From Larkinella rosea (lineage in GTDB: Bacteria; Bacteroidota; Bacteroidia; Cytophagales; Spirosomataceae), in the NCBI RefSeq assembly GCF_003858635.1, contig NZ_RQJO01000008.1, positions 372,001 to 436,000 of the forward strand: a stretch of DNA of 64,000 nt. The letters run 5' to 3'. The position numbers and the translations under genes are program-made. This document shows, piece after piece, positions 1 through 64,000 of the stretch. The notes under the pieces are model-generated. The model searched no databases. It had not been told where the DNA came from and worked only from the letters and a program-made list of their open reading frames with translations. The first letter of the stretch is position 1. Every line of letters starts with the position of its first letter.

Positions 1-129
1 GAAAAACACCCGAATATTTATCTCGAAACACCAAAAACCGGTGGACACGTTGGTTTTGGCGTGCGTGGTGACGAATTCTCGTGGGCCGAGCGTCGGGCGC
101 TGGAGTTTGTTCTGCGTTCAAAACCGTAA
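1..129 (+). CDS. YheT-like alpha/beta hydrolase, C-terminal end (5' truncated by window)
   Basis: Forty-two codons are open from the first base to a TAA stop. The peptide contains GGHVGF followed by a Trp-Ala-Glu-Arg-Arg segment. In the YheT/EMB8 family of alpha/beta hydrolases this is the region of the catalytic histidine near the C-terminus. The family is annotated as predicted esterases or thioesterases; the true substrate is unknown. Only the tail is visible, so the serine and aspartate of the triad cannot be checked. The assignment rests on one short motif. Confidence 0.6.
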   Translation, partial: EKHPNIYLETPKTGGHVGFGVRGDEFSWAERRALEFVLRSKP

Positions 130-177
130 TACCAACGCATTTTAGCGTTATCTTTCGGCGTCATTTAACCTTTACCC

Positions 178-1131
178 ATGAACCTCGTTTACGCTGACGC
201 CTACACGCTCAACCCCGGCGATCTGGACTGGTCGCCCATCACCTCACTTGGCAGCGTGACGCTGTATGACCGCACGGCACCCGATCAACTGATCGAGCGG
301 TTGAAAGACGCCGATATGGTGCTGGTCAATAAAGTAAAAATAAACCGCCAGACGCTCGAACAACTGCCGAAGCTGCGGTACATCGGTGTAACGGCAACGG
401 GCTATGACATCATCGACGTGAAGGCGGCCCGGGAACAGGACATCGTGGTGACGAATGTAAAAGGATACGGGTCGGCGTCGGTGGCGCAGCTGACGATTTC
501 GCTGCTGCTCGAACTGACGAACCACGTGGGGTTACACGCCGACAGTGTTCGGGCGGGCGACTGGGCGCGGAATCCGGATTTTTGTTACTGGAAAACCCCA
601 TTGGTCGAACTGGCCGGAAAAACCCTGGGCGTGGTTGGTTACGGCGACATCGGGAAAAGTGTAGCCGCCATCGGCCTGGCCCTCGGAATGACGATTTTGG
701 TCAACCGCCGACATACCGACGAGCAGCCGCCGGAAGGCATTCGCTACGTCGATCAGGCCACCCTTTTTGCCGAGAGTGACGTCATTTCGCTCCATTGCCC
801 GGTCACTGACGAAAACCGGGCGTTTGTCAACCGCAGCTTGCTGAACCAGATGAAACCGACGGCTTTTCTGATCAATACGAGCCGGGGCGCCCTCATCAAC
901 GAACCCGACCTGGCCGATGCGCTGAACGAAGGCCGGATTGCCGGAGCCGGACTGGATGTGCTGACCGTTGAACCGCCCTTGCCGGATCACTCGCTGTTCT
1001 CGGCCCGTAACTGCCTCATTACTCCCCATTTAGCCTGGGCTACGCTGGAGTCCCGTCAGCGGCTGCTACACGAAACCGCCGAGAATATCCGCGCCTTTTT
1101 TAGCGGAAAACCGCGAAACGTGGTGAATTAA
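178..1131 (+). CDS. D-2-hydroxyacid dehydrogenase (glycerate/hydroxypyruvate reductase type)
   Basis: A 317-residue cytosolic NAD(P)-dependent dehydrogenase that interconverts a 2-keto acid and a D-2-hydroxy acid. The Rossmann glycine motif GYGDIG is at residues 154-159. The catalytic triad is visible: Arg236 in NTSRGA, Glu265 in the VEPP context and His284 in TPH. The residues after the second Rossmann strand read VNRR instead of ending in an acidic residue; in this family that favours NADPH over NADH, so a hydroxypyruvate/glyoxylate reductase role is plausible but inferred. It starts 48 nt after the upstream hydrolase and is followed by a terminator hairpin, so it ends its transcription unit. 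The length is normal for the family. Confidence 0.88.
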   Translation: MNLVYADAYTLNPGDLDWSPITSLGSVTLYDRTAPDQLIERLKDADMVLVNKVKINRQTLEQLPKLRYIGVTATGYDIIDVKAAREQDIVVTNVKGYGSASVAQLTISLLLELTNHVGLHADSVRAGDWARNPDFCYWKTPLVELAGKTLGVVGYGDIGKSVAAIGLALGMTILVNRRHTDEQPPEGIRYVDQATLFAESDVISLHCPVTDENRAFVNRSLLNQMKPTAFLINTSRGALINEPDLADALNEGRIAGAGLDVLTVEPPLPDHSLFSARNCLITPHLAWATLESRQRLLHETAENIRAFFSGKPRNVVN

Positions 1132-1169
1132 AAACCGCTCCGTAGAAAAACCGGTAAAACCCACTTCGG

Positions 1170-1195
1170 CCCCGCAACACTTTGCGGGGCTTTTT
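1170..1195 (+). terminator. Rho-independent terminator after the 2-hydroxyacid dehydrogenase
   Basis: A perfect 8-bp stem (CCCCGCAA / TTGCGGGG) with a 4-nt loop is followed by C and five T. It lies 39 nt after the dehydrogenase stop codon. Confidence 0.85.
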
Positions 1196-1317
1196 CGTCT
1201 TATACAATGTTACCGTTCTGTCAATTTTGGTAATATATTGATTCTGACTTCGTATATTTTCAGTACGGACAAAATACTGATTCTGTTCTATGCTTTCATT
1301 TTCTACGAAACCCGCTT

Positions 1318-3732
1318 ATGGATGTGTTGTTGGGCCGATTCACCTCAGGTGTTCCGGTGTTTCGGGGGCTTTGGGTTGCCGGGTGTAGTTTTCTTCTGGC
1401 GTTACTAACGCTGCCGGATGGTTTCGGAAAACACATCTATGGTGGCGAAATGAGCGTTCGTGTCACGAATCGGGCGAACTATTATAATCTGAAACTGACG
1501 CTGTTTTTCGACCAGGCCACGTCGAACGCCGATACGTACGAACGCACGATTCAGCTCTATATTTTCCGCAAAAGCGATAACGCTCTGACCGACGAAATCA
1601 CGGTTAATCAGACGACATCCCAGCAGGTGCGTTACGACAACCAGGCCTGCGCCAATCTGCGAAACCTGAAGGTGCTGGCGATGTATTACAGTAAAGACAT
1701 TTATTTGAATCCCGCCGTTTACAACGATCCCGGCGGTTATTACATCGTCTGGGACCGCTGTTGCCGCAGTGCCGACATTAGCAATATTCAAAATCCGGCG
1801 GGCGAAGGCATGTTGTTTTACATGGAATTTCCGCCCGTCGTGCGTAATGGTGCCGCCTTCATCAATTCCAGCCCGGAATTCAGCTTTCCGAATGGCGAAT
1901 ACATCTGCGTCAACAAGCCGTTTAAACTAAACTTCAACGCAACGGACACCGACGGCGATCAGCTGCGTTACTCGCTTGTGACGCCACTGGCCGGTTTTAC
2001 GGACAATACCCCCCAGAATACCGCCGGAGACGGGAAGTCACACGCCAGTTATCCGGAAGTGATCTGGTTGCCGGGGTATAGCGCAGCCCGTTCCATTCCC
2101 GGTAATCCGCCCCTGTCCATCAACGCCCAAACCGGTCAGCTGAGCATGACGGCCACCCAAACCGGGTTGTTCATTTTTGCGGTTTTGTGCGAAGAATACC
2201 GCAATGGCGTCAAAATCGGCGCTGTTCGGCGCGAATTTCAGATGCCGGTGGTCGATTGCGGCAACAACACGCCACCCGCGCCGGTGATCAGTTATAAAAA
2301 CATCGAAACCCTCGATCTGCCTTTTTGTGACGGCACCACTGTCCTGCTTTCGACCGAGTCGAATCCGCTTTGGTCGTATCAATGGCAACGCAATGGGTCC
2401 AACATTCCGGGTGCAACGTCCGCAACTTTAACCATTAATGAAACCGGCGATTATGCGGTCGTAAAAAGCTTTGCCAAAACCTGCGGCAACGATACCACCT
2501 CGAAAGTAACCAAAGCCCGGATGTTGCCGCCCCCGGCTGCCAACATTGCCACCGACAAAGCTCCTCCGCTCTGCGAAGGCCAATCGCTCCGGCTGTCGGT
2601 GCAGCCGGAGACGGCGGTGAGTTACCAGTGGACAACGGGCGGCACGGTTTTGCCCGGAGCGACCAACACCTCGCTGACCGTTACCAAAACCGGGTTATAC
2701 GGCGTCCGGGCAACGTCGTCGATGGGGTGTACCAACCGCGATAGTCTGGCTGTAATCGTCAATCCAAATCCCAAAGCGACGCTGGTCAGTTCGTCGTCCG
2801 CGATTTGTCAGGATGGTGAGGTTCGGCTGGATGCGGCCATTGGCTCCAATTATCAGTACGAGTGGTTGCAGGACAATGCGTCAGTCAATACAAGTTATGC
2901 TTCCACAAAAATGATCGGGCAGGCTGGCACCTACCAGGTTCGGATCACGGATGGAAACCGTTGTCAGGCTCTTTCCGCCCCTTTGACGTTAGCGGTTATT
3001 CCGCGCCCGGTTTTGCAGTTCGACAGCCTGCCGCCCGTTTGCGCCACCCGTTCCGACTTGTTGCTGCTGGTGGCGAATCCGGCTGGTGGTACGTTTTCGG
3101 GTTCCGGGGTGTCGGGTACTCAGTTTGATCCAACCAAAGCCGGTGCGGGTACACATGCGATCACTTATACGTATGCCGGGACGTCGGCCTGTCCGGCAAC
3201 CATTACCCGCCAGATTCGCGTTGAACCGCCTGCCGAAGTCAATCTGCCGGAGCGGGTGACGGTTTTGATGGGGAATTCGGTTCAGCTAAAACCGGTCATC
3301 AAAGGCCCAACAACCGGGTTTTTGTGGGAACCGCCCGACTACCTGTCCGATCCGGCCATCCTGAATCCGTTGGCCAATCCGACTACTCCCACAACGTATC
3401 TGCTGACGGTTTTGGCCCCGGGCGATTGCCGGACTGAAAAAACCGTCCTGGTCGATGTCTTGAAGCGGATGTTTGTCGCCGATGTTTTTTCGCCCAATAA
3501 CGACGGGGTCAATGATGTGCTGGAAATTCGCAATACCGATCAGTTTCCGGATTGTGAGGTGACAATTTACAACCGCTGGGGTGAAGTTGTTTTCTATTCA
3601 AAAGGATACGATAAACCCTGGAATGGCACGTATAAAAACCAGAAAGTTCAACCGGGCAATTACGAATACCGCATCAAAACCAACCAGCCTTTGATCCCTG
3701 AATACCGGGGGGTGGTTTTGGTGACGTATTGA
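1318..3732 (+). CDS. Large secreted protein with C-terminal T9SS type B (CHU_C) sorting domain
   Basis: An 804-residue exported protein. The N-terminus has a hydrophobic segment (about residues 14-33) fitting a signal peptide. The middle holds repeated immunoglobulin/PKD-like beta-sandwich modules, each with a spaced cysteine pair and SYQWQ/YQWT-like strands (about residues 330-560). The last 90 residues contain VFSPNNDGVND, an IYNRWGEVVF strand and a final strand before VVLVTY. This is the gliding motility-associated C-terminal domain used by the type IX secretion system for sorting to the cell surface. The ligand or function is not evident; adhesin or matrix protein is possible. It is transcribed alone, after an upstream terminator. 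Confidence 0.85.
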   Translation: MDVLLGRFTSGVPVFRGLWVAGCSFLLALLTLPDGFGKHIYGGEMSVRVTNRANYYNLKLTLFFDQATSNADTYERTIQLYIFRKSDNALTDEITVNQTTSQQVRYDNQACANLRNLKVLAMYYSKDIYLNPAVYNDPGGYYIVWDRCCRSADISNIQNPAGEGMLFYMEFPPVVRNGAAFINSSPEFSFPNGEYICVNKPFKLNFNATDTDGDQLRYSLVTPLAGFTDNTPQNTAGDGKSHASYPEVIWLPGYSAARSIPGNPPLSINAQTGQLSMTATQTGLFIFAVLCEEYRNGVKIGAVRREFQMPVVDCGNNTPPAPVISYKNIETLDLPFCDGTTVLLSTESNPLWSYQWQRNGSNIPGATSATLTINETGDYAVVKSFAKTCGNDTTSKVTKARMLPPPAANIATDKAPPLCEGQSLRLSVQPETAVSYQWTTGGTVLPGATNTSLTVTKTGLYGVRATSSMGCTNRDSLAVIVNPNPKATLVSSSSAICQDGEVRLDAAIGSNYQYEWLQDNASVNTSYASTKMIGQAGTYQVRITDGNRCQALSAPLTLAVIPRPVLQFDSLPPVCATRSDLLLLVANPAGGTFSGSGVSGTQFDPTKAGAGTHAITYTYAGTSACPATITRQIRVEPPAEVNLPERVTVLMGNSVQLKPVIKGPTTGFLWEPPDYLSDPAILNPLANPTTPTTYLLTVLAPGDCRTEKTVLVDVLKRMFVADVFSPNNDGVNDVLEIRNTDQFPDCEVTIYNRWGEVVFYSKGYDKPWNGTYKNQKVQPGNYEYRIKTNQPLIPEYRGVVLVTY

Positions 3733-3985
3733 TTCTGTCTCGCACTTTCACTTGAATTTTTAAGCAATAACGCCAAAATCGGTCAACCAGCGGTTCTTTA
3801 ATTGCTCAAACGGTTCGCCAATATCCCGAAGCGGTTCGTGTTATTCTGCAAAATGGATCGAAAATGTTTTTTCGATTTTTCTATGCCATTTTTTTTGTAC
3901 TTTTCGGGGTCAATTGACGTTCAAAACCGGACTAATCAATCGACTCTATTGGTACGATAGACAACTTGGAATCGTTTTTTACACC

Positions 3986-5146
3986 ATGAATTTACCAGTT
4001 GCGGGTGCTTTATCCTCCAAATTACCGTGGGTAGGAACGACCATTTTCACGGTAATGTCGAAATTAGCGAGTGACACCGGCGCTATTAATCTGTCGCAGG
4101 GATTTCCCGGTTTTGACTGTTCGCCGGAGCTGGTGGCATTGGTGGAAAAATACATGAAAACTGGATTTAACCAGTACGCACCCATGTCGGGAGTGCCGGT
4201 ATTGCGCGAAGCGCTGGCACAAAAGACGGAGCAACTGTACGGCGTGTCGTATCACCCGGAAACGGAAGTCACCGTTACGTCCGGCGCAACGGAAGCGTTG
4301 TTTGCCGCCATCATGGCGGTGATTCGCCCCGGCGATGAAGCCATCGTCTTCGAACCGGCGTATGATAGTTACATTCCGGCCATCGAATTGAACGGCGGCA
4401 TTCCGGTGCTGGTCACCCTGACACCGCCGACCTACGCCATCGACTGGAGCGAAGTGCGCGGTAAAATAACCGACAAGACCCGGCTTATCGTTGTCAACAC
4501 GCCCCAGAATCCGACGGGGCGCGTCTGGACGGCCGACGATCTGGCCCAACTGGCCGCCCTGGTGAAAGACCGCGACATCTGGATTGTGAGCGACGAGGTG
4601 TATGAGCACATCCGTTTCGACGGTCGGCCGCACCTGTCGCTGGCGACGCACCCGGTTTTGCAGGAACGGACATTTGTGTGTGGCTCGTTCGGAAAAACGT
4701 TTCACGTTACGGGCTGGAAAATCGGTTATTGCCTGGCGCCGAAAGAGCTGTCGGTTGAGTTTCGGAAAATTCACCAATACCTGACATTCAGCACGATAAC
4801 GCCCGTTCAGTATGCGCTGGCCGATTATTTGAAGAATCCGGTTCATTACGAATCGCTGCCGGAGTTTTACGAGCGCAAACGGAATCTGTTTCTCGAAATC
4901 CTGCGCGGTTCCCGGTTTCAGTTCATTCCAACGGAGGGAAGTTTTTTCCAGACCGTTTCGTATCGCGCCATTACGGACGAACCGGACTACGATCTGGCCA
5001 TTCGACTGACCAAAGAGATTGGGGTGGCGTCGATCCCGGTTTCGGTGTTTTATCGCCAGAAAAACGATTACAACATCCTCCGTTTTTGTTTCGCCAAGGA
5101 CGACGAAGTGCTGCTTCAGGCCGGTGAGCGTTTACAGCGATTATAA
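3986..5146 (+). CDS. PLP-dependent methionine/kynurenine-type aminotransferase (class I/II)
   Basis: A fold-type I aminotransferase of 386 residues. Visible signatures are the N-terminal LSQGFPGFD, the QYAPMSG pocket, the NTPQNPTGR motif (substrate/PLP binding Asn), the SDEVYEH segment carrying the PLP-contacting Asp and Tyr, and the Schiff-base lysine in GSFGKTFH. This pattern is that of methionine aminotransferases (YbdL) and kynurenine-oxoglutarate transaminases, which act on methionine, glutamine or aromatic amino acids. An upstream TTG at 3914 would add 24 residues of non-family sequence, so the ATG at 3986 is chosen. A run resembling a Bacteroidota -7 box (TACTTTTC) occurs about 90 nt upstream. 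Confidence 0.85.
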   Translation: MNLPVAGALSSKLPWVGTTIFTVMSKLASDTGAINLSQGFPGFDCSPELVALVEKYMKTGFNQYAPMSGVPVLREALAQKTEQLYGVSYHPETEVTVTSGATEALFAAIMAVIRPGDEAIVFEPAYDSYIPAIELNGGIPVLVTLTPPTYAIDWSEVRGKITDKTRLIVVNTPQNPTGRVWTADDLAQLAALVKDRDIWIVSDEVYEHIRFDGRPHLSLATHPVLQERTFVCGSFGKTFHVTGWKIGYCLAPKELSVEFRKIHQYLTFSTITPVQYALADYLKNPVHYESLPEFYERKRNLFLEILRGSRFQFIPTEGSFFQTVSYRAITDEPDYDLAIRLTKEIGVASIPVSVFYRQKNDYNILRFCFAKDDEVLLQAGERLQRL

Positions 5147-5531
5147 AATTTTTGCTATTTGTCCACTAAAACCATAGATATGAATCCTGAACTTTTGAAC
5201 TACTTCACCGATGGTGTAAAAATGAATGAAAACGAAGCGGGCTTTCGGTAAATCAAAAAACCGACCTCCGGTTTAACGAATACCGTACTTGTTTACTGTT
5301 TAGTCTGTAAATGTAATTAAAGAAAGATGGCATATTTAATGAACTGTTTCGCCAAATCGGTCTGTTACCTTAACGGTATTTCAACGATATCCCTTTTGAA
5401 GGCAAAATTCGATGCTTTTGAGACACACTTCACGTGCCATTTGCTTCGAAATACGCTATAACTCACGTATGAAAACAATTAAAAGGTATTCTTCTAATCT
5501 GTTTTTTTATAACTTTTCGTAGACAACGTGT
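5147..5531. other. Intergenic region, no supported gene
   Basis: This 385-nt gap between two plus-strand genes becomes AT-rich towards its right end. It holds a 23-codon open frame at 5180-5251 that resembles nothing I know. A small AAACCG/CGGTTT hairpin lies at 5258-5274. Promoter sequence for the hydroxylase at 5532 is expected here, but I cannot place it confidently. Confidence 0.5.
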
Positions 5532-6767
5532 ATGAGCACTCTGACACTGAACTGGATGGCCGTTGCCGTTCCATTTTTTCTGTTTTTTATGGGTTTGGAA
5601 TACCTGGTTTCCAAAAGGCAGAAAAAAAAATATTTTCATTTTAATAACTCTGTCGCCAACATCAACGTTGGAATCGCCGAGCGGCTGCTCGATACGTTCA
5701 CCGTTGGCGCTTTTTACTTCGTTTACGATTATATTCACCGGCATTACGCCATTTTCGATCTCAAACCCGGCGTGTTGGGCTGGGTAGCCTTGTTTCTGGC
5801 TACCGATTTCGTCTGGTACTGGTACCACCGGCTGGCCCACGAGGTCAATGTCTTCTGGAGCGCCCACGTCGTTCACCACCAGAGCGAGGATTTTAACTAC
5901 ACGGTTTCGGCGCGGATTACGGTTTTTCAGGCGCTCATCCGAACCGGTTTCTGGACCATTCTGCCGCTGATCGGTTTTCCCGCCGGAATGATTACGGTCA
6001 TGTTGCTCCTCCACGGTTTATATCCGTTTTTTATTCATACCCGCACCATCGGCAAATTGGGCTGGCTGGAGTACATCTTCGTGACGCCCTCGCACCACCG
6101 CGTCCACCACGCCAGCAATCCGGAGTATCTGGACAAAAATTACGGCGATGTGCTGATTATCTGGGATAAACTGTTCGGGACATTCGTCGAAGAAAAGGAA
6201 GATGCCGAAGAACTCGTTTACGGCTTGACCAAACCGCTCGAAAGTCATAGCTTTTTGTGGCAACAATTCCATTTTATGATGGAACTTGCCGAAACCGTCC
6301 GACGAACGCCCGGTTTTGTGGCCAAAATCAAGGTGTTATTCGGTCGTCCGGACGACATTGACCCGGAAATTCGGGATCATCTGGAAAGGCGGTTTTTATC
6401 CCGTTCGTCCGTTCGTACCACCAGTCGCCGGTTTCGGGGTTACGTTCTGGGACAACTGATTGGTATTCTGACCGTTCTGTTTGTTTTCCTGTTGTTCGAA
6501 AAGCAGGTGCCCCTTTATCATCAGGTGTTGATTTCCCTGTTTATTCTGCTTACGCTGGTCAACTGTGGAGCTTTGCTCGAACAACGGCAGTGGGTATTTT
6601 ACCTGGAAATCAGCCGGTTTTCGCTGCTAATTTTAATGGCCTTTCCGTATCTGAATAATCCGCTGTCGTTCAGCGCGTTGTTCATAGGTTTTTTATTGAC
6701 GCTGGCTTATTTTTCCCACTTGCAGAAACGGTATCTGCGGCTGGTCTACGGCGCGGTTTCGTACTAA
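5532..6767 (+). CDS. Sterol desaturase / fatty acid hydroxylase family membrane protein
   Basis: A 411-residue polytopic membrane protein with the three histidine clusters of the FA_hydroxylase superfamily. HRLAHE and HVVHH lie near residues 99-115, and HHRVHH near 187-193; together they bind a di-iron centre that hydroxylates or desaturates a lipid. The core (about 1-270) is most like the alkylglycerol monooxygenase/TMEM195-type bacterial proteins. The C-terminal 130 residues add further hydrophobic helices, as is common in Bacteroidota members. The lipid substrate cannot be read from sequence. The ATG at 5532 gives the expected first membrane helix directly. The gene is convergent with the next one and separated from it by a hairpin. 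Confidence 0.85.
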   Translation: MSTLTLNWMAVAVPFFLFFMGLEYLVSKRQKKKYFHFNNSVANINVGIAERLLDTFTVGAFYFVYDYIHRHYAIFDLKPGVLGWVALFLATDFVWYWYHRLAHEVNVFWSAHVVHHQSEDFNYTVSARITVFQALIRTGFWTILPLIGFPAGMITVMLLLHGLYPFFIHTRTIGKLGWLEYIFVTPSHHRVHHASNPEYLDKNYGDVLIIWDKLFGTFVEEKEDAEELVYGLTKPLESHSFLWQQFHFMMELAETVRRTPGFVAKIKVLFGRPDDIDPEIRDHLERRFLSRSSVRTTSRRFRGYVLGQLIGILTVLFVFLLFEKQVPLYHQVLISLFILLTLVNCGALLEQRQWVFYLEISRFSLLILMAFPYLNNPLSFSALFIGFLLTLAYFSHLQKRYLRLVYGAVSY

Positions 6768-6805
6768 GGCTGGGGACATTAAGTTGATCATTTTCCAGGT
6801 TCAAA

Positions 6806-6832
6806 TGAGCGGTTTATTCCCAAAACCGCTCA
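6806..6832. terminator. Hairpin between convergent genes (probable bidirectional terminator)
   Basis: A perfect 10-bp inverted repeat, TGAGCGGTTT / AAACCGCTCA, with a 7-nt loop sits in the 71-nt gap between the hydroxylase and the GH43-type gene. It has no long T tract, so its strength is uncertain. Confidence 0.5.
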
Positions 6833-6838
6833 ACACAC

Positions 6839-8017
6839 TCAACGCTCACTCTGCGCCCTTGGTAGTACGCCCGAGGGGCGTTGCTGCGGGGTGGTGGTGG
6901 GGCCCAGAATGGTGATCCGGCCGTTTTTGACCTGCATGCGGTCCATAAAGACAACGCGTTCGTCACCGGTTTTGGCGGTTCGGCCGTGGTAGACACAGAA
7001 CATTTCTTTGCCATCCGGCGAATAGGCGATGCTGTTGTGACCTGTGCCCGTTACCGAGCCACCCTGATCGACATTTTGCTGCAGGACTGGATTATTGGCC
7101 GCTTTGGTGTACGGCCCCAGGGGCGACGACGATGTGGCGTACCCAATCGCGTAATAGCGACCGCCAAAGTGATTGGCCGAATACATCATGTAATACGTAT
7201 TGCCTTTTTTAAACGTAACGGAACCCTCCGTCCAGCGACGGTTTACTTCGTGAGCCGTAACAGACCGGCTTTCCCATTCGGCCTGCTTGTCGTTGAGTTT
7301 AACGGGAGGGCGCAGCAATAAAACCGGCTGGCCGATGACACCCGAAAAATCCGGGTTGAGTTCGACGCCATACACCCAGCTTTCTTCAATCTCCTTATAC
7401 CAGCCTTTTTGCCGGGCGAAATCGGCCACTTCACTTTCGACGGCGTGTTTATAACAGCACCTTGAATAATATAAATAGGCTTTGCCGTTCGTATCAAAAA
7501 ACACGTTAGCGTCGATAATGGGATAGCCCGGATCAAAAATGGGTTGGTTGGCAAGATCGATAAACGGCCCCGTCGGCTTGTCGGCAACGGCTACTCCAAT
7601 GCGGAAATTTTCCACTTCCCGGGTCGGATTTACCTTCCACTGGGCGCTGTAGAAGAGATAAAATTTCCCTTTTACCTCATAAACTTCAGGCGCCCAGTAG
7701 GCTCCGCCCCAACTGGCTTTGGGGTCACTCCAGCCATTTTGATTGTCGTGAAAATACACCTGTCCTTCCGGTTTCCAGTTAACCATGTCTTTCGATGAAT
7801 AGGTGACAAACCCCTTCTTGGCTCCGCCACCCGTGCCGTAGAGGTAGTAAGTTCCCTGGGAGAACAACACGTAAGGGTCGCCTAACTGGACCGGCAGGGG
7901 ATTGGAAAAGGTGGTTTTGGGGGAAGCTCCACTTTGTGGATTTTGGGCGTTTAAAGAACCCACAATCAGGGATGAAACCCAAAAAACCACAAATACTAAT
8001 CGTTTCATTGAAATCAT
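6839..8017 (-). CDS. Secreted GH43-type glycoside hydrolase (five-bladed beta-propeller)
   Basis: A 392-residue exported enzyme. Residues 1-24 are a signal peptide ending in LNAQ. The mature part begins with LGDPYVLF, where the Asp is the expected GH43 general base. It continues with APEVYEV, whose Glu or nearby acid would be catalytic, and PIIDANVFFD, the pKa-modulating Asp region. Repeats of YYLYG, FYLFYSA, YLYYS and YYMMYSA are the inner propeller strands. GH43 enzymes cleave arabinan, xylan or related plant polysaccharides; linkage specificity is unknown. It is last in a minus-strand unit, 29 nt after the preceding propeller gene. Several starts are possible (ATG at 8017 or 8008); the signal peptide works with either. 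Confidence 0.82.
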   Translation of the reverse strand: MISMKRLVFVVFWVSSLIVGSLNAQNPQSGASPKTTFSNPLPVQLGDPYVLFSQGTYYLYGTGGGAKKGFVTYSSKDMVNWKPEGQVYFHDNQNGWSDPKASWGGAYWAPEVYEVKGKFYLFYSAQWKVNPTREVENFRIGVAVADKPTGPFIDLANQPIFDPGYPIIDANVFFDTNGKAYLYYSRCCYKHAVESEVADFARQKGWYKEIEESWVYGVELNPDFSGVIGQPVLLLRPPVKLNDKQAEWESRSVTAHEVNRRWTEGSVTFKKGNTYYMMYSANHFGGRYYAIGYATSSSPLGPYTKAANNPVLQQNVDQGGSVTGTGHNSIAYSPDGKEMFCVYHGRTAKTGDERVVFMDRMQVKNGRITILGPTTTPQQRPSGVLPRAQSER

Positions 8018-8046
8018 CGAATCGTTTCGAAATCAAGTTAGTCAAT

Positions 8047-9114
8047 TTATTCTACTATTTGTAACGGCAACTCCATCCAGGCCAGTCCAATATTCCGGCG
8101 CATATGACTGGTACTGGAACCCTCCACGGCATCATAAAGCAACGCCAGCCGATTGCCCACCTGAATCACCGTCGGCATCCCAATCGCTCCTTTTGCCCAG
8201 CTTGAATTTTTGGCATCCAGAACAATGGCTTTGTCGGCTGCGCGCCAGTGATTGATATCCTTCGTCCAATACACCCAGATCGCGTCGGTATATTCTTCGC
8301 GTTTTTGATTAATACCGATGTGGTTCGTAAAGAGGTACCAGGTTTTTGTTTTGGCATCGAAAAACACCGACGAATTCTCGATTTGCTCATCCAGCGGAAA
8401 AATGGGGTTTTCATCGATTTTCCAGGAGGCATTCAAATCTTTCGTTCGGGCGATGCCTAACGTTCGTTTGGTGATTTTACCCTCCTGCGTTGCCCCACTA
8501 AAAAATTGAAGATATTCATTTCCCTGTCTGACAATAAAACCGGGGCTGGACGTCACCGTGTAGTAGCTGTTTTCCTTCGGCGGCAGGGCCACCACCTCAT
8601 ATTGTTTTTTCCAGGGACCGGCCAGCGAGCGCGACTGCGCTTTCATTGTCAAATAAGGGAAAGCCGGGATTCGATTCGGTGGAGGGGTCGTGTTTGGTGT
8701 TCCGACGTAAAACATATGCCAGGTATCTTTTTCCTTGATTACCCAGGGCGATGAGGCACTTTTAGCGTCGTTGCTCCCCGGTTTGCCCAGTTCCAGCATC
8801 AATCCCCGCTTCGTCCAGTTTCTCAGATCCTGACTTTCCGCCAGGCAGGCAATCCAGCCATCTTTTCCCGCCCCGTCATAAAATAAATAATAGCGATCCC
8901 CCTCCTTGTTGACCACCGCTTCGCGGGCGCCGTACGTATCGCAACTATCCGGCCCATCGCCATACCGCAGAACGATCCCTTCGTCCCGGCAAGCCATCCG
9001 GTGTTTCGCAGCCGGTCGTCCGTCTACGTAGCTTTGCTGCGCATGCAGGCCGGGCGCGAAAAGCAGCAGTGAAACAGAGAAACAGAGCCGGGTGGTGGTT
9101 ACGAATAAATGCAT
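8047..9114 (-). CDS. Secreted glycosidase-like five-bladed propeller protein (GH43/GH117-like)
   Basis: A 355-residue exported protein. The ATG at 9114 is chosen because it opens a clean signal peptide (hydrophobic core then LHAQ). Longer versions add 44 residues with no signal character and run towards the end of the phospholipase gene. Propeller strands such as YYLFYDG, WHMFYVG and TWYLFTNH recur. Acidic residues at blade starts (GAREAVV, SSPWVI, NSSVFFDA) match the glycosyl hydrolase propeller superfamily that includes GH43, GH32 and GH117. The exact family is not resolvable by eye. It lies 43 nt after the phospholipase and 29 nt before the GH43 gene, so the three genes are probably cotranscribed. 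Confidence 0.75.
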   Translation of the reverse strand: MHLFVTTTRLCFSVSLLLFAPGLHAQQSYVDGRPAAKHRMACRDEGIVLRYGDGPDSCDTYGAREAVVNKEGDRYYLFYDGAGKDGWIACLAESQDLRNWTKRGLMLELGKPGSNDAKSASSPWVIKEKDTWHMFYVGTPNTTPPPNRIPAFPYLTMKAQSRSLAGPWKKQYEVVALPPKENSYYTVTSSPGFIVRQGNEYLQFFSGATQEGKITKRTLGIARTKDLNASWKIDENPIFPLDEQIENSSVFFDAKTKTWYLFTNHIGINQKREEYTDAIWVYWTKDINHWRAADKAIVLDAKNSSWAKGAIGMPTVIQVGNRLALLYDAVEGSSTSHMRRNIGLAWMELPLQIVE

Positions 9115-9157
9115 GGCAAACGGGATACAAATAAGGTGAAGCGAGTACGGAATGTTT

Positions 9158-11674
9158 TCAGGATTTGCCCATGTAGGGATCGGTGATGCTTTCTTTGCCG
9201 GTTTCAACGTGGCCCGCAAACCGCTTGACGGTTTCGGTTTTCCCAACTTTCAGATTGAAATCGTACCAGCCCTGATTCTGGGAAACCGGAACCGTCGTGC
9301 GCACCTTCGCGTTGGCGGCTACCTTCAGTTCGATCGGTTTTCGCTGGTACGCGTTGTCGGTAATCTGAATGGTTTGGGCGGTATTCTCCCGGTTGTGAAT
9401 CTCAAGCTGCACATCACCGGTGGGCTTCCCGGTTTTGTCCAACACGTAGGTACAAACCGAATGAATAGGGGTGTCTTTTCCATCACCGGCAAATTCACGG
9501 AAAAAACCGTTTGGACCGTACACCCGGAGGTGGTATTTACCCCCTTCAAAATCGGCCAGATTCCAGGTATCCGAAAGGGTATCGCCCGCCCGCACCGCGT
9601 AATTCCGTACGTTCAGCGGATCATGTTGGTAGGGATTCATGGCGTAAACCAGGAACGGCGAACCGGCCGCTTTTTTGCCAAACACCTTGTTGGCAGCATT
9701 CAGGCTGATGGTAAACGTCCGGCGGTCTTCCGCCAGTTCCCCTTCCACGTACAGTTCATACGGAATCGGGCAGGACGGGCGGGTTCCCGGTTCCTGTTTG
9801 GGTAAATTCGAAGAAGCTGCCGGATTTCGATTGATCTGTGTAACCTCGTTCGCATTCAGTGCCTTAAAGTTGGCCGGAGCCGCTTTGAACTGTGCTTTGT
9901 GAATGGTGGTTACGATCTCGTCCCGGTCGACCGGTTTTGGTTTTTGGTAGGCCGTCGGATCGTACGGCTGGAAAACCGTACTGATATTCCCGCAAATCGT
10001 CCGGCGCCATTCCGTGATGTTGGTTTCCCGGACCGGTTTTTTGGCTTTATGACTCGTAAATTCTTCCAGAAACTGAATAATGGACGTATGGTCAAAAACC
10101 TGCGAATTTACTTTGCCGCCCCGCGACCAGGGCGAGGCCACCACCAGCGGCACCCGGAAACCCAGGCCAATGGCGCCTTCCCGCGCGTTGGCCTTCGGAA
10201 CCTGCGATAAATCCTGTTCCAGGGTCACGTATTCGGCTTTGACATCGATGCCCGCCGATACTTTTCCCGTATTTTCCTTTAAGGGATTGGGGATGGAAAA
10301 CGGCGGAATATGGTCGTAGTAGCCATCATTTTCGTCGTAACACAGGATAAAAATCGTCTTTTTCCAGACCTCCGGATTTTTCGTCAGAATGTCCAGCACC
10401 TCGGAGACAAACCAGGCGCCGTACCAGGGGGCGGAGGGGTGATCGGAAAAATTTTGCGGAGATGCCAGGTACGAAACCGTGGGCAACTTTCCTTCGTTGA
10501 CATCTTTCCGAAACTGGTAGAAAATATCGCTTTTCGGCACGCTAACCTTCTGCTCCACATCGCCATTCGGGTAGGAAATACTGCTCAGTTTGAGGTAATC
10601 GGGATTGTTACGGTTGGTCACAAAAGCCCGGTTATGGATGCCTTTTCCGGTGTCGGACAGTTTGTCAAAATTTCCGGCATTGTACTGAATCAGTTCGGCT
10701 TCGTATTTTTCGAGCATCGCCCGCTTGCCTTCCTGCAGTTTGGCCAGCTTATCCTTTTCGTCGCCCGTGGCTGCGGCCAGTTGCTGCTCTGATTCAGGCA
10801 ACTGCTTTTTCAACTTCTCGATTTCCAGCTGAATGAAATGCCGGTATTGTTGGGAGAATTTGACATTGTACTGCGCAAATCGCTCCAGCGGATTACAGCC
10901 AAAATTCCCCAGCCACGAACCCACCGGCGAATTGAACTGCATCACGGCGCTCACTTCGTTCTGGTAAAAAGCCCAGGAAACGCCCGCTTCCTCCAGTCGT
11001 TCCGGGAAGGATTTCCACTTAACGGGCTTGTTATACGAGAAATAGCTATTGCGCACCACCGCCAGCGAATCCATCGTGGGCTGTTCCCGGATCGTCCCCG
11101 ACCACAAATAGTAGCGGTTGGGGTGCGTGGGCGTCATCGACGAACAAAAACTCTGATCGCAAACCGTAAACGCGTCAGCAAGAGCATAATAAAACGGCAA
11201 ATCCTCCCGATCGTAATGCCCGAGCGTCAGCGGCATGTCGGCATATTCCTTATGGCCCGACCGCTTCGAGGCAAGCCATTGATCGTATTTTCCACCGTTG
11301 TAGGCATCCACCTGCGACTCCCGGGAATGCGGCAGATCGTGCATCCAGGTGGCCTTCGTATCCTTGATATTCAAATGGAACGGCGCGTACGTATCGCCTT
11401 TCGGATCGGTCTGCAACCAGACTTTATTCTTGTTGGGCAAGGTGATCGCCCGCGGATCGTTGAAACCGCGAACGCCCTGCAATTTTCCGTAGGTATGATC
11501 AAAGGAGCGGTTTTCCTGCATCAGAATCACCACATGTTCCGCGTCCAGGTAGGTGGAATTCGGAGCCGGATTAATGGCCATCGCCTTTTGAATCGATTCG
11601 GGTAACAGTCCGGCAAAACCCATACCGCCCGACAACAGGGCCGCCTTTTTGAGAAACTCTCTTCTTGAATCCAT
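9158..11674 (-). CDS. Tat-exported phosphocholine-specific phospholipase C
   Basis: An 838-residue phosphoesterase. The N-terminus has a twin-arginine signal (SRREFLKK, then a hydrophobic stretch to about residue 33), so the folded enzyme would cross the inner membrane by the Tat system. VVILMQENRSFDHTYG near residue 49 is the metal-binding signature of the acid phosphatase/phospholipase C family. CDQSFCSSMTPTHPNRYYLW and the later FILCYDENDGYYDH also match this family. The C-terminus carries two beta-sandwich domains of the kind found in bacterial PC-PLC. It hydrolyses phosphatidylcholine-type lipids to diacylglycerol and phosphocholine, probably for phosphate or carbon. It heads an operon with two glycosidase-like genes, which is an unusual pairing. 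Confidence 0.87.
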   Translation of the reverse strand: MDSRREFLKKAALLSGGMGFAGLLPESIQKAMAINPAPNSTYLDAEHVVILMQENRSFDHTYGKLQGVRGFNDPRAITLPNKNKVWLQTDPKGDTYAPFHLNIKDTKATWMHDLPHSRESQVDAYNGGKYDQWLASKRSGHKEYADMPLTLGHYDREDLPFYYALADAFTVCDQSFCSSMTPTHPNRYYLWSGTIREQPTMDSLAVVRNSYFSYNKPVKWKSFPERLEEAGVSWAFYQNEVSAVMQFNSPVGSWLGNFGCNPLERFAQYNVKFSQQYRHFIQLEIEKLKKQLPESEQQLAAATGDEKDKLAKLQEGKRAMLEKYEAELIQYNAGNFDKLSDTGKGIHNRAFVTNRNNPDYLKLSSISYPNGDVEQKVSVPKSDIFYQFRKDVNEGKLPTVSYLASPQNFSDHPSAPWYGAWFVSEVLDILTKNPEVWKKTIFILCYDENDGYYDHIPPFSIPNPLKENTGKVSAGIDVKAEYVTLEQDLSQVPKANAREGAIGLGFRVPLVVASPWSRGGKVNSQVFDHTSIIQFLEEFTSHKAKKPVRETNITEWRRTICGNISTVFQPYDPTAYQKPKPVDRDEIVTTIHKAQFKAAPANFKALNANEVTQINRNPAASSNLPKQEPGTRPSCPIPYELYVEGELAEDRRTFTISLNAANKVFGKKAAGSPFLVYAMNPYQHDPLNVRNYAVRAGDTLSDTWNLADFEGGKYHLRVYGPNGFFREFAGDGKDTPIHSVCTYVLDKTGKPTGDVQLEIHNRENTAQTIQITDNAYQRKPIELKVAANAKVRTTVPVSQNQGWYDFNLKVGKTETVKRFAGHVETGKESITDPYMGKS

Positions 11675-12047
11675 TGGAATTGTGTTCTGATATTTTTAAA
11701 GGTTAGGGAAGCACTGAAAAAAGGTTTTGATGAAAAAACCAGTCAGTAGATTGATGGATTCAAACTACGATCCATGTACGCAGCGGACTGACGCCCGTCG
11801 ACGCTGTGGCAAGTTATCCAAGATTTATTTGCTGACCAACCAAAGCGTGTCACGAATGGCGGAACGTAAGTAATGCGAATCAAAAGTGATCCTGTGGGGC
11901 GACAAACACCTGCTTACCGTTCAATTCTTACGGATAATTCGTTTAGAATAGTGTAGTTTCGTTGCGTGGGACGCAAACCAGGGCAGCAAAAGCCTTGGAA
12001 TAAATAGTCCCAAATGGCTAAAGTCGAAATAAGACAAGTCGAATGGA
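11675..12047. other. Intergenic region between divergent genes
   Basis: This 373-nt gap separates the minus-strand phospholipase from the plus-strand small protein at 12048. It must hold promoters for both. A TAGTTTCG at 11954-11961 differs at two positions from the Bacteroidota -7 consensus. I see no conserved coding frame or strong hairpin. Confidence 0.4.
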
Positions 12048-12398
12048 ATGACGATGACCGATCCTTTTGAAATCCATTGGGCGCAGGATGCCCGGCATAC
12101 ATTTGAACAACTGCCGCAGGAAGTGCAGGATGCGTTCACCAGGCAAGTGCCCGGTTTGGTCGCCGGCTATGCCCAACTATACGCCCAACGGCCGGAAGAT
12201 ACGCAGGTTGTCGGCAATATTTCTCATTTGCAGGCACCTGACTGGAATTTGTGGCTCCGCATGGATACGGAATACGCCGAAAAAGACGGCCAGCCGATTC
12301 TGTTCATAAACGAGTTTTCGAAGCTGTCACCCACGGAATTCGAGCAATCCGTGATGACAAATCGGGCGAAACAAGACGGACGCCAACCGAGGCCATAA
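12048..12398 (+). CDS. Small conserved-looking protein, possible ParE/RelE-fold member
   Basis: A 116-residue soluble protein; ATG at 12048 or 12054. The order of elements resembles the RelE/ParE toxin fold: an IHWAQDARHTFEQLP opening, a helix, then a strand ending in NLWLRM and a second strand reading PILFINEFSKLS. In that fold an N-terminal strand and helices precede a small sheet ending in a strand that leads to a basic/aromatic active site. The similarity is a fold-level impression only. No antitoxin-like gene is adjacent, which argues against a classic toxin-antitoxin pair. It is convergent with the next gene across a bidirectional terminator. Hypothetical protein is the safest name. Confidence 0.45.
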   Translation: MTMTDPFEIHWAQDARHTFEQLPQEVQDAFTRQVPGLVAGYAQLYAQRPEDTQVVGNISHLQAPDWNLWLRMDTEYAEKDGQPILFINEFSKLSPTEFEQSVMTNRAKQDGRQPRP

Positions 12399-12463
12399 AC
12401 CGCAACACAACGCATAGTGGTTTTCATCGACCAATGGTTGGTGCTGGTTTTTACCATCATGAA

Positions 12464-12491
12464 AAAACCGGTCTACAGTAGGACCGGTTTT
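12464..12491. terminator. Bidirectional rho-independent terminator
   Basis: AAAACCGGTC / GACCGGTTTT form a perfect 10-bp stem with an 8-nt loop, with A and T runs at the outer edges. It lies between convergent genes ending at 12398 and 12535 and can serve both. Confidence 0.75.
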
Positions 12492-12534
12492 CATTATACA
12501 CGTTACGAACCAGAACGTTAAAAAGACGTTTCGG

Positions 12535-12936
12535 TTAATTTACCGCGATCAGCCGACCCGGAACACGGGGTTGTTGGGTGGCCAGCGTCAGGTTATTGAC
12601 TTTCGTATCGACTCCATTGGAAACGGTTACCTGGTAAGCGTCGTCGGGCAGGGAGTTGACATCCAGACTCAGGCGAGCTATTTTCTGATGTTTGCCCACT
12701 TCCTGAACAAAAAACTCCTTCCCTGCCTGGTTGACCAGCCGGACCTCAACAACTCCCCCGGTTTCTTTATCAACCGCAATCCGCAACTTGCCCTGGGCAT
12801 CGGTGTAAAGACTGGTTTGGTAGGTGGCCACGGTATGTTTGGCTTTGGAGCCACTGTCGGGATTGGTTGCCGCGAAGGAAGCCGAAGCGAAAGTCAACGT
12901 AGTGGCAACAAGCAGGAACTGGCGTAGCGTTTTCAT
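12535..12936 (-). CDS. Small secreted beta-rich protein (paralogue of the gene at 34380-34739)
   Basis: A 133-residue protein with a signal peptide (MKTLRQFLLVATT...SASFAA). The remaining part is beta-strand rich: KLRIAVDKE, VVEVRLVNQAGKEFF and DAYQVTVSNG. The plan resembles a single T9SS-type C-terminal or Fn3-like sandwich, and it matches in plan the protein at 34380-34739, including the LRIAVD/IKLYVQP, GKEFF/GQAVYSS and DDAYQVTV/AGTYRLTL strands. The function is unknown. Upstream lies a pair of direct repeats with a 21-nt period (13001-13030) that looks like a LytTR operator, so expression may respond to a LytTR regulator such as the one at 28274-29032. Confidence 0.7.
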   Translation of the reverse strand: MKTLRQFLLVATTLTFASASFAATNPDSGSKAKHTVATYQTSLYTDAQGKLRIAVDKETGGVVEVRLVNQAGKEFFVQEVGKHQKIARLSLDVNSLPDDAYQVTVSNGVDTKVNNLTLATQQPRVPGRLIAVN

Positions 12937-13000
12937 GATATCTGAAGGTTAATTTGTGTGTCGTTTGAATGAATCAAAGGTCGGCTTCAGACCGGAAAGA

Positions 13001-13037
13001 CGCTGTCACAAATGAGTCAATCGCTGTCACTTTTGAG
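13001..13037 (-). promoter_or_regulatory. Direct-repeat operator, LytTR-like, upstream of the secreted protein gene
   Basis: CGCTGTCAC occurs at 13001-13009 and again at 13022-13030, exactly 21 nt apart (two helical turns). The similarity continues: AAATGAG after the first copy, TTTTGAG after the second. Nine-base direct repeats with about 12 bases between them are the known layout for LytTR-domain response regulators. The site is 65-100 nt upstream of the start codon at 12936. A related pair with the same period precedes the paralogue at 34739. Confidence 0.5.
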
Positions 13038-13080
13038 AAATAGCCAATGGAATGAGCGATTCAGAGTAAAAAAGAGTGGT

Positions 13081-15453
13081 TTAATAGTTAAAATTCCAGC
13101 TTAAGGAGGGTATAATCGTGCCAAAAACCGAGAGCCGGTAACTCCGGGTGGTTGTATTGACCCGTTGAAAATAAATCGAATACGGATTCTTGCGGGCATA
13201 CACATTGTAGAGCGACACAGACCAGTTGCTGTACCGACGCTGTCCCGGGCTGCGCCGACCATCTTTCGTAAACGACACATCCAGCCGGTGATAGTCCGGA
13301 ATGCGGTCGACATTCCGTTGCGAATAATCGAGCACTTTGGTTCCGTTGAGTCGGTAAGTCCCGTCCGGATAGGTAGTCGGTCGGCCACTGGTATAAATGA
13401 AGTTGGTGCCGAAGGTCCATCCCCGGCTCCATTTCCACTGCGTCGCGACGGTCAGGTTGTGGGGCCGATCAAAGGTTGAGGCATACCAGGCTCCGCCGTT
13501 GATGCGGTCGCGGGCGTAGGGCGTCTGGACCCGCGCCAGCGTCCGGGCGTACGTATACGCCAGAAGACCCGTCAGCAGTCCACGGGTTTTCTGCAGACTT
13601 AGTTCCACCCCGTATGCGCGCCCCTGCGCCCGCAGCAGGTCGGCATCCAAAGCCGGATTTAGCAGCAGCGTTGCGCCGTTGCGGTATTCGACCAGATCCG
13701 TCATGTCCTTGCGGTATACTTCCACCGAAGTTTCGTACGTATTATCCCGAAAATTATGAAAGTAGCCCACGGCCCATTGATCGGCCACCGAAGGCCGTAC
13801 CAGCGGATCGCTGAGTTTCCAGAAGTCGACGGGAGAGATGGCGGTTGTGTTGGAGATCAGGTGCAGAAACTGCCGGGTGCGGTGGTAGCTGAATTTCAGG
13901 GAACTCGCGCTTGTGAGGTTCACCCGCACCGTCATCCGTGGTTCCCAGCCGCCGTAGCGAACGACCGGTTTTCCATTCCCGTACGATAGTGTATCGGTGA
14001 TGGTTTCGCGGCTTCGGGGCATTCCGTCGGCATACTGATAACCAAGGCCGGGACCGATGTTGGTAAACCGGGCGTAGCGAATCCCTACCTGAACCGATAA
14101 TTGCGGCAGGGGCGTCCATTCGTCGGAGAGATAACCCGCCCATTCGCGGGCCTGTTCGGTCGAAAGCGTCTGCATGGTGATGTTCGAATCGTCGCCGGTG
14201 GGGGCGATGGCTCCCGGCAGCAGCGAATACGCCGTCAGCGAACCCCCAAACTCGACCCGATGCGCGGGTATGGGTGTCCATTGCCCTTCAAACCGGGCCT
14301 CGCGCTGGCGGATCGTCGAGCGGTAGCGGTACGTGTTGGCCGTGCCCTGGCCGTCTAAAAAGAAACGGTAATCGCTCTGAGTGCCGGTCAGGTTAATTGA
14401 GAGATGCGGGTTGAAACGCTGGCTGTAGCGGGCCGTGAGCAGGGTAGACTGGGTGGTGTAAAGCGTATCCTGGGGAAATTTAAACGTATCAAACGATCGG
14501 TAGAAGGTGCCCGTTACCTGGCTATTTGGGGTAAAGCGGTACGTGATCCGGCCATTCAGATCATAAAAAGACGCCCGGTTCTGGTTGGTTGGAGCGGGAA
14601 AAAGCTTCAGCAGCAGCGATGGGTAGGCAAGGCGGCCGCCAGCCAGAAAAGTCAGCTTTTTGTTCTTCGTAACGGGCCCCTGCACCAGTAGCCGACTCGT
14701 CATCAATCCGATTCCACCGTTGACGCTGAGCCGCTCGGTTTCGCCCGGTTTGGTGTTCATCAGTAATAAACTGGACAGCCGCCCTCCGTAAGCGGCCGGA
14801 ATGCCGCCTTTATAGAGCGTGACATCCTGAATGGCATCGGCGTTCAGATTGCTCAGCAACCCCAGCAAGTGGCTCGTATTGAACAACGGAGCACCGTCCA
14901 GCAGCACCAGATTTTGATCGGTGCGGCCGCCCCGTACGTTAAAACCGCCCGCTCCTTCGCCAACAGTGCTGACCCCCGGTTGCAGCGTCAGGGCTTTGAG
15001 AATATCGGTTTCGCCAAAAACAACGGGAATATTGCGTAAATTCTTCATGTCGAGCTTGACCACGCTCATCTGGGCCGCCGAAACGTTGGCATCGGGAGCG
15101 CGCCCGGTTACGTTGATTTCTTCTAGTTGCCGGATATCGGGATTGAGCGTTACGTTCACCACCTCGTCGGTGCGGCTGATGTCGGCCGGAATGCTGCGGC
15201 TGTAATACCCAAGCCGGGAGAAAGTCAGGCTATACAAACCCGGCAGCACGCGCAGGCTGTAAGCTCCGGTACTGTCGCTGAGGGTACCCAGATTCTGTTT
15301 TTTGTCGGCCACCGACACATTCGCCAATCCCCGGCCCGATGCGCCATCGGTAATTCGACCCCGAATCAGATACCGGTTTTGGGCCAATAAAACCGATACG
15401 GCCAACATCAGCAGGGCAATGGTTAAACTCAATCGGATAGCGAATGGGCGCAT
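13081..15453 (-). CDS. TonB-dependent outer-membrane receptor with N-terminal carboxypeptidase-like domain
   Basis: A 790-residue outer-membrane transporter. Residues 1-24 are a signal peptide. Residues about 28-105 form the CarboxypepD_reg-like beta-sandwich (RGRITDGASGRGLANVSV ... GAYSLRVLPGLYSL). The plug follows, with VKLDMKNLRNIPVVFGETDI, the GGFNVRGGRTDQNLVLLDG strand and DVTLYKGGIPAAYGGR. The rest is the 22-strand barrel. The substrate is unknown; import is energised by TonB-ExbBD. It is the last gene of an operon with a DUF4249 lipoprotein (18 nt upstream) and a Kelch-like lipoprotein, a combination that takes the place of SusC/SusD in many Bacteroidota. No SusD homologue is present. 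Confidence 0.88.
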   Translation of the reverse strand: MRPFAIRLSLTIALLMLAVSVLLAQNRYLIRGRITDGASGRGLANVSVADKKQNLGTLSDSTGAYSLRVLPGLYSLTFSRLGYYSRSIPADISRTDEVVNVTLNPDIRQLEEINVTGRAPDANVSAAQMSVVKLDMKNLRNIPVVFGETDILKALTLQPGVSTVGEGAGGFNVRGGRTDQNLVLLDGAPLFNTSHLLGLLSNLNADAIQDVTLYKGGIPAAYGGRLSSLLLMNTKPGETERLSVNGGIGLMTSRLLVQGPVTKNKKLTFLAGGRLAYPSLLLKLFPAPTNQNRASFYDLNGRITYRFTPNSQVTGTFYRSFDTFKFPQDTLYTTQSTLLTARYSQRFNPHLSINLTGTQSDYRFFLDGQGTANTYRYRSTIRQREARFEGQWTPIPAHRVEFGGSLTAYSLLPGAIAPTGDDSNITMQTLSTEQAREWAGYLSDEWTPLPQLSVQVGIRYARFTNIGPGLGYQYADGMPRSRETITDTLSYGNGKPVVRYGGWEPRMTVRVNLTSASSLKFSYHRTRQFLHLISNTTAISPVDFWKLSDPLVRPSVADQWAVGYFHNFRDNTYETSVEVYRKDMTDLVEYRNGATLLLNPALDADLLRAQGRAYGVELSLQKTRGLLTGLLAYTYARTLARVQTPYARDRINGGAWYASTFDRPHNLTVATQWKWSRGWTFGTNFIYTSGRPTTYPDGTYRLNGTKVLDYSQRNVDRIPDYHRLDVSFTKDGRRSPGQRRYSNWSVSLYNVYARKNPYSIYFQRVNTTTRSYRLSVFGTIIPSLSWNFNY

Positions 15454-15471
15454 AGCGGTTTGGGATACGAC

Positions 15472-16566
15472 TTATTTTCCGTAGGTAAGCCATTTGGTGG
15501 GCGGGGCTGCCTGAGCCTGTTCCCGGGCCAGACCCGGAACCGCCGGGTTGGCATTGCTAAACAACAGGGGGCCGAAACGCGAAACGAACCGGGCGTAATT
15601 GATGGTGTCGGTTTGAATGATCATCCGCTGGCGACTAACGGCCGACGCCCCGAAATAACCCAGTGCCAGCTGGTTGGAATCCGCTTCCGACCGCACGTTG
15701 CCCTCGATGCTGGCGGGTTGCGGGTCGAAAATAGTACCCGTGCGCGAAAGCTGTTCCTGGTAAAGAACCCAGTATTGGTAGGCCGCCCGCGAAAGGGAAT
15801 ACTGCCGAACTTCAACGTACTGGGTTCCTAAGGCAACCAGAGGAGCGGTCAGGACCAACTGGCCCATGAGCCGGTTTCCGTTGACCAACTGGTCGCTCAG
15901 GACGTTGGTAAGCGAGCCGTAAAAGGGGGCGTAGGCACCGTCGGCCGGAGGTAGCGACCGGTTGTAAGACCCCTGCGGATCGTTGGTGCTGCCCCAGATG
16001 GGCATGTAACTCATTGCCTGCCAACGGTAGAAATTACCGGATTCGGCCGGGTCACGGGTATCGATGCGGATTAGGAATGAATTGAAAGCCAGCGAATTGG
16101 GATTCGATACCTGATAGTCGGCGTAGAGCTTTTCGATGGGCGGAACCGGTGCCAGCAACTCCGGCCGGGAAACGTAGTGGCTTCCGTCGGGCAACTGAAT
16201 CCGCAGCGTATAAACGCGGCCCGGTACTCCCTGAAACCGGGTGTCGCGCATCCAGTAGAACGCCGGGTTCAGCGGGTCCTGCACCAGTTGTGCCCGGTTG
16301 CCCAGGTTGTCTTCCACCGTGGCCACGGCCCCGTTGATGACCAGTTCGTCGGGAATCAGCAGCGCCCGGTTCAGGTTCCCCGAATACGTCAGTTTAATAA
16401 TGTACGGCGGGGCTTCGTCGGTGATCATCCCGTCCACCACCAACCGGCGCTCGGTCTGCCGGATGGGCAACTCGACCGGGTCAACACACCCCCACAGGAA
16501 AATTAGCAGAAGACCCACCGCGCGAAAGCGTTGCCCCTGGCCAGTCGAAATAGGTGCAGTTATCAT
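15472..16566 (-). CDS. DUF4249 domain lipoprotein
   Basis: A 364-residue protein with a lipoprotein signal (hydrophobic run then FLWGC at about residue 27). The mature N-terminus reads ERRLVVDGMITDEAPPYIIKLT, followed by INGAVATVEDNLGN and GRVYTLRIQLPDG, a sequence typical of the DUF4249 family. Members sit beside TonB-dependent receptors in Bacteroidota and are presumed to be surface lipoproteins assisting the receptor, analogous in position to SusD. No biochemical role is established that I know of. It is located between the Kelch gene (54 nt) and the receptor (18 nt), on the same strand. Confidence 0.82.
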   Translation of the reverse strand: MITAPISTGQGQRFRAVGLLLIFLWGCVDPVELPIRQTERRLVVDGMITDEAPPYIIKLTYSGNLNRALLIPDELVINGAVATVEDNLGNRAQLVQDPLNPAFYWMRDTRFQGVPGRVYTLRIQLPDGSHYVSRPELLAPVPPIEKLYADYQVSNPNSLAFNSFLIRIDTRDPAESGNFYRWQAMSYMPIWGSTNDPQGSYNRSLPPADGAYAPFYGSLTNVLSDQLVNGNRLMGQLVLTAPLVALGTQYVEVRQYSLSRAAYQYWVLYQEQLSRTGTIFDPQPASIEGNVRSEADSNQLALGYFGASAVSRQRMIIQTDTINYARFVSRFGPLLFSNANPAVPGLAREQAQAAPPTKWLTYGK

Positions 16567-16620
16567 TAAGGTCGAACGGTTTGTTATCTATTGTTTTTCG
16601 TTTCCAATAAACCGCTTCAT

Positions 16621-18015
16621 TTACGGCGTTAACTCCCACCAGTCGGTGCAGCCCACGATCCGGTTGACGCCCGTGCTGGTTCGTTGAGCTTCGTAGCCCC
16701 AGCCCAGGTACGCCCGTTCGGGTTTGGCTCCGTCGGGGGCGCTGAATACGGCCAGCAACTGATTCCCCTGACCGGGATAGTCCGTAACGTACTGCCAGCG
16801 ATCGCTGTCGGGATCATATTGCCACAAGTCGCGCAGACCCTGGCCGTCGGGTGTCAGGCCAAGCCCAAAATAACCCTTGCGGGCCAGCGAAAAACCGGTG
16901 CCCCGCTGCCGGACCGGACCCGGAAAATCGGCCCGTTTGGTCCAGGTGTTGGTAATGGGGTCATAGGCCCAAAGCCGCGTGGGTTGTCCCGAACGCTGGT
17001 TGACAACATACCCGATGTTGCGGATGGAGAAAGTTGCCAGTGTTCCGGGGGGCTCCGGCAAAGGTGCACGTTCCGTTTGCGTGAATGTGGCGTGAATGCT
17101 TCGCATGGCGGAAGAGCCATTCTGAGTCAGAAAATAAGCTTCGTCGGTGATCGTGAAAAAGGCCACCTCGCCGTCCTCACCTCCGTATAAAGGTTTAAGC
17201 GGACTGCCTCCTTTCGGTAACACGACCGCCATGTCGTGGTAATAAAAGTATTTACTGGCCGCCCGTTCTTCGGTTACGTAACCCAGTCCGCTGAACTGGT
17301 AACGGTCTGTCCCCATAAAAAACACGTTGTACTGGACCAGGCCCTGGCGGGGAATACGGAGGCTGCTGCTGGCAAAAAACAACCAGCTGTCAGAAGCCCG
17401 ATCGTAGAACTTGGTTTCCATGACATCCTGCTGTGGCCCGGCGTAGCGCAACAGCTGAACGCGGTTTCCTACGTAGGCTCCCGTGCCGGGATGACCGCAA
17501 CCATTGTCCGGATTGGCCCCGCAAATACCATCCACGGCCACGGGGTAAGCGGTATAATCGCCCCCACTGAAGGTCGCATGGGCCAGTCGGGTCCAGCGGG
17601 GTGCCGTTGGGGGGCGGTGCGTATACGAGCGCAGCGCTGTAACCGAGTCCTGATCGGCGAAGCGGAAAGACAGGCGGAATTGGTAGGTTTGACCGCTGAC
17701 CAGACCGTTCAGCCGGATGGTTGTCAGACTGAAATCGTTCAGATCTTTCGTTTCACCGGCTGGTATCGGCAGGTTGCCCCCTTCGGCAGAACCAGCCGTT
17801 ATGCGCCAGCCTGCCGATTCGAGCCGGATGCTTTTCACCGTGACTTCTGCCGAGGTAGCGCCCGTGGAAAGGACGCTCACCAGCGATGCCTGGGCCGCCG
17901 TAACGGGGTCCGAAACGCGGATTGGCACTGGATCCCGACCCGTCTGACAGGAAGCCACGATCAGCGCCAAAACGATCCATTTTAGGAAAGAATACCAGTG
18001 TGTCAGGTTATTCAT
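16621..18015 (-). CDS. Kelch-type beta-propeller lipoprotein
   Basis: A 464-residue exported protein. The ATG at 18015 is preferred because it gives a lipoprotein signal (LKWIVLALIVASC); an upstream ATG at 18054 only adds a polar leader. After an Fn3-like domain (about residues 30-135, strands such as SAEVTVKSIRLES and GQTYQFRLSF), Kelch-like repeats follow. They include WTRLAHATFSGGDY, LWAYDPITNTWTKRADFPG and LWQYDPDSDRWQYVTDYPG. Kelch propellers are ligand-binding or galactose-oxidase-like folds; no catalytic cysteine-tyrosine pair is obvious. It is first in the operon with DUF4249 and the TonB receptor, so a surface binding role is inferred. Confidence 0.75.
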   Translation of the reverse strand: MNNLTHWYSFLKWIVLALIVASCQTGRDPVPIRVSDPVTAAQASLVSVLSTGATSAEVTVKSIRLESAGWRITAGSAEGGNLPIPAGETKDLNDFSLTTIRLNGLVSGQTYQFRLSFRFADQDSVTALRSYTHRPPTAPRWTRLAHATFSGGDYTAYPVAVDGICGANPDNGCGHPGTGAYVGNRVQLLRYAGPQQDVMETKFYDRASDSWLFFASSSLRIPRQGLVQYNVFFMGTDRYQFSGLGYVTEERAASKYFYYHDMAVVLPKGGSPLKPLYGGEDGEVAFFTITDEAYFLTQNGSSAMRSIHATFTQTERAPLPEPPGTLATFSIRNIGYVVNQRSGQPTRLWAYDPITNTWTKRADFPGPVRQRGTGFSLARKGYFGLGLTPDGQGLRDLWQYDPDSDRWQYVTDYPGQGNQLLAVFSAPDGAKPERAYLGWGYEAQRTSTGVNRIVGCTDWWELTP

Positions 18016-18284
18016 TCGTGTAAACCAGATGCGAAAAGCCGGTGTAGAATGCATGCATTCTACCTCGAAAGGACACCTGTTGCAATATATGAAGAGGAAA
18101 TAAAATTATTCTATTTTCCTTTTTTGATACAACACGATAATTTCCTCATAAAGTGCTTCATTCCCTGCCGGTTTTCCCTATCTGGGCACAACCCTGTATC
18201 CGCTTTTTTTAGTGTATTGCCGATTTCGTCGGACAGAATCTGTATCTTAGATGTTTGACTTGTCGCAATACCGGTAACCTGACT

Positions 18285-19964
18285 ATGAAATTTGCCTTAA
18301 CCCTCAACGTCCTGCTGCTCAGTTTTTCCATTTCTTCCGCGCAGGATAAATCCGGCATTCCGGCCGAAGCCCGGACAGCATCCCAGTCCGTTAAACCGGA
18401 AGCCATTCGCGCCCACATGCGGTTTCTGGCCGACGACGCGATGGAGGGCCGAAAACCGGGTACCCGAGGGTATCGGCTGGCGGCCAATTACGTCATTTCG
18501 CAGTTTGAAGCCCTGGGTTTGGAACCGGCGGGCGATCAGCAAACGTATCTGCAAAAAGTGCCGCTGCGCCAGTGGCGGGTGAATGAGGAAAACAGTTCGC
18601 TGATCCTCATTGATAAAAAAGGCGAAAAACCGCTGGTTCTCGGGAAAAACTACAACCTGAGTCCGGTCTACGGTAGTGAAAAAAGTGAGGTAACTGCGCC
18701 CGTTGTTTTCGTCGGTTTTGGCGTCACGGCACCCGATCTGAATTACGATGATTACAAAAATATCGATGTCAAAGGCAAAATAGTGGCATATTTCAACGGC
18801 GCACCGGCGGCTTTCCCCTCCAACCAGCGGGCCTACCACGGTTCGGCCAAGCTGGAAAACGCGGCTGCTCACGGCGCGGTTGGTGTGATTTCGTTCAGCC
18901 TGCCCACCGATGTCCGAAACCGCATGGAATCATCGGCCACGCGGGCGCGGCAGGGCACTTACCGCTGGCTCGACAAGGACGGCAAACCACAGCGGGTTTA
19001 TCCCGAACTGAAAGCCGTGGTCTCTTTGGGTGATTCAACGGCGCGGGCGGTTTTTGCCGAATCCGGGCATTCGCTGGCGGACGTGATCGCTGCGGCCAAC
19101 AAGAGTATTCCGCAAACGTTTCCGCTCAATTTCTCGGTGCGGGTCAAAACCGAAACCCGTTCCGGTGGCGACATCGCCGGGTATAATGTCGTCGGATTGT
19201 TGCCCGGTTCGGACCCGGTTTTGAAAAACGAGTACGTTGTCTATGTTTCCCACCTCGATCACCTCGGCGTGGGGCGGCCCGTCAAAGGCGACTCGATTTT
19301 TAACGGTGCCCACGACAACGCGTCGGGCGTTGCCATCAACCTCGAAGCAGCCCGGATGTATGCGTCGCTGCCCCAGCACCCCAAACGCTCCATTCTGTTC
19401 GTGGCTGTAACGGCGGAAGAAATGGGGCTGCTCGGCTCCGATTATTTCGCCAGCAACCCGACGGTTCCGCAGGAGAACATCGTCGCCAATCTGTGCCTGG
19501 ATATGCCCTTTTTCTTTCACAAACTGGTCGACATTGTGCCGTATGGTTCCGAACATTCGAGCATGGCGAAAGAAGTCAATACGGTGGCGAATTACCTGGG
19601 CGTGAAGGTGGCTAAAGATCCGATTCCGGAGCAGGTGGTGTTTATGCGCAGCGACCATTTCAGCTTTGTCCGGCACGGCATTCCGGCAATTTACATCAAA
19701 AGCGGTACGGAAACCGGTAACCCCGAACTCGACGGCCTGAAACTGAACCTCGACTGGCGGGCCACGATCTACCACTCGCCACAGGACGAAATCAACCAGC
19801 CGTTCGATTTCAACGCGGCCGCCAGACACGCTCAGCTCCAGTTCCTGATCGGCTACCTGACCGCCCAGCATCCGGAGCGTCCCACCTGGAACCCGGGCGA
19901 TTTCTTCGGGAATAAGTTTGGGAGAAAACCAAGCGGGAAAGGGCAAACGGAAACTGGGAAATGA
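18285..19964 (+). CDS. Secreted M28 family zinc aminopeptidase with PA domain insert
   Basis: A 559-residue exported metallopeptidase. The ATG at 18285 starts a signal peptide ending in ISSAQ. A protease-associated (PA) domain is inserted at about residues 130-230 (VTAPVVFVGFGVTAP ... GAVGVISF). The co-catalytic zinc site is complete: His in SHLDHLG (about residue 324), Asp in GAHDNASG, Glu-Glu in TAEEMG, Asp in CLDMP and His in RSDHFSF. The family cleaves N-terminal residues from peptides. The C-terminal tail is basic and low complexity. It is transcribed alone and converges with the glycosyltransferase. A TATCTTAG box lies about 35-45 nt upstream but is one base off the -7 consensus. Confidence 0.88.
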   Translation: MKFALTLNVLLLSFSISSAQDKSGIPAEARTASQSVKPEAIRAHMRFLADDAMEGRKPGTRGYRLAANYVISQFEALGLEPAGDQQTYLQKVPLRQWRVNEENSSLILIDKKGEKPLVLGKNYNLSPVYGSEKSEVTAPVVFVGFGVTAPDLNYDDYKNIDVKGKIVAYFNGAPAAFPSNQRAYHGSAKLENAAAHGAVGVISFSLPTDVRNRMESSATRARQGTYRWLDKDGKPQRVYPELKAVVSLGDSTARAVFAESGHSLADVIAAANKSIPQTFPLNFSVRVKTETRSGGDIAGYNVVGLLPGSDPVLKNEYVVYVSHLDHLGVGRPVKGDSIFNGAHDNASGVAINLEAARMYASLPQHPKRSILFVAVTAEEMGLLGSDYFASNPTVPQENIVANLCLDMPFFFHKLVDIVPYGSEHSSMAKEVNTVANYLGVKVAKDPIPEQVVFMRSDHFSFVRHGIPAIYIKSGTETGNPELDGLKLNLDWRATIYHSPQDEINQPFDFNAAARHAQLQFLIGYLTAQHPERPTWNPGDFFGNKFGRKPSGKGQTETGK

Positions 19965-20014
19965 AAATAGAATGATGAATTATAACCGCGCGGGCGGCCC
20001 CGTTATAATTCAGA

Positions 20015-21310
20015 TCATTTTTTTTCCAACACTTCCCCAATATACCTACTGCAAAGTCCAAAGGTATCATACCGCCGGAATTCGTCCGAAAGCCGGGTGA
20101 TGTTTCGTTTGTATTGCGGATCGGATAAAACCGCCGTCACGCTTTCCCGGATTTGGTCGGGCGTTGGCGTTTCGGTTTTTAAGTCGATGCCCAGCTTGAA
20201 ATAACCGACCCGCGCCGTGATCTCATTCTTCACTTCGTGCAAACCGGCGGTCACCATCGCCACCTGATGCGTGATGCTGAGCAAAACGCCCCCGTAACCT
20301 CCGTTGGTCACAAACACGTCGGCGTATGGCATGATCCGGTTAAAATCCAGAAAAGGCTCGATGATGACGTTTTTCTGGAGATAACGCGCCCGGAGCCGGT
20401 TCGTCTGCGGACTACCACCGGTGGTAACGATGATCAGATACGGAAAATCCTTAAGCGCTTCCAGCGTCGGCACAATGATCTTCTCAACGTCGCGTTCGAC
20501 GGTTCCCTGCGTCACGAGAATCACTTTTTTGTAATGTTGGAGTTTCGTTTCGTGCAAAAAAGGCCGGTTTTGCTGAAACTGGTGCGGCAACAACGGTCCC
20601 ACAAAACGCAGATTGGTTGGCCAGTCGCTACGCTCGTAATCGAAGCCCGGCGTTCCGCTCTGCAAATACAGATCTGCCCGCCGAATCTGCGTATCGATAA
20701 AAACATTGGGATTCGGACGAACGCCATAATTGCCCAGCATCCGGTTATAAACCGCCGTTATTTCCCGAAAAATGACATGTTGTACCAAAAACCGCAGCAG
20801 CGCCTGTTTGTTTTTTCCGAAAAAACCGGTCGAGGGCGTCATGCCCAAGCCCGGCGGAGGCAGATCGACGGAAGTGCTGCCCAGGGGCGCGATACCAATA
20901 CAAACCACCGGCACGCTCAATTTGTGCTGAACCAGCGTCGAAGCGATGAAAAGCATGTCGCAAACCAGCAAATCGAACGGGAATTCGCGGTGAATGTCCT
21001 CTAAGTCAGCGAAGTAGTCCGGCGTTTTCAGGATGAAGTAATGGATCATGTCGAACTTCACCTTGCCGATCTGGCTCTTGTGGCGACGGCGTTCCGGAAA
21101 AACATCCTCCAGATTTTCCTGCGTCACTTCCGTCGCTTTCCGAAACGGGAAGTGCGGAATTTTCATTTTTTCCAGCTTTTCCGCGAAAATAGGGCCGGTG
21201 TACCAGCGCACGTCGTATCCCTCGTTTTTCAGGTGAACGGCTAGCCCCGTGAGCGGATTGAAATGCCCCTCCAACGGTACGGATGCGAACAAAATGCGTT
21301 TCGATTTCAT
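20015..21310 (-). CDS. GT1-family glycosyltransferase (MGT/UGT-like)
   Basis: A 431-residue GT-B fold enzyme. The chosen ATG at 21310 begins MKSKRILFASVPLEGHFNP, the classic first strand with GH(F/V)NP of UDP-glycosyltransferases and macrolide glycosyltransferases. The C-terminal half carries the nucleotide-sugar region: VILVTQGTVER, the ADVFVTNGGYGGVLLS donor-binding segment (equivalent to the THGG motif, with Asn replacing His) and a later GLHEVKNE. It transfers a sugar to a lipid or small molecule; donor and acceptor are unknown. The THGG-to-TNGG change is worth noting because that His normally contacts the diphosphate. The gene is monocistronic by position. Confidence 0.8.
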   Translation of the reverse strand: MKSKRILFASVPLEGHFNPLTGLAVHLKNEGYDVRWYTGPIFAEKLEKMKIPHFPFRKATEVTQENLEDVFPERRRHKSQIGKVKFDMIHYFILKTPDYFADLEDIHREFPFDLLVCDMLFIASTLVQHKLSVPVVCIGIAPLGSTSVDLPPPGLGMTPSTGFFGKNKQALLRFLVQHVIFREITAVYNRMLGNYGVRPNPNVFIDTQIRRADLYLQSGTPGFDYERSDWPTNLRFVGPLLPHQFQQNRPFLHETKLQHYKKVILVTQGTVERDVEKIIVPTLEALKDFPYLIIVTTGGSPQTNRLRARYLQKNVIIEPFLDFNRIMPYADVFVTNGGYGGVLLSITHQVAMVTAGLHEVKNEITARVGYFKLGIDLKTETPTPDQIRESVTAVLSDPQYKRNITRLSDEFRRYDTFGLCSRYIGEVLEKK

Positions 21311-21455
21311 AAGTAGCTGTTGTCTGGACAAAACTACCAACCCGCTCACGGAGCTGAAATAGCTTTCCAGACTCATTTTTCTGAGTAGTAAAGCTCAGGC
21401 GAATGAGTAGCGGCACCTATTGCGGGAGACCACCGAAAATGCCGAACTTGCGTGC

Positions 21456-23300
21456 ATGCCGACCCATTCCCGCCTTTTCCGGTTTCGTTTGTTGCTGATC
21501 CTATTGCTTTCTGGCATCGGCGGACTGGCTCGGAGCCAGGATTTTCCGCCCCGGCTCATCCTGCACGACGGCCTGGGCGAAGGTACGGTAACGGGACTGA
21601 AAGCCGCCTTTTTAAAGGATGAAACCGCCCGGCTGACGTTGGCAAACATACGTAAACGCGATGCCCGGTTTCAGCCGGGACAATCCACTATGCCTTCCAA
21701 TGGGCTAAAACCGATGGCGGTTTGGTGCGCATTTCGGATTCAGAACGACTCGCAGCGGGAATGGTATCTGGAAATTGACCCGCATTACATTCCCGAAATT
21801 GATTTTTACGAGCAACAACTGGATGGTTCGTTTACGCATCAGCAACTGGGCACGCGGCACCCCTACCGAAACCGTCCGTTGCAGACCAACCGGCTGATGG
21901 TGCCGCTGAACATTCCGGCGGGCGCTTCCCGGCTGTATTACATCCGCTTTTGGAGCGACAACACACTGCGGTTTCAGCTAAACGTTGCGACGCTGCCCAC
22001 GCTCTACGCCTACAATCAGCGGCTGGATCTGTTCAACGGCCTGTATTTTGGACTCTTGCTGTCGCTGATGCTCTACAATGGCTTCGTTTTTGTTACCCTT
22101 CGCGACCGAGCGTATCTCTACTACGTCCTGAGTATCGCATTGGTTGGGTTGAACATTGGGCACCAGCGCGGGTATGCCTTTCAGTTGCTCTGGCCCGATA
22201 GGCCTTTCTGGAACAGCGCCAATTTGCTGGCGGCCGGGGGCTGCCTCTGCGCGGTTTTGTTTACGAACGCGTTCCTGAACACGGCCAGCTATGGTCCCCG
22301 GCTTCGGCGGCTGGATTTATTCGTCGTTTTACCGGCTTTTCTGACGCTGATTTTAACGGTTTTGGGCGAGCATTCGATCGGTTTTCGGGTGCAGTTGTTC
22401 ACCAGCATGATGCTGATTGCGTATGTCTTTATCATCGGCATTGCGGTGTATCGGAAAGGGTTCAAACCGGCCCGGTTTTATTTGCTGGGTTTCGGGTCGC
22501 TGGTGGTCGGGGTGTTCTTTTTTATTCTGAACGACAGCACCGGTAGTGCCATGCAAGTTGGTTCCGTCATCGAAGCCATTACGCTCTCGTATGCGCTCGT
22601 GAATAAATTGAACACCTACAAACTGGAGAAGGAGCAGCTTCAGATTCAGGCGCTTGAGCAGGCTAGCTCGTTTTCGCAGCAATTGATTCAGACGCAGGAA
22701 CATGAACGTAAACGCATTGCCGCCGAACTCCACGACAGCGTGGGGCAGAGCCTGGGTCTGGTCAAAAATCGCCTGTTGTTGCTGCAACACAAAACCGGTG
22801 ACATTCTGCCCGCGAAACTGGAAGAAGTGACGCAAACCGTAGCGCAGACGATTCAGGAAGTGCGAACGATTTCGTACGGGTTACGTCCTGTTCAACTCGA
22901 TTTGCTGGGCCTGACGGAAGCCATCAAAAGCCTGATCAATGAAACCGCCGAAGCGAGCCAGCTTCCTTTTTACGAAGAAGTCGACACCATCGACAGGCTG
23001 TTTTCCACAGAATCCGAAATTAATCTGTACCGCATTGTGCAGGAAGGGCTGAATAACCTGATCAAACACGCCCGCGCGACGCAGGCCATCGTCCAGATAA
23101 AACGCCAAGAAAATAGCCTGACGCTCTGGATCGAAGACGACGGCATCGGGCTGATGTCGTCGGAAGCGGTTCCGACTTCGCCGGGATTGGGGCTGCGCGG
23201 CATTCGCGAGCGGCTGCATTTGCTGAAAGGAACGCTGGAAATCCGCAAAGCACACCCGCACGGAACCATTCTGAGCATGACCATTCCGATCCAACTATGA
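21456..23300 (+). CDS. 7TMR-DISM sensor histidine kinase (NarL-type partner)
   Basis: A 614-residue membrane sensor. The ATG at 21456 opens a signal peptide. Residues about 40-170 form the extracytoplasmic 7TMR-DISMED2 beta-sandwich (WCAFRIQNDSQREWYLEIDP). Seven membrane helices follow (7TMR-DISM), then a short coiled coil, the HisKA_3 box with the phosphoacceptor His in ERKRIAAELHDSVGQ, and a HATPase_c domain (N-box VQEGLNNLIKHA, G-box DDGIGL and GLGLRGIRERL). The ligand is probably a carbohydrate by family. Its stop overlaps the start of the response regulator by 4 nt (ATGA), so the pair is translationally coupled. Confidence 0.9.
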   Translation: MPTHSRLFRFRLLLILLLSGIGGLARSQDFPPRLILHDGLGEGTVTGLKAAFLKDETARLTLANIRKRDARFQPGQSTMPSNGLKPMAVWCAFRIQNDSQREWYLEIDPHYIPEIDFYEQQLDGSFTHQQLGTRHPYRNRPLQTNRLMVPLNIPAGASRLYYIRFWSDNTLRFQLNVATLPTLYAYNQRLDLFNGLYFGLLLSLMLYNGFVFVTLRDRAYLYYVLSIALVGLNIGHQRGYAFQLLWPDRPFWNSANLLAAGGCLCAVLFTNAFLNTASYGPRLRRLDLFVVLPAFLTLILTVLGEHSIGFRVQLFTSMMLIAYVFIIGIAVYRKGFKPARFYLLGFGSLVVGVFFFILNDSTGSAMQVGSVIEAITLSYALVNKLNTYKLEKEQLQIQALEQASSFSQQLIQTQEHERKRIAAELHDSVGQSLGLVKNRLLLLQHKTGDILPAKLEEVTQTVAQTIQEVRTISYGLRPVQLDLLGLTEAIKSLINETAEASQLPFYEEVDTIDRLFSTESEINLYRIVQEGLNNLIKHARATQAIVQIKRQENSLTLWIEDDGIGLMSSEAVPTSPGLGLRGIRERLHLLKGTLEIRKAHPHGTILSMTIPIQL

Positions 23301-23953
23301 ATACGCTGCATTTGCTGATTGCCGACGATCACCCGATTTTTTTGAAGGGCCTGCGCGAAGTACTGGAAAGCGTCGAAAACTGGACGATAGTGGCCCAGGC
23401 CGGCAATGGCCCGGATGCGCTGCGGGCGTTGCAAAATCAATCGGTCGATGTAGCGGTTTTGGATCTCGACATGCCCGGACTGAGCGGGCTGGAAGTGGCC
23501 GACCGGATTCTGGCCGAAAAACCGGATTTGCCCATTATTTTGCTAACAATGCACAAGGATCAGGCGCATTTTTTTCGGGCGCTGGAAATCGGCATTCTCG
23601 GCTACGTGCTGAAAGAAAACGCGGTGATCGACGTTGTTCAGGCAATTCGGAAAGTCGTTGAAGGGCAGGCGTATATCAGCCCCGACATGTCGGTTTTTCT
23701 GCTGCGACGAACGGTCAAAACCGTGCAGCGAAAACCGCCCGACGCCCTCGCACAATTAACACCCGCCGAACGCCAGATTCTGGAGCTGGTGGCCGAATTC
23801 AAATCCAGCAAAGAAATGGCCGATCAGTTGTCGATCAGCGAACGAACGGTGAACAACCACCGGATGAACATCGTCCGAAAGCTCGGTTTGGCGGGCAAAA
23901 ACAGCCTTTTGCGGTTTGCGATGGAACACGCGGGCGGTTTGCGGGGTGGGTGA
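23297..23953 (+). CDS. NarL/LuxR-family response regulator
   Basis: A 218-residue two-component regulator. The receiver domain occupies residues 1-125: acidic pocket DDHP near residue 11, phosphoacceptor Asp in AVLDLDMPG near residue 56, Thr in LLTMHK and Lys in VLKENA. The C-terminal LuxR helix-turn-helix contains LTPAERQILELVAEFKSSKEMADQLSISERTVNNH. It is the partner of the kinase it overlaps. Targets are not evident from the sequence. Confidence 0.92.
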   Translation: MNTLHLLIADDHPIFLKGLREVLESVENWTIVAQAGNGPDALRALQNQSVDVAVLDLDMPGLSGLEVADRILAEKPDLPIILLTMHKDQAHFFRALEIGILGYVLKENAVIDVVQAIRKVVEGQAYISPDMSVFLLRRTVKTVQRKPPDALAQLTPAERQILELVAEFKSSKEMADQLSISERTVNNHRMNIVRKLGLAGKNSLLRFAMEHAGGLRGG

Positions 23954-24033
23954 GAAGGGAATGGCTAAACGTAGTCTTTACGGCTCTTTGTCACCAGTTT
24001 TGCAGCTTTTGATTGGCGCAGTTTTTATCGGTA

Positions 24034-24176
24034 CGTCTCGTAGAGACGGAATGTTTATAGAATAAAGGCCTGATTACCAATCGCCTGCCGTAGGTAGGCA
24101 ACGGTTGCCTACCTACGGCAGGCGATTGAAGCAATACGAAATCATGGCTACAAACATTAGATACCTAACGGCATCT
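24034..24176. repeat. REPIN-like composite palindrome
   Basis: The element is symmetric. Outer hairpin CGTCTC-GTA-GAGACG (24034-24048), core AATGTTTATAG (24050-24060), a central perfect 25-bp inverted repeat with a 1-nt spacer (24078-24102 and 24104-24128), the inverted core CTACAAACATT (24148-24158), and a second imperfect hairpin (24159-24176). The same core and outer-hairpin plan recurs at 47463-47615. Two REP units facing each other form a REPIN, usually mobilised by a RAYT transposase encoded elsewhere. It lies between the response regulator and the kinase-like gene. Confidence 0.65.
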
Positions 24177-24225
24177 AAACAGAGGTCTATCGTATTCTTC
24201 AATTTGCGTTACAAATCCTTGCTTT

Positions 24226-24762
24226 TCAGTGTTTGATCGCAGCCAAAACCCGCTCCATTCGTTCGGCAATCGTCGTATCGCCTTCCATTTTCAACACCGG
24301 GCAGGATACTTTTTGGAGCCAGTTTTGATGAGATTTCAGGGTTCGTCCCTGAGCCGTACCGGAGTCGTAACCGGCGGCCCATTCGATGAATTCCGCGTAA
24401 GTCTTTTGCCGTTCAGGGTCGGTCAGGATAATGTCGCCGAAACGCTCGAACTCTCGTTTTCGCAATCGCTCGATGCGGATATCCGGCGGAATCCGGAGAA
24501 AAACCACCAGATCGAAGCGGTTTTCCCAACCGTTGCCCCAATTGCTGACGGAGCCGCCTAAAATGCAGTCGGGATGATTATCCAATGTTTCTTTACACAG
24601 GCGGTTCCGCTCGTCCGGATCGCGCCGGTTCTGGTAAGGCGGTTCCGATTTGATCCAGAAAAAATCGTCGCTGTCGAAATACGGAATGTTTAGTGTTTGG
24701 GCCAGATGACGACCTAAGGTCGTCGCGCCCGCACCGGACGCACCCATAATGTGAATGCGCAT
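24226..24762 (-). CDS. P-loop kinase-like NTPase (adenylate/shikimate-kinase-like) with variant Walker A
   Basis: A 178-residue cytosolic protein opening with MRIHIMGASGAGATTLG. It has the glycine-rich P-loop of small-molecule kinases, but the invariant lysine position holds alanine (GASGAGATT). A DSDDFFW segment follows, matching the substrate-binding DxD region of adenylate kinase-like proteins. Then come LGGSVSNWGN, an FLRIPPDIRIERLRKRE segment (the lid arginines) and a C-terminal helix. This variant P-loop is common to one known subgroup of AAA_18-type proteins, so it is not necessarily dead. The substrate is unknown. It starts 7 nt after the ABC permease/binding fusion and is probably cotranscribed with it. 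Confidence 0.7.
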   Translation of the reverse strand: MRIHIMGASGAGATTLGRHLAQTLNIPYFDSDDFFWIKSEPPYQNRRDPDERNRLCKETLDNHPDCILGGSVSNWGNGWENRFDLVVFLRIPPDIRIERLRKREFERFGDIILTDPERQKTYAEFIEWAAGYDSGTAQGRTLKSHQNWLQKVSCPVLKMEGDTTIAERMERVLAAIKH

Positions 24763-24769
24763 GCTTTCG

Positions 24770-26329
24770 CTACTGATCCAGATACCGCTTCAGCTCCGAA
24801 TTGGTTTTGATGCCCAGCTGCCCGGCCTGCGATTCGCGCATCATCAGCGCGTAGGTGTTGTTGAAGCCCAGCGGTTTTTGCCAGTTGAGCTTATACTGCC
24901 GCTGAAATTCGGTATTGACATAGTCATAAACCGCTTTGGTGTCGACTTGCAGTGAATCGGAAACCGCTAGCGGTGGTTGCAAAATGACCAGCAAACCGGT
25001 GCCGGTGTATTCGGGATAGAGGTCGATGCTTCCGGCATTCAGCGCGTCGAAGCAGATTTTGGTGCCGCCCAGACCGGTTTTGGTAACCACCTCCAGGGCC
25101 GTCCGGTTTTCCACCAGCTGCCGCAGAATTTCGACCAGAATGTATTGTTCTGTAAAGATCATGGCGCCGACCACCAGTTTGCCCTGCCGCTTGCCGACGT
25201 ACGGTTTTTGCAGTAAATCGCTGCGGTTCAGAAACTCCCGGGCGACGGTTTCCGGTGATTTGTGGAGGTAATCGACCTGGTAATTCAGCTCGGTCATCGA
25301 CGAATCCGAAAGCTGTCCGGCCAGCAAATCCAGCGTGGGTTGCAGTTCCGGGTATTTTTTCAGACTCAGCTCGCGAACCACAAAGGCGGCCTGATAAGGC
25401 GGAAAGGCGTGTTTATCGTCGGCCAGCGTCCGCAGATTGAAGGCTTTGATGCGCCCGTCGGTTGAATAGCCGCTGATAATGTCCACGAGGTTGGTATGAA
25501 CGGCTTCGTACATCAGATTCTGGTCGATCAGCCGCGACGCCAGGTGCAGGTCATACGTGCGGATCAGAGCCGGGTAACCATCGGCGCGGCCGTAAAACTC
25601 GTGGGCAAAACCGGCATGTAAACGGGGCTGGCCATCGGCCGGGTACCAGTAAAACGATGACAGAACCGGAGCCAGCAGGAAGAATACGATCATCACCCGG
25701 TACCGCCACAAACCGCGCAGGTTCTGCAAACGCGCCAGTCCGGCGTCGAACAGGATGGCCAGCAGGGCCGACGGAATCGTTCCGGCCAGAATCATGTTGG
25801 TGTTGTTCAGCGCAATTCCGCCGAAAATAAACTCTCCCAAACCGCCAGCCGCCAGATAAGCCGCCAGCGTGGCTACGCCGACATTGATCACGGTGGCGGT
25901 ACGAATACCGGCAAAAATAACCGGCATCGCCAGCGGTAACTCGAGCCGAAACAAGATTTGCCAGCGGGTCAGGCCCATGCCCCGGGCGGCTTCTTTCAGC
26001 GCCGGACTCACTTCCCGGATGCCGACATACGTATTCTGAACGATGGGCAAAAGGGCATATAGAAACAGGGCCACAATGGCCGGTCCGGGGCCAATGCCCA
26101 GCAGCGGAATCATGAAACCCAGCAGCGCAATGCTCGGAATAGTTTGCAAAACGCCCACCGACCCGAGCGTAAAACCAACCAGCCGGGGCCGGAAGGTGAT
26201 CAGAATGCCCAGCGGAATGCCAATTACCAGCGCAATACACAACGACAGAAACGTCAGCCCGATGTGCGTTAGGGTTTGTTCGGCCAGTTTATCGGCGTGT
26301 TCAACAATGAATTTGAAAAATTCCTGCAC
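24770..26329 (-). CDS. OpuB-type osmoprotectant ABC transporter, permease fused to substrate-binding protein
   Basis: A 519-residue fusion. Residues about 1-210 are an ABC permease domain with six helices and the EAA loop (SPALKEAARGMGLTRWQILFRLELPLA). After another membrane helix (about 212-232), residues 240-519 form an OpuAC/ProX-like substrate-binding domain tethered outside the membrane. It includes VVGAMIFTEQYILVEIL, LGGTKICFDALNAGSIDLYPEYTGTG and the GFNNTYALMMRE pocket strand. The family imports glycine betaine, choline or carnitine. The fusion replaces separate OpuBB and OpuBC subunits. It follows the ATPase gene by 12 nt. Confidence 0.88.
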   Translation of the reverse strand: MQEFFKFIVEHADKLAEQTLTHIGLTFLSLCIALVIGIPLGILITFRPRLVGFTLGSVGVLQTIPSIALLGFMIPLLGIGPGPAIVALFLYALLPIVQNTYVGIREVSPALKEAARGMGLTRWQILFRLELPLAMPVIFAGIRTATVINVGVATLAAYLAAGGLGEFIFGGIALNNTNMILAGTIPSALLAILFDAGLARLQNLRGLWRYRVMIVFFLLAPVLSSFYWYPADGQPRLHAGFAHEFYGRADGYPALIRTYDLHLASRLIDQNLMYEAVHTNLVDIISGYSTDGRIKAFNLRTLADDKHAFPPYQAAFVVRELSLKKYPELQPTLDLLAGQLSDSSMTELNYQVDYLHKSPETVAREFLNRSDLLQKPYVGKRQGKLVVGAMIFTEQYILVEILRQLVENRTALEVVTKTGLGGTKICFDALNAGSIDLYPEYTGTGLLVILQPPLAVSDSLQVDTKAVYDYVNTEFQRQYKLNWQKPLGFNNTYALMMRESQAGQLGIKTNSELKRYLDQ

Positions 26330-26341
26330 GGTGGCTGCGGT

Positions 26342-27295
26342 TTAGACGGTTTGTTTCTGGAGTAATTGCCCCAACGCGGGCCAGATAGCGGCCGACTGTA
26401 CGGTTACAAAGTGCGGACCGGTTTTAAAAGCGATGGATTCCGGGCCGGACAGCTCATTCAGTGCATCGGCCAGTTGGGTGTGGGCCGGGAAAAGCCGGGC
26501 TTCCGGTGGCGGAGCGGTTTCGTTGGGCAGATACGGTGCCAAATCGTGCAGCGAAAAAACGTGCAACTGAAGCGCCAGCCATTGGTCGGCGAAAAAATTC
26601 CGCACGAATTCGTTGACCGGTTGCAAAAGCAGTTCTCGGGGCGTACCGATCTGCTGGATGCGGCCACTGTCCATTAGGGCCACGCGATCACCGAGTTCGA
26701 AGGCTTCCCGAATGTCGTGCGTGACCAGAACGATGGTTTTCTCACGCAATTCTTCCAGGTTTTTGAATTCCCGGCGAATGGCGCTCCGCGTCACGGGGTC
26801 GAGGGCACCCAGTGGTTCGTCCATCAGCAGAATCGACGGCTGCGCGGCCAGCGCCCGGGCGAGTCCAACCCGCTGCCGTTGCCCTCCGCTCAGTTGGTTG
26901 GGATACGCATTCAGGTAGGTTTCGGGCAATCGGAGCATCGCCAGCATTTCGCGGATGCGGTTTTGAATCCGCCGTTCGTCCCACTGCAACAGCCGGGGCA
27001 CCAGCGCAATGTTTTCGCCGATGGTGTAATGCGGAAACAGCCCGGTTTCCTGAATCACGTAGCCGATTTCCCGGCGCAGTTCGTGGAGTTTCCGCCCCCG
27101 AATGTCACTCCCGTCGATTTCGATGATTCCGGCCGTTGGCTCGATCAGCCGGTTGATCATCTTCAGGGTGGTGGTTTTGCCGGAACCGCTGGTTCCCAGC
27201 AGCACCAGTGTTTCCCGCGACGCCACTTCAAAGGAGACGTCATCGACGGCCAGGTGAGTCGGATACTGCTTGGTAAGCTGGCGAACAGCGATCAT
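26342..27295 (-). CDS. OpuB/ProV-type ABC transporter ATP-binding protein
   Basis: A 317-residue ATPase. ATG at 27295 starts MIAVRQLTKQYPTH, the usual first strand; an earlier start would add 32 unrelated residues. Walker A GTSGSGKTT, Q-loop YVIQETGLFPHYT, signature LSGGQRQRVGLARAL, Walker B ILLMDEPLGALD and H-loop VTHD are all present. The IQETGLFPH segment is typical of the quaternary-amine uptake (QAT) subfamily. The C-terminal 80 residues resemble a degenerate regulatory domain rather than full CBS repeats. It is first in a three-gene minus-strand operon with the permease/binding fusion and a P-loop kinase. Confidence 0.88.
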   Translation of the reverse strand: MIAVRQLTKQYPTHLAVDDVSFEVASRETLVLLGTSGSGKTTTLKMINRLIEPTAGIIEIDGSDIRGRKLHELRREIGYVIQETGLFPHYTIGENIALVPRLLQWDERRIQNRIREMLAMLRLPETYLNAYPNQLSGGQRQRVGLARALAAQPSILLMDEPLGALDPVTRSAIRREFKNLEELREKTIVLVTHDIREAFELGDRVALMDSGRIQQIGTPRELLLQPVNEFVRNFFADQWLALQLHVFSLHDLAPYLPNETAPPPEARLFPAHTQLADALNELSGPESIAFKTGPHFVTVQSAAIWPALGQLLQKQTV

Positions 27296-27421
27296 GGATA
27301 TACGTTGTAAAATAGGTGAACGGTTTTTTAGTATACGGTTTACAGTTTCAATGTCTGGTATAAAATGTTGCTTATCAGTGGCTTGACTCAAAGGTTTATA
27401 AACCGTGAACGTTAAACAGCC

Positions 27422-27988
27422 TTAGTTTTCCTCGGTGATTTCCCGAATCACGCGGCACGGATTTCCGGCGGCAAAGACATTGGCCGGAATGTCGCGCGTG
27501 ACGATACTACCAGCTCCGATGGTGGTGTTGTCGCCGATGGTGACGCCCGGGCAAACCACAACGTTTCCGGCCAGCCAGACGTTGTTGCCGATGGAAATCG
27601 GTTTCGCAATATCGGACCCTTTCTGAATCCGGTGGCTGGCCAGCAGCGGATGACTCGCGGCATACAGACTCACGTTAGGGCCGATCAGCACATTGTTGCC
27701 AATGGTAACCGGACAGTAGTCCAGAATGGTGCAGTTGTAGTTGATGAAAACCGTATCACCCAGCTGAATGTAGTCGCCATAGTCACAATAAAAAGGCGGT
27801 TGCACATCCGGGTTTTTGCCCACCGACCCGAGCAAAGTGCCCAGAATCTCTTCCCGGAGCGGTTGTTCGCTGTTCAGCGTCTGGTTATACCGCATGAATA
27901 ATTCCCGGGCGCGGGCGCGCATGGCCAGCAGTTCGGGGTCATTGGCCCAATACCATTCGCCCGCCAGCATTTTTTCGCGTTCAGTCAT
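27422..27988 (-). CDS. maa: Sugar O-acetyltransferase (maltose/galactoside type, hexapeptide repeat)
   Basis: A 188-residue acetyl-CoA-dependent transferase of the LacA/NodL/Maa family. The N-terminal helical cap reads MTEREKMLAGEWYWANDPEL. The PPFYCDYGDYIQLGDTVFINYNC segment begins the left-handed beta helix, whose hexapeptide turns (IGNNVLIGPNV, IGNNVWLAGNVVV, IGDNTTIGAGSIV) follow. The catalytic histidine is in AASHPL. It acetylates a sugar hydroxyl, possibly for detoxification or polysaccharide decoration. The gene lies 126 nt upstream of the ABC operon on the same strand but probably has its own transcript. Confidence 0.88.
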   Translation of the reverse strand: MTEREKMLAGEWYWANDPELLAMRARARELFMRYNQTLNSEQPLREEILGTLLGSVGKNPDVQPPFYCDYGDYIQLGDTVFINYNCTILDYCPVTIGNNVLIGPNVSLYAASHPLLASHRIQKGSDIAKPISIGNNVWLAGNVVVCPGVTIGDNTTIGAGSIVTRDIPANVFAAGNPCRVIREITEEN

Positions 27989-28273
27989 TCGTCAATCAGG
28001 GAGGGTTAGGATGTTACTTCAAGAGCAAATACAGAGCCATATTTATGATTTTTAACGGGTTAGATGGCTTTGTCTGCGAATTAAGCGAATAAGTTGGTAT
28101 ATGAATCTTTCTTTGTGCGTTCTGGCGGTTTTTATTCCTTCAGCTATTCTTAATCGCATTGCTACGCTCGCATCCAAATGTATGGAATAAAGTGCATTTC
28201 GCTGGCGAACAAATGGTTTTTGAAGAATCGGCGGTTTTTCGGGCGTCGATGCCCGGCTGAAAGCCGTACGCCC
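27989..28273. other. Intergenic region with possible decayed repeat
   Basis: Between two minus-strand genes. A stretch near 28174-28192 (AAATGTATGGAATAAAG) resembles the tail of the REPIN-like element at 24050, preceded by a hairpin-like GCTACGCTCGC. A GGGC/GCCC hairpin is at about 28239-28253. The match is too weak to call a repeat. No coding frame is convincing. Confidence 0.3.
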
Positions 28274-29032
28274 TTACCGCCCCAGCCAATCCTTGAACTC
28301 CGACAACCGGCTCAGGCTGACGAACACTTCCTGACGGGATGCGGGCAGCAAATCCAGTTTGAGCTTGCCGGCCGAATACGCATGAACGGCCTGAATGGCG
28401 GTTCGGGCGACGATAAACTGACGATTCACCCGGAAAAACTGCGCCGGATTGAGAACCGCCGACAACTGATCCAGACTGTATTCGAGCGGCAGCAACTGAC
28501 CGGTTTTCGAGACCAGAAAGGTGGCTTTTTCTTCGGAATGGAAATACGCAACGTTGGTTACTTCGACACTATAAATCTTGGTGCCGATGGTAACCATGAA
28601 CCGTTCCCGGTAACTACCCGGCTGTGTTTTTTGAATCAACTGCAGCAACGCGTTCAGGTCGGGCACAGCGGGCGGGCTGCGGACAGTTTTGAATTTTTCC
28701 ACAGCCGCTACCAATTCCTCATAACCAATCGGTTTTAACAGGTAATCGATGCTGTTGACCTTGAAGGCTTTTTGCATATACTCATCATACGCAGTGGTGA
28801 AAATAACCGGCAGCGTTAACGTCAGGTGTTCGAAAATACGGAAGGAAAGCCCGTCTTCAAGGTGAATATCCATGAACGCCAGATCGGGTAGCGGGTATTT
28901 CTGCAGCCATTCCACGGTTTTCGTAACCGACGGTAACTGCGCCAGAATATGAATCGAGGAATCATACTTTTTCAAAAGCCGCTCCAGCTGGCGGGCATTC
29001 CGGTCTTCATCTTCAATAATAATGACGTTCAT
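28274..29032 (-). CDS. LytTR-family response regulator
   Basis: A 252-residue regulator. The receiver domain (residues 1-118) has the acidic pair IIEDED, phosphoacceptor Asp in LAFMDIHLEDG (about residue 55), Thr in FTTAYDEY and Lys in YLLKPI. The C-terminal LytTR DNA-binding domain (about 145-250) includes RFMVTIGTKIYSVEVTNVAYF and FFRVNRQFIVARTAI. LytTR domains bind paired direct repeats about 21 nt apart; two such pairs occur in this window at 13001-13030 and 34828-34855. It is encoded directly after the LytS-type kinase with an ATGA overlap, so the two are coupled. Confidence 0.92.
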   Translation of the reverse strand: MNVIIIEDEDRNARQLERLLKKYDSSIHILAQLPSVTKTVEWLQKYPLPDLAFMDIHLEDGLSFRIFEHLTLTLPVIFTTAYDEYMQKAFKVNSIDYLLKPIGYEELVAAVEKFKTVRSPPAVPDLNALLQLIQKTQPGSYRERFMVTIGTKIYSVEVTNVAYFHSEEKATFLVSKTGQLLPLEYSLDQLSAVLNPAQFFRVNRQFIVARTAIQAVHAYSAGKLKLDLLPASRQEVFVSLSRLSEFKDWLGR

Positions 29033-30135
29033 GACAGAAGTGGAATTTTGACGACAAAGGATTCATCCCGTGGGCCGTACCCAACCGGTCGGGGTGTAAG
29101 CAGGGCATACCGATTCACAATATTCTGCAGGCCAACGCCGGTGGATGTTTCGGGCTGATCGCGGGGGAGCAAGGGGTTTTCCACAACCAGCACATCCTGT
29201 TCACAATAAACCCGGATACGAAGCGGTTCCTGAATGGACATTCGATTGTGTTTGACCGCATTTTCGATCAGCAACTGGAGCGATAAGGGCGCAATCCGGT
29301 ACTGATTCTGTTGGGCCGGACTGAGCTCGATCCGGACATCCAGTTTGTTTTCGAACCGAATCTGGAGCAAAAAAGTGTAGGATTGAAGAAACTCAATTTC
29401 GGTATGAAGGCCAACCAGCTCCTGATCCCGCTGCTCGAGGATGTAGCGGTAAACGTTGGAAAGCTGTTTGATGTATTGCTCCGACAACTCGGCATCTTCG
29501 TGCACCATCGACGCCAGAATACTCAGACTGTTGAACAGAAAATGAGGACTCAGCTGATTTTTCAGGGCTTCCACCTGACTCAGCGCGGCTTCTTTCTCCG
29601 ACCGTTCGGCCCGGAGCTGCACATCCTTGAGTTGCTGAAACGACCGGGACAGGATGGTCAGGTAGAAGGCCGACAGCATGACCACCACGTTGAACACCAG
29701 ATTCACGCGATCCAGATAAGTGGTTATCTCCGGCGTAAGTTGGGAAGACTGCCGTTGCGACCCGTAATCAATCTGGAAAATCAGGGCGAAGACCGCCGAA
29801 AGAATCCACTGAAAAACGTGGGCGTAAAGTAAGGCCAGGCCCAGCGAAATGAGCAGGGTCAATACGAGCGCCAGCCAGTTGAAATCCAGCAGAAAATCAG
29901 CCCCAAACCAGCGAAAGAGCTGGTTTTGAATCCAGTCCGTTGCGGTAATCCAGATAAAATACAAAACCAGCACGATCAGCGTCACCACCGAAATAATGGG
30001 CAGGATTTCCAGCAACTTCGCCGGATTACGCACCGGTTCGGGGAGGTTGATGTACAGCAAAAGGGGCGAATAAAGCAGGAGCAGCCAGGTGGCTAACTGC
30101 CATTTTTGCCGGTAGGTTAGCATCGTTCTGGTCAT
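29029..30135 (-). CDS. LytS-type (His_kinase/YehU-like) sensor histidine kinase
   Basis: A 368-residue membrane kinase; ATG at 30135 is preferred, with 30123 as an alternative, since upstream residues are polar and not family-like. Four hydrophobic segments fall within the first 165 residues (LATWLLLLYSPLLLYI; IISVVTLIVLVLYFIWI; a long double helix; FNVVVMLSAFYLTIL). A coiled coil leads to the His box LKNQLSPHFLFNSLSILASM, where the conserved PHFLFN His is the phosphoacceptor. A HATPase domain with LLIENAVKHN and TGVGLQNIVNRY ends the protein. There is no extracellular sensor domain, so it probably senses through the membrane segments. Partner: the overlapping LytTR regulator. Confidence 0.9.
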   Translation of the reverse strand: MTRTMLTYRQKWQLATWLLLLYSPLLLYINLPEPVRNPAKLLEILPIISVVTLIVLVLYFIWITATDWIQNQLFRWFGADFLLDFNWLALVLTLLISLGLALLYAHVFQWILSAVFALIFQIDYGSQRQSSQLTPEITTYLDRVNLVFNVVVMLSAFYLTILSRSFQQLKDVQLRAERSEKEAALSQVEALKNQLSPHFLFNSLSILASMVHEDAELSEQYIKQLSNVYRYILEQRDQELVGLHTEIEFLQSYTFLLQIRFENKLDVRIELSPAQQNQYRIAPLSLQLLIENAVKHNRMSIQEPLRIRVYCEQDVLVVENPLLPRDQPETSTGVGLQNIVNRYALLTPRPVGYGPRDESFVVKIPLLS

Positions 30136-30223
30136 TTCATGAAGGCGGTGCGACAGCAAAGGAGTAGATGGCTGCGGCTGTATGAGTCGGAAAGGATGGA
30201 ACCGCTTTGTTCTCCTCATCCTG

Positions 30224-30277
30224 AAAAACCGCAGCCCTGGTCAGAAGCTACCATCGAATGATGTCTGGCCAGGGCTG
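30224..30277 (-). terminator. Rho-independent terminator for the small secreted protein gene
   Basis: Arms at 30232-30245 and 30264-30277 pair over 13 of 14 positions (CAGCCCTGG core), and on the minus strand a T5 run follows at 30224-30228. It is about 50 nt past the stop of the gene ending at 30329. Confidence 0.7.
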
Positions 30278-30328
30278 GAATTGCTTGAAAAGACTTCGGT
30301 TATCAAAACCGCTTCGGGGACTGGATTC

Positions 30329-30715
30329 TTATTTTTTAACGCGGACAGCGGTCGACTCCAGCATGCTCATCAGCATTCCTTTCAGATGATCATCGTCCAC
30401 TTTTTCCAGGGCCAGCCCAATCTCACCCGCCTGTTCTGTATTGAAATAGATGGTGATTTTTTTGCCTTCGGCCTCCTCCACTTTCGTAATCGGAAGGGCT
30501 TGCGGATTCGTGCCCGTCGGGTCTTTTAAGGTTCCGGTCAACTTGCCATCTTTCCGGGCCAATTCGGCAATCATGACGGAATTACCGGTGGGTGTTCCCA
30601 TAATGGTCACTTCCCATTTGTCGGCAAAAAAGTCGGCGGGCGGGGTGGTCTGCGAATAGCTTTTGGCACAAACACCCAGCATAAAAATGAACAGAAACAG
30701 GCTTACTTTTTTCAT
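30329..30715 (-). CDS. Small secreted hypothetical protein
   Basis: A 128-residue protein with a clear signal peptide (MKKVSLFLFIFMLGVCAKSYSQ). The mature part reads as alternating beta strands (WEVTIMGTPTGNSVMIAEL, GKLTGTLKDPTG, KKITIYFNTEQAGEIGLALE, LKGMLMSML). This pattern, a small barrel with TGTL and a fold-back, recalls lipocalin-like domains described only as hypothetical in Bacteroidota. No catalytic residues are evident. It starts 34 nt after the large glycosidase stop, so it is likely its cotranscribed partner, and ends at a terminator. Confidence 0.65.
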   Translation of the reverse strand: MKKVSLFLFIFMLGVCAKSYSQTTPPADFFADKWEVTIMGTPTGNSVMIAELARKDGKLTGTLKDPTGTNPQALPITKVEEAEGKKITIYFNTEQAGEIGLALEKVDDDHLKGMLMSMLESTAVRVKK

Positions 30716-30749
30716 AAATTGGTTGGTTTAACGTGAAAGGAAATGGGTA

Positions 30750-33700
30750 TTATCGTTTGACGGCGGCCGAAGCGGATGTTGTGGCCAGCACCCGAACCGG
30801 TCCCAGCAAACCGGATGGCAGCAAGGGCGAATCGGCGCGGTAGAAGGGCAGGGTCGTAAAGGTAATCTTGCTGGTTACGCCGGGTTGGGCATCGCCAATC
30901 AAGCGGTTTACCCACAGATTCGTGACGTTTATCTGCACGGTATTCCGACCCGGTTTCAGGGCGGCAGTAATGTCGATCCGGAACGGTTTCTTCCAGACGG
31001 TTCCTACGGTTTTGCCATTCACCACCACTTCCGCGATGTTCTTCACCTCACCCAGATCAAGGAGGTAGGCTGCGTTTTTGCGGAGAGCGGACAGCTCAAC
31101 GGTGTTTTCGTACGTGGCCGTTCCGGAAAAGTATTTGACCCCCGGCTCAGTCTGCTCGGTCAGCGAACCGAGTTTGGGTAACGAAAGTTGCGCGGGTGCC
31201 CCTCGGCCTTCCTGAAAGCGAACCACCCAGGGACTTTCCAGGCTTGCCACCGGCGATTCCGTAACGGCGGGTTTCGTGTAGGCGGTTACCGTTGCTTTAT
31301 CGCGGAAAACAATAAAGTAAGCTTCCCAGGACGTAAACGTAAGCGGCACAACCGTCCGGCCGTCCTTGATTTGGTACGACACCTTTTCGGTTTTTCCGGT
31401 CTCCGGGTGCCACAATTCCGGCACTTTACCCGTCACACGGAAGCTGATGGTGGCTTCGTTGGCGTTTTCGCTGCGGTTGTCGAGCCAGTAGAGATCCGCA
31501 TCGGAAGTCTGGCGGTGGACGTACAGAATCGGTGCCTTTGCTCCGGAAATAGCCACATCCTTCGCAATCTTCATCTCGCTCAAAACCGCATCGACCGGTT
31601 TTGTTGATACGTTCGACTGACTCCAGATTTGATTCAGCAAGGTGGTAAATTCGGCGGCATTGTCGCTCAGGCTGGGCGAGCGTTCGGGTTTCACACCAGT
31701 CACATGCATACCGGCTTTGACCAGCTCGCCAATCTTTTTAAGCACCGGCAGGGTCATGAAACGGGCGGACGAATCGAGCACCAGCAGACGGTATTGCTGA
31801 CCGCTGGTGGCCGTAATCGTACCGTCCTGCATCCGAACGGCACTCGTCAAAACGGTCGCATTGGCAAAATCGAAGGCGTAACCAGCCGGAATGGCGGGCA
31901 GATTCTGGGCGCAAACCTGCGTAATGTTGTTGTTCTCCCCGTAATAATAGAGGACGTCGACCACCGGTTTTCCCTGTTGCAGCAGAAAACAACTGCGGCT
32001 CAGGTAATCCGTCCAGGATCTGGCCTGTTCGGCCCAGGTTTCCTGCCGGGTAAAATATTGGCCAAAAGGACCGAGCGAAAAACCGGGTTTTTTATCGTCG
32101 AGCGGCTGGTGAACGGAGGTGTGGACGACAAAGCGGTTCAGGCCCGACGCCATTTCCAGATCCGCCGTGCGCTTCAGTTTTTCCGGATGCCAGCTAAACG
32201 CGTTCTGAATGGACGTCATCGACTCGGCTGCAACCAGATTTTGCCCGTAAATGTGCGCCACCGAAGCCGCTTCCCGGATATCGGCTTCGCTCCGGACCTC
32301 TTCGTTTCCGCCGGGGGCCAGACTGCCGGGTGTCCACATGGCCGACATCGGAATTTCGGCCTTCCGTTTGACGTCCATGCCGTCGGCCAGGTAAATGCGG
32401 CCATTTTCGTGCGATTCCGTGTAACGCTTCATACCACGGGCGTGCAGGGCGTCGCCGATGACCTCGTAGTGATTTTCGACAATCAGTTCGCCGATGGTTT
32501 TCCGGAAATCCCAGAGGAACTTTTCGCTGGCTTCGGAACTCTTCACAACCCGGCCCAGCAGCACCGGAATCCAGGGCGTCAGGTCGTAACCGCGCCGTTT
32601 CTTAAATTCCTCCGGCATTGCCTTCGTCCATGTCATGTGACCGGCTTCGTAACTATCCAGCACCATGTATTCCAGCCCCTGAGCACCCAGTTGGCCACCG
32701 GTAGCCTCCTTGTACATATCCAGATAGGTGTCGATGTAGTTGCGGACGGCCACTTTATCGAGTTTATCCACTTCCAGCCCCGTTGCTTCGGGCGATGCCG
32801 GGTGGTTTTTCCGGCCCGTAAGCGAATAGCCCAGTCGGACGACGACCCAGTTACCGGCGGGGACTGTCCAGTTGAGCGTTCCATCTGCCCCGACTTTTGT
32901 GGTTAAATCGACCACATCTTCCGTCGGAATGGCATCGGCACTGGCCTCGATGAGCGAATGTGTATCTTCTTTCCAGGGGATAAAACCGGCTTTTTCTTCA
33001 AAGAGGTCTACCCGGTCGGTATTGTGCAGCACCAGCTCGGCAACGGGAATGCCTTCCGGTTTTGGCTTCTCGGCAGACGGATTACCCCCGAACATGGCCC
33101 CGAAGGGGTTGCCCTGCGGTTCCAGGGTTTTAAACGTAAACCGAAAGTATTTGGCCGTTGTTGGCACAATTCGCATGGTGTTTTCGGGCACGGTACTGCC
33201 TTTAATCTGGACAACCTCCCGAAAATTGACGCCGTCGTCGCTTACCTTGAGGGCCCGGTTATCCGGCGCTCCCCGGAATTCGGCCAGCGCACCACCGCTG
33301 CTCGCTCCGACAATCGTAAAGGCCTTGAAGGTCTGCGGACTTTCAAATTCGTACTGAATCCACATGTCCTGACCCACTTCCACCGGCGGGAGCATCGTCG
33401 TTTTACCCAGGTCCCCGTCGGTCAGTTCGGCCAGACTGAACGACCCGCCACTCGACGTAACCTTTGGGTGGTAAGCAGCCAGCGGTTTTTCGGCAGCGGG
33501 CAGCCGGTACGCAACCACCAGTGCATCGGCGTAGTAAGTCGGCAATGCTTCGGTGGATGGCCCACTGAGTCCACCTTCGGCGGGTGCCGGTATATTTTGA
33601 AATTTCCCCGTTGCCAGCGCAGGTTGTGGGAGTTTGCCCGAAAAAGGCTGCCCGCCCGTCACCCGGGTTTCGCTCCAGACGTACTTTTTCATGGCATCGC

Positions 33701-34079
33701 CGGGAGCTACCCACGGGCCACCCGTTACGCTCCAGCCCGGCGAACCGGCAATGGCCATTTCGAGACCGAGTTTTTTGGCCAGATTAGTCGTATGCTGAAA
33801 GGCAGTTTTCCATTCGGGTGTCATGAAAACCAGCTTTTTGGGCGTCACGGACGGCGTCAGTAAGCTCGCGTCGAAGTTCTGAAAACCGCCAATACCGGCA
33901 CGCTTCATCCATTCGAGGTCTTTCGTGATGCCTTCTACGGTAATATTTCCGTTCATCCAGTGCCACCAGACGCGTGGTTTGGCCGAATTCGGCGGGGCTT
34001 GAAACCCCTGTTGAAGGGACTGAGGTTGCGCAAACGCCAAAGCCGGTAGGAGCCAGGCCAGCAGAGTAATCTTTTTCAT
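30750..34079 (-). CDS. Secreted GH106-type alpha-L-rhamnosidase-like glycoside hydrolase
   Basis: A 1109-residue exported enzyme; ATG at 34079 opens a signal peptide ending in LAFAQ. The first module reads PPNSAKPRVWWHWMNGNITVEGITKDL followed by AGIGGFQNF, diagnostic of the GH106-type family (a TIM barrel with N-terminal strands). EYMVLDSYEAGHMTW and the later AESMTS provide candidate catalytic acids. The C-terminal 150 residues form a beta-sandwich with GEVKNIAEVVVNGKTVGTVWKKPF and NTVQINVTNLWVNRLIGD, typical of galactose-binding or GH2-like jelly rolls. It would remove rhamnose from plant pectin or arabinogalactan. Substrate detail is inferred. Confidence 0.82.
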   Translation of the reverse strand: MKKITLLAWLLPALAFAQPQSLQQGFQAPPNSAKPRVWWHWMNGNITVEGITKDLEWMKRAGIGGFQNFDASLLTPSVTPKKLVFMTPEWKTAFQHTTNLAKKLGLEMAIAGSPGWSVTGGPWVAPGDAMKKYVWSETRVTGGQPFSGKLPQPALATGKFQNIPAPAEGGLSGPSTEALPTYYADALVVAYRLPAAEKPLAAYHPKVTSSGGSFSLAELTDGDLGKTTMLPPVEVGQDMWIQYEFESPQTFKAFTIVGASSGGALAEFRGAPDNRALKVSDDGVNFREVVQIKGSTVPENTMRIVPTTAKYFRFTFKTLEPQGNPFGAMFGGNPSAEKPKPEGIPVAELVLHNTDRVDLFEEKAGFIPWKEDTHSLIEASADAIPTEDVVDLTTKVGADGTLNWTVPAGNWVVVRLGYSLTGRKNHPASPEATGLEVDKLDKVAVRNYIDTYLDMYKEATGGQLGAQGLEYMVLDSYEAGHMTWTKAMPEEFKKRRGYDLTPWIPVLLGRVVKSSEASEKFLWDFRKTIGELIVENHYEVIGDALHARGMKRYTESHENGRIYLADGMDVKRKAEIPMSAMWTPGSLAPGGNEEVRSEADIREAASVAHIYGQNLVAAESMTSIQNAFSWHPEKLKRTADLEMASGLNRFVVHTSVHQPLDDKKPGFSLGPFGQYFTRQETWAEQARSWTDYLSRSCFLLQQGKPVVDVLYYYGENNNITQVCAQNLPAIPAGYAFDFANATVLTSAVRMQDGTITATSGQQYRLLVLDSSARFMTLPVLKKIGELVKAGMHVTGVKPERSPSLSDNAAEFTTLLNQIWSQSNVSTKPVDAVLSEMKIAKDVAISGAKAPILYVHRQTSDADLYWLDNRSENANEATISFRVTGKVPELWHPETGKTEKVSYQIKDGRTVVPLTFTSWEAYFIVFRDKATVTAYTKPAVTESPVASLESPWVVRFQEGRGAPAQLSLPKLGSLTEQTEPGVKYFSGTATYENTVELSALRKNAAYLLDLGEVKNIAEVVVNGKTVGTVWKKPFRIDITAALKPGRNTVQINVTNLWVNRLIGDAQPGVTSKITFTTLPFYRADSPLLPSGLLGPVRVLATTSASAAVKR

Positions 34080-34155
34080 GAGAGATGGGTCTTGGTGATC
34101 AGGTAATATGCCATGCGGATGCTGCACGGAGCAAAAAGCCCAAAGTTGTTCATTG

Positions 34156-34329
34156 TTACTTTTCGCCTTTGAAAGACATTCCCTGAACCTCCAGCGTTAC
34201 TGCCGTTACTTTTTTGTCGGCACCCCGACCGAAGCTGAACACGGCACCATTTCCGCCTTTGCATACCTCCTCAACCTTTGCCCTTGCGTCCTCAAACGGA
34301 AGACCGGATGGTTTGTATTTCCCCGCATT
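34156..34329 (-). pseudogene. 3' remnant of an unidentified coding sequence
   Basis: The minus strand has an uninterrupted frame ending in TAA at 34156-34158. It reads naturally for about 58 residues: KYKPSGLPFEDARAKVEEV, then CKGGNGAVFSFGRG, then KKVTAVTLEVQGMSFKGEK. There is no in-frame start codon, and upstream the apparent coding sense jumps to another frame (FAHPVSGSV) around 34325, so this looks like the frameshifted tail of a lost gene. I cannot name the family. It lies between the glycosidase start and the small secreted gene. Confidence 0.35.
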
Positions 34330-34379
34330 ACGCTTCCGGATACTGGGTGGGCGAACGTGATGCCGTTGCCGGTTTTTGA

Positions 34380-34739
34380 TTAAGGCTCCTGAACAACAAA
34401 GCTTTCGTTGGGAGCAGCCTGCACAACGAACGTTTTGGTCAGGGTTTCGGTATCCGTGGCAAGCGTCAGCCGGTAAGTACCCGCGCTCAGGTGGGAGACA
34501 TCGAACTGGCGGCTCAAGCCCTTTTGAAGAGCTACCGTTGAGCTGTAAACGGCTTGACCATGGGTGTCCCGAATCGCAAGCTGGCCTTTGGTTTGAAGCG
34601 GTTGAACGTAGAGTTTGATTTTATTTTCGGTGTTCATCACCAGCCGGGCGGGCGAAGCTTCGGGTTGGTTTGTCGAAGAATGAGCGAACGAGGCCGTACT
34701 GGCTACCAGACCGAGCATCAGAATAAGGACTTTTTTCAT
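34380..34739 (-). CDS. Small secreted beta-rich protein (paralogue of the gene at 12535-12936)
   Basis: A 119-residue protein; ATG at 34739 is used because it begins a signal peptide (MKKVLILMLGLVASTASFAH), while the longer open frame is only an upstream extension. The mature region has the same order of strands as the 12535-12936 protein: IKLYVQPLQTKGQLAIRD, GQAVYSSTVALQKG and AGTYRLTLATDTETLTKTFVV. This is the shape of a T9SS-type A sorting or Fn3-like domain on its own. The function is unknown. Upstream at 34828-34855 it has direct repeats with the same 21-nt period as the paralogue, so the two may share a LytTR regulator. Confidence 0.65.
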   Translation of the reverse strand: MKKVLILMLGLVASTASFAHSSTNQPEASPARLVMNTENKIKLYVQPLQTKGQLAIRDTHGQAVYSSTVALQKGLSRQFDVSHLSAGTYRLTLATDTETLTKTFVVQAAPNESFVVQEP

Positions 34740-34827
34740 GGCTTTTAGTAGTTGTTTGTTTTGTGATCGTTTTGTCGATCCGATGTGACAAAGGTGCAAT
34801 GGGGTTACTAAGCCAGAAAATAAAAAG

Positions 34828-34869
34828 CGCTGAGCGTGGGAATGAAGACGCTGAGTGTCCGTTTTTGAG
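34828..34869 (-). promoter_or_regulatory. Direct-repeat operator, LytTR-like, upstream of the second secreted paralogue
   Basis: CGCTGAG at 34828-34834 recurs at 34849-34855, a 21-nt period, each followed by a GTG/TGT. A TTTTTGAG at 34862-34869 parallels the TTTTGAG next to the corresponding repeat at 13031-13037. It lies 89-130 nt upstream of the start codon at 34739. Confidence 0.45.
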
Positions 34870-34878
34870 TGACGAATG

Positions 34879-34912
34879 AAAAACACCCCAACCGCAAAGC
34901 AGTCAGGGTGTT
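34879..34912 (-). terminator. Probable rho-independent terminator for the ABM-like gene
   Basis: On the minus strand an imperfect hairpin (7-bp AACACCC/GGGTGTT base plus an inner GC helix) is followed by TTTTT. It is about 115 nt beyond the stop of the gene ending at 35028. Confidence 0.55.
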
Positions 34913-34933
34913 GACAAAGTGAAGTTGATTGTA

Positions 34934-35016
34934 TCGCGGAGTTGAGCGGAGAAAGAGGACGGGGCCGCCCGGCGGGTAAGCAGAGTTTTTAATAGTCTCT
35001 CCGCTCAACTCCGCGA
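34934..35016. repeat. 19-bp perfect inverted repeat with 45-nt loop
   Basis: Arms at 34934-34952 (TCGCGGAGTTGAGCGGAGA) and 34998-35016 are exact complements. It sits immediately downstream of the ABM-like gene, before its terminator. The arms could fold the transcript end into a long stable stem, or be ends of a small non-coding mobile repeat. Confidence 0.6.
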
Positions 35017-35027
35017 AATGGCTCATT

Positions 35028-35324
35028 TCAAACCACCTGAACGCCCACTTCGTAGTAATCGATGGTCGGTGGACCGGCGAAATAGTCTCCCATATTTTTT
35101 AGAACACCCTGCAGAAAACCGTTGGTTTCGGCATTGATCCGGGCTTCTTCCGACACCCAGAGGGTCACCATCAGGCATTTGTTGGTTTCGGTATTGGTTA
35201 AAAACCGGCTATTGATGAAACCGTCCAGCTCTTTGAGCGCCGGGCCGACCGAATTTTGGAAATAAGCGGTGGCATCGGCAATGGTGCCGGTTTTTAACGG
35301 CACCTGGATAACGCGTGCGAACAT
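35028..35324 (-). CDS. ABM-like dimeric alpha/beta-barrel protein
   Basis: A 98-residue protein (MFARVIQVPLKTGTIADAT ... GFINSRFLTN ... CLMVTLWVSEEARINAE). This is the strand-helix-strand pattern of the antibiotic biosynthesis monooxygenase (ABM)/stress-responsive dimeric barrel superfamily. Such proteins are cofactorless oxygenases, heme-degrading enzymes or simple dimers of unknown role; no heme or quinone site can be recognised. It is monocistronic, with its own TAGATTTG promoter element at 35355-35362 on the minus strand and a downstream terminator. Confidence 0.65.
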   Translation of the reverse strand: MFARVIQVPLKTGTIADATAYFQNSVGPALKELDGFINSRFLTNTETNKCLMVTLWVSEEARINAETNGFLQGVLKNMGDYFAGPPTIDYYEVGVQVV

Positions 35325-35354
35325 ATTCTAACTAATTAAAGGTTAAATCGTTAC

Positions 35355-35362
35355 CAAATCTA
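35355..35362 (-). promoter_or_regulatory. Bacteroidota-type -7 promoter element for the ABM-like gene
   Basis: On the minus strand TAGATTTG is an exact match to the TAnnTTTG -7 consensus, 31 nt upstream of the ATG. The expected -33 position is occupied by an A/T-rich TTAAAT run rather than a clear TTTG. Confidence 0.5.
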
Positions 35363-35448
35363 AATTTAAATTTAACAGCGTCATGTTACATTTAGATTAA
35401 GAATGCCCAAATTTTAGCCTATAGCCGTTTCAATGATGGTATCTGTGT

Positions 35449-35456
35449 TACTTTTG
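35449..35456 (+). promoter_or_regulatory. Bacteroidota-type -7 promoter element for the GDPD gene
   Basis: TACTTTTG exactly matches TAnnTTTG, 22 nt before the GDPD start at 35479. TTTC at 35428-35431 is a weak -33 candidate. With the element on the other strand, this makes a divergent promoter region. Confidence 0.5.
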
Positions 35457-35478
35457 CGCCGTTAATCCGCTAAATCGT

Positions 35479-36249
35479 ATGAAAACCGCCTTTTTCAGTA
35501 CTGCATTCGTTGTCTTGTTGTCCACCTGTTCCGTTGTGCAAAGTATGGGACAAACCAAAGTAATTGCTCACCGGGGCGCCTGGAAAAACAGCGGAGCTCC
35601 CCAGAATTCGATTGCGTCGTTGCAGCAAGCCATCAAATTGGGCTGCTATGGCAGTGAATTTGATGTGCACATGACTGCGGACTCGTCGCTGGTAGTCAAC
35701 CATGACCATGATTTACAGGGCGTTCACCTCGAAACCGCTCCGGCCGCCGACATCCAGGCGCTGAAACTCGCCAACGGGGAATCACTGCCGACGCTGGAAA
35801 GTTACCTGAAAGAAGGGTTGAAACAGAAGAAAACCCGGCTGATTCTGGAAGTCAAGGCGTCGAAAGTCAGCAAGGAACATTCGCTGGCGCTGGCGACCAA
35901 ATGCGTTCAAACCGTGAAAGCGATGAAAGGCCGGAAGCTGGTCGACTACATTAGCTTCGATTACGACGTCTGTAAGAAGGTAAAAGAACTCGACCCCTCG
36001 GCCAATGTGGCCTATCTGATGGGCGATAAAGCGCCCGAACTGCTGGCGGCCGATGGGTTATACGGGCTGGATTACAACCAGGCTGTCATGAAGAAAAACG
36101 AAAACTGGATTCAGGAAGCCCACCAAAAGAAATTGACCGTCAACGTCTGGACGGTCAATGATCCGGAAATGATGAACTGGCTGCTGGAACGCAAAGCCGA
36201 CTTCATCACGACCGACGAGCCGGAAAAACTGCTGGAGAAAGTAAAGTAG
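35479..36249 (+). CDS. Secreted glycerophosphodiester phosphodiesterase
   Basis: A 256-residue exported enzyme. Residues 1-25 are a signal peptide (ending around QSMGQ). VIAHRGAW is the N-terminal catalytic HR motif. SEFDVHMTADSSLVVNHDHDLQG supplies the Glu and Asp that bind Ca2+ and the second catalytic His. ILEVKAS gives a further Glu. VNVWTVNDPEMMNWLL and DFITTDEPE complete the TIM barrel. It splits glycerophosphodiesters into glycerol-3-phosphate and an alcohol. A phospholipase C is also encoded in this window (9158-11674), so phospholipid scavenging is a possible shared theme, though the genes are not linked. Confidence 0.9.
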   Translation: MKTAFFSTAFVVLLSTCSVVQSMGQTKVIAHRGAWKNSGAPQNSIASLQQAIKLGCYGSEFDVHMTADSSLVVNHDHDLQGVHLETAPAADIQALKLANGESLPTLESYLKEGLKQKKTRLILEVKASKVSKEHSLALATKCVQTVKAMKGRKLVDYISFDYDVCKKVKELDPSANVAYLMGDKAPELLAADGLYGLDYNQAVMKKNENWIQEAHQKKLTVNVWTVNDPEMMNWLLERKADFITTDEPEKLLEKVK

Positions 36250-36253
36250 ACGA

Positions 36254-36316
36254 TTGACCGCTGACCATTGACCACTCGTTCCAGCCAATGGTCTATTGTC
36301 AATGGTCAGCGGTCAA
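36254..36316. repeat. 19-bp inverted repeat between convergent genes
   Basis: TTGACCGCTGACCATTGAC at 36254-36272 is the exact complement of 36298-36316. The right arm overlaps the stop codon of the MFS gene. Related GACCATTGACC motifs inside the loop suggest a dispersed repeat family. It may also terminate both convergent genes. Confidence 0.6.
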
Positions 36317-37482
36317 TTCCCTTTCACCTTCTTCGCCATCAGAGCGACGCACAGGCCCATTCCGGCAATAATAACGAAGGAGATTCGGAGGCTGGAGGCT
36401 CCGGCGACAAAACCGATCAGCGGAGGGCCGATCAGGAAGCCTAGAAAACCGATCGTCGAAACCGCAGCCAGCGCCACGCCCGGCGACATCACCGTCGATT
36501 TTCCGGCCGCGCTATACACCAGCGGAACCACCGAGGATACGCCAAAACCCACCAGGAAAAAACCGATAATGGCGGTTCCCATATACGGTAGCGCAACGGC
36601 GGTCAGCAAACCGGACGCGATCAGAATGCCACTCAGTTGCAACGTCCGTTTCAACCCGTAACGAGTGGCAAACCAGTCGGCAATAAACCGCCCCAGCGCC
36701 ATTGTACTCATGAACGCCGTATAGCCTGCGCCCACCATCGCCTTGTCGGCCTGAATCACTTTCTTGAAATAAATACCGCTCCAGTCGAACATGGCACCTT
36801 CGCAAATCATGGCACAAAAGGCAATAATGCCCAGAATCAGCAGCGTTTTGTCGGGTTTGGCAAAAATGGGTTGATCCGCATTGGTGTTTGCATCTTCCGG
36901 CAAAATATACCGGGAAGCCACCGCCAGCGCAGCCAGTGCGAAGAATAGAACGGCCGCGAAGTGCTGGTAGGGAACAATCCCGGCGCCAATCATAAAAGCG
37001 CCAACCATCGCGCCCACAAAACCCGCCAAACTCCAGAGTCCGTGGAACGACGCCATCACCGGTCGGCCATACAAAGCCTCGACTCCAACGGCCTGCGTGT
37101 TGATGGCGATGTTGGCCATGTTACCAACCAACCCAAAGACGAAGAGAAAGGCCATGAGTTGCGGAGTACTTTGCGCAAATCCCAGGCTCAGCAGCGTCAG
37201 GGCGTAGAAACCAACGGCCAGCGTGGCCACCTTGCGACTTCCGATTTTAGTGGTCAGCCAGCCCGCAATCGGTAATGAAAGCATCAAACCGGCCGGCAGG
37301 GCCAGCAAAACACCCCCCAGTTCAGATTCTGACAGGCCCAGCGTCTGCTGGATACTCGGTATGCGCGACGCCCAACTGGCAAAGGACAATCCTTGTAGGA
37401 AAAATAAAGCACCAACCGCTCCCCGACGGATACTGCGTGTCGAGAGCCGGGGTGACAGACGGTGTGAAACGGTAAAATTCAT
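36313..37482 (-). CDS. MFS transporter (YbjJ/fucose-permease-like)
   Basis: A 389-residue inner-membrane protein with about 12 hydrophobic helices. The first helix region reads GALFFLQGLSFASWASRIPSIQ, characteristic of the YbjJ-like MFS subgroup (SWASRIP). GWLTTKIGSRKV between helices 2 and 3 is the MFS A-motif equivalent. NIAINTQAVGVE and SFHGLWSLAGFVGA match the fucose permease-like branch. The substrate is unknown, possibly a sugar. The gene converges with GDPD and its stop lies inside an inverted repeat. Confidence 0.82.
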   Translation of the reverse strand: MNFTVSHRLSPRLSTRSIRRGAVGALFFLQGLSFASWASRIPSIQQTLGLSESELGGVLLALPAGLMLSLPIAGWLTTKIGSRKVATLAVGFYALTLLSLGFAQSTPQLMAFLFVFGLVGNMANIAINTQAVGVEALYGRPVMASFHGLWSLAGFVGAMVGAFMIGAGIVPYQHFAAVLFFALAALAVASRYILPEDANTNADQPIFAKPDKTLLILGIIAFCAMICEGAMFDWSGIYFKKVIQADKAMVGAGYTAFMSTMALGRFIADWFATRYGLKRTLQLSGILIASGLLTAVALPYMGTAIIGFFLVGFGVSSVVPLVYSAAGKSTVMSPGVALAAVSTIGFLGFLIGPPLIGFVAGASSLRISFVIIAGMGLCVALMAKKVKGN

Positions 37483-37707
37483 TCTGGAAAAAATTCAAAA
37501 ATTCAGGTTGTAATCAATTTGCTTTTTAAGCTTTATCGGGCAAAAATAACTTTATTATCAGCACGAAAAGCATTTTCACCCAACCGTAAAATCAAAATCG
37601 CTCCAATTAAGTTCTTAGATTTAGACAATTCTGAAAGAGTTCGTATAGATTGTATGGATAGTACAAAAACGGGCGAACAGCCGGAAATTGATTCATTGAG
37701 GCTCTTT

Positions 37708-37739
37708 TTTGCAAACAATTCCGTTTTACACTAATTTTA
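37708..37739 (+). promoter_or_regulatory. Candidate promoter for the PhyH-family gene
   Basis: TTTG at 37708-37711 and TAATTTTA at 37732-37739 (7 of 8 with TAnnTTTG) are 20 nt apart, close to the Bacteroidota -33/-7 layout. It lies in the 367-nt gap 37483-37849, which otherwise holds only AT-rich sequence without a convincing gene. The predicted leader to the start codon is about 100 nt. Confidence 0.35.
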
Positions 37740-37849
37740 CCCGTATGAGAATGGCACCAATGCTTTAATACCCTCCTTTCGTCGCTCCGACATCGCGCCT
37801 TTTTAAAGGCCCGCTTTTCTATTGTCTTTCCTTTTTAGTGTTATTGCTC

Positions 37850-38638
37850 ATGCCAAACGTATTAAGTAAAAATCAACTGGACGAATTCATTCACAATGGA
37901 TTTGTCCGCATCGATCAGGCTTTTTCGCCCGAAATCGCCCAAGCCGCCCGCCAAATTCTCTGGAACGACATGGACGTTGACCCTGACGATCCTTCGACCT
38001 GGACAAAACCGGTCATCCGGCTGGGAATGTATACTCAGGAACCGTTTGTTCAGGCCGCCAATACGGAGATTCTCCACCGGGCTTTTGATCAGCTGGTGGG
38101 GCCGGGCAAGTGGATTCCCTGCCGAAGTATGGGTACTTTTCCCGTTCGTTTTCCGTCAACCGATGATCCCGGCGACACCGGCTGGCATGTCGACGCCAGT
38201 TTTCCTGGTGCCGATCCGGCCAATTTTTTTGAATGGCGGGTCAACATTCGGTCAAAAGGCCGGGCGCTGCTGATGCTGTTCCTTTTTTCGGATGTTGGCG
38301 AAAACGACGCCCCAACCCGGATTCGGGTCGGATCGCATCGGGACGTGGCCCGTTTGTTAAAACCGGCGGGCGAACAGGGCCTGTCGTTTAGGGAACTGGC
38401 CGGAAAACTGGCGGAATTACCGGTCCGAAACGAGCTGACGGCAACCGGTAAAGCCGGTACGGTTTACCTCTGTCACCCTTTTCTGGCGCATGCTGCCCAA
38501 CCGCATCACGGTACCGAGCCGAGATTTCTGGCGCAACCTCCCTTGCTCACCCGCGCGGATTTACGCATCGAAGGTTCGGAGCGGGGGTATTTCCCGGTTG
38601 AAGAAGCGATCCGGGTCGGACTGGAAATTTCCGGTTAA
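37850..38638 (+). CDS. Phytanoyl-CoA dioxygenase (PhyH) family protein
   Basis: A 262-residue Fe(II)/2-oxoglutarate-dependent oxygenase-like protein. FIHNGFVRIDQAF is the usual N-terminal PhyH strand. Iron ligands are seen in GWHVDASF (HxD) and in the distal His of CHPFLAHAAQPHHG. Arg in EPRFLAQPP is placed to bind 2-oxoglutarate. The hydroxylated substrate is unknown. The ATG at 37850 is preferred over an in-frame GTG at 37838. The gene is followed by the metal resistance operon but has no obvious functional link. Confidence 0.82.
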   Translation: MPNVLSKNQLDEFIHNGFVRIDQAFSPEIAQAARQILWNDMDVDPDDPSTWTKPVIRLGMYTQEPFVQAANTEILHRAFDQLVGPGKWIPCRSMGTFPVRFPSTDDPGDTGWHVDASFPGADPANFFEWRVNIRSKGRALLMLFLFSDVGENDAPTRIRVGSHRDVARLLKPAGEQGLSFRELAGKLAELPVRNELTATGKAGTVYLCHPFLAHAAQPHHGTEPRFLAQPPLLTRADLRIEGSERGYFPVEEAIRVGLEISG

Positions 38639-38692
38639 CGCTAACTGGTCGAAAAACTACTTTTTGACTCCCTGTTGCACGGTTTTTTCGAA

Positions 38693-38700
38693 TAGCTTTG
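38693..38700 (+). promoter_or_regulatory. -7-like element directly before the metal operon
   Basis: TAGCTTTG is an exact TAnnTTTG match ending 4 nt before the ATG at 38705. TTG at 38675-38677 is a possible -33 element, though the spacing is short. If used, transcription would begin at or just after the start codon. Confidence 0.35.
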
Positions 38701-38704
38701 TGGC

Positions 38705-39034
38705 ATGAAGTCGCTGGTTTGCTTATTGATGAGCGTTTATCTGCTGGTTTTGTCCGTCTGGCCCTGCGCCGACGGCTGCCTGTCGTTGCGCGTCGATAAG
38801 CAAGCCACGGCGACGATTACGAGCGACGCACACCAGCACGACGGTGATTCGGAGGGCGCGGATTTGTGTTCGCCCTTCTGCGGCTGCGCCTGTTGCGGTA
38901 CGGTGCTGGAAGCCTGTCCGGTTTTCCAGTTCGCCTTTGCGGCTTTCTCTTTTTCTTCTCCCCGTTACAAACGATTCGCACCGGCCTTGCCGTCTGCTCC
39001 GGTTTCCTGCTGGCAACCACCTCAACTCGGCTAA
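38705..39034 (+). CDS. DUF6660-like Cys/His-rich small protein
   Basis: A 109-residue exported or membrane-anchored protein: MKSLVCLLMSVYLLVLSVWPC is a signal-like segment. The mature part has DAHQHDGD and the cysteine cluster CSPFCGCACCGTV. Proteins of this shape precede CusA/CzcA pumps in many Bacteroidota and are annotated as DUF6660. The cysteines and histidines suggest periplasmic metal binding, but this is inferred. It is 99 nt upstream of the pump gene on the same strand and probably the first gene of the efflux operon. Confidence 0.65.
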   Translation: MKSLVCLLMSVYLLVLSVWPCADGCLSLRVDKQATATITSDAHQHDGDSEGADLCSPFCGCACCGTVLEACPVFQFAFAAFSFSSPRYKRFAPALPSAPVSCWQPPQLG

Positions 39035-39133
39035 GGCTGGATACGTGCGCCCAATCACTTCGGTGCAACCGGGTTGCATTTTTCGCCCCATCTCGGCGGC
39101 TCAACTCCTTTTTTATTTTAACTCCGTATCGGC

Positions 39134-42100
39134 ATGCTGGATTCCATCATCCGTTTCTCTATACACAATAAACTGATTATCGGGTTATTAACGATTGTAC
39201 TGGTGGTTTGGGGCGGTTATTCGCTCAGCCGTCTGCCGATCGACGCCGTGCCGGATATTACCAATAATCAGGTTCAGATCATCACCCGTTCGCCCGCGCT
39301 GGCGGCTCCGGAAGTGGAACGGCTCATTACCTTTCCGATTGAGCAAACCATGGCGACGATTCCCGAAATCGGCGAAATCCGCTCGTTTTCGCGCTTTGGC
39401 TTATCAGTTGTAACCATTGTTTTTCAGGAATCGACCGACCTCTACTGGGCGCGCCAGCAAATCAGCGAACGGCTTTCGACCGCCCGCAGCCAGATTCCGG
39501 CCGGAACCGGAGAGCCGGAAATGGCGCCGGTCACCACCGGTCTGGGCGAAATTTACCAGTACGTCATCTACGCTAAACCGGGTTTTACCGGGAAATATTC
39601 GCCCGTTGAACTGCGCACGTTGCAGGATTGGGTGGTTCGGCGGCAGTTGCTGGGAACGCCCGGCGTGGCCGACGTCAGCAGCTTCGGTGGTTTGCTGAAG
39701 CAGTACGAAATCGCTATTGATCCTGATCGGTTGCGTTCTTACGGTTTCAGCATCAACGACTTATTCACCGCCTTGGCACGCAACAATCAGAATACCGGGG
39801 GCGCTTACATCGACAAAAAACCGAACGCTTATTTCATTCGCTCCGAAGGGCTGGTTGGCAATCTGGACGACATTGGCCGGATCGTAATTCGCCGGACGAA
39901 AGGCGGGGCGCCCGTCCTGATTCGCGATGTGGCGCAGGTCAACTACGGTTCCGCGAACCGCTACGGGGCCTTAACGCGCAACGGCCAGGGCGAAGCCGTG
40001 GGAGCACTGGTGTTGATGCTGAAAGGCGAAAACGCCAACGAAGTGATCGGGCGGGTCAAAAACCGCATGGAACAGATCAAAAAAACACTGCCCGAAGGTG
40101 TTGCTATTCACGCCTTTCTGGATCGGAGCGAATTGGTGGGCCGGGCCATCAACACCGTCACCCGCAACTTGATCGAAGGAGCTTTGATCGTCATTTTTGT
40201 GCTGATTCTGTTTCTGGGCAACTGGCGGGCCGGACTCATCGTGGCTTCGGTCATTCCGCTTTCGATGCTTTTTGCTGTTGGCATGATGCAGGTTTTCGGC
40301 GTTTCGGGTAACCTGATGAGCCTGGGTGCCATTGACTTCGGCCTGATTGTCGACGGAGCGGTTATTATCGTTGAAGCGACCTTGCACCATTTGGGCGTCA
40401 ATCGGCAAGTCCGACTGACGCAGGCACAAATGGATGAGGAAATCTACCAGTCCGCCAGCCGGATTCGGACCTCGGCGGCCTTCGGTGAAATCATCATTCT
40501 GATCGTTTATTTGCCGATTCTGGCCTTATCGGGCATCGAAGGCAAGATGTTTGGCCCGATGGCGCAGGTGGTGGGCTTTGCCATTGCCGGGGCGTTTCTT
40601 CTTTCCATCACGTACGTACCGATGATGTCGGCGCTGGCGCTGAACAAACAGCAGTCGACCAACCGCACGATTTCCGACCGGATGATGGACTTTTTTCTGC
40701 GGCTTTACAACCCGGTTATTCACGGGGTCATGCGGCATAAAACGCTGGTTCTGGGCGTAGCGGTTTTGCTGCTGGTGGGCGCCGTCTGGCTTTTTACCAC
40801 GCTGGGGGGCGAATTTATCCCGACCCTCGACGAAGGTGATTTTGCCGTTGAAACCCGCGTCGTTACCGGTTCGTCGCTGAGTCATACGGTGGAAAAAACC
40901 ACCCAGGCTGAGCGGCTTTTGATGAAAAAGTTTCCGGAAGTGAAAGAGGTGGTCAGTAAAATTGGCGCGGGCGAAATTCCGACCGACCCCATGCCCATCG
41001 AAGCCGCGGATATCATGATTATTCTCAAACCGCGTTCCGAATGGACATCGGCGTCGAATATGGAAGAACTGGCCGGGAAAATGGCGGAAGCGCTGGAAGT
41101 CATTCCGGGGATTTCGTTCGGTTTTCAGCAACCGATTCAGATGCGGTTTAACGAACTGATTTCGGGCGCGAAACAGGATGTGGCCGTCAAAATTTTCGGC
41201 GAAGATCTCGACGAACTGACCCGGCTCGCCAAACGCGTCAGCGGTCTGGTTACCAGCGTAAACGGGGCGACGGATTTATACGTCGAACAGGTGGAAGGGT
41301 TGCCGCAAATTGTGGTGAAACTGGATCGGGAAGCCCTCGCGCGCTACGGGTTGGCCGTGGACGACGTCAACCGAACCATCAGCACGGCCTTCGCCGGGGA
41401 AAGTGCCGGGTTGGTCTACGAAGGCGAACGCCGGTTCGATCTGGTGGTTCGGCTGGCGGGCGAAAACCGGCGGAGCATCAACGATGTTCAGGCATTGACC
41501 ATTTCCACAACCGACGGCCCGGCGATTCCGCTCTCCGAAGTCGCGAAAATTGAACTCATTCCCGGCCCCAACCAGATTCAGCGCGAAGACGCCAAACGGC
41601 GGTTGACGATCGGTTTTAACGTGCGCGGCCGCGATGTGGAAAGCGTCGTGACCGAGCTGCAACAGAAAATCAACGGGCAGGTGAAGTTCCCGACCGGTTA
41701 TTACGTGACGTATGGTGGCCAATTCGAAAACCTGATCGAAGCGCAAAACCGGCTCCAGGTGGCGGTTCCGGTGGCTTTGGGGCTGATTTTCCTGCTTTTA
41801 TTCCTCACCTTTCATTCGATGCGACAGGCATTATTGATCTTTTCGGCAATTCCGCTGGCGGCTATTGGCGGGATTTTGGCCCTTTGGCTGCGGGGAATGC
41901 CTTTCAGCATTTCGGCCGCCGTCGGTTTTATCGCGCTGTTCGGCGTGGCGGTTTTGAACGGCATTGTGTTGATCGCGGAATTCAATTACCAGCGAAAAAG
42001 CGGCATCACCGATTTAATGGAGGCTATTTTCCGGGGAACGCGCACCCGGCTGCGACCCGTCCTGATGACGGCCACGGTGGCGTCGCTGGGATTTTTACCG

Positions 42101-43543
42101 ATGGCGCTGTCCAATACCGCCGGGGCCGAAGTGCAAAAACCGCTGGCGACGGTGGTGATCGGCGGATTGATCACGGCTACCTTGCTGACCTTATTGGTGT
42201 TACCGGTTTTGTATTTATTGATCGAACAACGTTTCGGGAAAAAGGACCCGGCCCTGATGCCAGCAACCAAAACCGTAGCCGCCGGTTGGTGGCCCATCAT
42301 CAGTTTGCTGACCTTCGGATTAAGCCTTGGTTCACTTGATAGCAACGCCCAACTGCCCACCCAACCGGTTCCGCTTTCGCTCGATCAGGCACTCAAACAG
42401 ACGTTCCAGAACAATCCGCAAGTGCGGGTTTCGGCGCTGAACCTGGATTATCAGCAGGCCCTGCGCGGCACGGCGAGCGATGTCGGCAAAACCGATATCG
42501 TGGTCACCGCCGGTCAGTACAACAGCCGCTACGTCGATCAGTCGCTCCAAATTGGGCAGCGACTCCCCGCGTCGGGATTGATTCGAAGCCAGAAAGCACT
42601 GGCCGACGCCCGAATCAGCGGAGCCGAAGCCGAAAACCGGGTGACGCGTCAGGAACTGGCCTTGCAGCTAAAGGCAGCGTATTACCAATTGACCTATCTG
42701 CAAACGCTTCACCGTGAGCTACTTCGGCAGGATAGCCTTTTTACGGCGGTATCTCGGGCGGCAGGCATCCGCCGACGCACGGGCGAAGGTACGCTGCTGG
42801 AACAAACGGCCGCTGACGTTGAAGCGCGGCAACTCCGGATGCAGCTGACCCAGAACCGGGCCGACCAGCAAATCCAGTCCCGGCGGCTCCAAACGCTCTT
42901 GGGAACCGATCAGTTGCCCCGGATTGCGGATTCCGTGCTGATCGCCCGCGCCATGCGGCTCCCCGATTCGGTGGCTCTGAATCAAAATCCTGAACTGGCC
43001 CTGCTGCGTCAGCAGATCGAAATTGCCCGGCGCGAAACCGACGTTGAGCGGTCGCGGCTCAAGCCCGATTATTCGTTCAATGTCGTCAATCAGTCGTTGC
43101 GCGGCATCCAGACCATCAACGGAACCGACCGGTTTTATACCGGCGTCGATCGGTTTACGTACGGGCAGGTCGGCATCTCGATTCCGATTGTAGCCAAACC
43201 GCTCCGGGCGCGGGTGCGGGCAGCCGAGTTGGGGCAACAGCGGACCGAAGCGCAGTTAACTGCCCGTCGGCGCAGCCTGGAAGGTGTATTCGCCGAGCTG
43301 CTGCAAACGTACCGCAAAAACCGGGAGACGCTGACGTACTACGAAGAATCGGCCCTGCCGCAGGCGACATTGATTCGTCAGCAGGCCGATAAAGCATACC
43401 GCGCTGGCGAAATCGGTTACATCGAGTTATTCCAGAATCTGCGGACGGCGAGCGGTATTCAGACCGGTTATCTGGCTGCGCTGAACGACCTGAATCAGAC
43501 CATTATCAACCTCGAATACATCCTGGGAAGCACTGAACCATGA
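39134..43543 (+). CDS. CusA/CzcA heavy-metal RND pump fused to a TolC-like outer-membrane channel
   Basis: A 1469-residue fusion. Residues 1 to about 1045 are an HME-type RND pump: IIRFSIHNKLIIGLLTIVL is helix 1, LPIDAVPDITNNQVQI follows, and GAIDFGLIVDGAVIIVEA in helix 4 carries the proton-relay acidic residues of the metal pumps. From about residue 1050 a new hydrophobic signal-like segment (LTFGLSLGSLDSNAQ) precedes a TolC/OEP domain with LSLDQALKQTFQNNPQVRVS and long helices. Such fusions are known in Bacteroidota. Specificity (Cu/Ag or Zn/Co/Cd) cannot be set by eye. The stop overlaps the CusB start by 4 nt. Confidence 0.9.
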   Translation: MLDSIIRFSIHNKLIIGLLTIVLVVWGGYSLSRLPIDAVPDITNNQVQIITRSPALAAPEVERLITFPIEQTMATIPEIGEIRSFSRFGLSVVTIVFQESTDLYWARQQISERLSTARSQIPAGTGEPEMAPVTTGLGEIYQYVIYAKPGFTGKYSPVELRTLQDWVVRRQLLGTPGVADVSSFGGLLKQYEIAIDPDRLRSYGFSINDLFTALARNNQNTGGAYIDKKPNAYFIRSEGLVGNLDDIGRIVIRRTKGGAPVLIRDVAQVNYGSANRYGALTRNGQGEAVGALVLMLKGENANEVIGRVKNRMEQIKKTLPEGVAIHAFLDRSELVGRAINTVTRNLIEGALIVIFVLILFLGNWRAGLIVASVIPLSMLFAVGMMQVFGVSGNLMSLGAIDFGLIVDGAVIIVEATLHHLGVNRQVRLTQAQMDEEIYQSASRIRTSAAFGEIIILIVYLPILALSGIEGKMFGPMAQVVGFAIAGAFLLSITYVPMMSALALNKQQSTNRTISDRMMDFFLRLYNPVIHGVMRHKTLVLGVAVLLLVGAVWLFTTLGGEFIPTLDEGDFAVETRVVTGSSLSHTVEKTTQAERLLMKKFPEVKEVVSKIGAGEIPTDPMPIEAADIMIILKPRSEWTSASNMEELAGKMAEALEVIPGISFGFQQPIQMRFNELISGAKQDVAVKIFGEDLDELTRLAKRVSGLVTSVNGATDLYVEQVEGLPQIVVKLDREALARYGLAVDDVNRTISTAFAGESAGLVYEGERRFDLVVRLAGENRRSINDVQALTISTTDGPAIPLSEVAKIELIPGPNQIQREDAKRRLTIGFNVRGRDVESVVTELQQKINGQVKFPTGYYVTYGGQFENLIEAQNRLQVAVPVALGLIFLLLFLTFHSMRQALLIFSAIPLAAIGGILALWLRGMPFSISAAVGFIALFGVAVLNGIVLIAEFNYQRKSGITDLMEAIFRGTRTRLRPVLMTATVASLGFLPMALSNTAGAEVQKPLATVVIGGLITATLLTLLVLPVLYLLIEQRFGKKDPALMPATKTVAAGWWPIISLLTFGLSLGSLDSNAQLPTQPVPLSLDQALKQTFQNNPQVRVSALNLDYQQALRGTASDVGKTDIVVTAGQYNSRYVDQSLQIGQRLPASGLIRSQKALADARISGAEAENRVTRQELALQLKAAYYQLTYLQTLHRELLRQDSLFTAVSRAAGIRRRTGEGTLLEQTAADVEARQLRMQLTQNRADQQIQSRRLQTLLGTDQLPRIADSVLIARAMRLPDSVALNQNPELALLRQQIEIARRETDVERSRLKPDYSFNVVNQSLRGIQTINGTDRFYTGVDRFTYGQVGISIPIVAKPLRARVRAAELGQQRTEAQLTARRRSLEGVFAELLQTYRKNRETLTYYEESALPQATLIRQQADKAYRAGEIGYIELFQNLRTASGIQTGYLAALNDLNQTIINLEYILGSTEP

Positions 43544-44778
43544 AACACCTATTGAAAATAAACCCATTTATTGCCCTGCTGGTCGTAATCGGACTGGGGT
43601 TTTCCGGTTGTAACCACCCAAAAGACGCAGCCACGGAAGCGAAAACCGAGTCTGCTAAAAAGGACACTGAGCCCGCCGAAGCGCATGAAGAAGGGCTGGT
43701 CGAACTCACCGACGAGCAGTTCAAAACCGCCGGAATCCGGCTGGGCGGGCTGGAACAGCGTACGCTCAGCAACCTCATCCGCGTCAACGGTGTTATAGGT
43801 ATACCACCCCAGCAACAGGTCTCGGTTTCAACGCCTTACGGCGGCATTCTGACCTCGACACCGCTGTTGCCGGGGCAGGCCGTTAAGCAGGGGCAGTTGC
43901 TCGCGATGCTCGAAAACCCGGAATTTATTCGCATTCAGCAGGATTACCTGGAAACCGTCAGCCAACTCGAATTTCAGGAGCAGGAATACGAACGCCAGCG
44001 CGAACTGAGCCGCGAAAACGTCGGTTCGCTCAAGACGTTTCAGCAGGCGACCTCGCAGGTCAAGTCGCTGCGCGCAAGAGCCGAAGGGCTTCGGCAGCAA
44101 CTGGCGCTTCTGGGCGTGTCGATGAGCGAGCTGTCGGCGGGCAAAATTACGCGAACTGTTGCCGTTCGCTCCCCGATTACCGGAACGGTGACGGAAGTGA
44201 ATGTCAACCGGGGGCGGTTTGTTAACGCCAACGATGTGTTATTCGAATTGATGAATACATCGGGTTTATACGCCGAATTAACCGTTTTTGAGGGTGATAT
44301 TGCCCGCGTGGAGGTCGGACAGCGGGTTCGGTTATCGATCATTGGCACGAATGGAAGTTCCGTAAACCGGGAGCGGATCGGGCGGATTCGGTACATTAAC
44401 CGCGAAACCGGGGCCGACCGGACGGTGCGCGTGTTTGCCGCCCTGGAAAAGCCGGATACCGATTTGCGGCCCGGCACCTTCCTGAAGGCCCTGATCGAAA
44501 CCCGCACCGAACCGCAACCGGCTTTGCCCGAGGTGGCCGTGATCAAGTCGGGCACGAGTTCGCAGATTTTTGTGTATGAAGGAAAAGAGGAACACGAAGG
44601 AACGGTTCACCACCAGTTTCGGCCCGTCGCAGTGCGAACCGGCGTCACCGAAAATGGGTATCAGGCGGTAACATTGCCTTCCACCGTAAAAAATGACGCA
44701 CAGGTGGTTATTGCCGGTGCGTACGACCTGCATTCCGTGATGAATAATTCGGAAGAAGAGGGCGGTCATAGCCATTAA
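43540..44778 (+). CDS. CusB/CzcB-type periplasmic adaptor (membrane fusion protein)
   Basis: A 412-residue lipoprotein (signal then GFSGC at about residue 25). Barrel-sandwich halves VNGVIGIPPQQQVSVSTPYGG and VAVRSPITGTVTEVNVNRG flank a helical hairpin (about residues 125-190). A beta-barrel (LYAELTVFEGDIARVEVGQ) follows, and the end is His-rich (GGHSH). It links the inner-membrane pump to the outer-membrane channel. It is translated from an ATGA overlap with the pump gene, which supports a fixed stoichiometry. Confidence 0.9.
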   Translation: MKHLLKINPFIALLVVIGLGFSGCNHPKDAATEAKTESAKKDTEPAEAHEEGLVELTDEQFKTAGIRLGGLEQRTLSNLIRVNGVIGIPPQQQVSVSTPYGGILTSTPLLPGQAVKQGQLLAMLENPEFIRIQQDYLETVSQLEFQEQEYERQRELSRENVGSLKTFQQATSQVKSLRARAEGLRQQLALLGVSMSELSAGKITRTVAVRSPITGTVTEVNVNRGRFVNANDVLFELMNTSGLYAELTVFEGDIARVEVGQRVRLSIIGTNGSSVNRERIGRIRYINRETGADRTVRVFAALEKPDTDLRPGTFLKALIETRTEPQPALPEVAVIKSGTSSQIFVYEGKEEHEGTVHHQFRPVAVRTGVTENGYQAVTLPSTVKNDAQVVIAGAYDLHSVMNNSEEEGGHSH

Positions 44779-44789
44779 CGAAAACGAAA

Positions 44790-45410
44790 ATGCTTTTTAA
44801 CCTGCTAATTGGTAGTATTTTGCTGGGAGCCGTTCATGCGGCAATTCCAAATCACTGGCTTCCGGTCGCGCTCATCGGCCGCAGCGAAAACTGGTCGATG
44901 CGCGAAACATTGGGTGTGGCAGCCCTGAGCGGTTTTTTCCACACGCTGAGCACGGTGATTCTGGGGGTGTTGATCGGTGCAATCGGTGTCGAATTATCGG
45001 AACAACTCGAAAGCCAGACCCGCTGGATCGCGTCGCTGATCCTGATTTTTATGGGATTGGTGTATTTCGCCGTTCACAACCCGCACAGCGCCCACGAACA
45101 CGTTCCGAAAGGGCTGTCGGGCCGGTCGAAGCGGGCGATTGTTGGCACGCTGGCACTGGCCATGCTGCTGTCGCCCTGTCTGGAAATCGAGACGTTTTTC
45201 TTCACGGCCGGAACGCTCGGCTGGCCCGCCATCGTAACTCTCAGCGTCGCCTATACCGCAATAACGATTCTGTGCATGGTTGGATTAACCGCTTTGTCGT
45301 TTCGCGGACTGGCGCGTTTGCAATGGCACTGGCTCGAACACCACGAAAAACAGATCACCGGCGGTATTCTGATTGCGCTCGGCATTCTCAACTTTTTCAT
45401 TGAACTTTAA
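44790..45410 (+). CDS. Six-helix membrane protein of the metal operon (NicO/UreH-like)
   Basis: A 206-residue polytopic protein with about six hydrophobic helices. Helix 1 contains HAAIPNHW, and helix 2 ends in FHTLS, giving a pattern of buried histidines like that of NicO/RcnA and UreH-type metal transport proteins and of the wider LysE/DsbD-like group. Before the C-terminus, LEHHEKQITGGILIALGILNF closes the protein. It starts 11 nt after CusB and 5 nt before the ATPase, so it must be cotranscribed. A role in metal transport is inferred from context and the His motifs. Confidence 0.65.
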   Translation: MLFNLLIGSILLGAVHAAIPNHWLPVALIGRSENWSMRETLGVAALSGFFHTLSTVILGVLIGAIGVELSEQLESQTRWIASLILIFMGLVYFAVHNPHSAHEHVPKGLSGRSKRAIVGTLALAMLLSPCLEIETFFFTAGTLGWPAIVTLSVAYTAITILCMVGLTALSFRGLARLQWHWLEHHEKQITGGILIALGILNFFIEL

Positions 45411-45415
45411 ACGAT

Positions 45416-47401
45416 ATGGCAACCCATCACCATCATTCCCACGACGGGCACGACCATGATCATGACCACGATCACGATGAACTGGATCTGGAAAAAACCG
45501 GGTCGGCAACGGCCGAAAACAGCGGTTCGGGGTTCGGAGGGCTAAAAGAATACGGACCCGTTGCTGTCAGTCTGGTGCTGCTCCTCGGCGGTGTTCTGCT
45601 GGATCAGTACGCCACGACCTGGTTTCGTGATCCGTGGCGGTTTGTCTGGTATCTTGTGGCATATTTGCCCGTTGGCTGGCCGGTTCTGCGCCGGGCGGTT
45701 CTTAACATTCTGAAAGGCAACGTTTTTACCGAATTTTTCCTGATGGGCGTCGCCACCATCGGCGCGTTTGCGATCCGGGAATACCCCGAAGGCGTCGCCG
45801 TAATGGTGTTTTACACCGTTGGGGAGCTGTTTCAGGATGCGGCCGTTCTGCGGGCGCGCCGTTCGATCAAGGCATTGCTCGACGTCCGGCCCGATACGGT
45901 GACGGTTTTTCGGGAGGGAAAAGCCGTTCCCACCAAAGCCGCTCAGGTGAACGTCGGTGAGGTTATTCAGGTAAAACCGGGCGAAAAAGTGGGGCTGGAT
46001 GGCAAACTGCGGTCCGAAACCGGCTCATTCGATACGGCCGCGCTGACCGGCGAAAGCGTTCCGCGCACGATTAGTAAAGGTGAAGATGTACTGGCGGGGA
46101 TGATCAACCGGCAAACGCTGGTGGAAATGGAAGTGACCACGCTGTATCAGGATTCCAAGCTGTCGCGCATTCTGAAACTGGTGCAGGAAGCCACCGGGCG
46201 CAAGGCCCAGACGCAGGAGTTCATTGCCCGGTTTGCCAGAATTTACACCCCGATCATCTGCGCGCTGGCGCTGGCAATTACGTTGGTTCCGGCTCTTTTT
46301 GTCGCGGATTATCAGTTCCGGGACTGGCTTTACCGCGGGCTGGTTTTTCTGGTCATCGGCTGTCCGTGCGCGCTGGTGATATCCATTCCGCTGGGCTATT
46401 TCGGCGGTATCGGCGCGGGTTCCCGGCACGGTATTCTGTTTAAAGGCTCGGTTTTTCTGGATCTGATCACGCAGGTGAAAACCGTGGTGATGGACAAAAC
46501 CGGTACGCTGACGCAGGGCGTTTTTAAGGTGCAGGAGGTAAACGCGCAAGGCATTACCCGTCAGGAACTGACGCAGTTGACGGCGGCCCTGGAAAGTAAG
46601 TCTACGCATCCGGTAGCCACGGCCATTCTGGCCTACGCCGATTTGAAGGAGCCGTTGTTATCGGCGGAACAGGTGGAAGAGATTCCCGGTCACGGACTGA
46701 AAGGAACGGTTAGCGGAAAAACCGTGCTGGCCGGAAATGCCCGGCTTTTGCAAAAATTCGGCGTGTCGTTTGACGAAGCACTTACCGCCATTCCGTTCAC
46801 GGTGGTGCTGGTGGCCGTCGATGGGAAGTTTGCCGGTTATTTTACGATTGCCGACGAGGAAAAAGCCGATGCGGCCGAAACCGTTCAGCAACTGCACGCA
46901 CTCGGGTTGAAAACCGTCATGCTGTCGGGCGACAAAGCGGTGGTGGTGCAGGCGGTTTCCCAAAAATTAGGCGTTGAAGCCGTCGGCGATTTGCTGCCCG
47001 AAGACAAAGTGCGTCAGGTGGAACGCTTAAAACAGGAACTGGCTCCGACGCCGAAAGCAAAACTGGCCTTTGTCGGCGACGGCGTGAACGACGCCCCGGT
47101 GGTGGCGCTGGCCGACGTCGGTATTGCGATGGGCGGGCTCGGCTCCGACGCGACGATTGAAACCGCAGACGTGGTAATTCAAACCGATCAGCCGTCGAAG
47201 ATTGTCACGGCGATCAAAATTGGGCGGGCAACGCGGCAGATCGTCTGGCAAAACATCAGCCTTTCGCTCGCCGTCAAAGCCATTGTGCTGTTGCTCGGTG
47301 CGGGTGGGATTGCCACAATGTGGGAAGCGGTTTTTGCCGACGTGGGCGTGGCCCTGCTGGCCATTCTGAACGCCGTTCGGGTCCAGAATCTGAAATTCTA
47401 A
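45416..47401 (+). CDS. PIB-type heavy-metal translocating ATPase (Zn/Cd/Pb type) with His-rich N-terminus
   Basis: A 661-residue inner-membrane ATPase. The N-terminus is a His/Asp tail (HHHHSHDGHDHDHDHDHD) in place of a CxxC heavy-metal domain. Later features: TGES in the actuator domain, the membrane CPC motif (about residue 316), phosphorylated DKTGTLT (about 360), THP of the nucleotide site and GDGVND (about 556). The last two helices have a Lys in SLAVKAIVLLL and an Asp in FADVGVALLA, the PIB-2 signature for Zn2+, Cd2+ and Pb2+. It exports divalent metal to the periplasm, where the CusBA-TolC system could take over. Confidence 0.9.
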   Translation: MATHHHHSHDGHDHDHDHDHDELDLEKTGSATAENSGSGFGGLKEYGPVAVSLVLLLGGVLLDQYATTWFRDPWRFVWYLVAYLPVGWPVLRRAVLNILKGNVFTEFFLMGVATIGAFAIREYPEGVAVMVFYTVGELFQDAAVLRARRSIKALLDVRPDTVTVFREGKAVPTKAAQVNVGEVIQVKPGEKVGLDGKLRSETGSFDTAALTGESVPRTISKGEDVLAGMINRQTLVEMEVTTLYQDSKLSRILKLVQEATGRKAQTQEFIARFARIYTPIICALALAITLVPALFVADYQFRDWLYRGLVFLVIGCPCALVISIPLGYFGGIGAGSRHGILFKGSVFLDLITQVKTVVMDKTGTLTQGVFKVQEVNAQGITRQELTQLTAALESKSTHPVATAILAYADLKEPLLSAEQVEEIPGHGLKGTVSGKTVLAGNARLLQKFGVSFDEALTAIPFTVVLVAVDGKFAGYFTIADEEKADAAETVQQLHALGLKTVMLSGDKAVVVQAVSQKLGVEAVGDLLPEDKVRQVERLKQELAPTPKAKLAFVGDGVNDAPVVALADVGIAMGGLGSDATIETADVVIQTDQPSKIVTAIKIGRATRQIVWQNISLSLAVKAIVLLLGAGGIATMWEAVFADVGVALLAILNAVRVQNLKF

Positions 47402-47406
47402 CGTAC

Positions 47407-47670
47407 CCACGGACTTTAGTCCGTGGCCTGTGAAGACACCTAGAGTATATACACATCTTTTTGGTCGCATAGCGACCGAATGTTTGTAGAAAAAGCAATT
47501 GAGTTTGTTTTTTGGTCACGTAGCGACCGAACTCTATTTGATCGCTACGCGACCTCCCGGCAAAGAAAGAATTCGCGAATCGGGTTTCGCTACAAACATT
47601 AAGTCGCTACGCGACTGGAATTTAAACTTAAAAGATGTGTGCATACACTAATTAAAGACACAGGCCACGG
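47407..47670. repeat. Outer palindromic repeat element (nested REPIN-like pair)
   Basis: The left half has hairpin CCACGGAC-TTTA-GTCCGTGG (47407-47426), then arm CCGTGGCCTGTG (47421-47432) and ACACATCTTTT (47451-47461). The right half mirrors it with AAAAGATGTGT (47630-47640) and CACAGGCCACGG (47659-47670). The two halves are separated by a second, unrelated symmetric element at 47463-47615. The region follows the ATPase stop and contains no gene. Confidence 0.65.
47463..47615. repeat. Inner REPIN-like element, same family as 24034-24176
   Basis: Outer hairpin GGTCGC-ATA-GCGACC (47463-47477) is followed by AATGTTTGTAG (47479-47489). The element ends with CTACAAACATT (47590-47600) and hairpin GTCGC-TAC-GCGAC (47603-47615). 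Inside are two more GTAGCGACC/TCGCTACGCGA hairpins. The 11-base core and order match the element at 24 kb with different hairpin stems. It is inserted between the two arms of the outer repeat. Confidence 0.68.
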
Positions 47671-47749
47671 TTGGGGGCCTTACAATAATTCAGTACTAAC
47701 TTAAATCACACGGACTGAACGGGAGCGCCCGCCAATCTGTGGATACGTT

Positions 47750-48325
47750 ATGGCAACATTTTTTGCAACACCGGAAGCGTTTCGGCACTGGCTGGAGAAA
47801 AACCACGAGACCGAAAAGGAATTGATCGTCGGTTTTTACAAAGTGGGGTCGGGCAAACCGAGCATCACCTGGCCGCAGTCGGTCGATGAAGCCCTGTGTT
47901 TCGGCTGGATCGACGGCGTTCGGAAATCCATCGACGAAACCGCCTACCAGATCCGGTTTACACCCCGCAAAAAGACCAGCATCTGGAGCACGGTCAACCT
48001 CAAACGAATGGAAGAACTGATCGGGCAGAATCTCGTCAAACCTGCCGGGTTAGCCATCTATCAGGCGCGGGATTTGAAAAAAACCGGGCTGTACTCGCAC
48101 GAGCAGGAAAGCTGGAACCTCGACGCGGCCCAGGAAGCGGAGTTCAAAGCCAACGAAACTGCCTGGCAATTTTTCCAGAAACAGGCACCTTCGTACCGCA
48201 AAGCCGCCCTAAAACTGGTCGTTAGTGCGAAGCAGGACGCCACCCGGCGGAAACGCCTGGCGGAATTGATTGAACATTCCGCCAACGGACGGAAAATTCC
48301 CGCGCTCCGGCGCAATGGTGAGTAA
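47750..48325 (+). CDS. YdeI/OmpD-associated family protein
   Basis: A 191-residue soluble protein. FATPEAFRHWLEKNHETEKEL opens the family, SVDEALCFGWIDGVRKSIDE is the conserved DEALCFGWIDG motif, and a RFTPRKKTSIWSTVN strand follows. The C-terminal part has the PSYRKAALKLVVSAKQDATRRKRL helix pair of the bacteriocin-protection/OmdA domain. Related proteins are linked to peptide resistance in enterobacteria, but the biochemistry is unknown. It lies downstream of the nested repeats with its own presumed promoter. Confidence 0.85.
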   Translation: MATFFATPEAFRHWLEKNHETEKELIVGFYKVGSGKPSITWPQSVDEALCFGWIDGVRKSIDETAYQIRFTPRKKTSIWSTVNLKRMEELIGQNLVKPAGLAIYQARDLKKTGLYSHEQESWNLDAAQEAEFKANETAWQFFQKQAPSYRKAALKLVVSAKQDATRRKRLAELIEHSANGRKIPALRRNGE

Positions 48326-48383
48326 TTTCTGCCTTTGATTTGAGCCAAAAGATGGTTAAAATGAACTGTAGAAACCGAATCTG

Positions 48384-48797
48384 ATGACGATCCGGCGTCG
48401 CAGTTGTACCACGTTACCCTTTATTGCGATTGGGCCCGGCGGGGGCGGCATTGAGCATTTGAACTCCACGTCGATCAGTTTCAGCGGGGATCAGTTGAAT
48501 ATGCGGGCGGGTAAAAACCGGATGTACAACTTTCTGGCGCACGAATATTTCCAACATTACAACGTCAAACGCATTCGCCCGTCGATCTGGGGCCGTATGA
48601 TGACGGCCAGCAAAACCGCACCCGCATGTTGTGGGTTTCGGAAGGTCGGGCGACGAAGCCTACAGAACCATTTCGTAGTACAGCAAAGGTCCGGTTTTTT
48701 ATACGATGGATTTTATCCCGTTCCCCAATTCCGTCTCGTTTCCGGATTCTACCCGGGTCCAGTGATTTTACCTTTTCAGGTCAGTTCGTTTAACTAG
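48384..48797 (+). pseudogene. Fragment of an M61 glycyl aminopeptidase-like gene, frameshifted
   Basis: The frame encodes GPGGGGIEHLNSTSISFSG and then FLAHEYFQHYNVKRIRP, the metal-binding region of M61 peptidases. The zinc motif should read HEYFH; here the second ligand His is Gln. After IRPSI the sense jumps to another frame, which continues as GPYDDGQQNRTRMLWVSEG, again M61-like. So the gene is a fragment with a frameshift near 48590. The N-terminal two-thirds of the family are missing upstream. It is presumably non-functional. Confidence 0.75.
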
Positions 48798-48846
48798 TTG
48801 AAGTTGAGCAACGTCTTTACTTTCTTGTCTAGCGTCTCACGTCTAT

Positions 48847-50283
48847 TTACGCGACTTCCGATTGGAGATTTTCGATGGATGCGCTTTCCTGGTAACTCTC
48901 GTAATCGGTGTTGATTTCCCACAAATCGTGGTTCATGTCGGAAGAGATGTTCTCGGCGGCCAGAATTCCCATCAGAATCGAATGGTCCTGGTTGTTGTAT
49001 TTGAAGGAACCATAACGTCCGATCACACTCAGGCCTTTCAGACTGGAGAGATAATCCTGCACCGGTTTCAGCACATCCTTGTAGCCTTTGGAATAAACCG
49101 GATAACTGCGGGCCAGTCGTTTAACAAAACCGGCGGAAATGGCCGCCGAACCAACCAGACCCGTTTTTTTCAATTCCTCCGAGGCAATCTGAATGAGCTC
49201 GTCGTCGGTTTTTTGCCAGATTTCGTCCTCGTTGTAACACCAGTATTCCAGTGTCAGAATGCTGGCCTTCTCGTTTCGGTTTATTTCAGGAACCCAGTTT
49301 CGGAAGTTGGTAATGCGCCCCGTCAGGAGCTCTTTCGAATGGACATACAGCCAGTTATCGGGAAACAGACGGTCGGATTCGACTTTCAGGTAAACCAGAA
49401 TGGTGTTGCGGAACGTCAGGCTATTCACCCGGTTTTTGACCAAAACCGGAACATTGGGCAACCGATTGACCAGTAACGTCAGGGGCATCGTGGATATAAC
49501 GTGGTCGAAGAAGAGCGTCGTACCATCTTCCTGCGTTAAACCGTATTGGTCGTTGGTTCCGGTGACGACCGAAAAAACCGGGCTTTTCAGGTGAATCCTG
49601 CCGCCGTGTCGGCTGACGAAATCGGCCATCCGGTTATAAATCATTCCGTTGCCACCGATGGGGTAGGCAAACTGATCAATGAGTGTCTTGTGGGTATTGC
49701 CCTTTCCGCCTTTAAACGCATTTTTGACGGCCTCCCACAGCGAAAGTTTTTTGATCCGCTGGGCGGCAAAATCTTCGTCCAGATCGGTGCAGGGAATCCC
49801 CCAGAGTTTTTCGGAGTAGGTTTTAAAAAACGTCGAATACAGTTTGTAACCAAACCGCCGAACCACCCACGACTCGAAGGTGCCGGTGTCGGGCGTGGGC
49901 CTAATTTTTTCTGCCAGATAACTACTCAGGCTGTGAATCGACTGAAAAATCCCCAATTTTCGCAGGGCGTCGAACGGTTTGAGGGGGTAGTAAAAAAGTT
50001 TGGAGTTGTAATAAATCCGGGTGAGTCGGTTGACCATGCGGTAGTCTTCCCCGGCCACTTCAAACCAGACTTTGTTGATGCGGGAATCGCTGCTGAAAAA
50101 CCGGTGTGGCCCCAGATCAACCGTCTGATTCCACAACTCAAAGGATTGAGCCAGACCGCCGACATTCGGGCCAGCTTCGAAAACGTCGACGGCAATTCCG
50201 GCTTTTGCCAGTTCATAGGCTGCTGTCAGACCGGCGGGTCCTGCGCCAATAATGCCTACTTTTTTACCAGAGTATTCCCTCAT
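48847..50283 (-). CDS. FAD-dependent oxidoreductase (amine oxidase / UDP-galactopyranose mutase-like)
   Basis: A 478-residue flavoprotein. KVGIIGAGPAGLTAAYELAKAG is the dinucleotide-binding motif, closed by VDVFEAGPNVGGLAQS. LGPHRFFSSD and ESWVVRRFGYKLYSTFFKTYSEKLWG are typical of the NAD(P)-binding amine-oxidase-like proteins found near polysaccharide genes, distantly like UDP-galactopyranose mutase. GRYGSFKYNNQDHSILMG is the C-terminal FAD site. The substrate is not known; sugar-nucleotide or carotenoid chemistry are both possible. It is 173 nt after the esterase on the same strand. Confidence 0.72.
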   Translation of the reverse strand: MREYSGKKVGIIGAGPAGLTAAYELAKAGIAVDVFEAGPNVGGLAQSFELWNQTVDLGPHRFFSSDSRINKVWFEVAGEDYRMVNRLTRIYYNSKLFYYPLKPFDALRKLGIFQSIHSLSSYLAEKIRPTPDTGTFESWVVRRFGYKLYSTFFKTYSEKLWGIPCTDLDEDFAAQRIKKLSLWEAVKNAFKGGKGNTHKTLIDQFAYPIGGNGMIYNRMADFVSRHGGRIHLKSPVFSVVTGTNDQYGLTQEDGTTLFFDHVISTMPLTLLVNRLPNVPVLVKNRVNSLTFRNTILVYLKVESDRLFPDNWLYVHSKELLTGRITNFRNWVPEINRNEKASILTLEYWCYNEDEIWQKTDDELIQIASEELKKTGLVGSAAISAGFVKRLARSYPVYSKGYKDVLKPVQDYLSSLKGLSVIGRYGSFKYNNQDHSILMGILAAENISSDMNHDLWEINTDYESYQESASIENLQSEVA

Positions 50284-50456
50284 TTTTGTTCCGGTAGCTA
50301 TTACTCAGCGGGGTTGACGTCCATCGATCTCATCCTTCCCGTCAACCTGCGCCCGATTGAATGGCTCCGTTTCTACATTGTGCGTGTGAATATAAGCGAT
50401 TTGCGCAAATAACTTTTCGAGAACTTTTGTATCTGGTGGTTTTTGAGCCAACGGCG

Positions 50457-51335
50457 TTAGTCTTTCCACAACCACCGCAGCGATTCGGGCAGGATGGAAC
50501 CGCCGTGTTTGCCGTTGTGTCCGCCCGTTCCGCCGACGAATTTGTAGTCGTATTTGCTGAATTTGAGAGCCGCATCCATCTGCAAATTGCCGAGCCACCA
50601 GTTGCCATGCGCATTGTCGAGGTCGTTGCTGCCGTCCTGCAAAAATACTTTAATGTCGCGTTTGGGCGCTTTCCGAATGAGCGAGGGGTAAACGTGACCG
50701 CCTTTGATATTGGTGAAACTGCCGACGTGGCTCACTACTTTCTGGAAATAATCGGGCCGCTGCCAGGCCACCGTAAACGCGCAGATTCCGCCCGACGAAA
50801 TACCGCCGATGGCCCGCATTTTCGGTGAATCGGCCAGTTTGTACGTTTTACTGATTTCCGGAATGAGTTCTTCGATCAAAAACCGGGCGTATTGATTGGT
50901 GAGCGTGTCGTACTCAAAGCTCCGGTTGTCGCCCCGCCAGGGATCTTTGGCCAGTTCGGTGCCATGCTGGCCGGGATTGATGAACAAACCGATGGTCACC
51001 GGCATGGCTTTCTGGTGGATCAGATTGTCAAAAACCACCGGCACCCGGAAATCGCCGTCTTCCTTTACGTAGGTATGCCCATCCTGAAAAACCATCAAAG
51101 CCGCTGGTGCATTGGGATTATATTGTGCCGGAACGTAGACGTAATATTCCCGGATGGTATTCGGAAACACCTTACTTTTCCAGACGTATTTGGTTACCTG
51201 GCCTCTGGGCACGCCCTCGTGGCGTTCCGAATCCGGGCCGTAAGTGACGGTTTCCTGCTGGGCAAAACCGGGTAAAACGGTAAGCAATGTGCAGATAGCC
51301 AGGTAGAAACCGGCTACGGGTTTGGACGATTTCAT
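50457..51335 (-). CDS. Secreted enterochelin esterase-like alpha/beta hydrolase
   Basis: A 292-residue exported esterase. The signal peptide ends around [34 protein letters not shown] is the first sheet, [12 protein letters not shown] carries the oxyanion-hole segment, the nucleophile elbow is GGISSGG (Ser in the middle), and the catalytic His lies in [12 protein letters not shown] near the C-terminus. The esterase D/Fes family includes carbohydrate esterases (CE1-like) as well as siderophore esterases; here a plant-polysaccharide or ferulate esterase role is as likely. It follows the OPT transporter by 40 nt. Confidence 0.82.
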
Positions 51336-51375
51336 AAAATAGACCAGGTTTGGGTTACTGCTCGATTCGGTACTT

Positions 51376-53415
51376 TTACGCGCGCTTCATGGCCACCCGG
51401 TACAGAATGGTAGCCAGTGCCAAAAACGCCAGCGCACCCAGTAATTGATAGCCTTCGCTGCCCAAAGCGTGTTCCAATGCCGGTTCCAGTGTCAGTTTGG
51501 AAAGGAAATTAAACACCGATTCGTTGACAGACAACAAAGCAACAACAACTCCGGCCAGCGCCCCTCCGGCCACCAGACCCGTTGAGAACAGGCTGCCCCG
51601 GCCCAGATCGGCATCTTCTTCGACGATGCCTTTCCGCTTGAAATTCCAGTCGACCAGGGCTTTCACGCAACCACCCGCGAAAATCGGCAGGGTCGTTGAG
51701 AGCGGCAGGTAAAGACCCACGGCAAACGCCAGCGCACTGACTCCGCAAATTTCCACTACGAATGACATAAAGGCTCCCACCAGCACAAACTGCCAGTCGA
51801 GGTTGAACGACAGCAGCCCTTTGATGAGCGTCGCCATGAGCGTTCCCTGCGGAGCCGGAAACCGGTCGCTGCCAATGGCGTGCGTAATGCCCTGCGCCAC
51901 CAGATCCGGCGTGGGCGTATCCAGGATTTTCACCGTTGCGCCCACCGCCAGTGACGAAACAATGACGCCGATGAACAGGGCGATTTGCTGGTATTTGGGC
52001 GTTGCCCCAACGAGGTAACCGGTTTTCAGATCCTGGGAGGTACCGCCCGCATTGGCCGCTGCGATACAGATCATTCCGCCTACCACCAGTACGGCGGGTT
52101 CGTAGATTCGACCCGTCAGCCCGGCCCCGATGAACACCAAAGCCGTGCCCATGATGGTGGCGATGGTCATGCCCGAAACCGGCGACGAACTCGAGCCGAT
52201 CAGCCCCACGATCCGGCTGGCAACCGTCACGAAGAAAAAACCAAAGACGACCACCAGAATGGCCGTCAGGATTTTCGTCAGAATCGAATCGCCGGGAATC
52301 TGCGGTAAAATGACCATCAAAACCGCCAGGGCGATGCTGCCGAAAATGACGACCCGAACGGACAGGTCCTGCTCCGTCCGCCGGACCTGCGCTCCTTCGG
52401 CTGCAACATCTACTTTTTTGAAACTATCGCGGAAGGACGAAACGATGGTTGGAATGGTTTTGATCAGGGTCATAAAACCGCCTGCCGTAACGGCGCCCGC
52501 GCCAATTTGTCGAATATACGCCCGGTAAATGGCGGCCGCCGTGTCGTTAAAACCGTGGGTGGTGGGGTTCCAGCCGCCCGGGCCGCCCGCCGTTTGCAGG
52601 TTCGACAGGTAACCGAGTTTAATCAACTGAAGGGCAATGGTATCGCCCGGAACCAGTGTGGCCAGCAATGGAATCAACGCCAGCCACGCCAGAATACCGC
52701 CCCCGACCAACACCGCCGAAATGCGAAACCCGATGATGTAACCGACGCCCAGGTACTCCGGTGTAATTTCGCCGGACACCTGTGCCGACGGAAAATAGCG
52801 ATTGATTTGATTCGTTGCCCAGGTGGGCGCTTCGGCAATCACGTGCAATACTTTCTGGAAAATGGCGTACAGCAAAGCTGTTCCCAGGCCCAGGTAAGCC
52901 ATTTTAGCAAAATCACCTCCGCGCTCACCCGCAATCAGTACGGAGCCGCAGGCCGTGCCTTCGGGGTAGGGCAGCTTGCCGTGTTCCTCCACGATCAGGG
53001 CCCGACGCAGCGGAATCATCATGAGCGTTCCGAGCAGTCCGCCCAGAATCGCCAGCGTCAGAATGGTCCAGTAATTGAAAAAATCTTCGCCTACGCCGTC
53101 GGTCAGGAACAGAAAACCGGGTAGCGTGAAAACCACCCCGGATGCGATGGACTCGCCCGCCGAGCCGGTGGTTTGGATGATGTTATTTTCGAGAATGGTG
53201 GTTTTCAAAAACCGCCGACCAAGGGAAATCGCCAGCACGGCAATGGGAATGGAGGCCGAAACCGACAAACCGGCTTTCAGGGACAAATAAACCGTAGCGG
53301 CTCCGAACAATACCCCGAAAAGGGCGCCGGTGATGACGGCTTTGAGCGTAAATTCGGCCGTCGACTGGTGATCGGGAATATAAGGCTTAAACTCGGGCGG
53401 AGATTTTGTTTCCAT
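51376..53415 (-). CDS. OPT-family oligopeptide transporter
   Basis: A 679-residue polytopic inner-membrane protein with about 15 hydrophobic helices. The N-terminus [41 protein letters not shown] is the OPT signature. [19 protein letters not shown] and [27 protein letters not shown] are strongly conserved in bacterial OPT proteins. The family moves peptides or metal-chelate compounds with protons. It heads a possible operon with the esterase 40 nt downstream. It lies on the chromosomal side of the island's tRNA. Confidence 0.9.
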
Positions 53416-53616
53416 AGAAAGGGTCAGGATTTACGCGAAAGATCAACGGTTTTTGGGTCAATACAAAATACGCGCTGGCGGATGGGATTGAATAAGCCAA
53501 TTTACGCGGATAATTTTATTTTTCCGTGTAAACCGCACTAACCGCTTCATCGACTTTCCCTTCACGCTGAAGGGCTTGACTTTTCCATTCTTTCTATAAA
53601 CATTTGCAGTTCATCA

Positions 53617-53689
53617 GCGGGAGTAGCTCAGTTGGTAGAGCGGCAGCTTCCCAAGCTGCAGGCCGCGAGTTCGAGACTCGTCTCCCGCT
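53617..53689 (+). tRNA. tRNA-Gly (CCC anticodon)
   Basis: All arms fold: acceptor GCGGGAG/CTCCCGC, D stem GCTC/GAGC, anticodon stem GCAGC/GCTGC with loop TTCCCAA (anticodon CCC), a 5-nt variable region and T stem GCGAG/CTCGT with TTCGAGA loop. The 3' CCA is not encoded. An AT-rich island begins right after it, which makes it a plausible integration site. Confidence 0.93.
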
Positions 53690-53711
53690 CTTTTCGTACT
53701 CGCTGTGACTG

Positions 53712-53744
53712 AAGCACTTAGTTGAAAAGCTGGGTGCTTTTTTT
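53712..53744 (+). terminator. Terminator of the tRNA-Gly transcript
   Basis: A 12-bp stem with G-T pairs (AAGCACTTAGTT / AGCTGGGTGCTT) and a GAAA tetraloop is followed by five T at 53740-53744. It is 22 nt after the tRNA. Confidence 0.75.
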
Positions 53745-53757
53745 GATTGAAAAATGG

Positions 53758-53839
53758 ATTAGGTACAGCATTAGGTACAACATTTCAGATTTCGCAAATA
53801 TTAACTATTACTGAAAGTCTTAATTAATCCGTACCTAAT
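53758..53839. repeat. Three copies of ATTAGGTAC next to the tRNA
   Basis: The 9-mer occurs directly at 53758-53766 and 53770-53778 and inverted at 53831-53839. Short repeats beside a tRNA at an island edge are a common layout for integrase arm-binding sites; no integrase gene is present. Confidence 0.4.
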
Positions 53840-53880
53840 TTGTCTATCTAAAAGAAATAATATTTTATGTCTGAATAATT

Positions 53881-54191
53881 TACTACTCCCCAAAATTAGG
53901 ACCACCAGCAAAGTTGAAAAATAAGATGTAAACTAGTGGTGAAATGAGCACGAAACACAAGAAGTACGCGCCTAATTTCAAGGCCAAGGCGGCCTTGGAC
54001 CAGCCTAAGACGGGTGGGAATTAGAAGAAGGGCCCACTGGATTTTTTGAGTGGTACAATTATCAGAAGTACTATCAAGGCATCGGCGAAGGATTCCGGCA
54101 GCCCTTTTTCAATGCTATTAATTACCACTAAAAGGAGTACAGAATTGCAATTAACAAAACCCGATTTCTGATCCTAAAATTGGGTAGTACC
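53881..54191 (+). mobile_element. Internally deleted IS3-family remnant
   Basis: Terminal inverted repeats are visible: TACTACTCCCCAAAATTAGG on the left (53881-53900) and CCTAAAATTGGGTAGTA on the right (54173-54189). From 53944 the frame reads MSTKHKKYAPNFKAKAALD, the start of an IS3 OrfA, then stops at a TAG. Further on, GFFEWYNYQKYYQGIGEG matches the C-terminal end of an IS3 OrfB. So most of the transposase is deleted, with only both ends remaining. Confidence 0.7.
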
Positions 54192-54343
54192 TTATAAAGG
54201 AAGATACGACAATAAAAAAATCTTACATAACTTGATTAAGATTTTTAATTTATATTAAGTTAATATGAACGGGGAATTCTAAAAAATGGGTATATTGAAC
54301 AACTATAGTAATAATGTTAGGTTTTAAACTAAAAATACAAACA

Positions 54344-55075
54344 TTATAAAGATAATATTCTCAATTTTAAAAGATCTGCGATTACCATACAATCTTCCTT
54401 GCCCCTACCATTTAAATTCTCGTATGCATCTTTGTATAATTTTTTCAAAAAAACAGTATCATTTAAATCAACTTCATCTTGATCCTCTAAGACGTTTAAA
54501 GCTTCTATATAACCTTGTTCTACTGCCTTTCGCCTATTGATCAATGGGATACAGTTTAAGTTTAAGATATTATCTAAATCATTATCTATATTAACATTAC
54601 CGGTTGCTGATTTAATGCTTCCATCCTCAAAAGTGATAAGGTCTTCACATGAAATCTCATCCAAATATACCGGATTAATGGTTAAATCTTGCTCACCAAC
54701 TGGAAATTTTGATCTTTGTTTATCACAATGAAAATGCGCATCAGTAAGTCCACCACAGACTCCTAAAAGATTCTTATGTTCAAGTTTTTTTTGTGCCAAA
54801 AGGCCGATACATTTATGTTGTGGAAACCAATGCTCTATTGAAATATACTTCAAACGAACAGCCTCACGTACTGAAGGTATGTCATCCCCAAAATCTAACG
54901 TAACATTACAATAAGCACACAAATAACCTTGTTCACGAAGTAATTCTAGGACATACTCTGCTTTTTCAGGGTTTTGAAAATCACTGTACCTAGGAGTAAC
55001 GCCTGCTGCAATCTGTCTACTTTTAAAAATAAGTAAAGGATCAGGATCTTGATTTGGTTTTTCTATCTTTCTCAT
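54344..55075 (-). CDS. PtuB-like HNH endonuclease (TIGR02646-type)
   Basis: A 243-residue nuclease-like protein. CAYCN (C53, C56) and later C107 and C117 can hold a structural zinc. The HNH core reads EHW (His82), KNLLGVC (Asn102) and HCDKQRSK. This layout, CxxC before a distant EH and NLLGVC, is that of the TIGR02646/PtuB family, the nuclease partner of PtuA ATPases in Septu antiphage systems. It starts directly after the restored stop of the ATPase gene. The gene is AT-rich and last in the operon. That it cuts DNA is known for the family only; the target here is unknown. Confidence 0.72.
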   Translation of the reverse strand: MRKIEKPNQDPDPLLIFKSRQIAAGVTPRYSDFQNPEKAEYVLELLREQGYLCAYCNVTLDFGDDIPSVREAVRLKYISIEHWFPQHKCIGLLAQKKLEHKNLLGVCGGLTDAHFHCDKQRSKFPVGEQDLTINPVYLDEISCEDLITFEDGSIKSATGNVNIDNDLDNILNLNCIPLINRRKAVEQGYIEALNVLEDQDEVDLNDTVFLKKLYKDAYENLNGRGKEDCMVIADLLKLRILSL

Positions 55076-55164
55076 TCACAATCTAGGCTTCAAAAATTTT
55101 AACTTAGTTTCTAATCTCACTAATTCTGGGTCTGCATTTGTCTTAAGAGCACTTTTAAGTTGTT

Positions 55165-56544
55165 TTAATATTTCTTCAGCTTCATTGTATTTTTTTGATC
55201 TATTAGTGAGCCTAAATTTCTAATATTTAATGTAATTTCTTCTGGCCTTGGATCGGCATGCATATAATTAGTTAATATAGAGTTTACATCTCGACCATAA
55301 AAATTACCTGTATGAGATTGCAATTTCCCATTATCTAAAATAAACAACTCACCTTCGTCAGGATCTAAATGATTAATTACTGAAGGAGAATGAGTAGCTC
55401 CAACAAAATGACTTTGTAAATTACTAGGTATAGCTTTAAGGACTTTTGCAACATTAACTACAAAATTATCTTGCCAACTTGGATGCATGAATGCTGACGG
55501 TTCATCAAACAAAAATAATGTGCTGCCAGTACTTACAAGTTCGCACAAACCACGAATAGTTATTAGCTGTCTTTCTCCTTCAGAAAGATCTGTGTGAAAA
55601 CTCTCAACTCCATTTTTAAAACATTTTACTGATACTTTTGCTAATACACCAGCACAACTTAACGCATACAAGAAGCTAAAAAGGCGCCTTTCAGTTTGAC
55701 ACCATTCCGCTACCTCATACCATCTTTCAATGTCAAATTCAAAAACAAGCTGATCTTTTATGGGCGTAAGTCCAACAACTGCTGGTGATAAATTACTCTT
55801 TTCTCTCAATACATTCAAGAAATTAAAGATCTCTCCTGGAGCACCACCAAATTCACTATAATCATAATTTTCATTTTTACGAAACCGTTTCCTTTTGATA
55901 TATACTATAATCGTTCGGTCTTGAGGCTTATATATACCTAAATCATTATTAAAAAAAACATCTATTTGCTCGTCATATTGTAATGCAAAAAGAGAAGCCA
56001 ATAATATATCAAAATGAATATCCTTAACATACATAATTGGTAAAGGTTTTACCTTACCAAAAGCATCTTTAGAATTTTCAGAAGGATTCGCTAATTCCTT
56101 GTTGTATCGCAACTCATGTATGCGCCCTATATCAGCTAACTTCTTTGAGAAACCTGAATAATAGACAACCACGTTCGGAAAGAGTCCATCATATCCCAAT
56201 CTATCGATTACAGAATGGCTCTCATAGGAATCATTTTTAGCATATAAATTAAAACCAGTTTGATTGTAAGATGCTGTCACTTCAATTGTATTAGAATCAA
56301 TGTTTAAAAAATCGTCTTTAAATGTAATTTCATAAACAATAGTAAAATTAAAATTTGGTTCTATTGAAATCCTGTCAACAAAATACCCATATAAATTGCT
56401 GAATATTTTTGAAAGAACTTCTAAGATAGTTGTCTTACCGGACCCATTTATTCCAATTAACATACTAATTGGTTTTTCGAAATTAATCTCAAAGCCATTC
56501 AGGATCCTAAAATCTTCAATAAATAAGGACTTAATATGTAGCAT
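55165..56544 (-). CDS. PtuA-like ATPase (ABC/SMC type), apparent frameshift at its 3' end
   Basis: A 459-residue AAA/ABC-type ATPase: Walker A GINGSGKTT (31-39), signature LSEGERQ (about 320), Walker B LFLFDEPSAFMHP (343 on), H-loop GATHSPS (about 385) and GNFYGRDVNSIL near the end. This combination is that of PtuA-like ATPases of Septu. The frame stops at 55165, just after a run of seven A (55190-55196). Shifting by one base there continues DQKKYNEAEEILKQLKSA and then KTNADPELVRLETKLKFLKPR, a charged helical tail ending with TGA at 55076-55078, touching the nuclease ATG. The full gene is therefore probably 55076-56544, about 489 residues. Cause: indel, assembly error or programmed slip. Confidence 0.75.
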   Translation of the reverse strand: MLHIKSLFIEDFRILNGFEINFEKPISMLIGINGSGKTTILEVLSKIFSNLYGYFVDRISIEPNFNFTIVYEITFKDDFLNIDSNTIEVTASYNQTGFNLYAKNDSYESHSVIDRLGYDGLFPNVVVYYSGFSKKLADIGRIHELRYNKELANPSENSKDAFGKVKPLPIMYVKDIHFDILLASLFALQYDEQIDVFFNNDLGIYKPQDRTIIVYIKRKRFRKNENYDYSEFGGAPGEIFNFLNVLREKSNLSPAVVGLTPIKDQLVFEFDIERWYEVAEWCQTERRLFSFLYALSCAGVLAKVSVKCFKNGVESFHTDLSEGERQLITIRGLCELVSTGSTLFLFDEPSAFMHPSWQDNFVVNVAKVLKAIPSNLQSHFVGATHSPSVINHLDPDEGELFILDNGKLQSHTGNFYGRDVNSILTNYMHADPRPEEITLNIRNLGSLIDQKNTMKLKKY

Positions 56545-56577
56545 CGAAGTTTTTTGAAGAAATTAACATTATTATAA

Positions 56578-57918
56578 TCAAAGGAAAATAGAAGATTCGA
56601 AATCCATTATTGCATCTGTTCTTAATGCATTTACTTCTCCATATAAGGACATTATTTCATTTTTTTTCTCAAAAAAGTAATTTATCATATTTTGCTGAGA
56701 TATAATATCTGCAATTTGAATTTTGTAGTTATAAATCATTTTAGCATTTAAATTGGGTTGATTGTTACCACTAGCTAATTCACGTAATCGATTATATTCA
56801 TGCATTAAAGTAATCCATAGATAATCTGTTAGAATTAAATTTGAAGTAATGTCATGCAGAACCGCACAAGCTTGATTAGTTGCTGCATCTATGCCTAATT
56901 TTGCTGTACGGCCACGAGTTGCCCCTTGACCGTACATTGCAATTATTAAGCTACCCGCCGGATAAACCCTTGCGCTACTATTTTCCAGACCGGCCTGGGT
57001 TATACATTCATCTGTTTGAGTAATAATTTCATTAATTACTTCTGTTGTTTTTACCCATGGTATATCACCGTGTTCATAATAAGCTTTAACTCCACGGTTT
57101 GGCGTACCGCCACTTCCTATCTTACAAATGTCACCAATGCGGAAAAGCGGAAAATTTGGTTGTATAGTCCATTCACTTCTAAGACCAGCAAAATCAATAC
57201 CCCACCTATCAATGTTTTTGTATTCAGCAAAAAATAATCCTTTAAGCTGCGAATATTTATTCTTAGTAACTCCATAAAACTGATTTAAATAAGTTTCCAT
57301 TTCCATCTCAAGTTGCTTCCCCTTAGTCTCTTTATTATCAGCTTCAAATAAAGCGCTCTTATAAGATGCAACCAGACTCTTTTGAGTATCAAGTGGCGGA
57401 AGCGGAATTTTTAAATCAAGAAATAATTGCTCGTCTAATCGCTGTCGATTCGTTGTACCTGTACTGCAGCTTTGGCAAAAGGCAGTAAATTGTTTTGTTA
57501 TAGAAAGCAACCAAAAGAAATATGGGTTTGCTATAGTTTGGTCAATATCAAATGCCAAAAAATCAGCAGTAATAATTGCACCATCCAACTCTTTTGGAGC
57601 TATACCCATTGCTCCATTACGGGCATCTATTTTTGAAATTAAAAATTGCCCTTCTGAAACCAAAAACTGTCTTTTTGTACCAATATTACTACCAACCTCT
57701 TCATCGCGTAATAAAACGCCTTTACCGTTAGTACGGATAGTTATGCGTTTATATAAGGCTTCGTCCTGAATAATTATATCATTCTTAGATCGCTTCAGGA
57801 ATGTTCCGATTCGAATGAGAGAGAAGTCTGGTCGAAAAGCAAATTGGTTATCAAGAGTATACCTGACACTCCAATTAGCTAAAAAAGAGTGTGGAATAAT
57901 TTTTAAATACCGCAACAA
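56578..57918 (-). CDS. hsdS: Restriction-modification specificity subunit HsdS
   Basis: A 446-residue DNA-recognition subunit with two target-recognition domains. The first contains IGTFLKRSKNDIIIQ and FLISKIDARNGAMG and ends in LDEQLFLDLKIPLPPLDTQKSLVASYKSA, the conserved helix entry. The second begins FPLFRIGDICKIGSGGTPNRG with DIPWVKTTEV and SLIIAMYGQGATRGR, and ends in a matching distal helix. Two half-sites separated by the helical spacer are expected. It is 35 nt after the nuclease-methylase and 33 nt before the ATPase. The AT content matches the rest of the island. Confidence 0.88.
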   Translation of the reverse strand: MLRYLKIIPHSFLANWSVRYTLDNQFAFRPDFSLIRIGTFLKRSKNDIIIQDEALYKRITIRTNGKGVLLRDEEVGSNIGTKRQFLVSEGQFLISKIDARNGAMGIAPKELDGAIITADFLAFDIDQTIANPYFFWLLSITKQFTAFCQSCSTGTTNRQRLDEQLFLDLKIPLPPLDTQKSLVASYKSALFEADNKETKGKQLEMEMETYLNQFYGVTKNKYSQLKGLFFAEYKNIDRWGIDFAGLRSEWTIQPNFPLFRIGDICKIGSGGTPNRGVKAYYEHGDIPWVKTTEVINEIITQTDECITQAGLENSSARVYPAGSLIIAMYGQGATRGRTAKLGIDAATNQACAVLHDITSNLILTDYLWITLMHEYNRLRELASGNNQPNLNAKMIYNYKIQIADIISQQNMINYFFEKKNEIMSLYGEVNALRTDAIMDFESSIFL

Positions 57919-57953
57919 GTTGGTCTGTTTAGATGCGGTTTCCCCAAACAGAC

Positions 57954-60284
57954 CTACATAAAATTTTCGGTAATTATACTTTTTTTTTGGTCATTTGAAT
58001 TAACATCACTTAACGATAAATATGACATTGAGTCATCATCATTTATAAAATAATTGCCGCCCTCTCCCTTATCTTCCCAAAGTTTGTTAGACATCCTATA
58101 AGCACGGTATTCTTTCGCTACATCCAACAATTCATTATCAATTTTGGCTCCAGTACTTGAAATTCCTGCTTTCTCAACCTCTACCATAGGAACGGGATAA
58201 TTAAATCGTGTTTTGACAGAATGTTTTATCAGTTCTGCCATTTCTTCTTCAATTGCACGACGTTTCTCTCGGTATTGCTTATCTATATCTCTTAAACCAT
58301 CTTTGAACTTGTTCGCTTTTAGCTCGGCACGTTGGGTAGCATGTTCTTCTGTTACTTTAGTTAACTGTGAGTTATACATTAAATTCACTCTTTCTGTCTC
58401 TTCCTTTACAATTTGCTTATATTGAGCGTCTTCTATTTCAGTGAATTTGCGAAGAAATATTAGCGATGGTTTTACTGTAGCACCTGAGGCAATAAATACA
58501 TCTTGTGGAATACTCGTAATGTTAATTAGTTTAGCCCTACTTTCTATATATTCACGAATTTTTTGAAGAGCTGAATTATTAAGAACGCCTTCAGGTAGCA
58601 CTATCCCCATACGGCCACCAGGTTTAAGTAGATTTAGGCAGCGTTCCATAAATAGCACTTCCGTCAGACCAGAGAACTGGCCGACATCAAATAAATTAAG
58701 TAAAGGTTTATCAAGATTATTCCGTATTTGAGCCACTGCTATTTCTTCGTAATCTTCGCCATATCGTGCCTTGTATTGCTCAATTCTAGCAGTTGATGGT
58801 AAATCACTAATAGTGATATTCAATGTTTTCTCAACTCTTGCTCCAAATGGTGGGTTAGTCAGGATAATATCAAATCGACCATCATATATTCCGTTAACAT
58901 TTAGTAATCCGTCATGGTGATGCACCCCGCCATGACCGTCACCATGCATTATCATATTCATCTTAGCGGTACGAGCCATGCGTGGATTAGCATCGGTACC
59001 AAAAATGCAATTATAAGAAAGTCGACGAAGTCTCCCATTTGGATTATTTAGATCCAATTCCTCATTTAGCGACTTGAAGTGCTTTTGCACCTTTTGATCA
59101 ACTATCAACTGATCCTTTTTTGACAGCCTATCATATTCTTCTGTATAATACCTCTTCTTAACTTCTCCTTTAATAGCATGAATATGCTTTTCTATTTTAT
59201 CCCTTACATATTCAAATGCTTTAATAAGAAAACCTCCAGAACCACAACAAGGATCACAAATAGTTTCCCCTTCCTGCGGATCAAGAACTTCAGTCATATA
59301 ATTAACAATCGTACGTGGCGTGAAAAATTGTCCCAATTCTCCCCGAAATGTTCGACCTAAGAATTCCTCGAAGGCGATGCCTTTGATATCATCAGATGTA
59401 TTAGAAAGATTAAATTTTTCGAGCTCACGAACAGTTTGCAAAAATGAATTTTCACGAATCTTCAAGCTGTCATTTGGGTCGAACAAATCATCATCGATAA
59501 ATGATTTCTTAGTTTGCTCAAAGAGATGTTGGTAAAATGGCAAAGAAGTGTTAATAGTTGTATTTTCAAAAGAATCCTTCAATTTCTGAAATACTTTTTC
59601 TGAGAAAATTGCTTTTGATATACTATGTTGCCGTTCATACCGAATCTTTATAAATAATATTTTGGAGATTTCATCAAAGGCAGCTTCAGGGGATAGTTTA
59701 TCATTATTCCTAATAATATTATGACACTTAAAAAGTACTTTAGAAAATTCCTCTCTTGTGAATGCCTTAGTCTTAGTTTCGAATTCATGCAACTTCTTAG
59801 AATTACTGAAATCTTTAAATGTTGGCAATTCAACTACTTCTTCAATTACTCTAGGTGTATACTCTTTAATAACTTTAAAAAATTTGGTTTCTTTCTCATT
59901 GGTCATTACAAAGAAGTCTGCCTCTATCCAAAACGCAAAATTGGAGCCCTGAAAATAATCTTCTTCATGAATTGTAATGTTTTGGGCCTTGCACTCTACT
60001 ACAATTATTGGCTTCTTTCCTTCTTTTCTGTCTTGCTCACTTTTCCAGACAACAATATCAGCTTTAGCTTTACCTTGCCCAGGTTTAAAGTAATTTAATT
60101 CGACGTCCTGTTCGATTTGTTGTAAAGCAAACCCATACTGATTGACTAAAATCGTAATATAATTTTGCCTTACTCGTTCTAATGGATTAATAATCAACCA
60201 CTTATCTTTTAGCGGTGCAAAAATCTTATCATCTTCTATCTTGACGCTTAAAGGTGAGTCAGTATTTAATTGTTGTTTAGACAT
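57954..60284 (-). CDS. Nuclease-methylase fusion: HsdR_N-like PD-(D/E)XK domain plus N6-adenine methylase
   Basis: A 776-residue two-enzyme protein. Residues 1-150 resemble the type I restriction R-subunit N-terminal nuclease: Asp76 in KADIVVW, then Glu97 and Lys99 in IIVVECKAQ form the PD-(D/E)XK site. Residues about 165-300 are the helical HsdM N-terminal domain. The methylase follows with GELGQFFTPR, SAM-binding CDPCCGSGGF (about residue 345), catalytic NPPF (about 478) and LKPGGRMGIVLPEG. No DEAD-box translocase is present. With HsdS alone as partner, this resembles BcgI-type (type IIB/IIG) enzymes in which one chain cuts and methylates. It heads the four-gene operon. Confidence 0.8.
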   Translation of the reverse strand: MSKQQLNTDSPLSVKIEDDKIFAPLKDKWLIINPLERVRQNYITILVNQYGFALQQIEQDVELNYFKPGQGKAKADIVVWKSEQDRKEGKKPIIVVECKAQNITIHEEDYFQGSNFAFWIEADFFVMTNEKETKFFKVIKEYTPRVIEEVVELPTFKDFSNSKKLHEFETKTKAFTREEFSKVLFKCHNIIRNNDKLSPEAAFDEISKILFIKIRYERQHSISKAIFSEKVFQKLKDSFENTTINTSLPFYQHLFEQTKKSFIDDDLFDPNDSLKIRENSFLQTVRELEKFNLSNTSDDIKGIAFEEFLGRTFRGELGQFFTPRTIVNYMTEVLDPQEGETICDPCCGSGGFLIKAFEYVRDKIEKHIHAIKGEVKKRYYTEEYDRLSKKDQLIVDQKVQKHFKSLNEELDLNNPNGRLRRLSYNCIFGTDANPRMARTAKMNMIMHGDGHGGVHHHDGLLNVNGIYDGRFDIILTNPPFGARVEKTLNITISDLPSTARIEQYKARYGEDYEEIAVAQIRNNLDKPLLNLFDVGQFSGLTEVLFMERCLNLLKPGGRMGIVLPEGVLNNSALQKIREYIESRAKLINITSIPQDVFIASGATVKPSLIFLRKFTEIEDAQYKQIVKEETERVNLMYNSQLTKVTEEHATQRAELKANKFKDGLRDIDKQYREKRRAIEEEMAELIKHSVKTRFNYPVPMVEVEKAGISSTGAKIDNELLDVAKEYRAYRMSNKLWEDKGEGGNYFINDDDSMSYLSLSDVNSNDQKKSIITENFM

Positions 60285-60604
60285 GATATTCCAAAATATG
60301 ATCTTGATACAATTTTTGCGCCTTCTTTATAATTAAAATAGGCAATTGTATACCTGATTGACCCAATTTAAAATATCAAATCGTTTGCCCGGCTAAAAGG
60401 TGTTTTTTTTTTTGAAAAAATATTAACAATCTATATTAATGCATTGTCAATCAGATATTTACTAATAAGCCTTCAAAAGGTAACACTATTAGTAACTTAT
60501 ATTACTAAACCCAATGTTTGCATTAGCGTCTGGTCATCCATCTTTGAGTTGTACAAGATTTGAAAGGGGCTGCTTTGCTTGACTGATCCCTAGTTTATTT
60601 TAAT
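60285..60604. other. AT-rich intergenic region upstream of the defence operon
   Basis: This roughly 320-nt region lies between the nuclease-methylase start and a transposase fragment. It contains long A and T runs (a T run at about 60402-60413) and is expected to hold the operon promoter. On the minus strand TATTTTGG near 60292-60299 is close to but not a full -7 match. No gene is seen. Confidence 0.4.
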
Positions 60605-60673
60605 GACCATTCAACCGTCGCTGAAGTCTGCCGAAAGATGGGTATTTGTCTATACTATTGTAAGTATCCCTAA
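60605..60673 (+). pseudogene. IS3 OrfA helix-turn-helix fragment
   Basis: A short frame reads STVAEVCRKMGICLYYCKYP and then stops. VAEVCRKMGI is the recognition-helix region of IS3-type OrfA proteins. It is a broken leftover of a further IS, close to the left end of the intact one. Confidence 0.5.
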
Positions 60674-60695
60674 AATTCGGACAGTTTAAAAATTG

Positions 60696-60746
60696 TGACC
60701 TCCCCCCGCAAAACGAGACAAGTGATAATTAGAGATTTCCGGTGAC
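60696..60746. repeat. Left outer 51-bp terminal inverted repeat
   Basis: This 51-nt sequence starting TGACCTCCCCCCGC is an exact reverse complement of 61929-61979. A second, imperfect copy (TGAGGTCCTCCCGG ... TTTCCGGTGC) follows directly at 60747-60793 and matches the right end as an ordinary IS3 inverted repeat would. The outer copy is therefore an extra inverted copy of the right end. Confidence 0.75.
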
Positions 60747-60807
60747 TGAGGTCCTCCCGGATTTTCAGACGGTAATGATTAGAGTTTCCGGTGCTTCTTG
60801 TTGTAAG

Positions 60808-61635
60808 TTAACAAATTCTTTTGGGACCGTCGGCGGCTGCCGTTAAATCATTTAGGGCGCTATGGGGTCTGAAGTGGTTGTATTCCCATCGAAAATCCTC
60901 GATTTTTTCCTGAGCATCGGCCAGCGACAAGAACCAATTGACTGAAAGACACTCATCGCGAAACTTACCATTAAATGACTCTACATATGGGTTATCCGTG
61001 GGCTTTCCTGGCCTGGAAAAGTCCAGAGTTACTCCATTGGAATAAGCCCACAAATCCATTTCTTTCGAGATAAATTCACTGCCATTATCGCATTGAATGC
61101 GCTCAGGAAAACACCCTTCAATTAAGCAGATTCGATTCAACTCAGCAGCGACGTCAGCTCCTTTCAACGATTTGCCTAGCAGTAATCCATGACAAATCTT
61201 ACTACAATTATCGACTATAGTTAATACCCTAAATCGCTCACCGTTGAAGAGGGCATCTTGAACAAAATCCATACTCCAAACCTTATTTATTCCTTGAGTA
61301 TCCAATCGTTCTAGTCGGTGCTCTGCACTTCGGTTACGTCTGGGCCGCTTAGTCCGTAAATTCAGCCCACACGTCTTGTAGACACGGTACATACGCTTGT
61401 GATTGTCGCTGAAACCTTCTCTTCTCAACAGGATAAAAATCCGCCAGAAACCGTACCTTATCCTTGTCGTTGCAATCTCCTTCATTCGCATTGCCAACAA
61501 AGTATCGTCACGACGATGTTGCTTGTAATAATACATTGATCGAACTAACTTCACACAACGGCAAGCTCTTTGGATCGAGACTCGGTAGTTGGTCACCAGC
61601 CAATTGGCCATTTCCTTCTTGTAAGGTGGCTTCAC
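60808..61635 (-). CDS. IS3-family transposase OrfB (DDE integrase)
   Basis: A 275-residue catalytic transposase. Residues 1-100 include the HTH_21-like region (IRYGFWRIFILLRREGFSDNHKRMYRVYK). The rve core has the DDE triad: Asp in SMDFVQD, Asp in IQCDNGSEF and Glu in NPYVESFNGKFRDECL. It overlaps OrfA by 4 nt and starts with GTG. In IS3 elements the active OrfAB is made by -1 frameshifting; a run of nine A occurs just before the OrfA stop. Complete and probably functional. Confidence 0.9.
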   Translation of the reverse strand: MKPPYKKEMANWLVTNYRVSIQRACRCVKLVRSMYYYKQHRRDDTLLAMRMKEIATTRIRYGFWRIFILLRREGFSDNHKRMYRVYKTCGLNLRTKRPRRNRSAEHRLERLDTQGINKVWSMDFVQDALFNGERFRVLTIVDNCSKICHGLLLGKSLKGADVAAELNRICLIEGCFPERIQCDNGSEFISKEMDLWAYSNGVTLDFSRPGKPTDNPYVESFNGKFRDECLSVNWFLSLADAQEKIEDFRWEYNHFRPHSALNDLTAAADGPKRIC

Positions 61636-61898
61636 AACTTTTTTTTTATCACATCCTGAAGCATTTGCTTATCGAGACTTAGGTCGGCTACAAGCTTTTT
61701 GAGCTGAGCATTTTCTTCTTCCAATTGCCGCAATTTACGTAGCTCGGAGACGCCCATGCCACCGAATTTTTTCTTCCAATTAAAGAAAGTGGCTTGGGAA
61801 ACACCCAGCTGGCGGCAGATCTCTTCGACGCGTGTGCCGGTCTCTGATTGCCGCAACGCGAAAGCTATTTGCGCTTCGGTGAATTTGGTCTTTTTCAT
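61632..61898 (-). CDS. IS3-family transposase OrfA (DNA-binding subunit)
   Basis: An 88-residue protein: KFTEAQIAFALRQSETGTRV, then the HTH (EICRQLGVSQATFFNWKKKF), then a leucine-zipper-like helix (LRKLRQLEEENAQLKKLVADL). It ends at 61632 inside the OrfB start. The A9 run near the end is the expected slippery site. Confidence 0.9.
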   Translation of the reverse strand: MKKTKFTEAQIAFALRQSETGTRVEEICRQLGVSQATFFNWKKKFGGMGVSELRKLRQLEEENAQLKKLVADLSLDKQMLQDVIKKKL

Positions 61899-61928
61899 AG
61901 TGACAAATTAAGTTTTTTGACCTGTTTT

Positions 61929-61979
61929 GTCACCGGAAATCTCTAATTATCACTTGTCTCGTTTTGCGGGGGGAGGTCA
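61929..61979. repeat. Right 51-bp terminal inverted repeat of the IS3 element
   Basis: Exact complement of 60696-60746 over 51 nt, starting 31 nt upstream of the OrfA start codon. Confidence 0.8.
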
Positions 61980-62032
61980 TACCTCAAGTCAAGTCTAAAC
62001 AGCTTCATAGTTTTTTGGTGAATCATTAGCTT

Positions 62033-63718
62033 TTATTTGTAATGCATCTCGATGCGGTGCTCCCCACCGGGCAGGTTGTTAACCTTTACATACAAGCTCC
62101 CCCTTACTTTTTCCAACGTTGAGGTACTCGCTTTGCCATCAACTGTTAAGTGGGTCAGACGTTTCCCGGCTGGTAAAAGCTGGCGAAAGTTGTACGTTTT
62201 TGATGCCCCTTGCAGGGATACGTTAATGGTTTTGCGCTTCGGATCATGGAGGTATTTATAGTGCACATATTTTCCTGACGGGCCATACGCGACGGTTATG
62301 TCGGCTTCGTTTTTCCCGGCGGCTAACCACCGGGGCGTCAACTCAACCTGCTCGAACGAATGCCCCAGATCGACGACCCCGGCCAGGCCTTCGATCATCG
62401 CACTCAGGATGGCCGCCTGTCCCCAGTTATCTGGAATTCCTTCGTCCACCGTACCGTCGGGTTTGTACGATACCGGAAGCTTTCCGCCATGTTTCTCATT
62501 GAGTTGCATCATCCGCTGGAGAATGTCCACGCCGTATTCTTCAAAACCGTGTTGAAATGCGGCTTTCGCCAGTTCTCCGCCAACAATCGTGTTCACCCCG
62601 CCATTCATATACGAACCCGGCAGGTAATCCGCATAACTCGGCTCCACGGGCGGGTAGACACCGAACCATTCCGCAAATGAATTTTCCACGTTTTTACCCT
62701 TCAGATTCTGGTACGTCCGAATAATGGATTGGGCCATGGCGTCTGTCGGCAACCCGCGGTTAATGTCATATGGATTCGACAAACTCAGGGTGGTTTTCTG
62801 ATCCATTTTCAGATAGGAGGGAACCGGATCGTCGGGAACAAAGTGGGCGTAATAGGTCCCATTCCAGCAAAGATCATTCGTTCGCTTTCGAAGGCCATTG
62901 GCCTGTTCTGTCCAGTAGCGGGCTTTCGCGGAATTGCCTAACGAAGTGTAAAGCTGCGCCAATTGCCGGCAAGCCGCGTAGGTGCCGCTGTTGTCGCCGT
63001 GCATAATGCCCATCGGCGTGTTTTCGTCAATGTTGAAAATACCGGTTTGTACGTCTTTTCCCTGCTTGACATATTCGGCCCGGGAGGTCGGTAGCTGCAT
63101 AAAATCCCAGGTGTCGAGGGTATAGCCCCGCTTCACCAGCTGGTGTTTTTTCGACCAGCGCAAGGGATCGGTCATCGAATAACGAATTCCTTTTTCCAGC
63201 CGGGGAATCCAGGTTCTGAGGTATGCCGTGTCGCCGGTGGCCTGCCAGATGTAATGCCCACCTTCGACCATCAGGTATTCCAGATCGGCCTCAACCGGTA
63301 GCCGGTGCATTTGGATGGTATCCCGGGCAAACACCTTCCAATACCGTTTCTCGAATAGATTGAGCCGGTGATTTTCCCGCGCGACCATCGGGTAATAATA
63401 GTCAAAATAGAGCCCTTCGGAGGTTTGTTGCTCGATAAAAAACTGCCAGAAACTGCTGATATCCGGTTCCAGGTATTTCATGGCTTTCATGACGTGGACG
63501 TGGTCCCGAATCCACTGCACAAACTGTTTCCGCTCTTTCCCGCCGAAGTAAACGGTTTTTCGGTACTGCGTATGAATGAGCTGTTCTTTCAGGCTGTTAA
63601 AAAATGCCCCGTATTCATCCGTTCCTTTGCCAAATTGAGTAGGTTGCTGACCCAAACAGGTGGGTAAACTTCCGGCAACCCATGCAACAACGAGCAGAAT
63701 TTTATAAAGCGGTTTCAT
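62033..63718 (-). CDS. Secreted six-hairpin (alpha/alpha)6 glycosidase-like protein
   Basis: A 561-residue exported protein (signal peptide ending LPTCLGQ). The body is helical with repeated Trp/Tyr-rich loops: FVQWIRDHVHVMKAM, LPVEADLEYLMVEGGHYIW, GYTLDTWDFMQLP, MHGDNSGTYAACRQLAQLY and PDNWGQAAILSAMIEGLAG. This is the pattern of six-hairpin glycosidases such as GH63, GH37 and GH78 relatives. A beta-rich C-terminus (about 470-561) ends the chain. Acidic residues in DTWD and EAD are candidate catalytic groups. The family is not pinned down. It is the first chromosomal gene beyond the island on this side. Confidence 0.68.
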   Translation of the reverse strand: MKPLYKILLVVAWVAGSLPTCLGQQPTQFGKGTDEYGAFFNSLKEQLIHTQYRKTVYFGGKERKQFVQWIRDHVHVMKAMKYLEPDISSFWQFFIEQQTSEGLYFDYYYPMVARENHRLNLFEKRYWKVFARDTIQMHRLPVEADLEYLMVEGGHYIWQATGDTAYLRTWIPRLEKGIRYSMTDPLRWSKKHQLVKRGYTLDTWDFMQLPTSRAEYVKQGKDVQTGIFNIDENTPMGIMHGDNSGTYAACRQLAQLYTSLGNSAKARYWTEQANGLRKRTNDLCWNGTYYAHFVPDDPVPSYLKMDQKTTLSLSNPYDINRGLPTDAMAQSIIRTYQNLKGKNVENSFAEWFGVYPPVEPSYADYLPGSYMNGGVNTIVGGELAKAAFQHGFEEYGVDILQRMMQLNEKHGGKLPVSYKPDGTVDEGIPDNWGQAAILSAMIEGLAGVVDLGHSFEQVELTPRWLAAGKNEADITVAYGPSGKYVHYKYLHDPKRKTINVSLQGASKTYNFRQLLPAGKRLTHLTVDGKASTSTLEKVRGSLYVKVNNLPGGEHRIEMHYK

Positions 63719-63888
63719 CGTTTTTTGGGATGGACTTTAATGTGTTAATGGCAAGAAAGACAACGCCGGTCAGGTCGTTGTCCTACTTTGTCGACTCTCA
63801 GGATAAAGCAGGACAAGCAAGCCGTGCCGGACACCTTGTTTGCAGGTGGAACCCCTCAACCATACTGGTGGATTACCTGATAAATCAG
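63719..63888. other. Divergent intergenic region
   Basis: This 170-nt gap between the minus-strand glycosidase and the plus-strand secreted protein must contain both promoters. No clear consensus element was identified. Confidence 0.35.
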
Positions 63889-64000
63889 ATGAAAACGGTT
63901 GTCTTTAAAAAATACAGTTTGCTGTTCAGTCTGGTCGTTCTGGCCTTCGCTGGTTACGCGCAGCCCGCGACTTCGGACAAAACCGCTGAAACGCCTAATC
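63889..64000 (+). CDS. Start of a secreted protein (3' truncated by window)
   Basis: From the ATG at 63889 the frame is open to the window end. It encodes MKTVVFKKYSLLFSLVVLAF then AGYAQPATSDKTAETPN, a typical signal peptide with cleavage after YAQ. Only 37 residues are visible, so the product cannot be named. It is divergent from the glycosidase. Confidence 0.6.
   Translation, partial: MKTVVFKKYSLLFSLVVLAFAGYAQPATSDKTAETPN

What the first reader, a model, noticed from the sequence alone, without database searches (positions are those of the whole stretch)
54344..60284. Four-gene operon joining a translocase-free restriction-modification core to a PtuAB-like (Septu) module
Seen: four minus-strand genes in tight order, nuclease-methylase fusion, HsdS, ABC-type ATPase with GNFYGRDVNSIL, and an HNH protein, with gaps of 35 and 33 nt and (after frame correction) 0 nt. 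Known: PtuA ATPase plus PtuB HNH form Septu, and BcgI-like enzymes combine cutting and methylation in one chain with a separate S subunit. Inference: the two modules act together, for example with methylation or site recognition gating the ATPase-nuclease pair, or the pair acting as a backup when the phage evades restriction. I know that TIGR02646-type genes often neighbour restriction genes, but not of this exact four-gene set as a characterised system.
Basis: partly seen in the sequence, partly recalled or inferred. Interest (0 to 1): 0.85.

Follow-up and report, generated by a model that had tools for sequence, protein, structure and literature searches.

The report
Restriction enzyme with attached backup nuclease
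Four neighbouring bacterial genes form a unit that recurs in many related bacteria, in which a DNA-marking-and-cutting enzyme is followed by an exchangeable ATPase-nuclease pair that probably acts as a second line of defence when a virus gets past the first.

Summary
The four genes are real and lie where stated: nuclease–N6-methylase fusion (M), HsdS (S), PtuA-like ABC ATPase, PtuB-like HNH, on a 33–35% GC island beside a tRNA-Gly. The order recurs in 24 distinct loci including the window, mostly Bacteroidota. Of 21 assessable loci found with M alone, 12 carry the ATPase–HNH pair behind S, 6 another, OLD-type ABC ATPase, and 3 neither. Cassette ATPases form a supported clade in which every sampled row is restriction-linked. 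ATPase and HNH vary together (Mantel 0.79), but only weakly with M (0.30 and 0.13): near-identical cores carry unrelated pairs. Best reading: a translocase-free RM core with an exchangeable abortive effector, coupled much as PrrC is to EcoprrI; the coupling is inferred. Against it: PtuAB-like pairs in general are mostly not RM-linked (56 of 62 matches), and the window's ATPase frame is broken near its C-terminus. Unexpected: a candidate −1 ribosomal frameshift signal joins M and S in the window and its closest relative. RM-linked ABC-ATPase/nuclease pairs are a known kind; my ten paper searches found no description of this exact unit.

The parts
57954..60284 (-). M: HSDR_N (PD-(D/E)xK) nuclease fused to N6-adenine methyltransferase
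   Evidence: nuclease D76, E97, K99 and the NPPF motif conserved
57922..57966 (-). candidate -1 ribosomal frameshift signal: heptamer A_AAT_TTT (57960-57966), 5-nt spacer (last sense codon of M and first two bases of its stop), stem-loop 57922-57954
   Evidence: the combination is shared with relative L099 only, of 27 junctions scanned
56578..57918 (-). S: HsdS specificity subunit, two Methylase_S stretches; no ATG start, -1 frame relative to M and open back into M
55165..56544 (-). PtuA-like (OLD/ABC) ATPase, 0-frame part
   Evidence: PDB PtuA 8ee4 by profile
55076..55196 (-). C-terminal stretch of the ATPase, out of frame (-1) after a 7-A run; relatives are intact here
54344..55075 (-). PtuB-like HNH nuclease, CxYC type (best PDB profile hit: retron Ec83 PtuB)
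   Evidence: weak structural match to retron PtuB chains
53617..53690 (+). tRNA-Gly(CCC) at the island edge; probable integration hotspot in the genus
60696..61979 (.). IS3-type element (transposase genes 60808-61898 on -) upstream of the operon, 51-bp perfect terminal inverted repeats

Best explanation
A two-layer anti-phage cassette. Layer one is a translocase-free RM enzyme: M carries a PD-(D/E)xK nuclease and an N6-adenine methylase, S chooses the site, host DNA is methylated and unmodified DNA is cut. Layer two is an exchangeable effector: the PtuA-like ATPase and PtuB-like HNH form a complex kept silent by, or licensed through, the M–S complex, and released when the RM enzyme is blocked, bypassed or overrun. 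It then cleaves a cellular nucleic acid and aborts infection. Shown at sequence level: domain content, intact catalytic motifs, conserved order, subfamily-specific linkage to RM genes, pair co-variation, and unlike pairs on conserved cores. Inferred: physical coupling, the trigger, the abortive outcome and the substrate.
For: Conserved order with mostly overlapping or near-touching genes. M-only queries (E ≤1e-100 or ≤1e-150 in genomes, ≥50% identity in viral contigs): of 21 assessable non-self loci, 12 have the pair, 6 an OLD-type ABC ATPase, 3 neither. In a tree of 84 ATPases, a clade of 25 rows (96/82) holds all 23 cassette ATPases included and two other RM-linked ones; four OLD-type ATPases from the same core are its sister (99/93). 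Over 21 cassettes ATPase–HNH Mantel r is 0.79, M–ATPase 0.30, M–HNH 0.13; L100/L101 share 89% of M but 29% of ATPase and 18% of HNH. The nuclease motif of M is kept in 21 of 22 readable rows. Precedents: PrrC silenced by EcoprrI and released by Stp (PMC2610378 and PMC12707154, passages); retron Eco7 PtuAB toxic by itself and neutralised by msrmsd plus RT (PMC11555353, section 7); a Septu cleaves tRNA-Tyr (PMC13096335, passages); OLD-ABC/nuclease pairs proposed as backup effectors in BREX (PMC12839542, passages).
Against: No experiment. Most PtuB-model pairs in the phylum sample have no recognised M–S pair upstream (56 of 62, some at contig edges), so the pair type can presumably act alone. Three of 21 M-selected cores have no ABC ATPase directly behind S. 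The window copy may be defective (ATPase frame). The window's HNH is of the Ec83-like type, and Ec83/Eco4 PtuAB expression lowered no tRNA, so a tRNA target is uncertain. The weak M–ATPase correlation fits modular exchange but also loose functional contact. ATPase-selected rows came from RM-linked queries, and several tree branches, the window's included, are long.
Confidence: 0.5

Rival explanations
1. The M-S complex directly recruits or activates the ATPase-HNH pair on unmodified foreign DNA, so the pair is part of the first-line restriction complex (an ATP-driven clamp with an extra nuclease) rather than a backup.
For: Core has no translocase; the ABC ATPase could supply ATP-dependent control; tight order.
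Against: M keeps its own nuclease motif in 21 of 22 readable rows; cores without an ATPase directly behind S exist (L088, L090, L212); unlike pairs sit on near-identical cores.
Confidence: 0.22
2. Two independent defence systems travel together: an RM enzyme and a Septu-like pair that share an operon but not a mechanism.
For: The pair varies largely independently of M (Mantel 0.30 and 0.13); PtuAB-like pairs without RM are common; probable mobile island.
Against: A specific ATPase clade is, as far as sampled, confined to RM genes, and the slot behind S is filled by an ABC ATPase in 18 of 21 M-selected loci.
Confidence: 0.18
3. The window copy is a decaying relic: the ATPase frame is broken and the cassette no longer works there (compatible with any of the other readings for the relatives).
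For: 0-frame stop loses about 40 C-terminal residues kept in relatives; no stable stem behind the A-run (z 0.87).
Against: Other catalytic motifs intact; a homopolymer slip may be an assembly error or phase variation; A_AAA_AAT is itself a possible slippery site.
Confidence: 0.3

Closest known systems
Septu (PtuA-PtuB) and retron type I-A PtuAB effectors
   Same: ABC ATPase followed by TIGR02646-like HNH; PADLOC PtuA/PtuB hits; solved PtuA/PtuB found by profile
   Different: Here the neighbours are M and S; the ATPase clade is separate from the other Bacteroidota PtuA-like proteins sampled; NCBIfam PtuA/PtuB cut-offs not reached
PrrC/EcoprrI (type Ic hsd locus with a guarded tRNase)
   Same: ABC-type ATPase effector inside an RM operon; proposed logic of release on RM failure
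   Different: PrrC carries ATPase motifs and its nuclease triad in one chain; here a separate HNH, and a core with no HsdR translocase
BcgI/BsaXI-type RM (type IIB)
   Same: nuclease and methylase in one chain, separate S (recalled for BcgI); RM.BsaXI 8w0p is among the PDB hits of M
   Different: extra ATPase-HNH pair; cleavage pattern unknown; top PDB hits are type I HsdM proteins
MADS (methylation-associated defence system)
   Same: MAD2, MAD3 and MAD5 models hit M, ATPase and S
   Different: scores far below cut-offs; the operon has only four genes, fewer than MADS (MADS gene set recalled)
[quoted passage not shown]
   Same: OLD-ABC paired with HNH or TOPRIM nucleases beside modification genes (PMC12839542, passages, citing Krishnan 2020, which was not held)
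   Different: here tied to a compact R-M fusion + S core with conserved order and different effector types on similar cores

Membership tests
Septu / PtuAB | PtuA-like ATPase directly followed by PtuB-like HNH | tested here: met
Septu / PtuAB | stands as a two-gene system (or with a retron RT) | tested here: not met
   cassette ATPases are RM-linked; no RT among the window's four genes
Retron Ec78 PtuA/PtuB (NF041760, NF041761) | curated score cut-offs 500 and 150 bits | tested here: not met
   74 and 71 bits
TIGR04435 restriction-system-associated ATPase | curated cut-off 300 bits | tested here: not met
   78 bits
Type I RM | HsdR with SF2 translocase | tested here: not met
   no helicase domain in the four proteins
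Type IIB / BcgI-like RM | nuclease + N6 methylase in one chain with separate S | tested here: met
   (definition recalled)
Type IIB / BcgI-like RM | cuts both sides of its site | not testable with these tools
   needs purified enzyme
MADS | MAD2/MAD3/MAD5 curated cut-offs | tested here: not met
   301 of 720, 27 of 420, 37.5 of 400 bits
PrrC-type guarded effector | effector silenced by the linked RM enzyme | not testable with these tools
   gene linkage only
-1 programmed frameshift gene pair | X_XXY_YYZ heptamer, short spacer, downstream structure, open -1 frame | tested here: met
   window and L099; the definition is recalled; covariation support is weak with two sequences
-1 programmed frameshift gene pair | fusion product detected | not testable with these tools
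   needs reporter or peptides

The most novel reading that the evidence does not exclude
A compact RM core serves as a general sensor platform with one exchangeable slot for ABC-ATPase-driven suicide nucleases (Ec83-like PtuAB, Ec78/Septu-like PtuAB, OLD-type), taking the place that the retron RT-msDNA holds in retrons. In the window's lineage a −1 ribosomal frameshift makes M and an M–S fusion from one message, setting subunit ratio and yielding nuclease, methylase and specificity in a single chain.
Probability: 0.35. Interest if true: 0.85.

Novelty: new variant of a known kind. Interest (0 to 1): 0.62.

Why it matters
It would show that PtuAB-type effectors are a plug-in used by unrelated sensors (retrons, BREX, RM cores), and make the 'sensing of restriction failure' idea testable outside PrrC with natural swaps: near-identical RM cores (89% M identity) carrying unrelated effectors are ready-made genetic controls. 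The PADLOC models score the parts separately as MTase_I, specificity and PtuAB, so the joint unit could be split up in surveys (system calling itself was not run). The frameshift candidate would be a way of setting the M:S ratio in an RM enzyme, in line with the finding that an engineered EcoKI M–S fusion needs additional M in vitro (PMC3510504, abstract and section 19).

Tried and rejected
Retron: no reverse transcriptase among the window's four genes; rejected. MADS, TIGR04435 and retron Ec78 equivalogs: below curated cut-offs. Plasmid tblastn with the HNH: no match at E 1e-6. Structure of the window HNH gave a mid-confidence model (pLDDT 64.6); its two best PDB matches are retron PtuB chains, but at E 1.7e-3 and 3e-3, none under 1e-3. 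Structure of the GYTE-type HNH was too poor to use (pLDDT 50.3). Bacteroidota promoter regex gave one strict match, inside the ATPase gene, uninformative. The ATPase A-run as a programmed frameshift: no stable downstream structure and the relative L099 is in frame, so less likely than error, phase variation or decay. A viral-contig scan with the two closest M proteins found no relative. Viral loci with more distant M (30–44% identity, L024–L033) were left out of the M tally. Loci dropped as contig ends: G323 and G663 (M tally), L056 (ATPase tally). L048 has only a partial M and was left out of the nuclease-motif count and, with L050 (M and S fused), of the Mantel tests. Krishnan 2020 (PMC7544218) and the PtuAB structure paper (PMC12318543) are not held; they are known here only as citations in other papers. 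Passages of PMC10853773 held nothing on this unit. The ten paper searches listed no paper that I recognised, from titles and abstract starts, as describing this four-gene set; none searched for frameshifting in RM genes.
Full report
OBSERVATION. The window holds four minus-strand genes at 54344–60284: M (57954–60284), S (56578–57918), ATPase (55165–56544) and HNH (54344–55075). M has an HSDR_N_2 nuclease domain and an N6_Mtase domain; S has two Methylase_S stretches; the ATPase is of the AAA_15/AAA_21 ABC type. PADLOC models give MTase_I 1117 bits for M, PtuA 162 bits and PtuB 121 bits. No helicase domain was found in the four proteins. The genes lie on a 33–35% GC stretch, with flanks of roughly 50–54%, next to a tRNA-Gly. 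In three of four same-genus loci aligned here (L197, L198, L200) homology ends at or within 100 nt behind this tRNA; in the fourth (L199) the tRNA lies 11 kb further from the transporter gene; in G533 (L197) a second copy of the tRNA's 3' part lies 14 kb on. This suggests an integration site. No second tRNA 3' copy was found near the window's island.

ATPASE FRAME. The 459-aa ATPase ends after a 7-A run. A stretch homologous to the C-termini of relatives continues in the −1 frame and ends at a TGA touching the HNH start codon. In the closest relative (L099) and the other cassettes the ATPase reaches a normal C-terminus in one frame. No stable structure follows the run. I read this as error, phase variation or recent decay; intact copies exist.

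CONSERVATION. Sixteen score ≥200 bits in my profile (which was built from five cassette ATPases, two of them at these loci); L056 is at a contig edge; the other 15 all have M and S genes upstream, one of them (L060) behind a full HsdR. L057 ends before an HNH could be seen. The other 12 score at most 68 bits and are distant ABC proteins. M-only searches: family, 222 genomes, 8 with M at E ≤1e-100 including the window, all 8 with the full cassette; phylum, 395 genomes, 6 with M at E ≤1e-100: window, G226 and G385 full cassette, G187 and G394 with another ABC ATPase, G323 at a contig end; order, 173 genomes, 8 with M at E ≤1e-150: window, G464 (already counted), G753 full cassette, G722, G664 and G688 with another ABC ATPase, G686 with none behind S (a low-scoring ABC protein lies nearby on the other strand), G663 at a contig end; viral contigs with M ≥50% identical: 2 full, 1 with the other ATPase, 2 none. 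Distinct, non-self and assessable: 12 with the pair, 6 with the other ATPase, 3 with neither, of 21.

THE OTHER ATPASE. It is OLD-like. A TOPRIM domain passes Pfam's cut-off in L213 and is seen below it in L047, L211 and L214; L036 and L037 show none, and L089 was scanned only against PADLOC. L047 carries both kinds of ATPase.

The full cassette, duplicates removed, is seen in 24 loci including the window: 22 relatives plus L210 (L051 and L053 stand also for L022/L075/L087 and L035; L074 for L023/L091). L050 has M and S fused; L048 has only part of M. Four loci (L054, L055, L104, L210) have an extra gene or gene-like stretch for a ~150-aa protein with a Walker A-like motif between S and ATPase.

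BROADER FAMILY, AGAINST THE READING. A PtuB model searched in 395 phylum genomes gave 62 matches in 45 genomes. The window and the 61 other neighbourhoods were examined: 3 have the fused M–S core, 3 a probably type I-like M–S core (L044, L173, L181), and 56 no recognised M–S pair within five ORFs upstream, several of these at contig edges or with weak methylase hits only. So PtuAB-like pairs in general are mostly not RM-linked. The window's own genome also has a second, free PtuAB-like pair (L170), which falls with the other pairs in the tree.

PHYLOGENY AND EXCHANGE. In a tree of 84 ATPases the 23 cassette ATPases, with two more RM-linked rows (L057, L060), form a clade of 25 (96/82). The four core-linked OLD-type ATPases included are its sister (99/93). 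The 52 other pairs and three type I-linked rows lie outside. Several branches are long, the window's among them (1.13), and the ATPase-selected rows were found with RM-linked queries, so the clade is partly shaped by sampling. Over 21 cassettes, ATPase and HNH identities correlate strongly (Mantel 0.79, p 0.0002), M with S 0.48, M with ATPase weakly (0.30, p 0.006), M with HNH not clearly (0.13, p 0.09). L100/L101: M 89%, ATPase 29%, HNH 18%. L051/L053: M 80%, S 73%, ATPase 29%, HNH 19%. Two HNH types occur: CxYC (16 of 23 cassettes, window included) and GYTE/GYSE (7 of 23). A profile of 11 of the first type hits retron Ec83 PtuB best (72.7 bits; Septu PtuB 56, Ec78 46). A profile of 4 of the second type hits retron I-A PtuB chains best (66.6 bits; Ec78 62, Septu PtuB 55, Ec83 45). 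Ec78 (Eco7) PtuAB depletes tRNA-Tyr while Ec83 (Eco4) PtuAB expression lowered no tRNA (PMC11555353, section 7), so the two types may hit different targets.

MOTIFS. D…E-x-K of the M nuclease is kept in 21 of 22 readable rows; L104 has Q for E and L048 is truncated. The NPPF motif (22 readable rows), Walker A and B motifs and the H and N of the HNH (23 rows) are kept; the GYTE type lacks the CxYC pair.

M–S JUNCTION. S has no ATG in the window. In L099 there is no in-frame ATG, GTG or TTG between the M stop and the conserved RYLKII stretch; S lies in the −1 frame and is open back into M in both. One codon before the M stop both have A_AAT_TTT, then 5 nt, then a stem-loop (window −22.8 kcal/mol, z −3.7; L099 −15.1, z −1.66). 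Of 11 pairs, 3 changed on both sides, 1 on one side, 1 is broken in L099, 6 are unchanged; the shuffle control is weak (67 of 500 reach it), as two sequences allow little. In-frame heptamers occur at 3 of 774 codon positions in each M gene; 60-nt windows as stable occur 10 of 589 times in the window operon and 62 of 579 in L099. Of 27 M–S junctions scanned, these two alone combine a positive gap, no ATG start, the heptamer and a strong stem; L058 and L063 have an all-A heptamer next to the M stop with an open −1 frame but an ordinary ATG for S. I take this as a good candidate for −1 programmed frameshifting (my probability 0.6), not as shown. An engineered EcoKI M–S fusion restricts in vivo and needs additional M in vitro (PMC3510504, abstract and section 19), which such a frameshift would supply.

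MECHANISM. The best-supported reading is a first-line RM enzyme whose failure releases an abortive ABC-ATPase nuclease. Shown at sequence level: parts, order, linkage, unlike pairs on like cores. Inferred: silencing, trigger, target. Precedents seen in passages or a section are PrrC/EcoprrI, retron-held PtuAB, Septu tRNA cleavage and backup OLD-ABC modules in BREX.

VERDICT. A real, recurring and, in my searches, undescribed composite of known parts: a new variant of the known kind 'RM-linked ABC-ATPase effector', with an unexpected candidate translation signal.

Noticed in passing
window 57922-57966 (-); L099 8155-8199 (-): Candidate -1 programmed ribosomal frameshift signal joining M and S: heptamer, 5-nt spacer over the stop codon, stem-loop with three compensated pairs.
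   Followed up: yes
window 57980-57988: A 9-A run on the M coding strand 23 nt before its stop codon, also an in-frame heptamer with an open -1 frame into S; possible phase variation.
   Followed up: partly
L054 8543-9004, L055 8542-8997, L104 about 7501-7959, L210 6761-7192: Extra ~150-aa gene or gene-like stretch with a Walker A-like motif between S and the ATPase in four cassettes; no Pfam hit in the three proteins tested (L054, L055, L210).
   Followed up: partly
L036, L037, L047, L089, L211, L213, L214: The same M-S core carries an OLD-type ABC ATPase in the slot behind S (TOPRIM domain above Pfam cut-off in L213 only); L047 carries both effector types.
   Followed up: partly
G000:C11:1330685-1331191 (L170): The window's genome has a second, free-standing PtuAB-like pair.
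   Followed up: partly
window 53617-53690; L197, L199: tRNA-Gly(CCC) looks like an integration hotspot in the genus, with different neighbours in different genomes; G533 has a second tRNA 3' copy 14 kb away.
   Followed up: partly
window 60696-61979: IS3-type element with 51-bp perfect terminal inverted repeats directly upstream of the operon.
   Followed up: no
L104 M gene (9300-11645, -): The nuclease glutamate of M is replaced by glutamine in this cassette, which may leave the HNH pair as the main nuclease.
   Followed up: no
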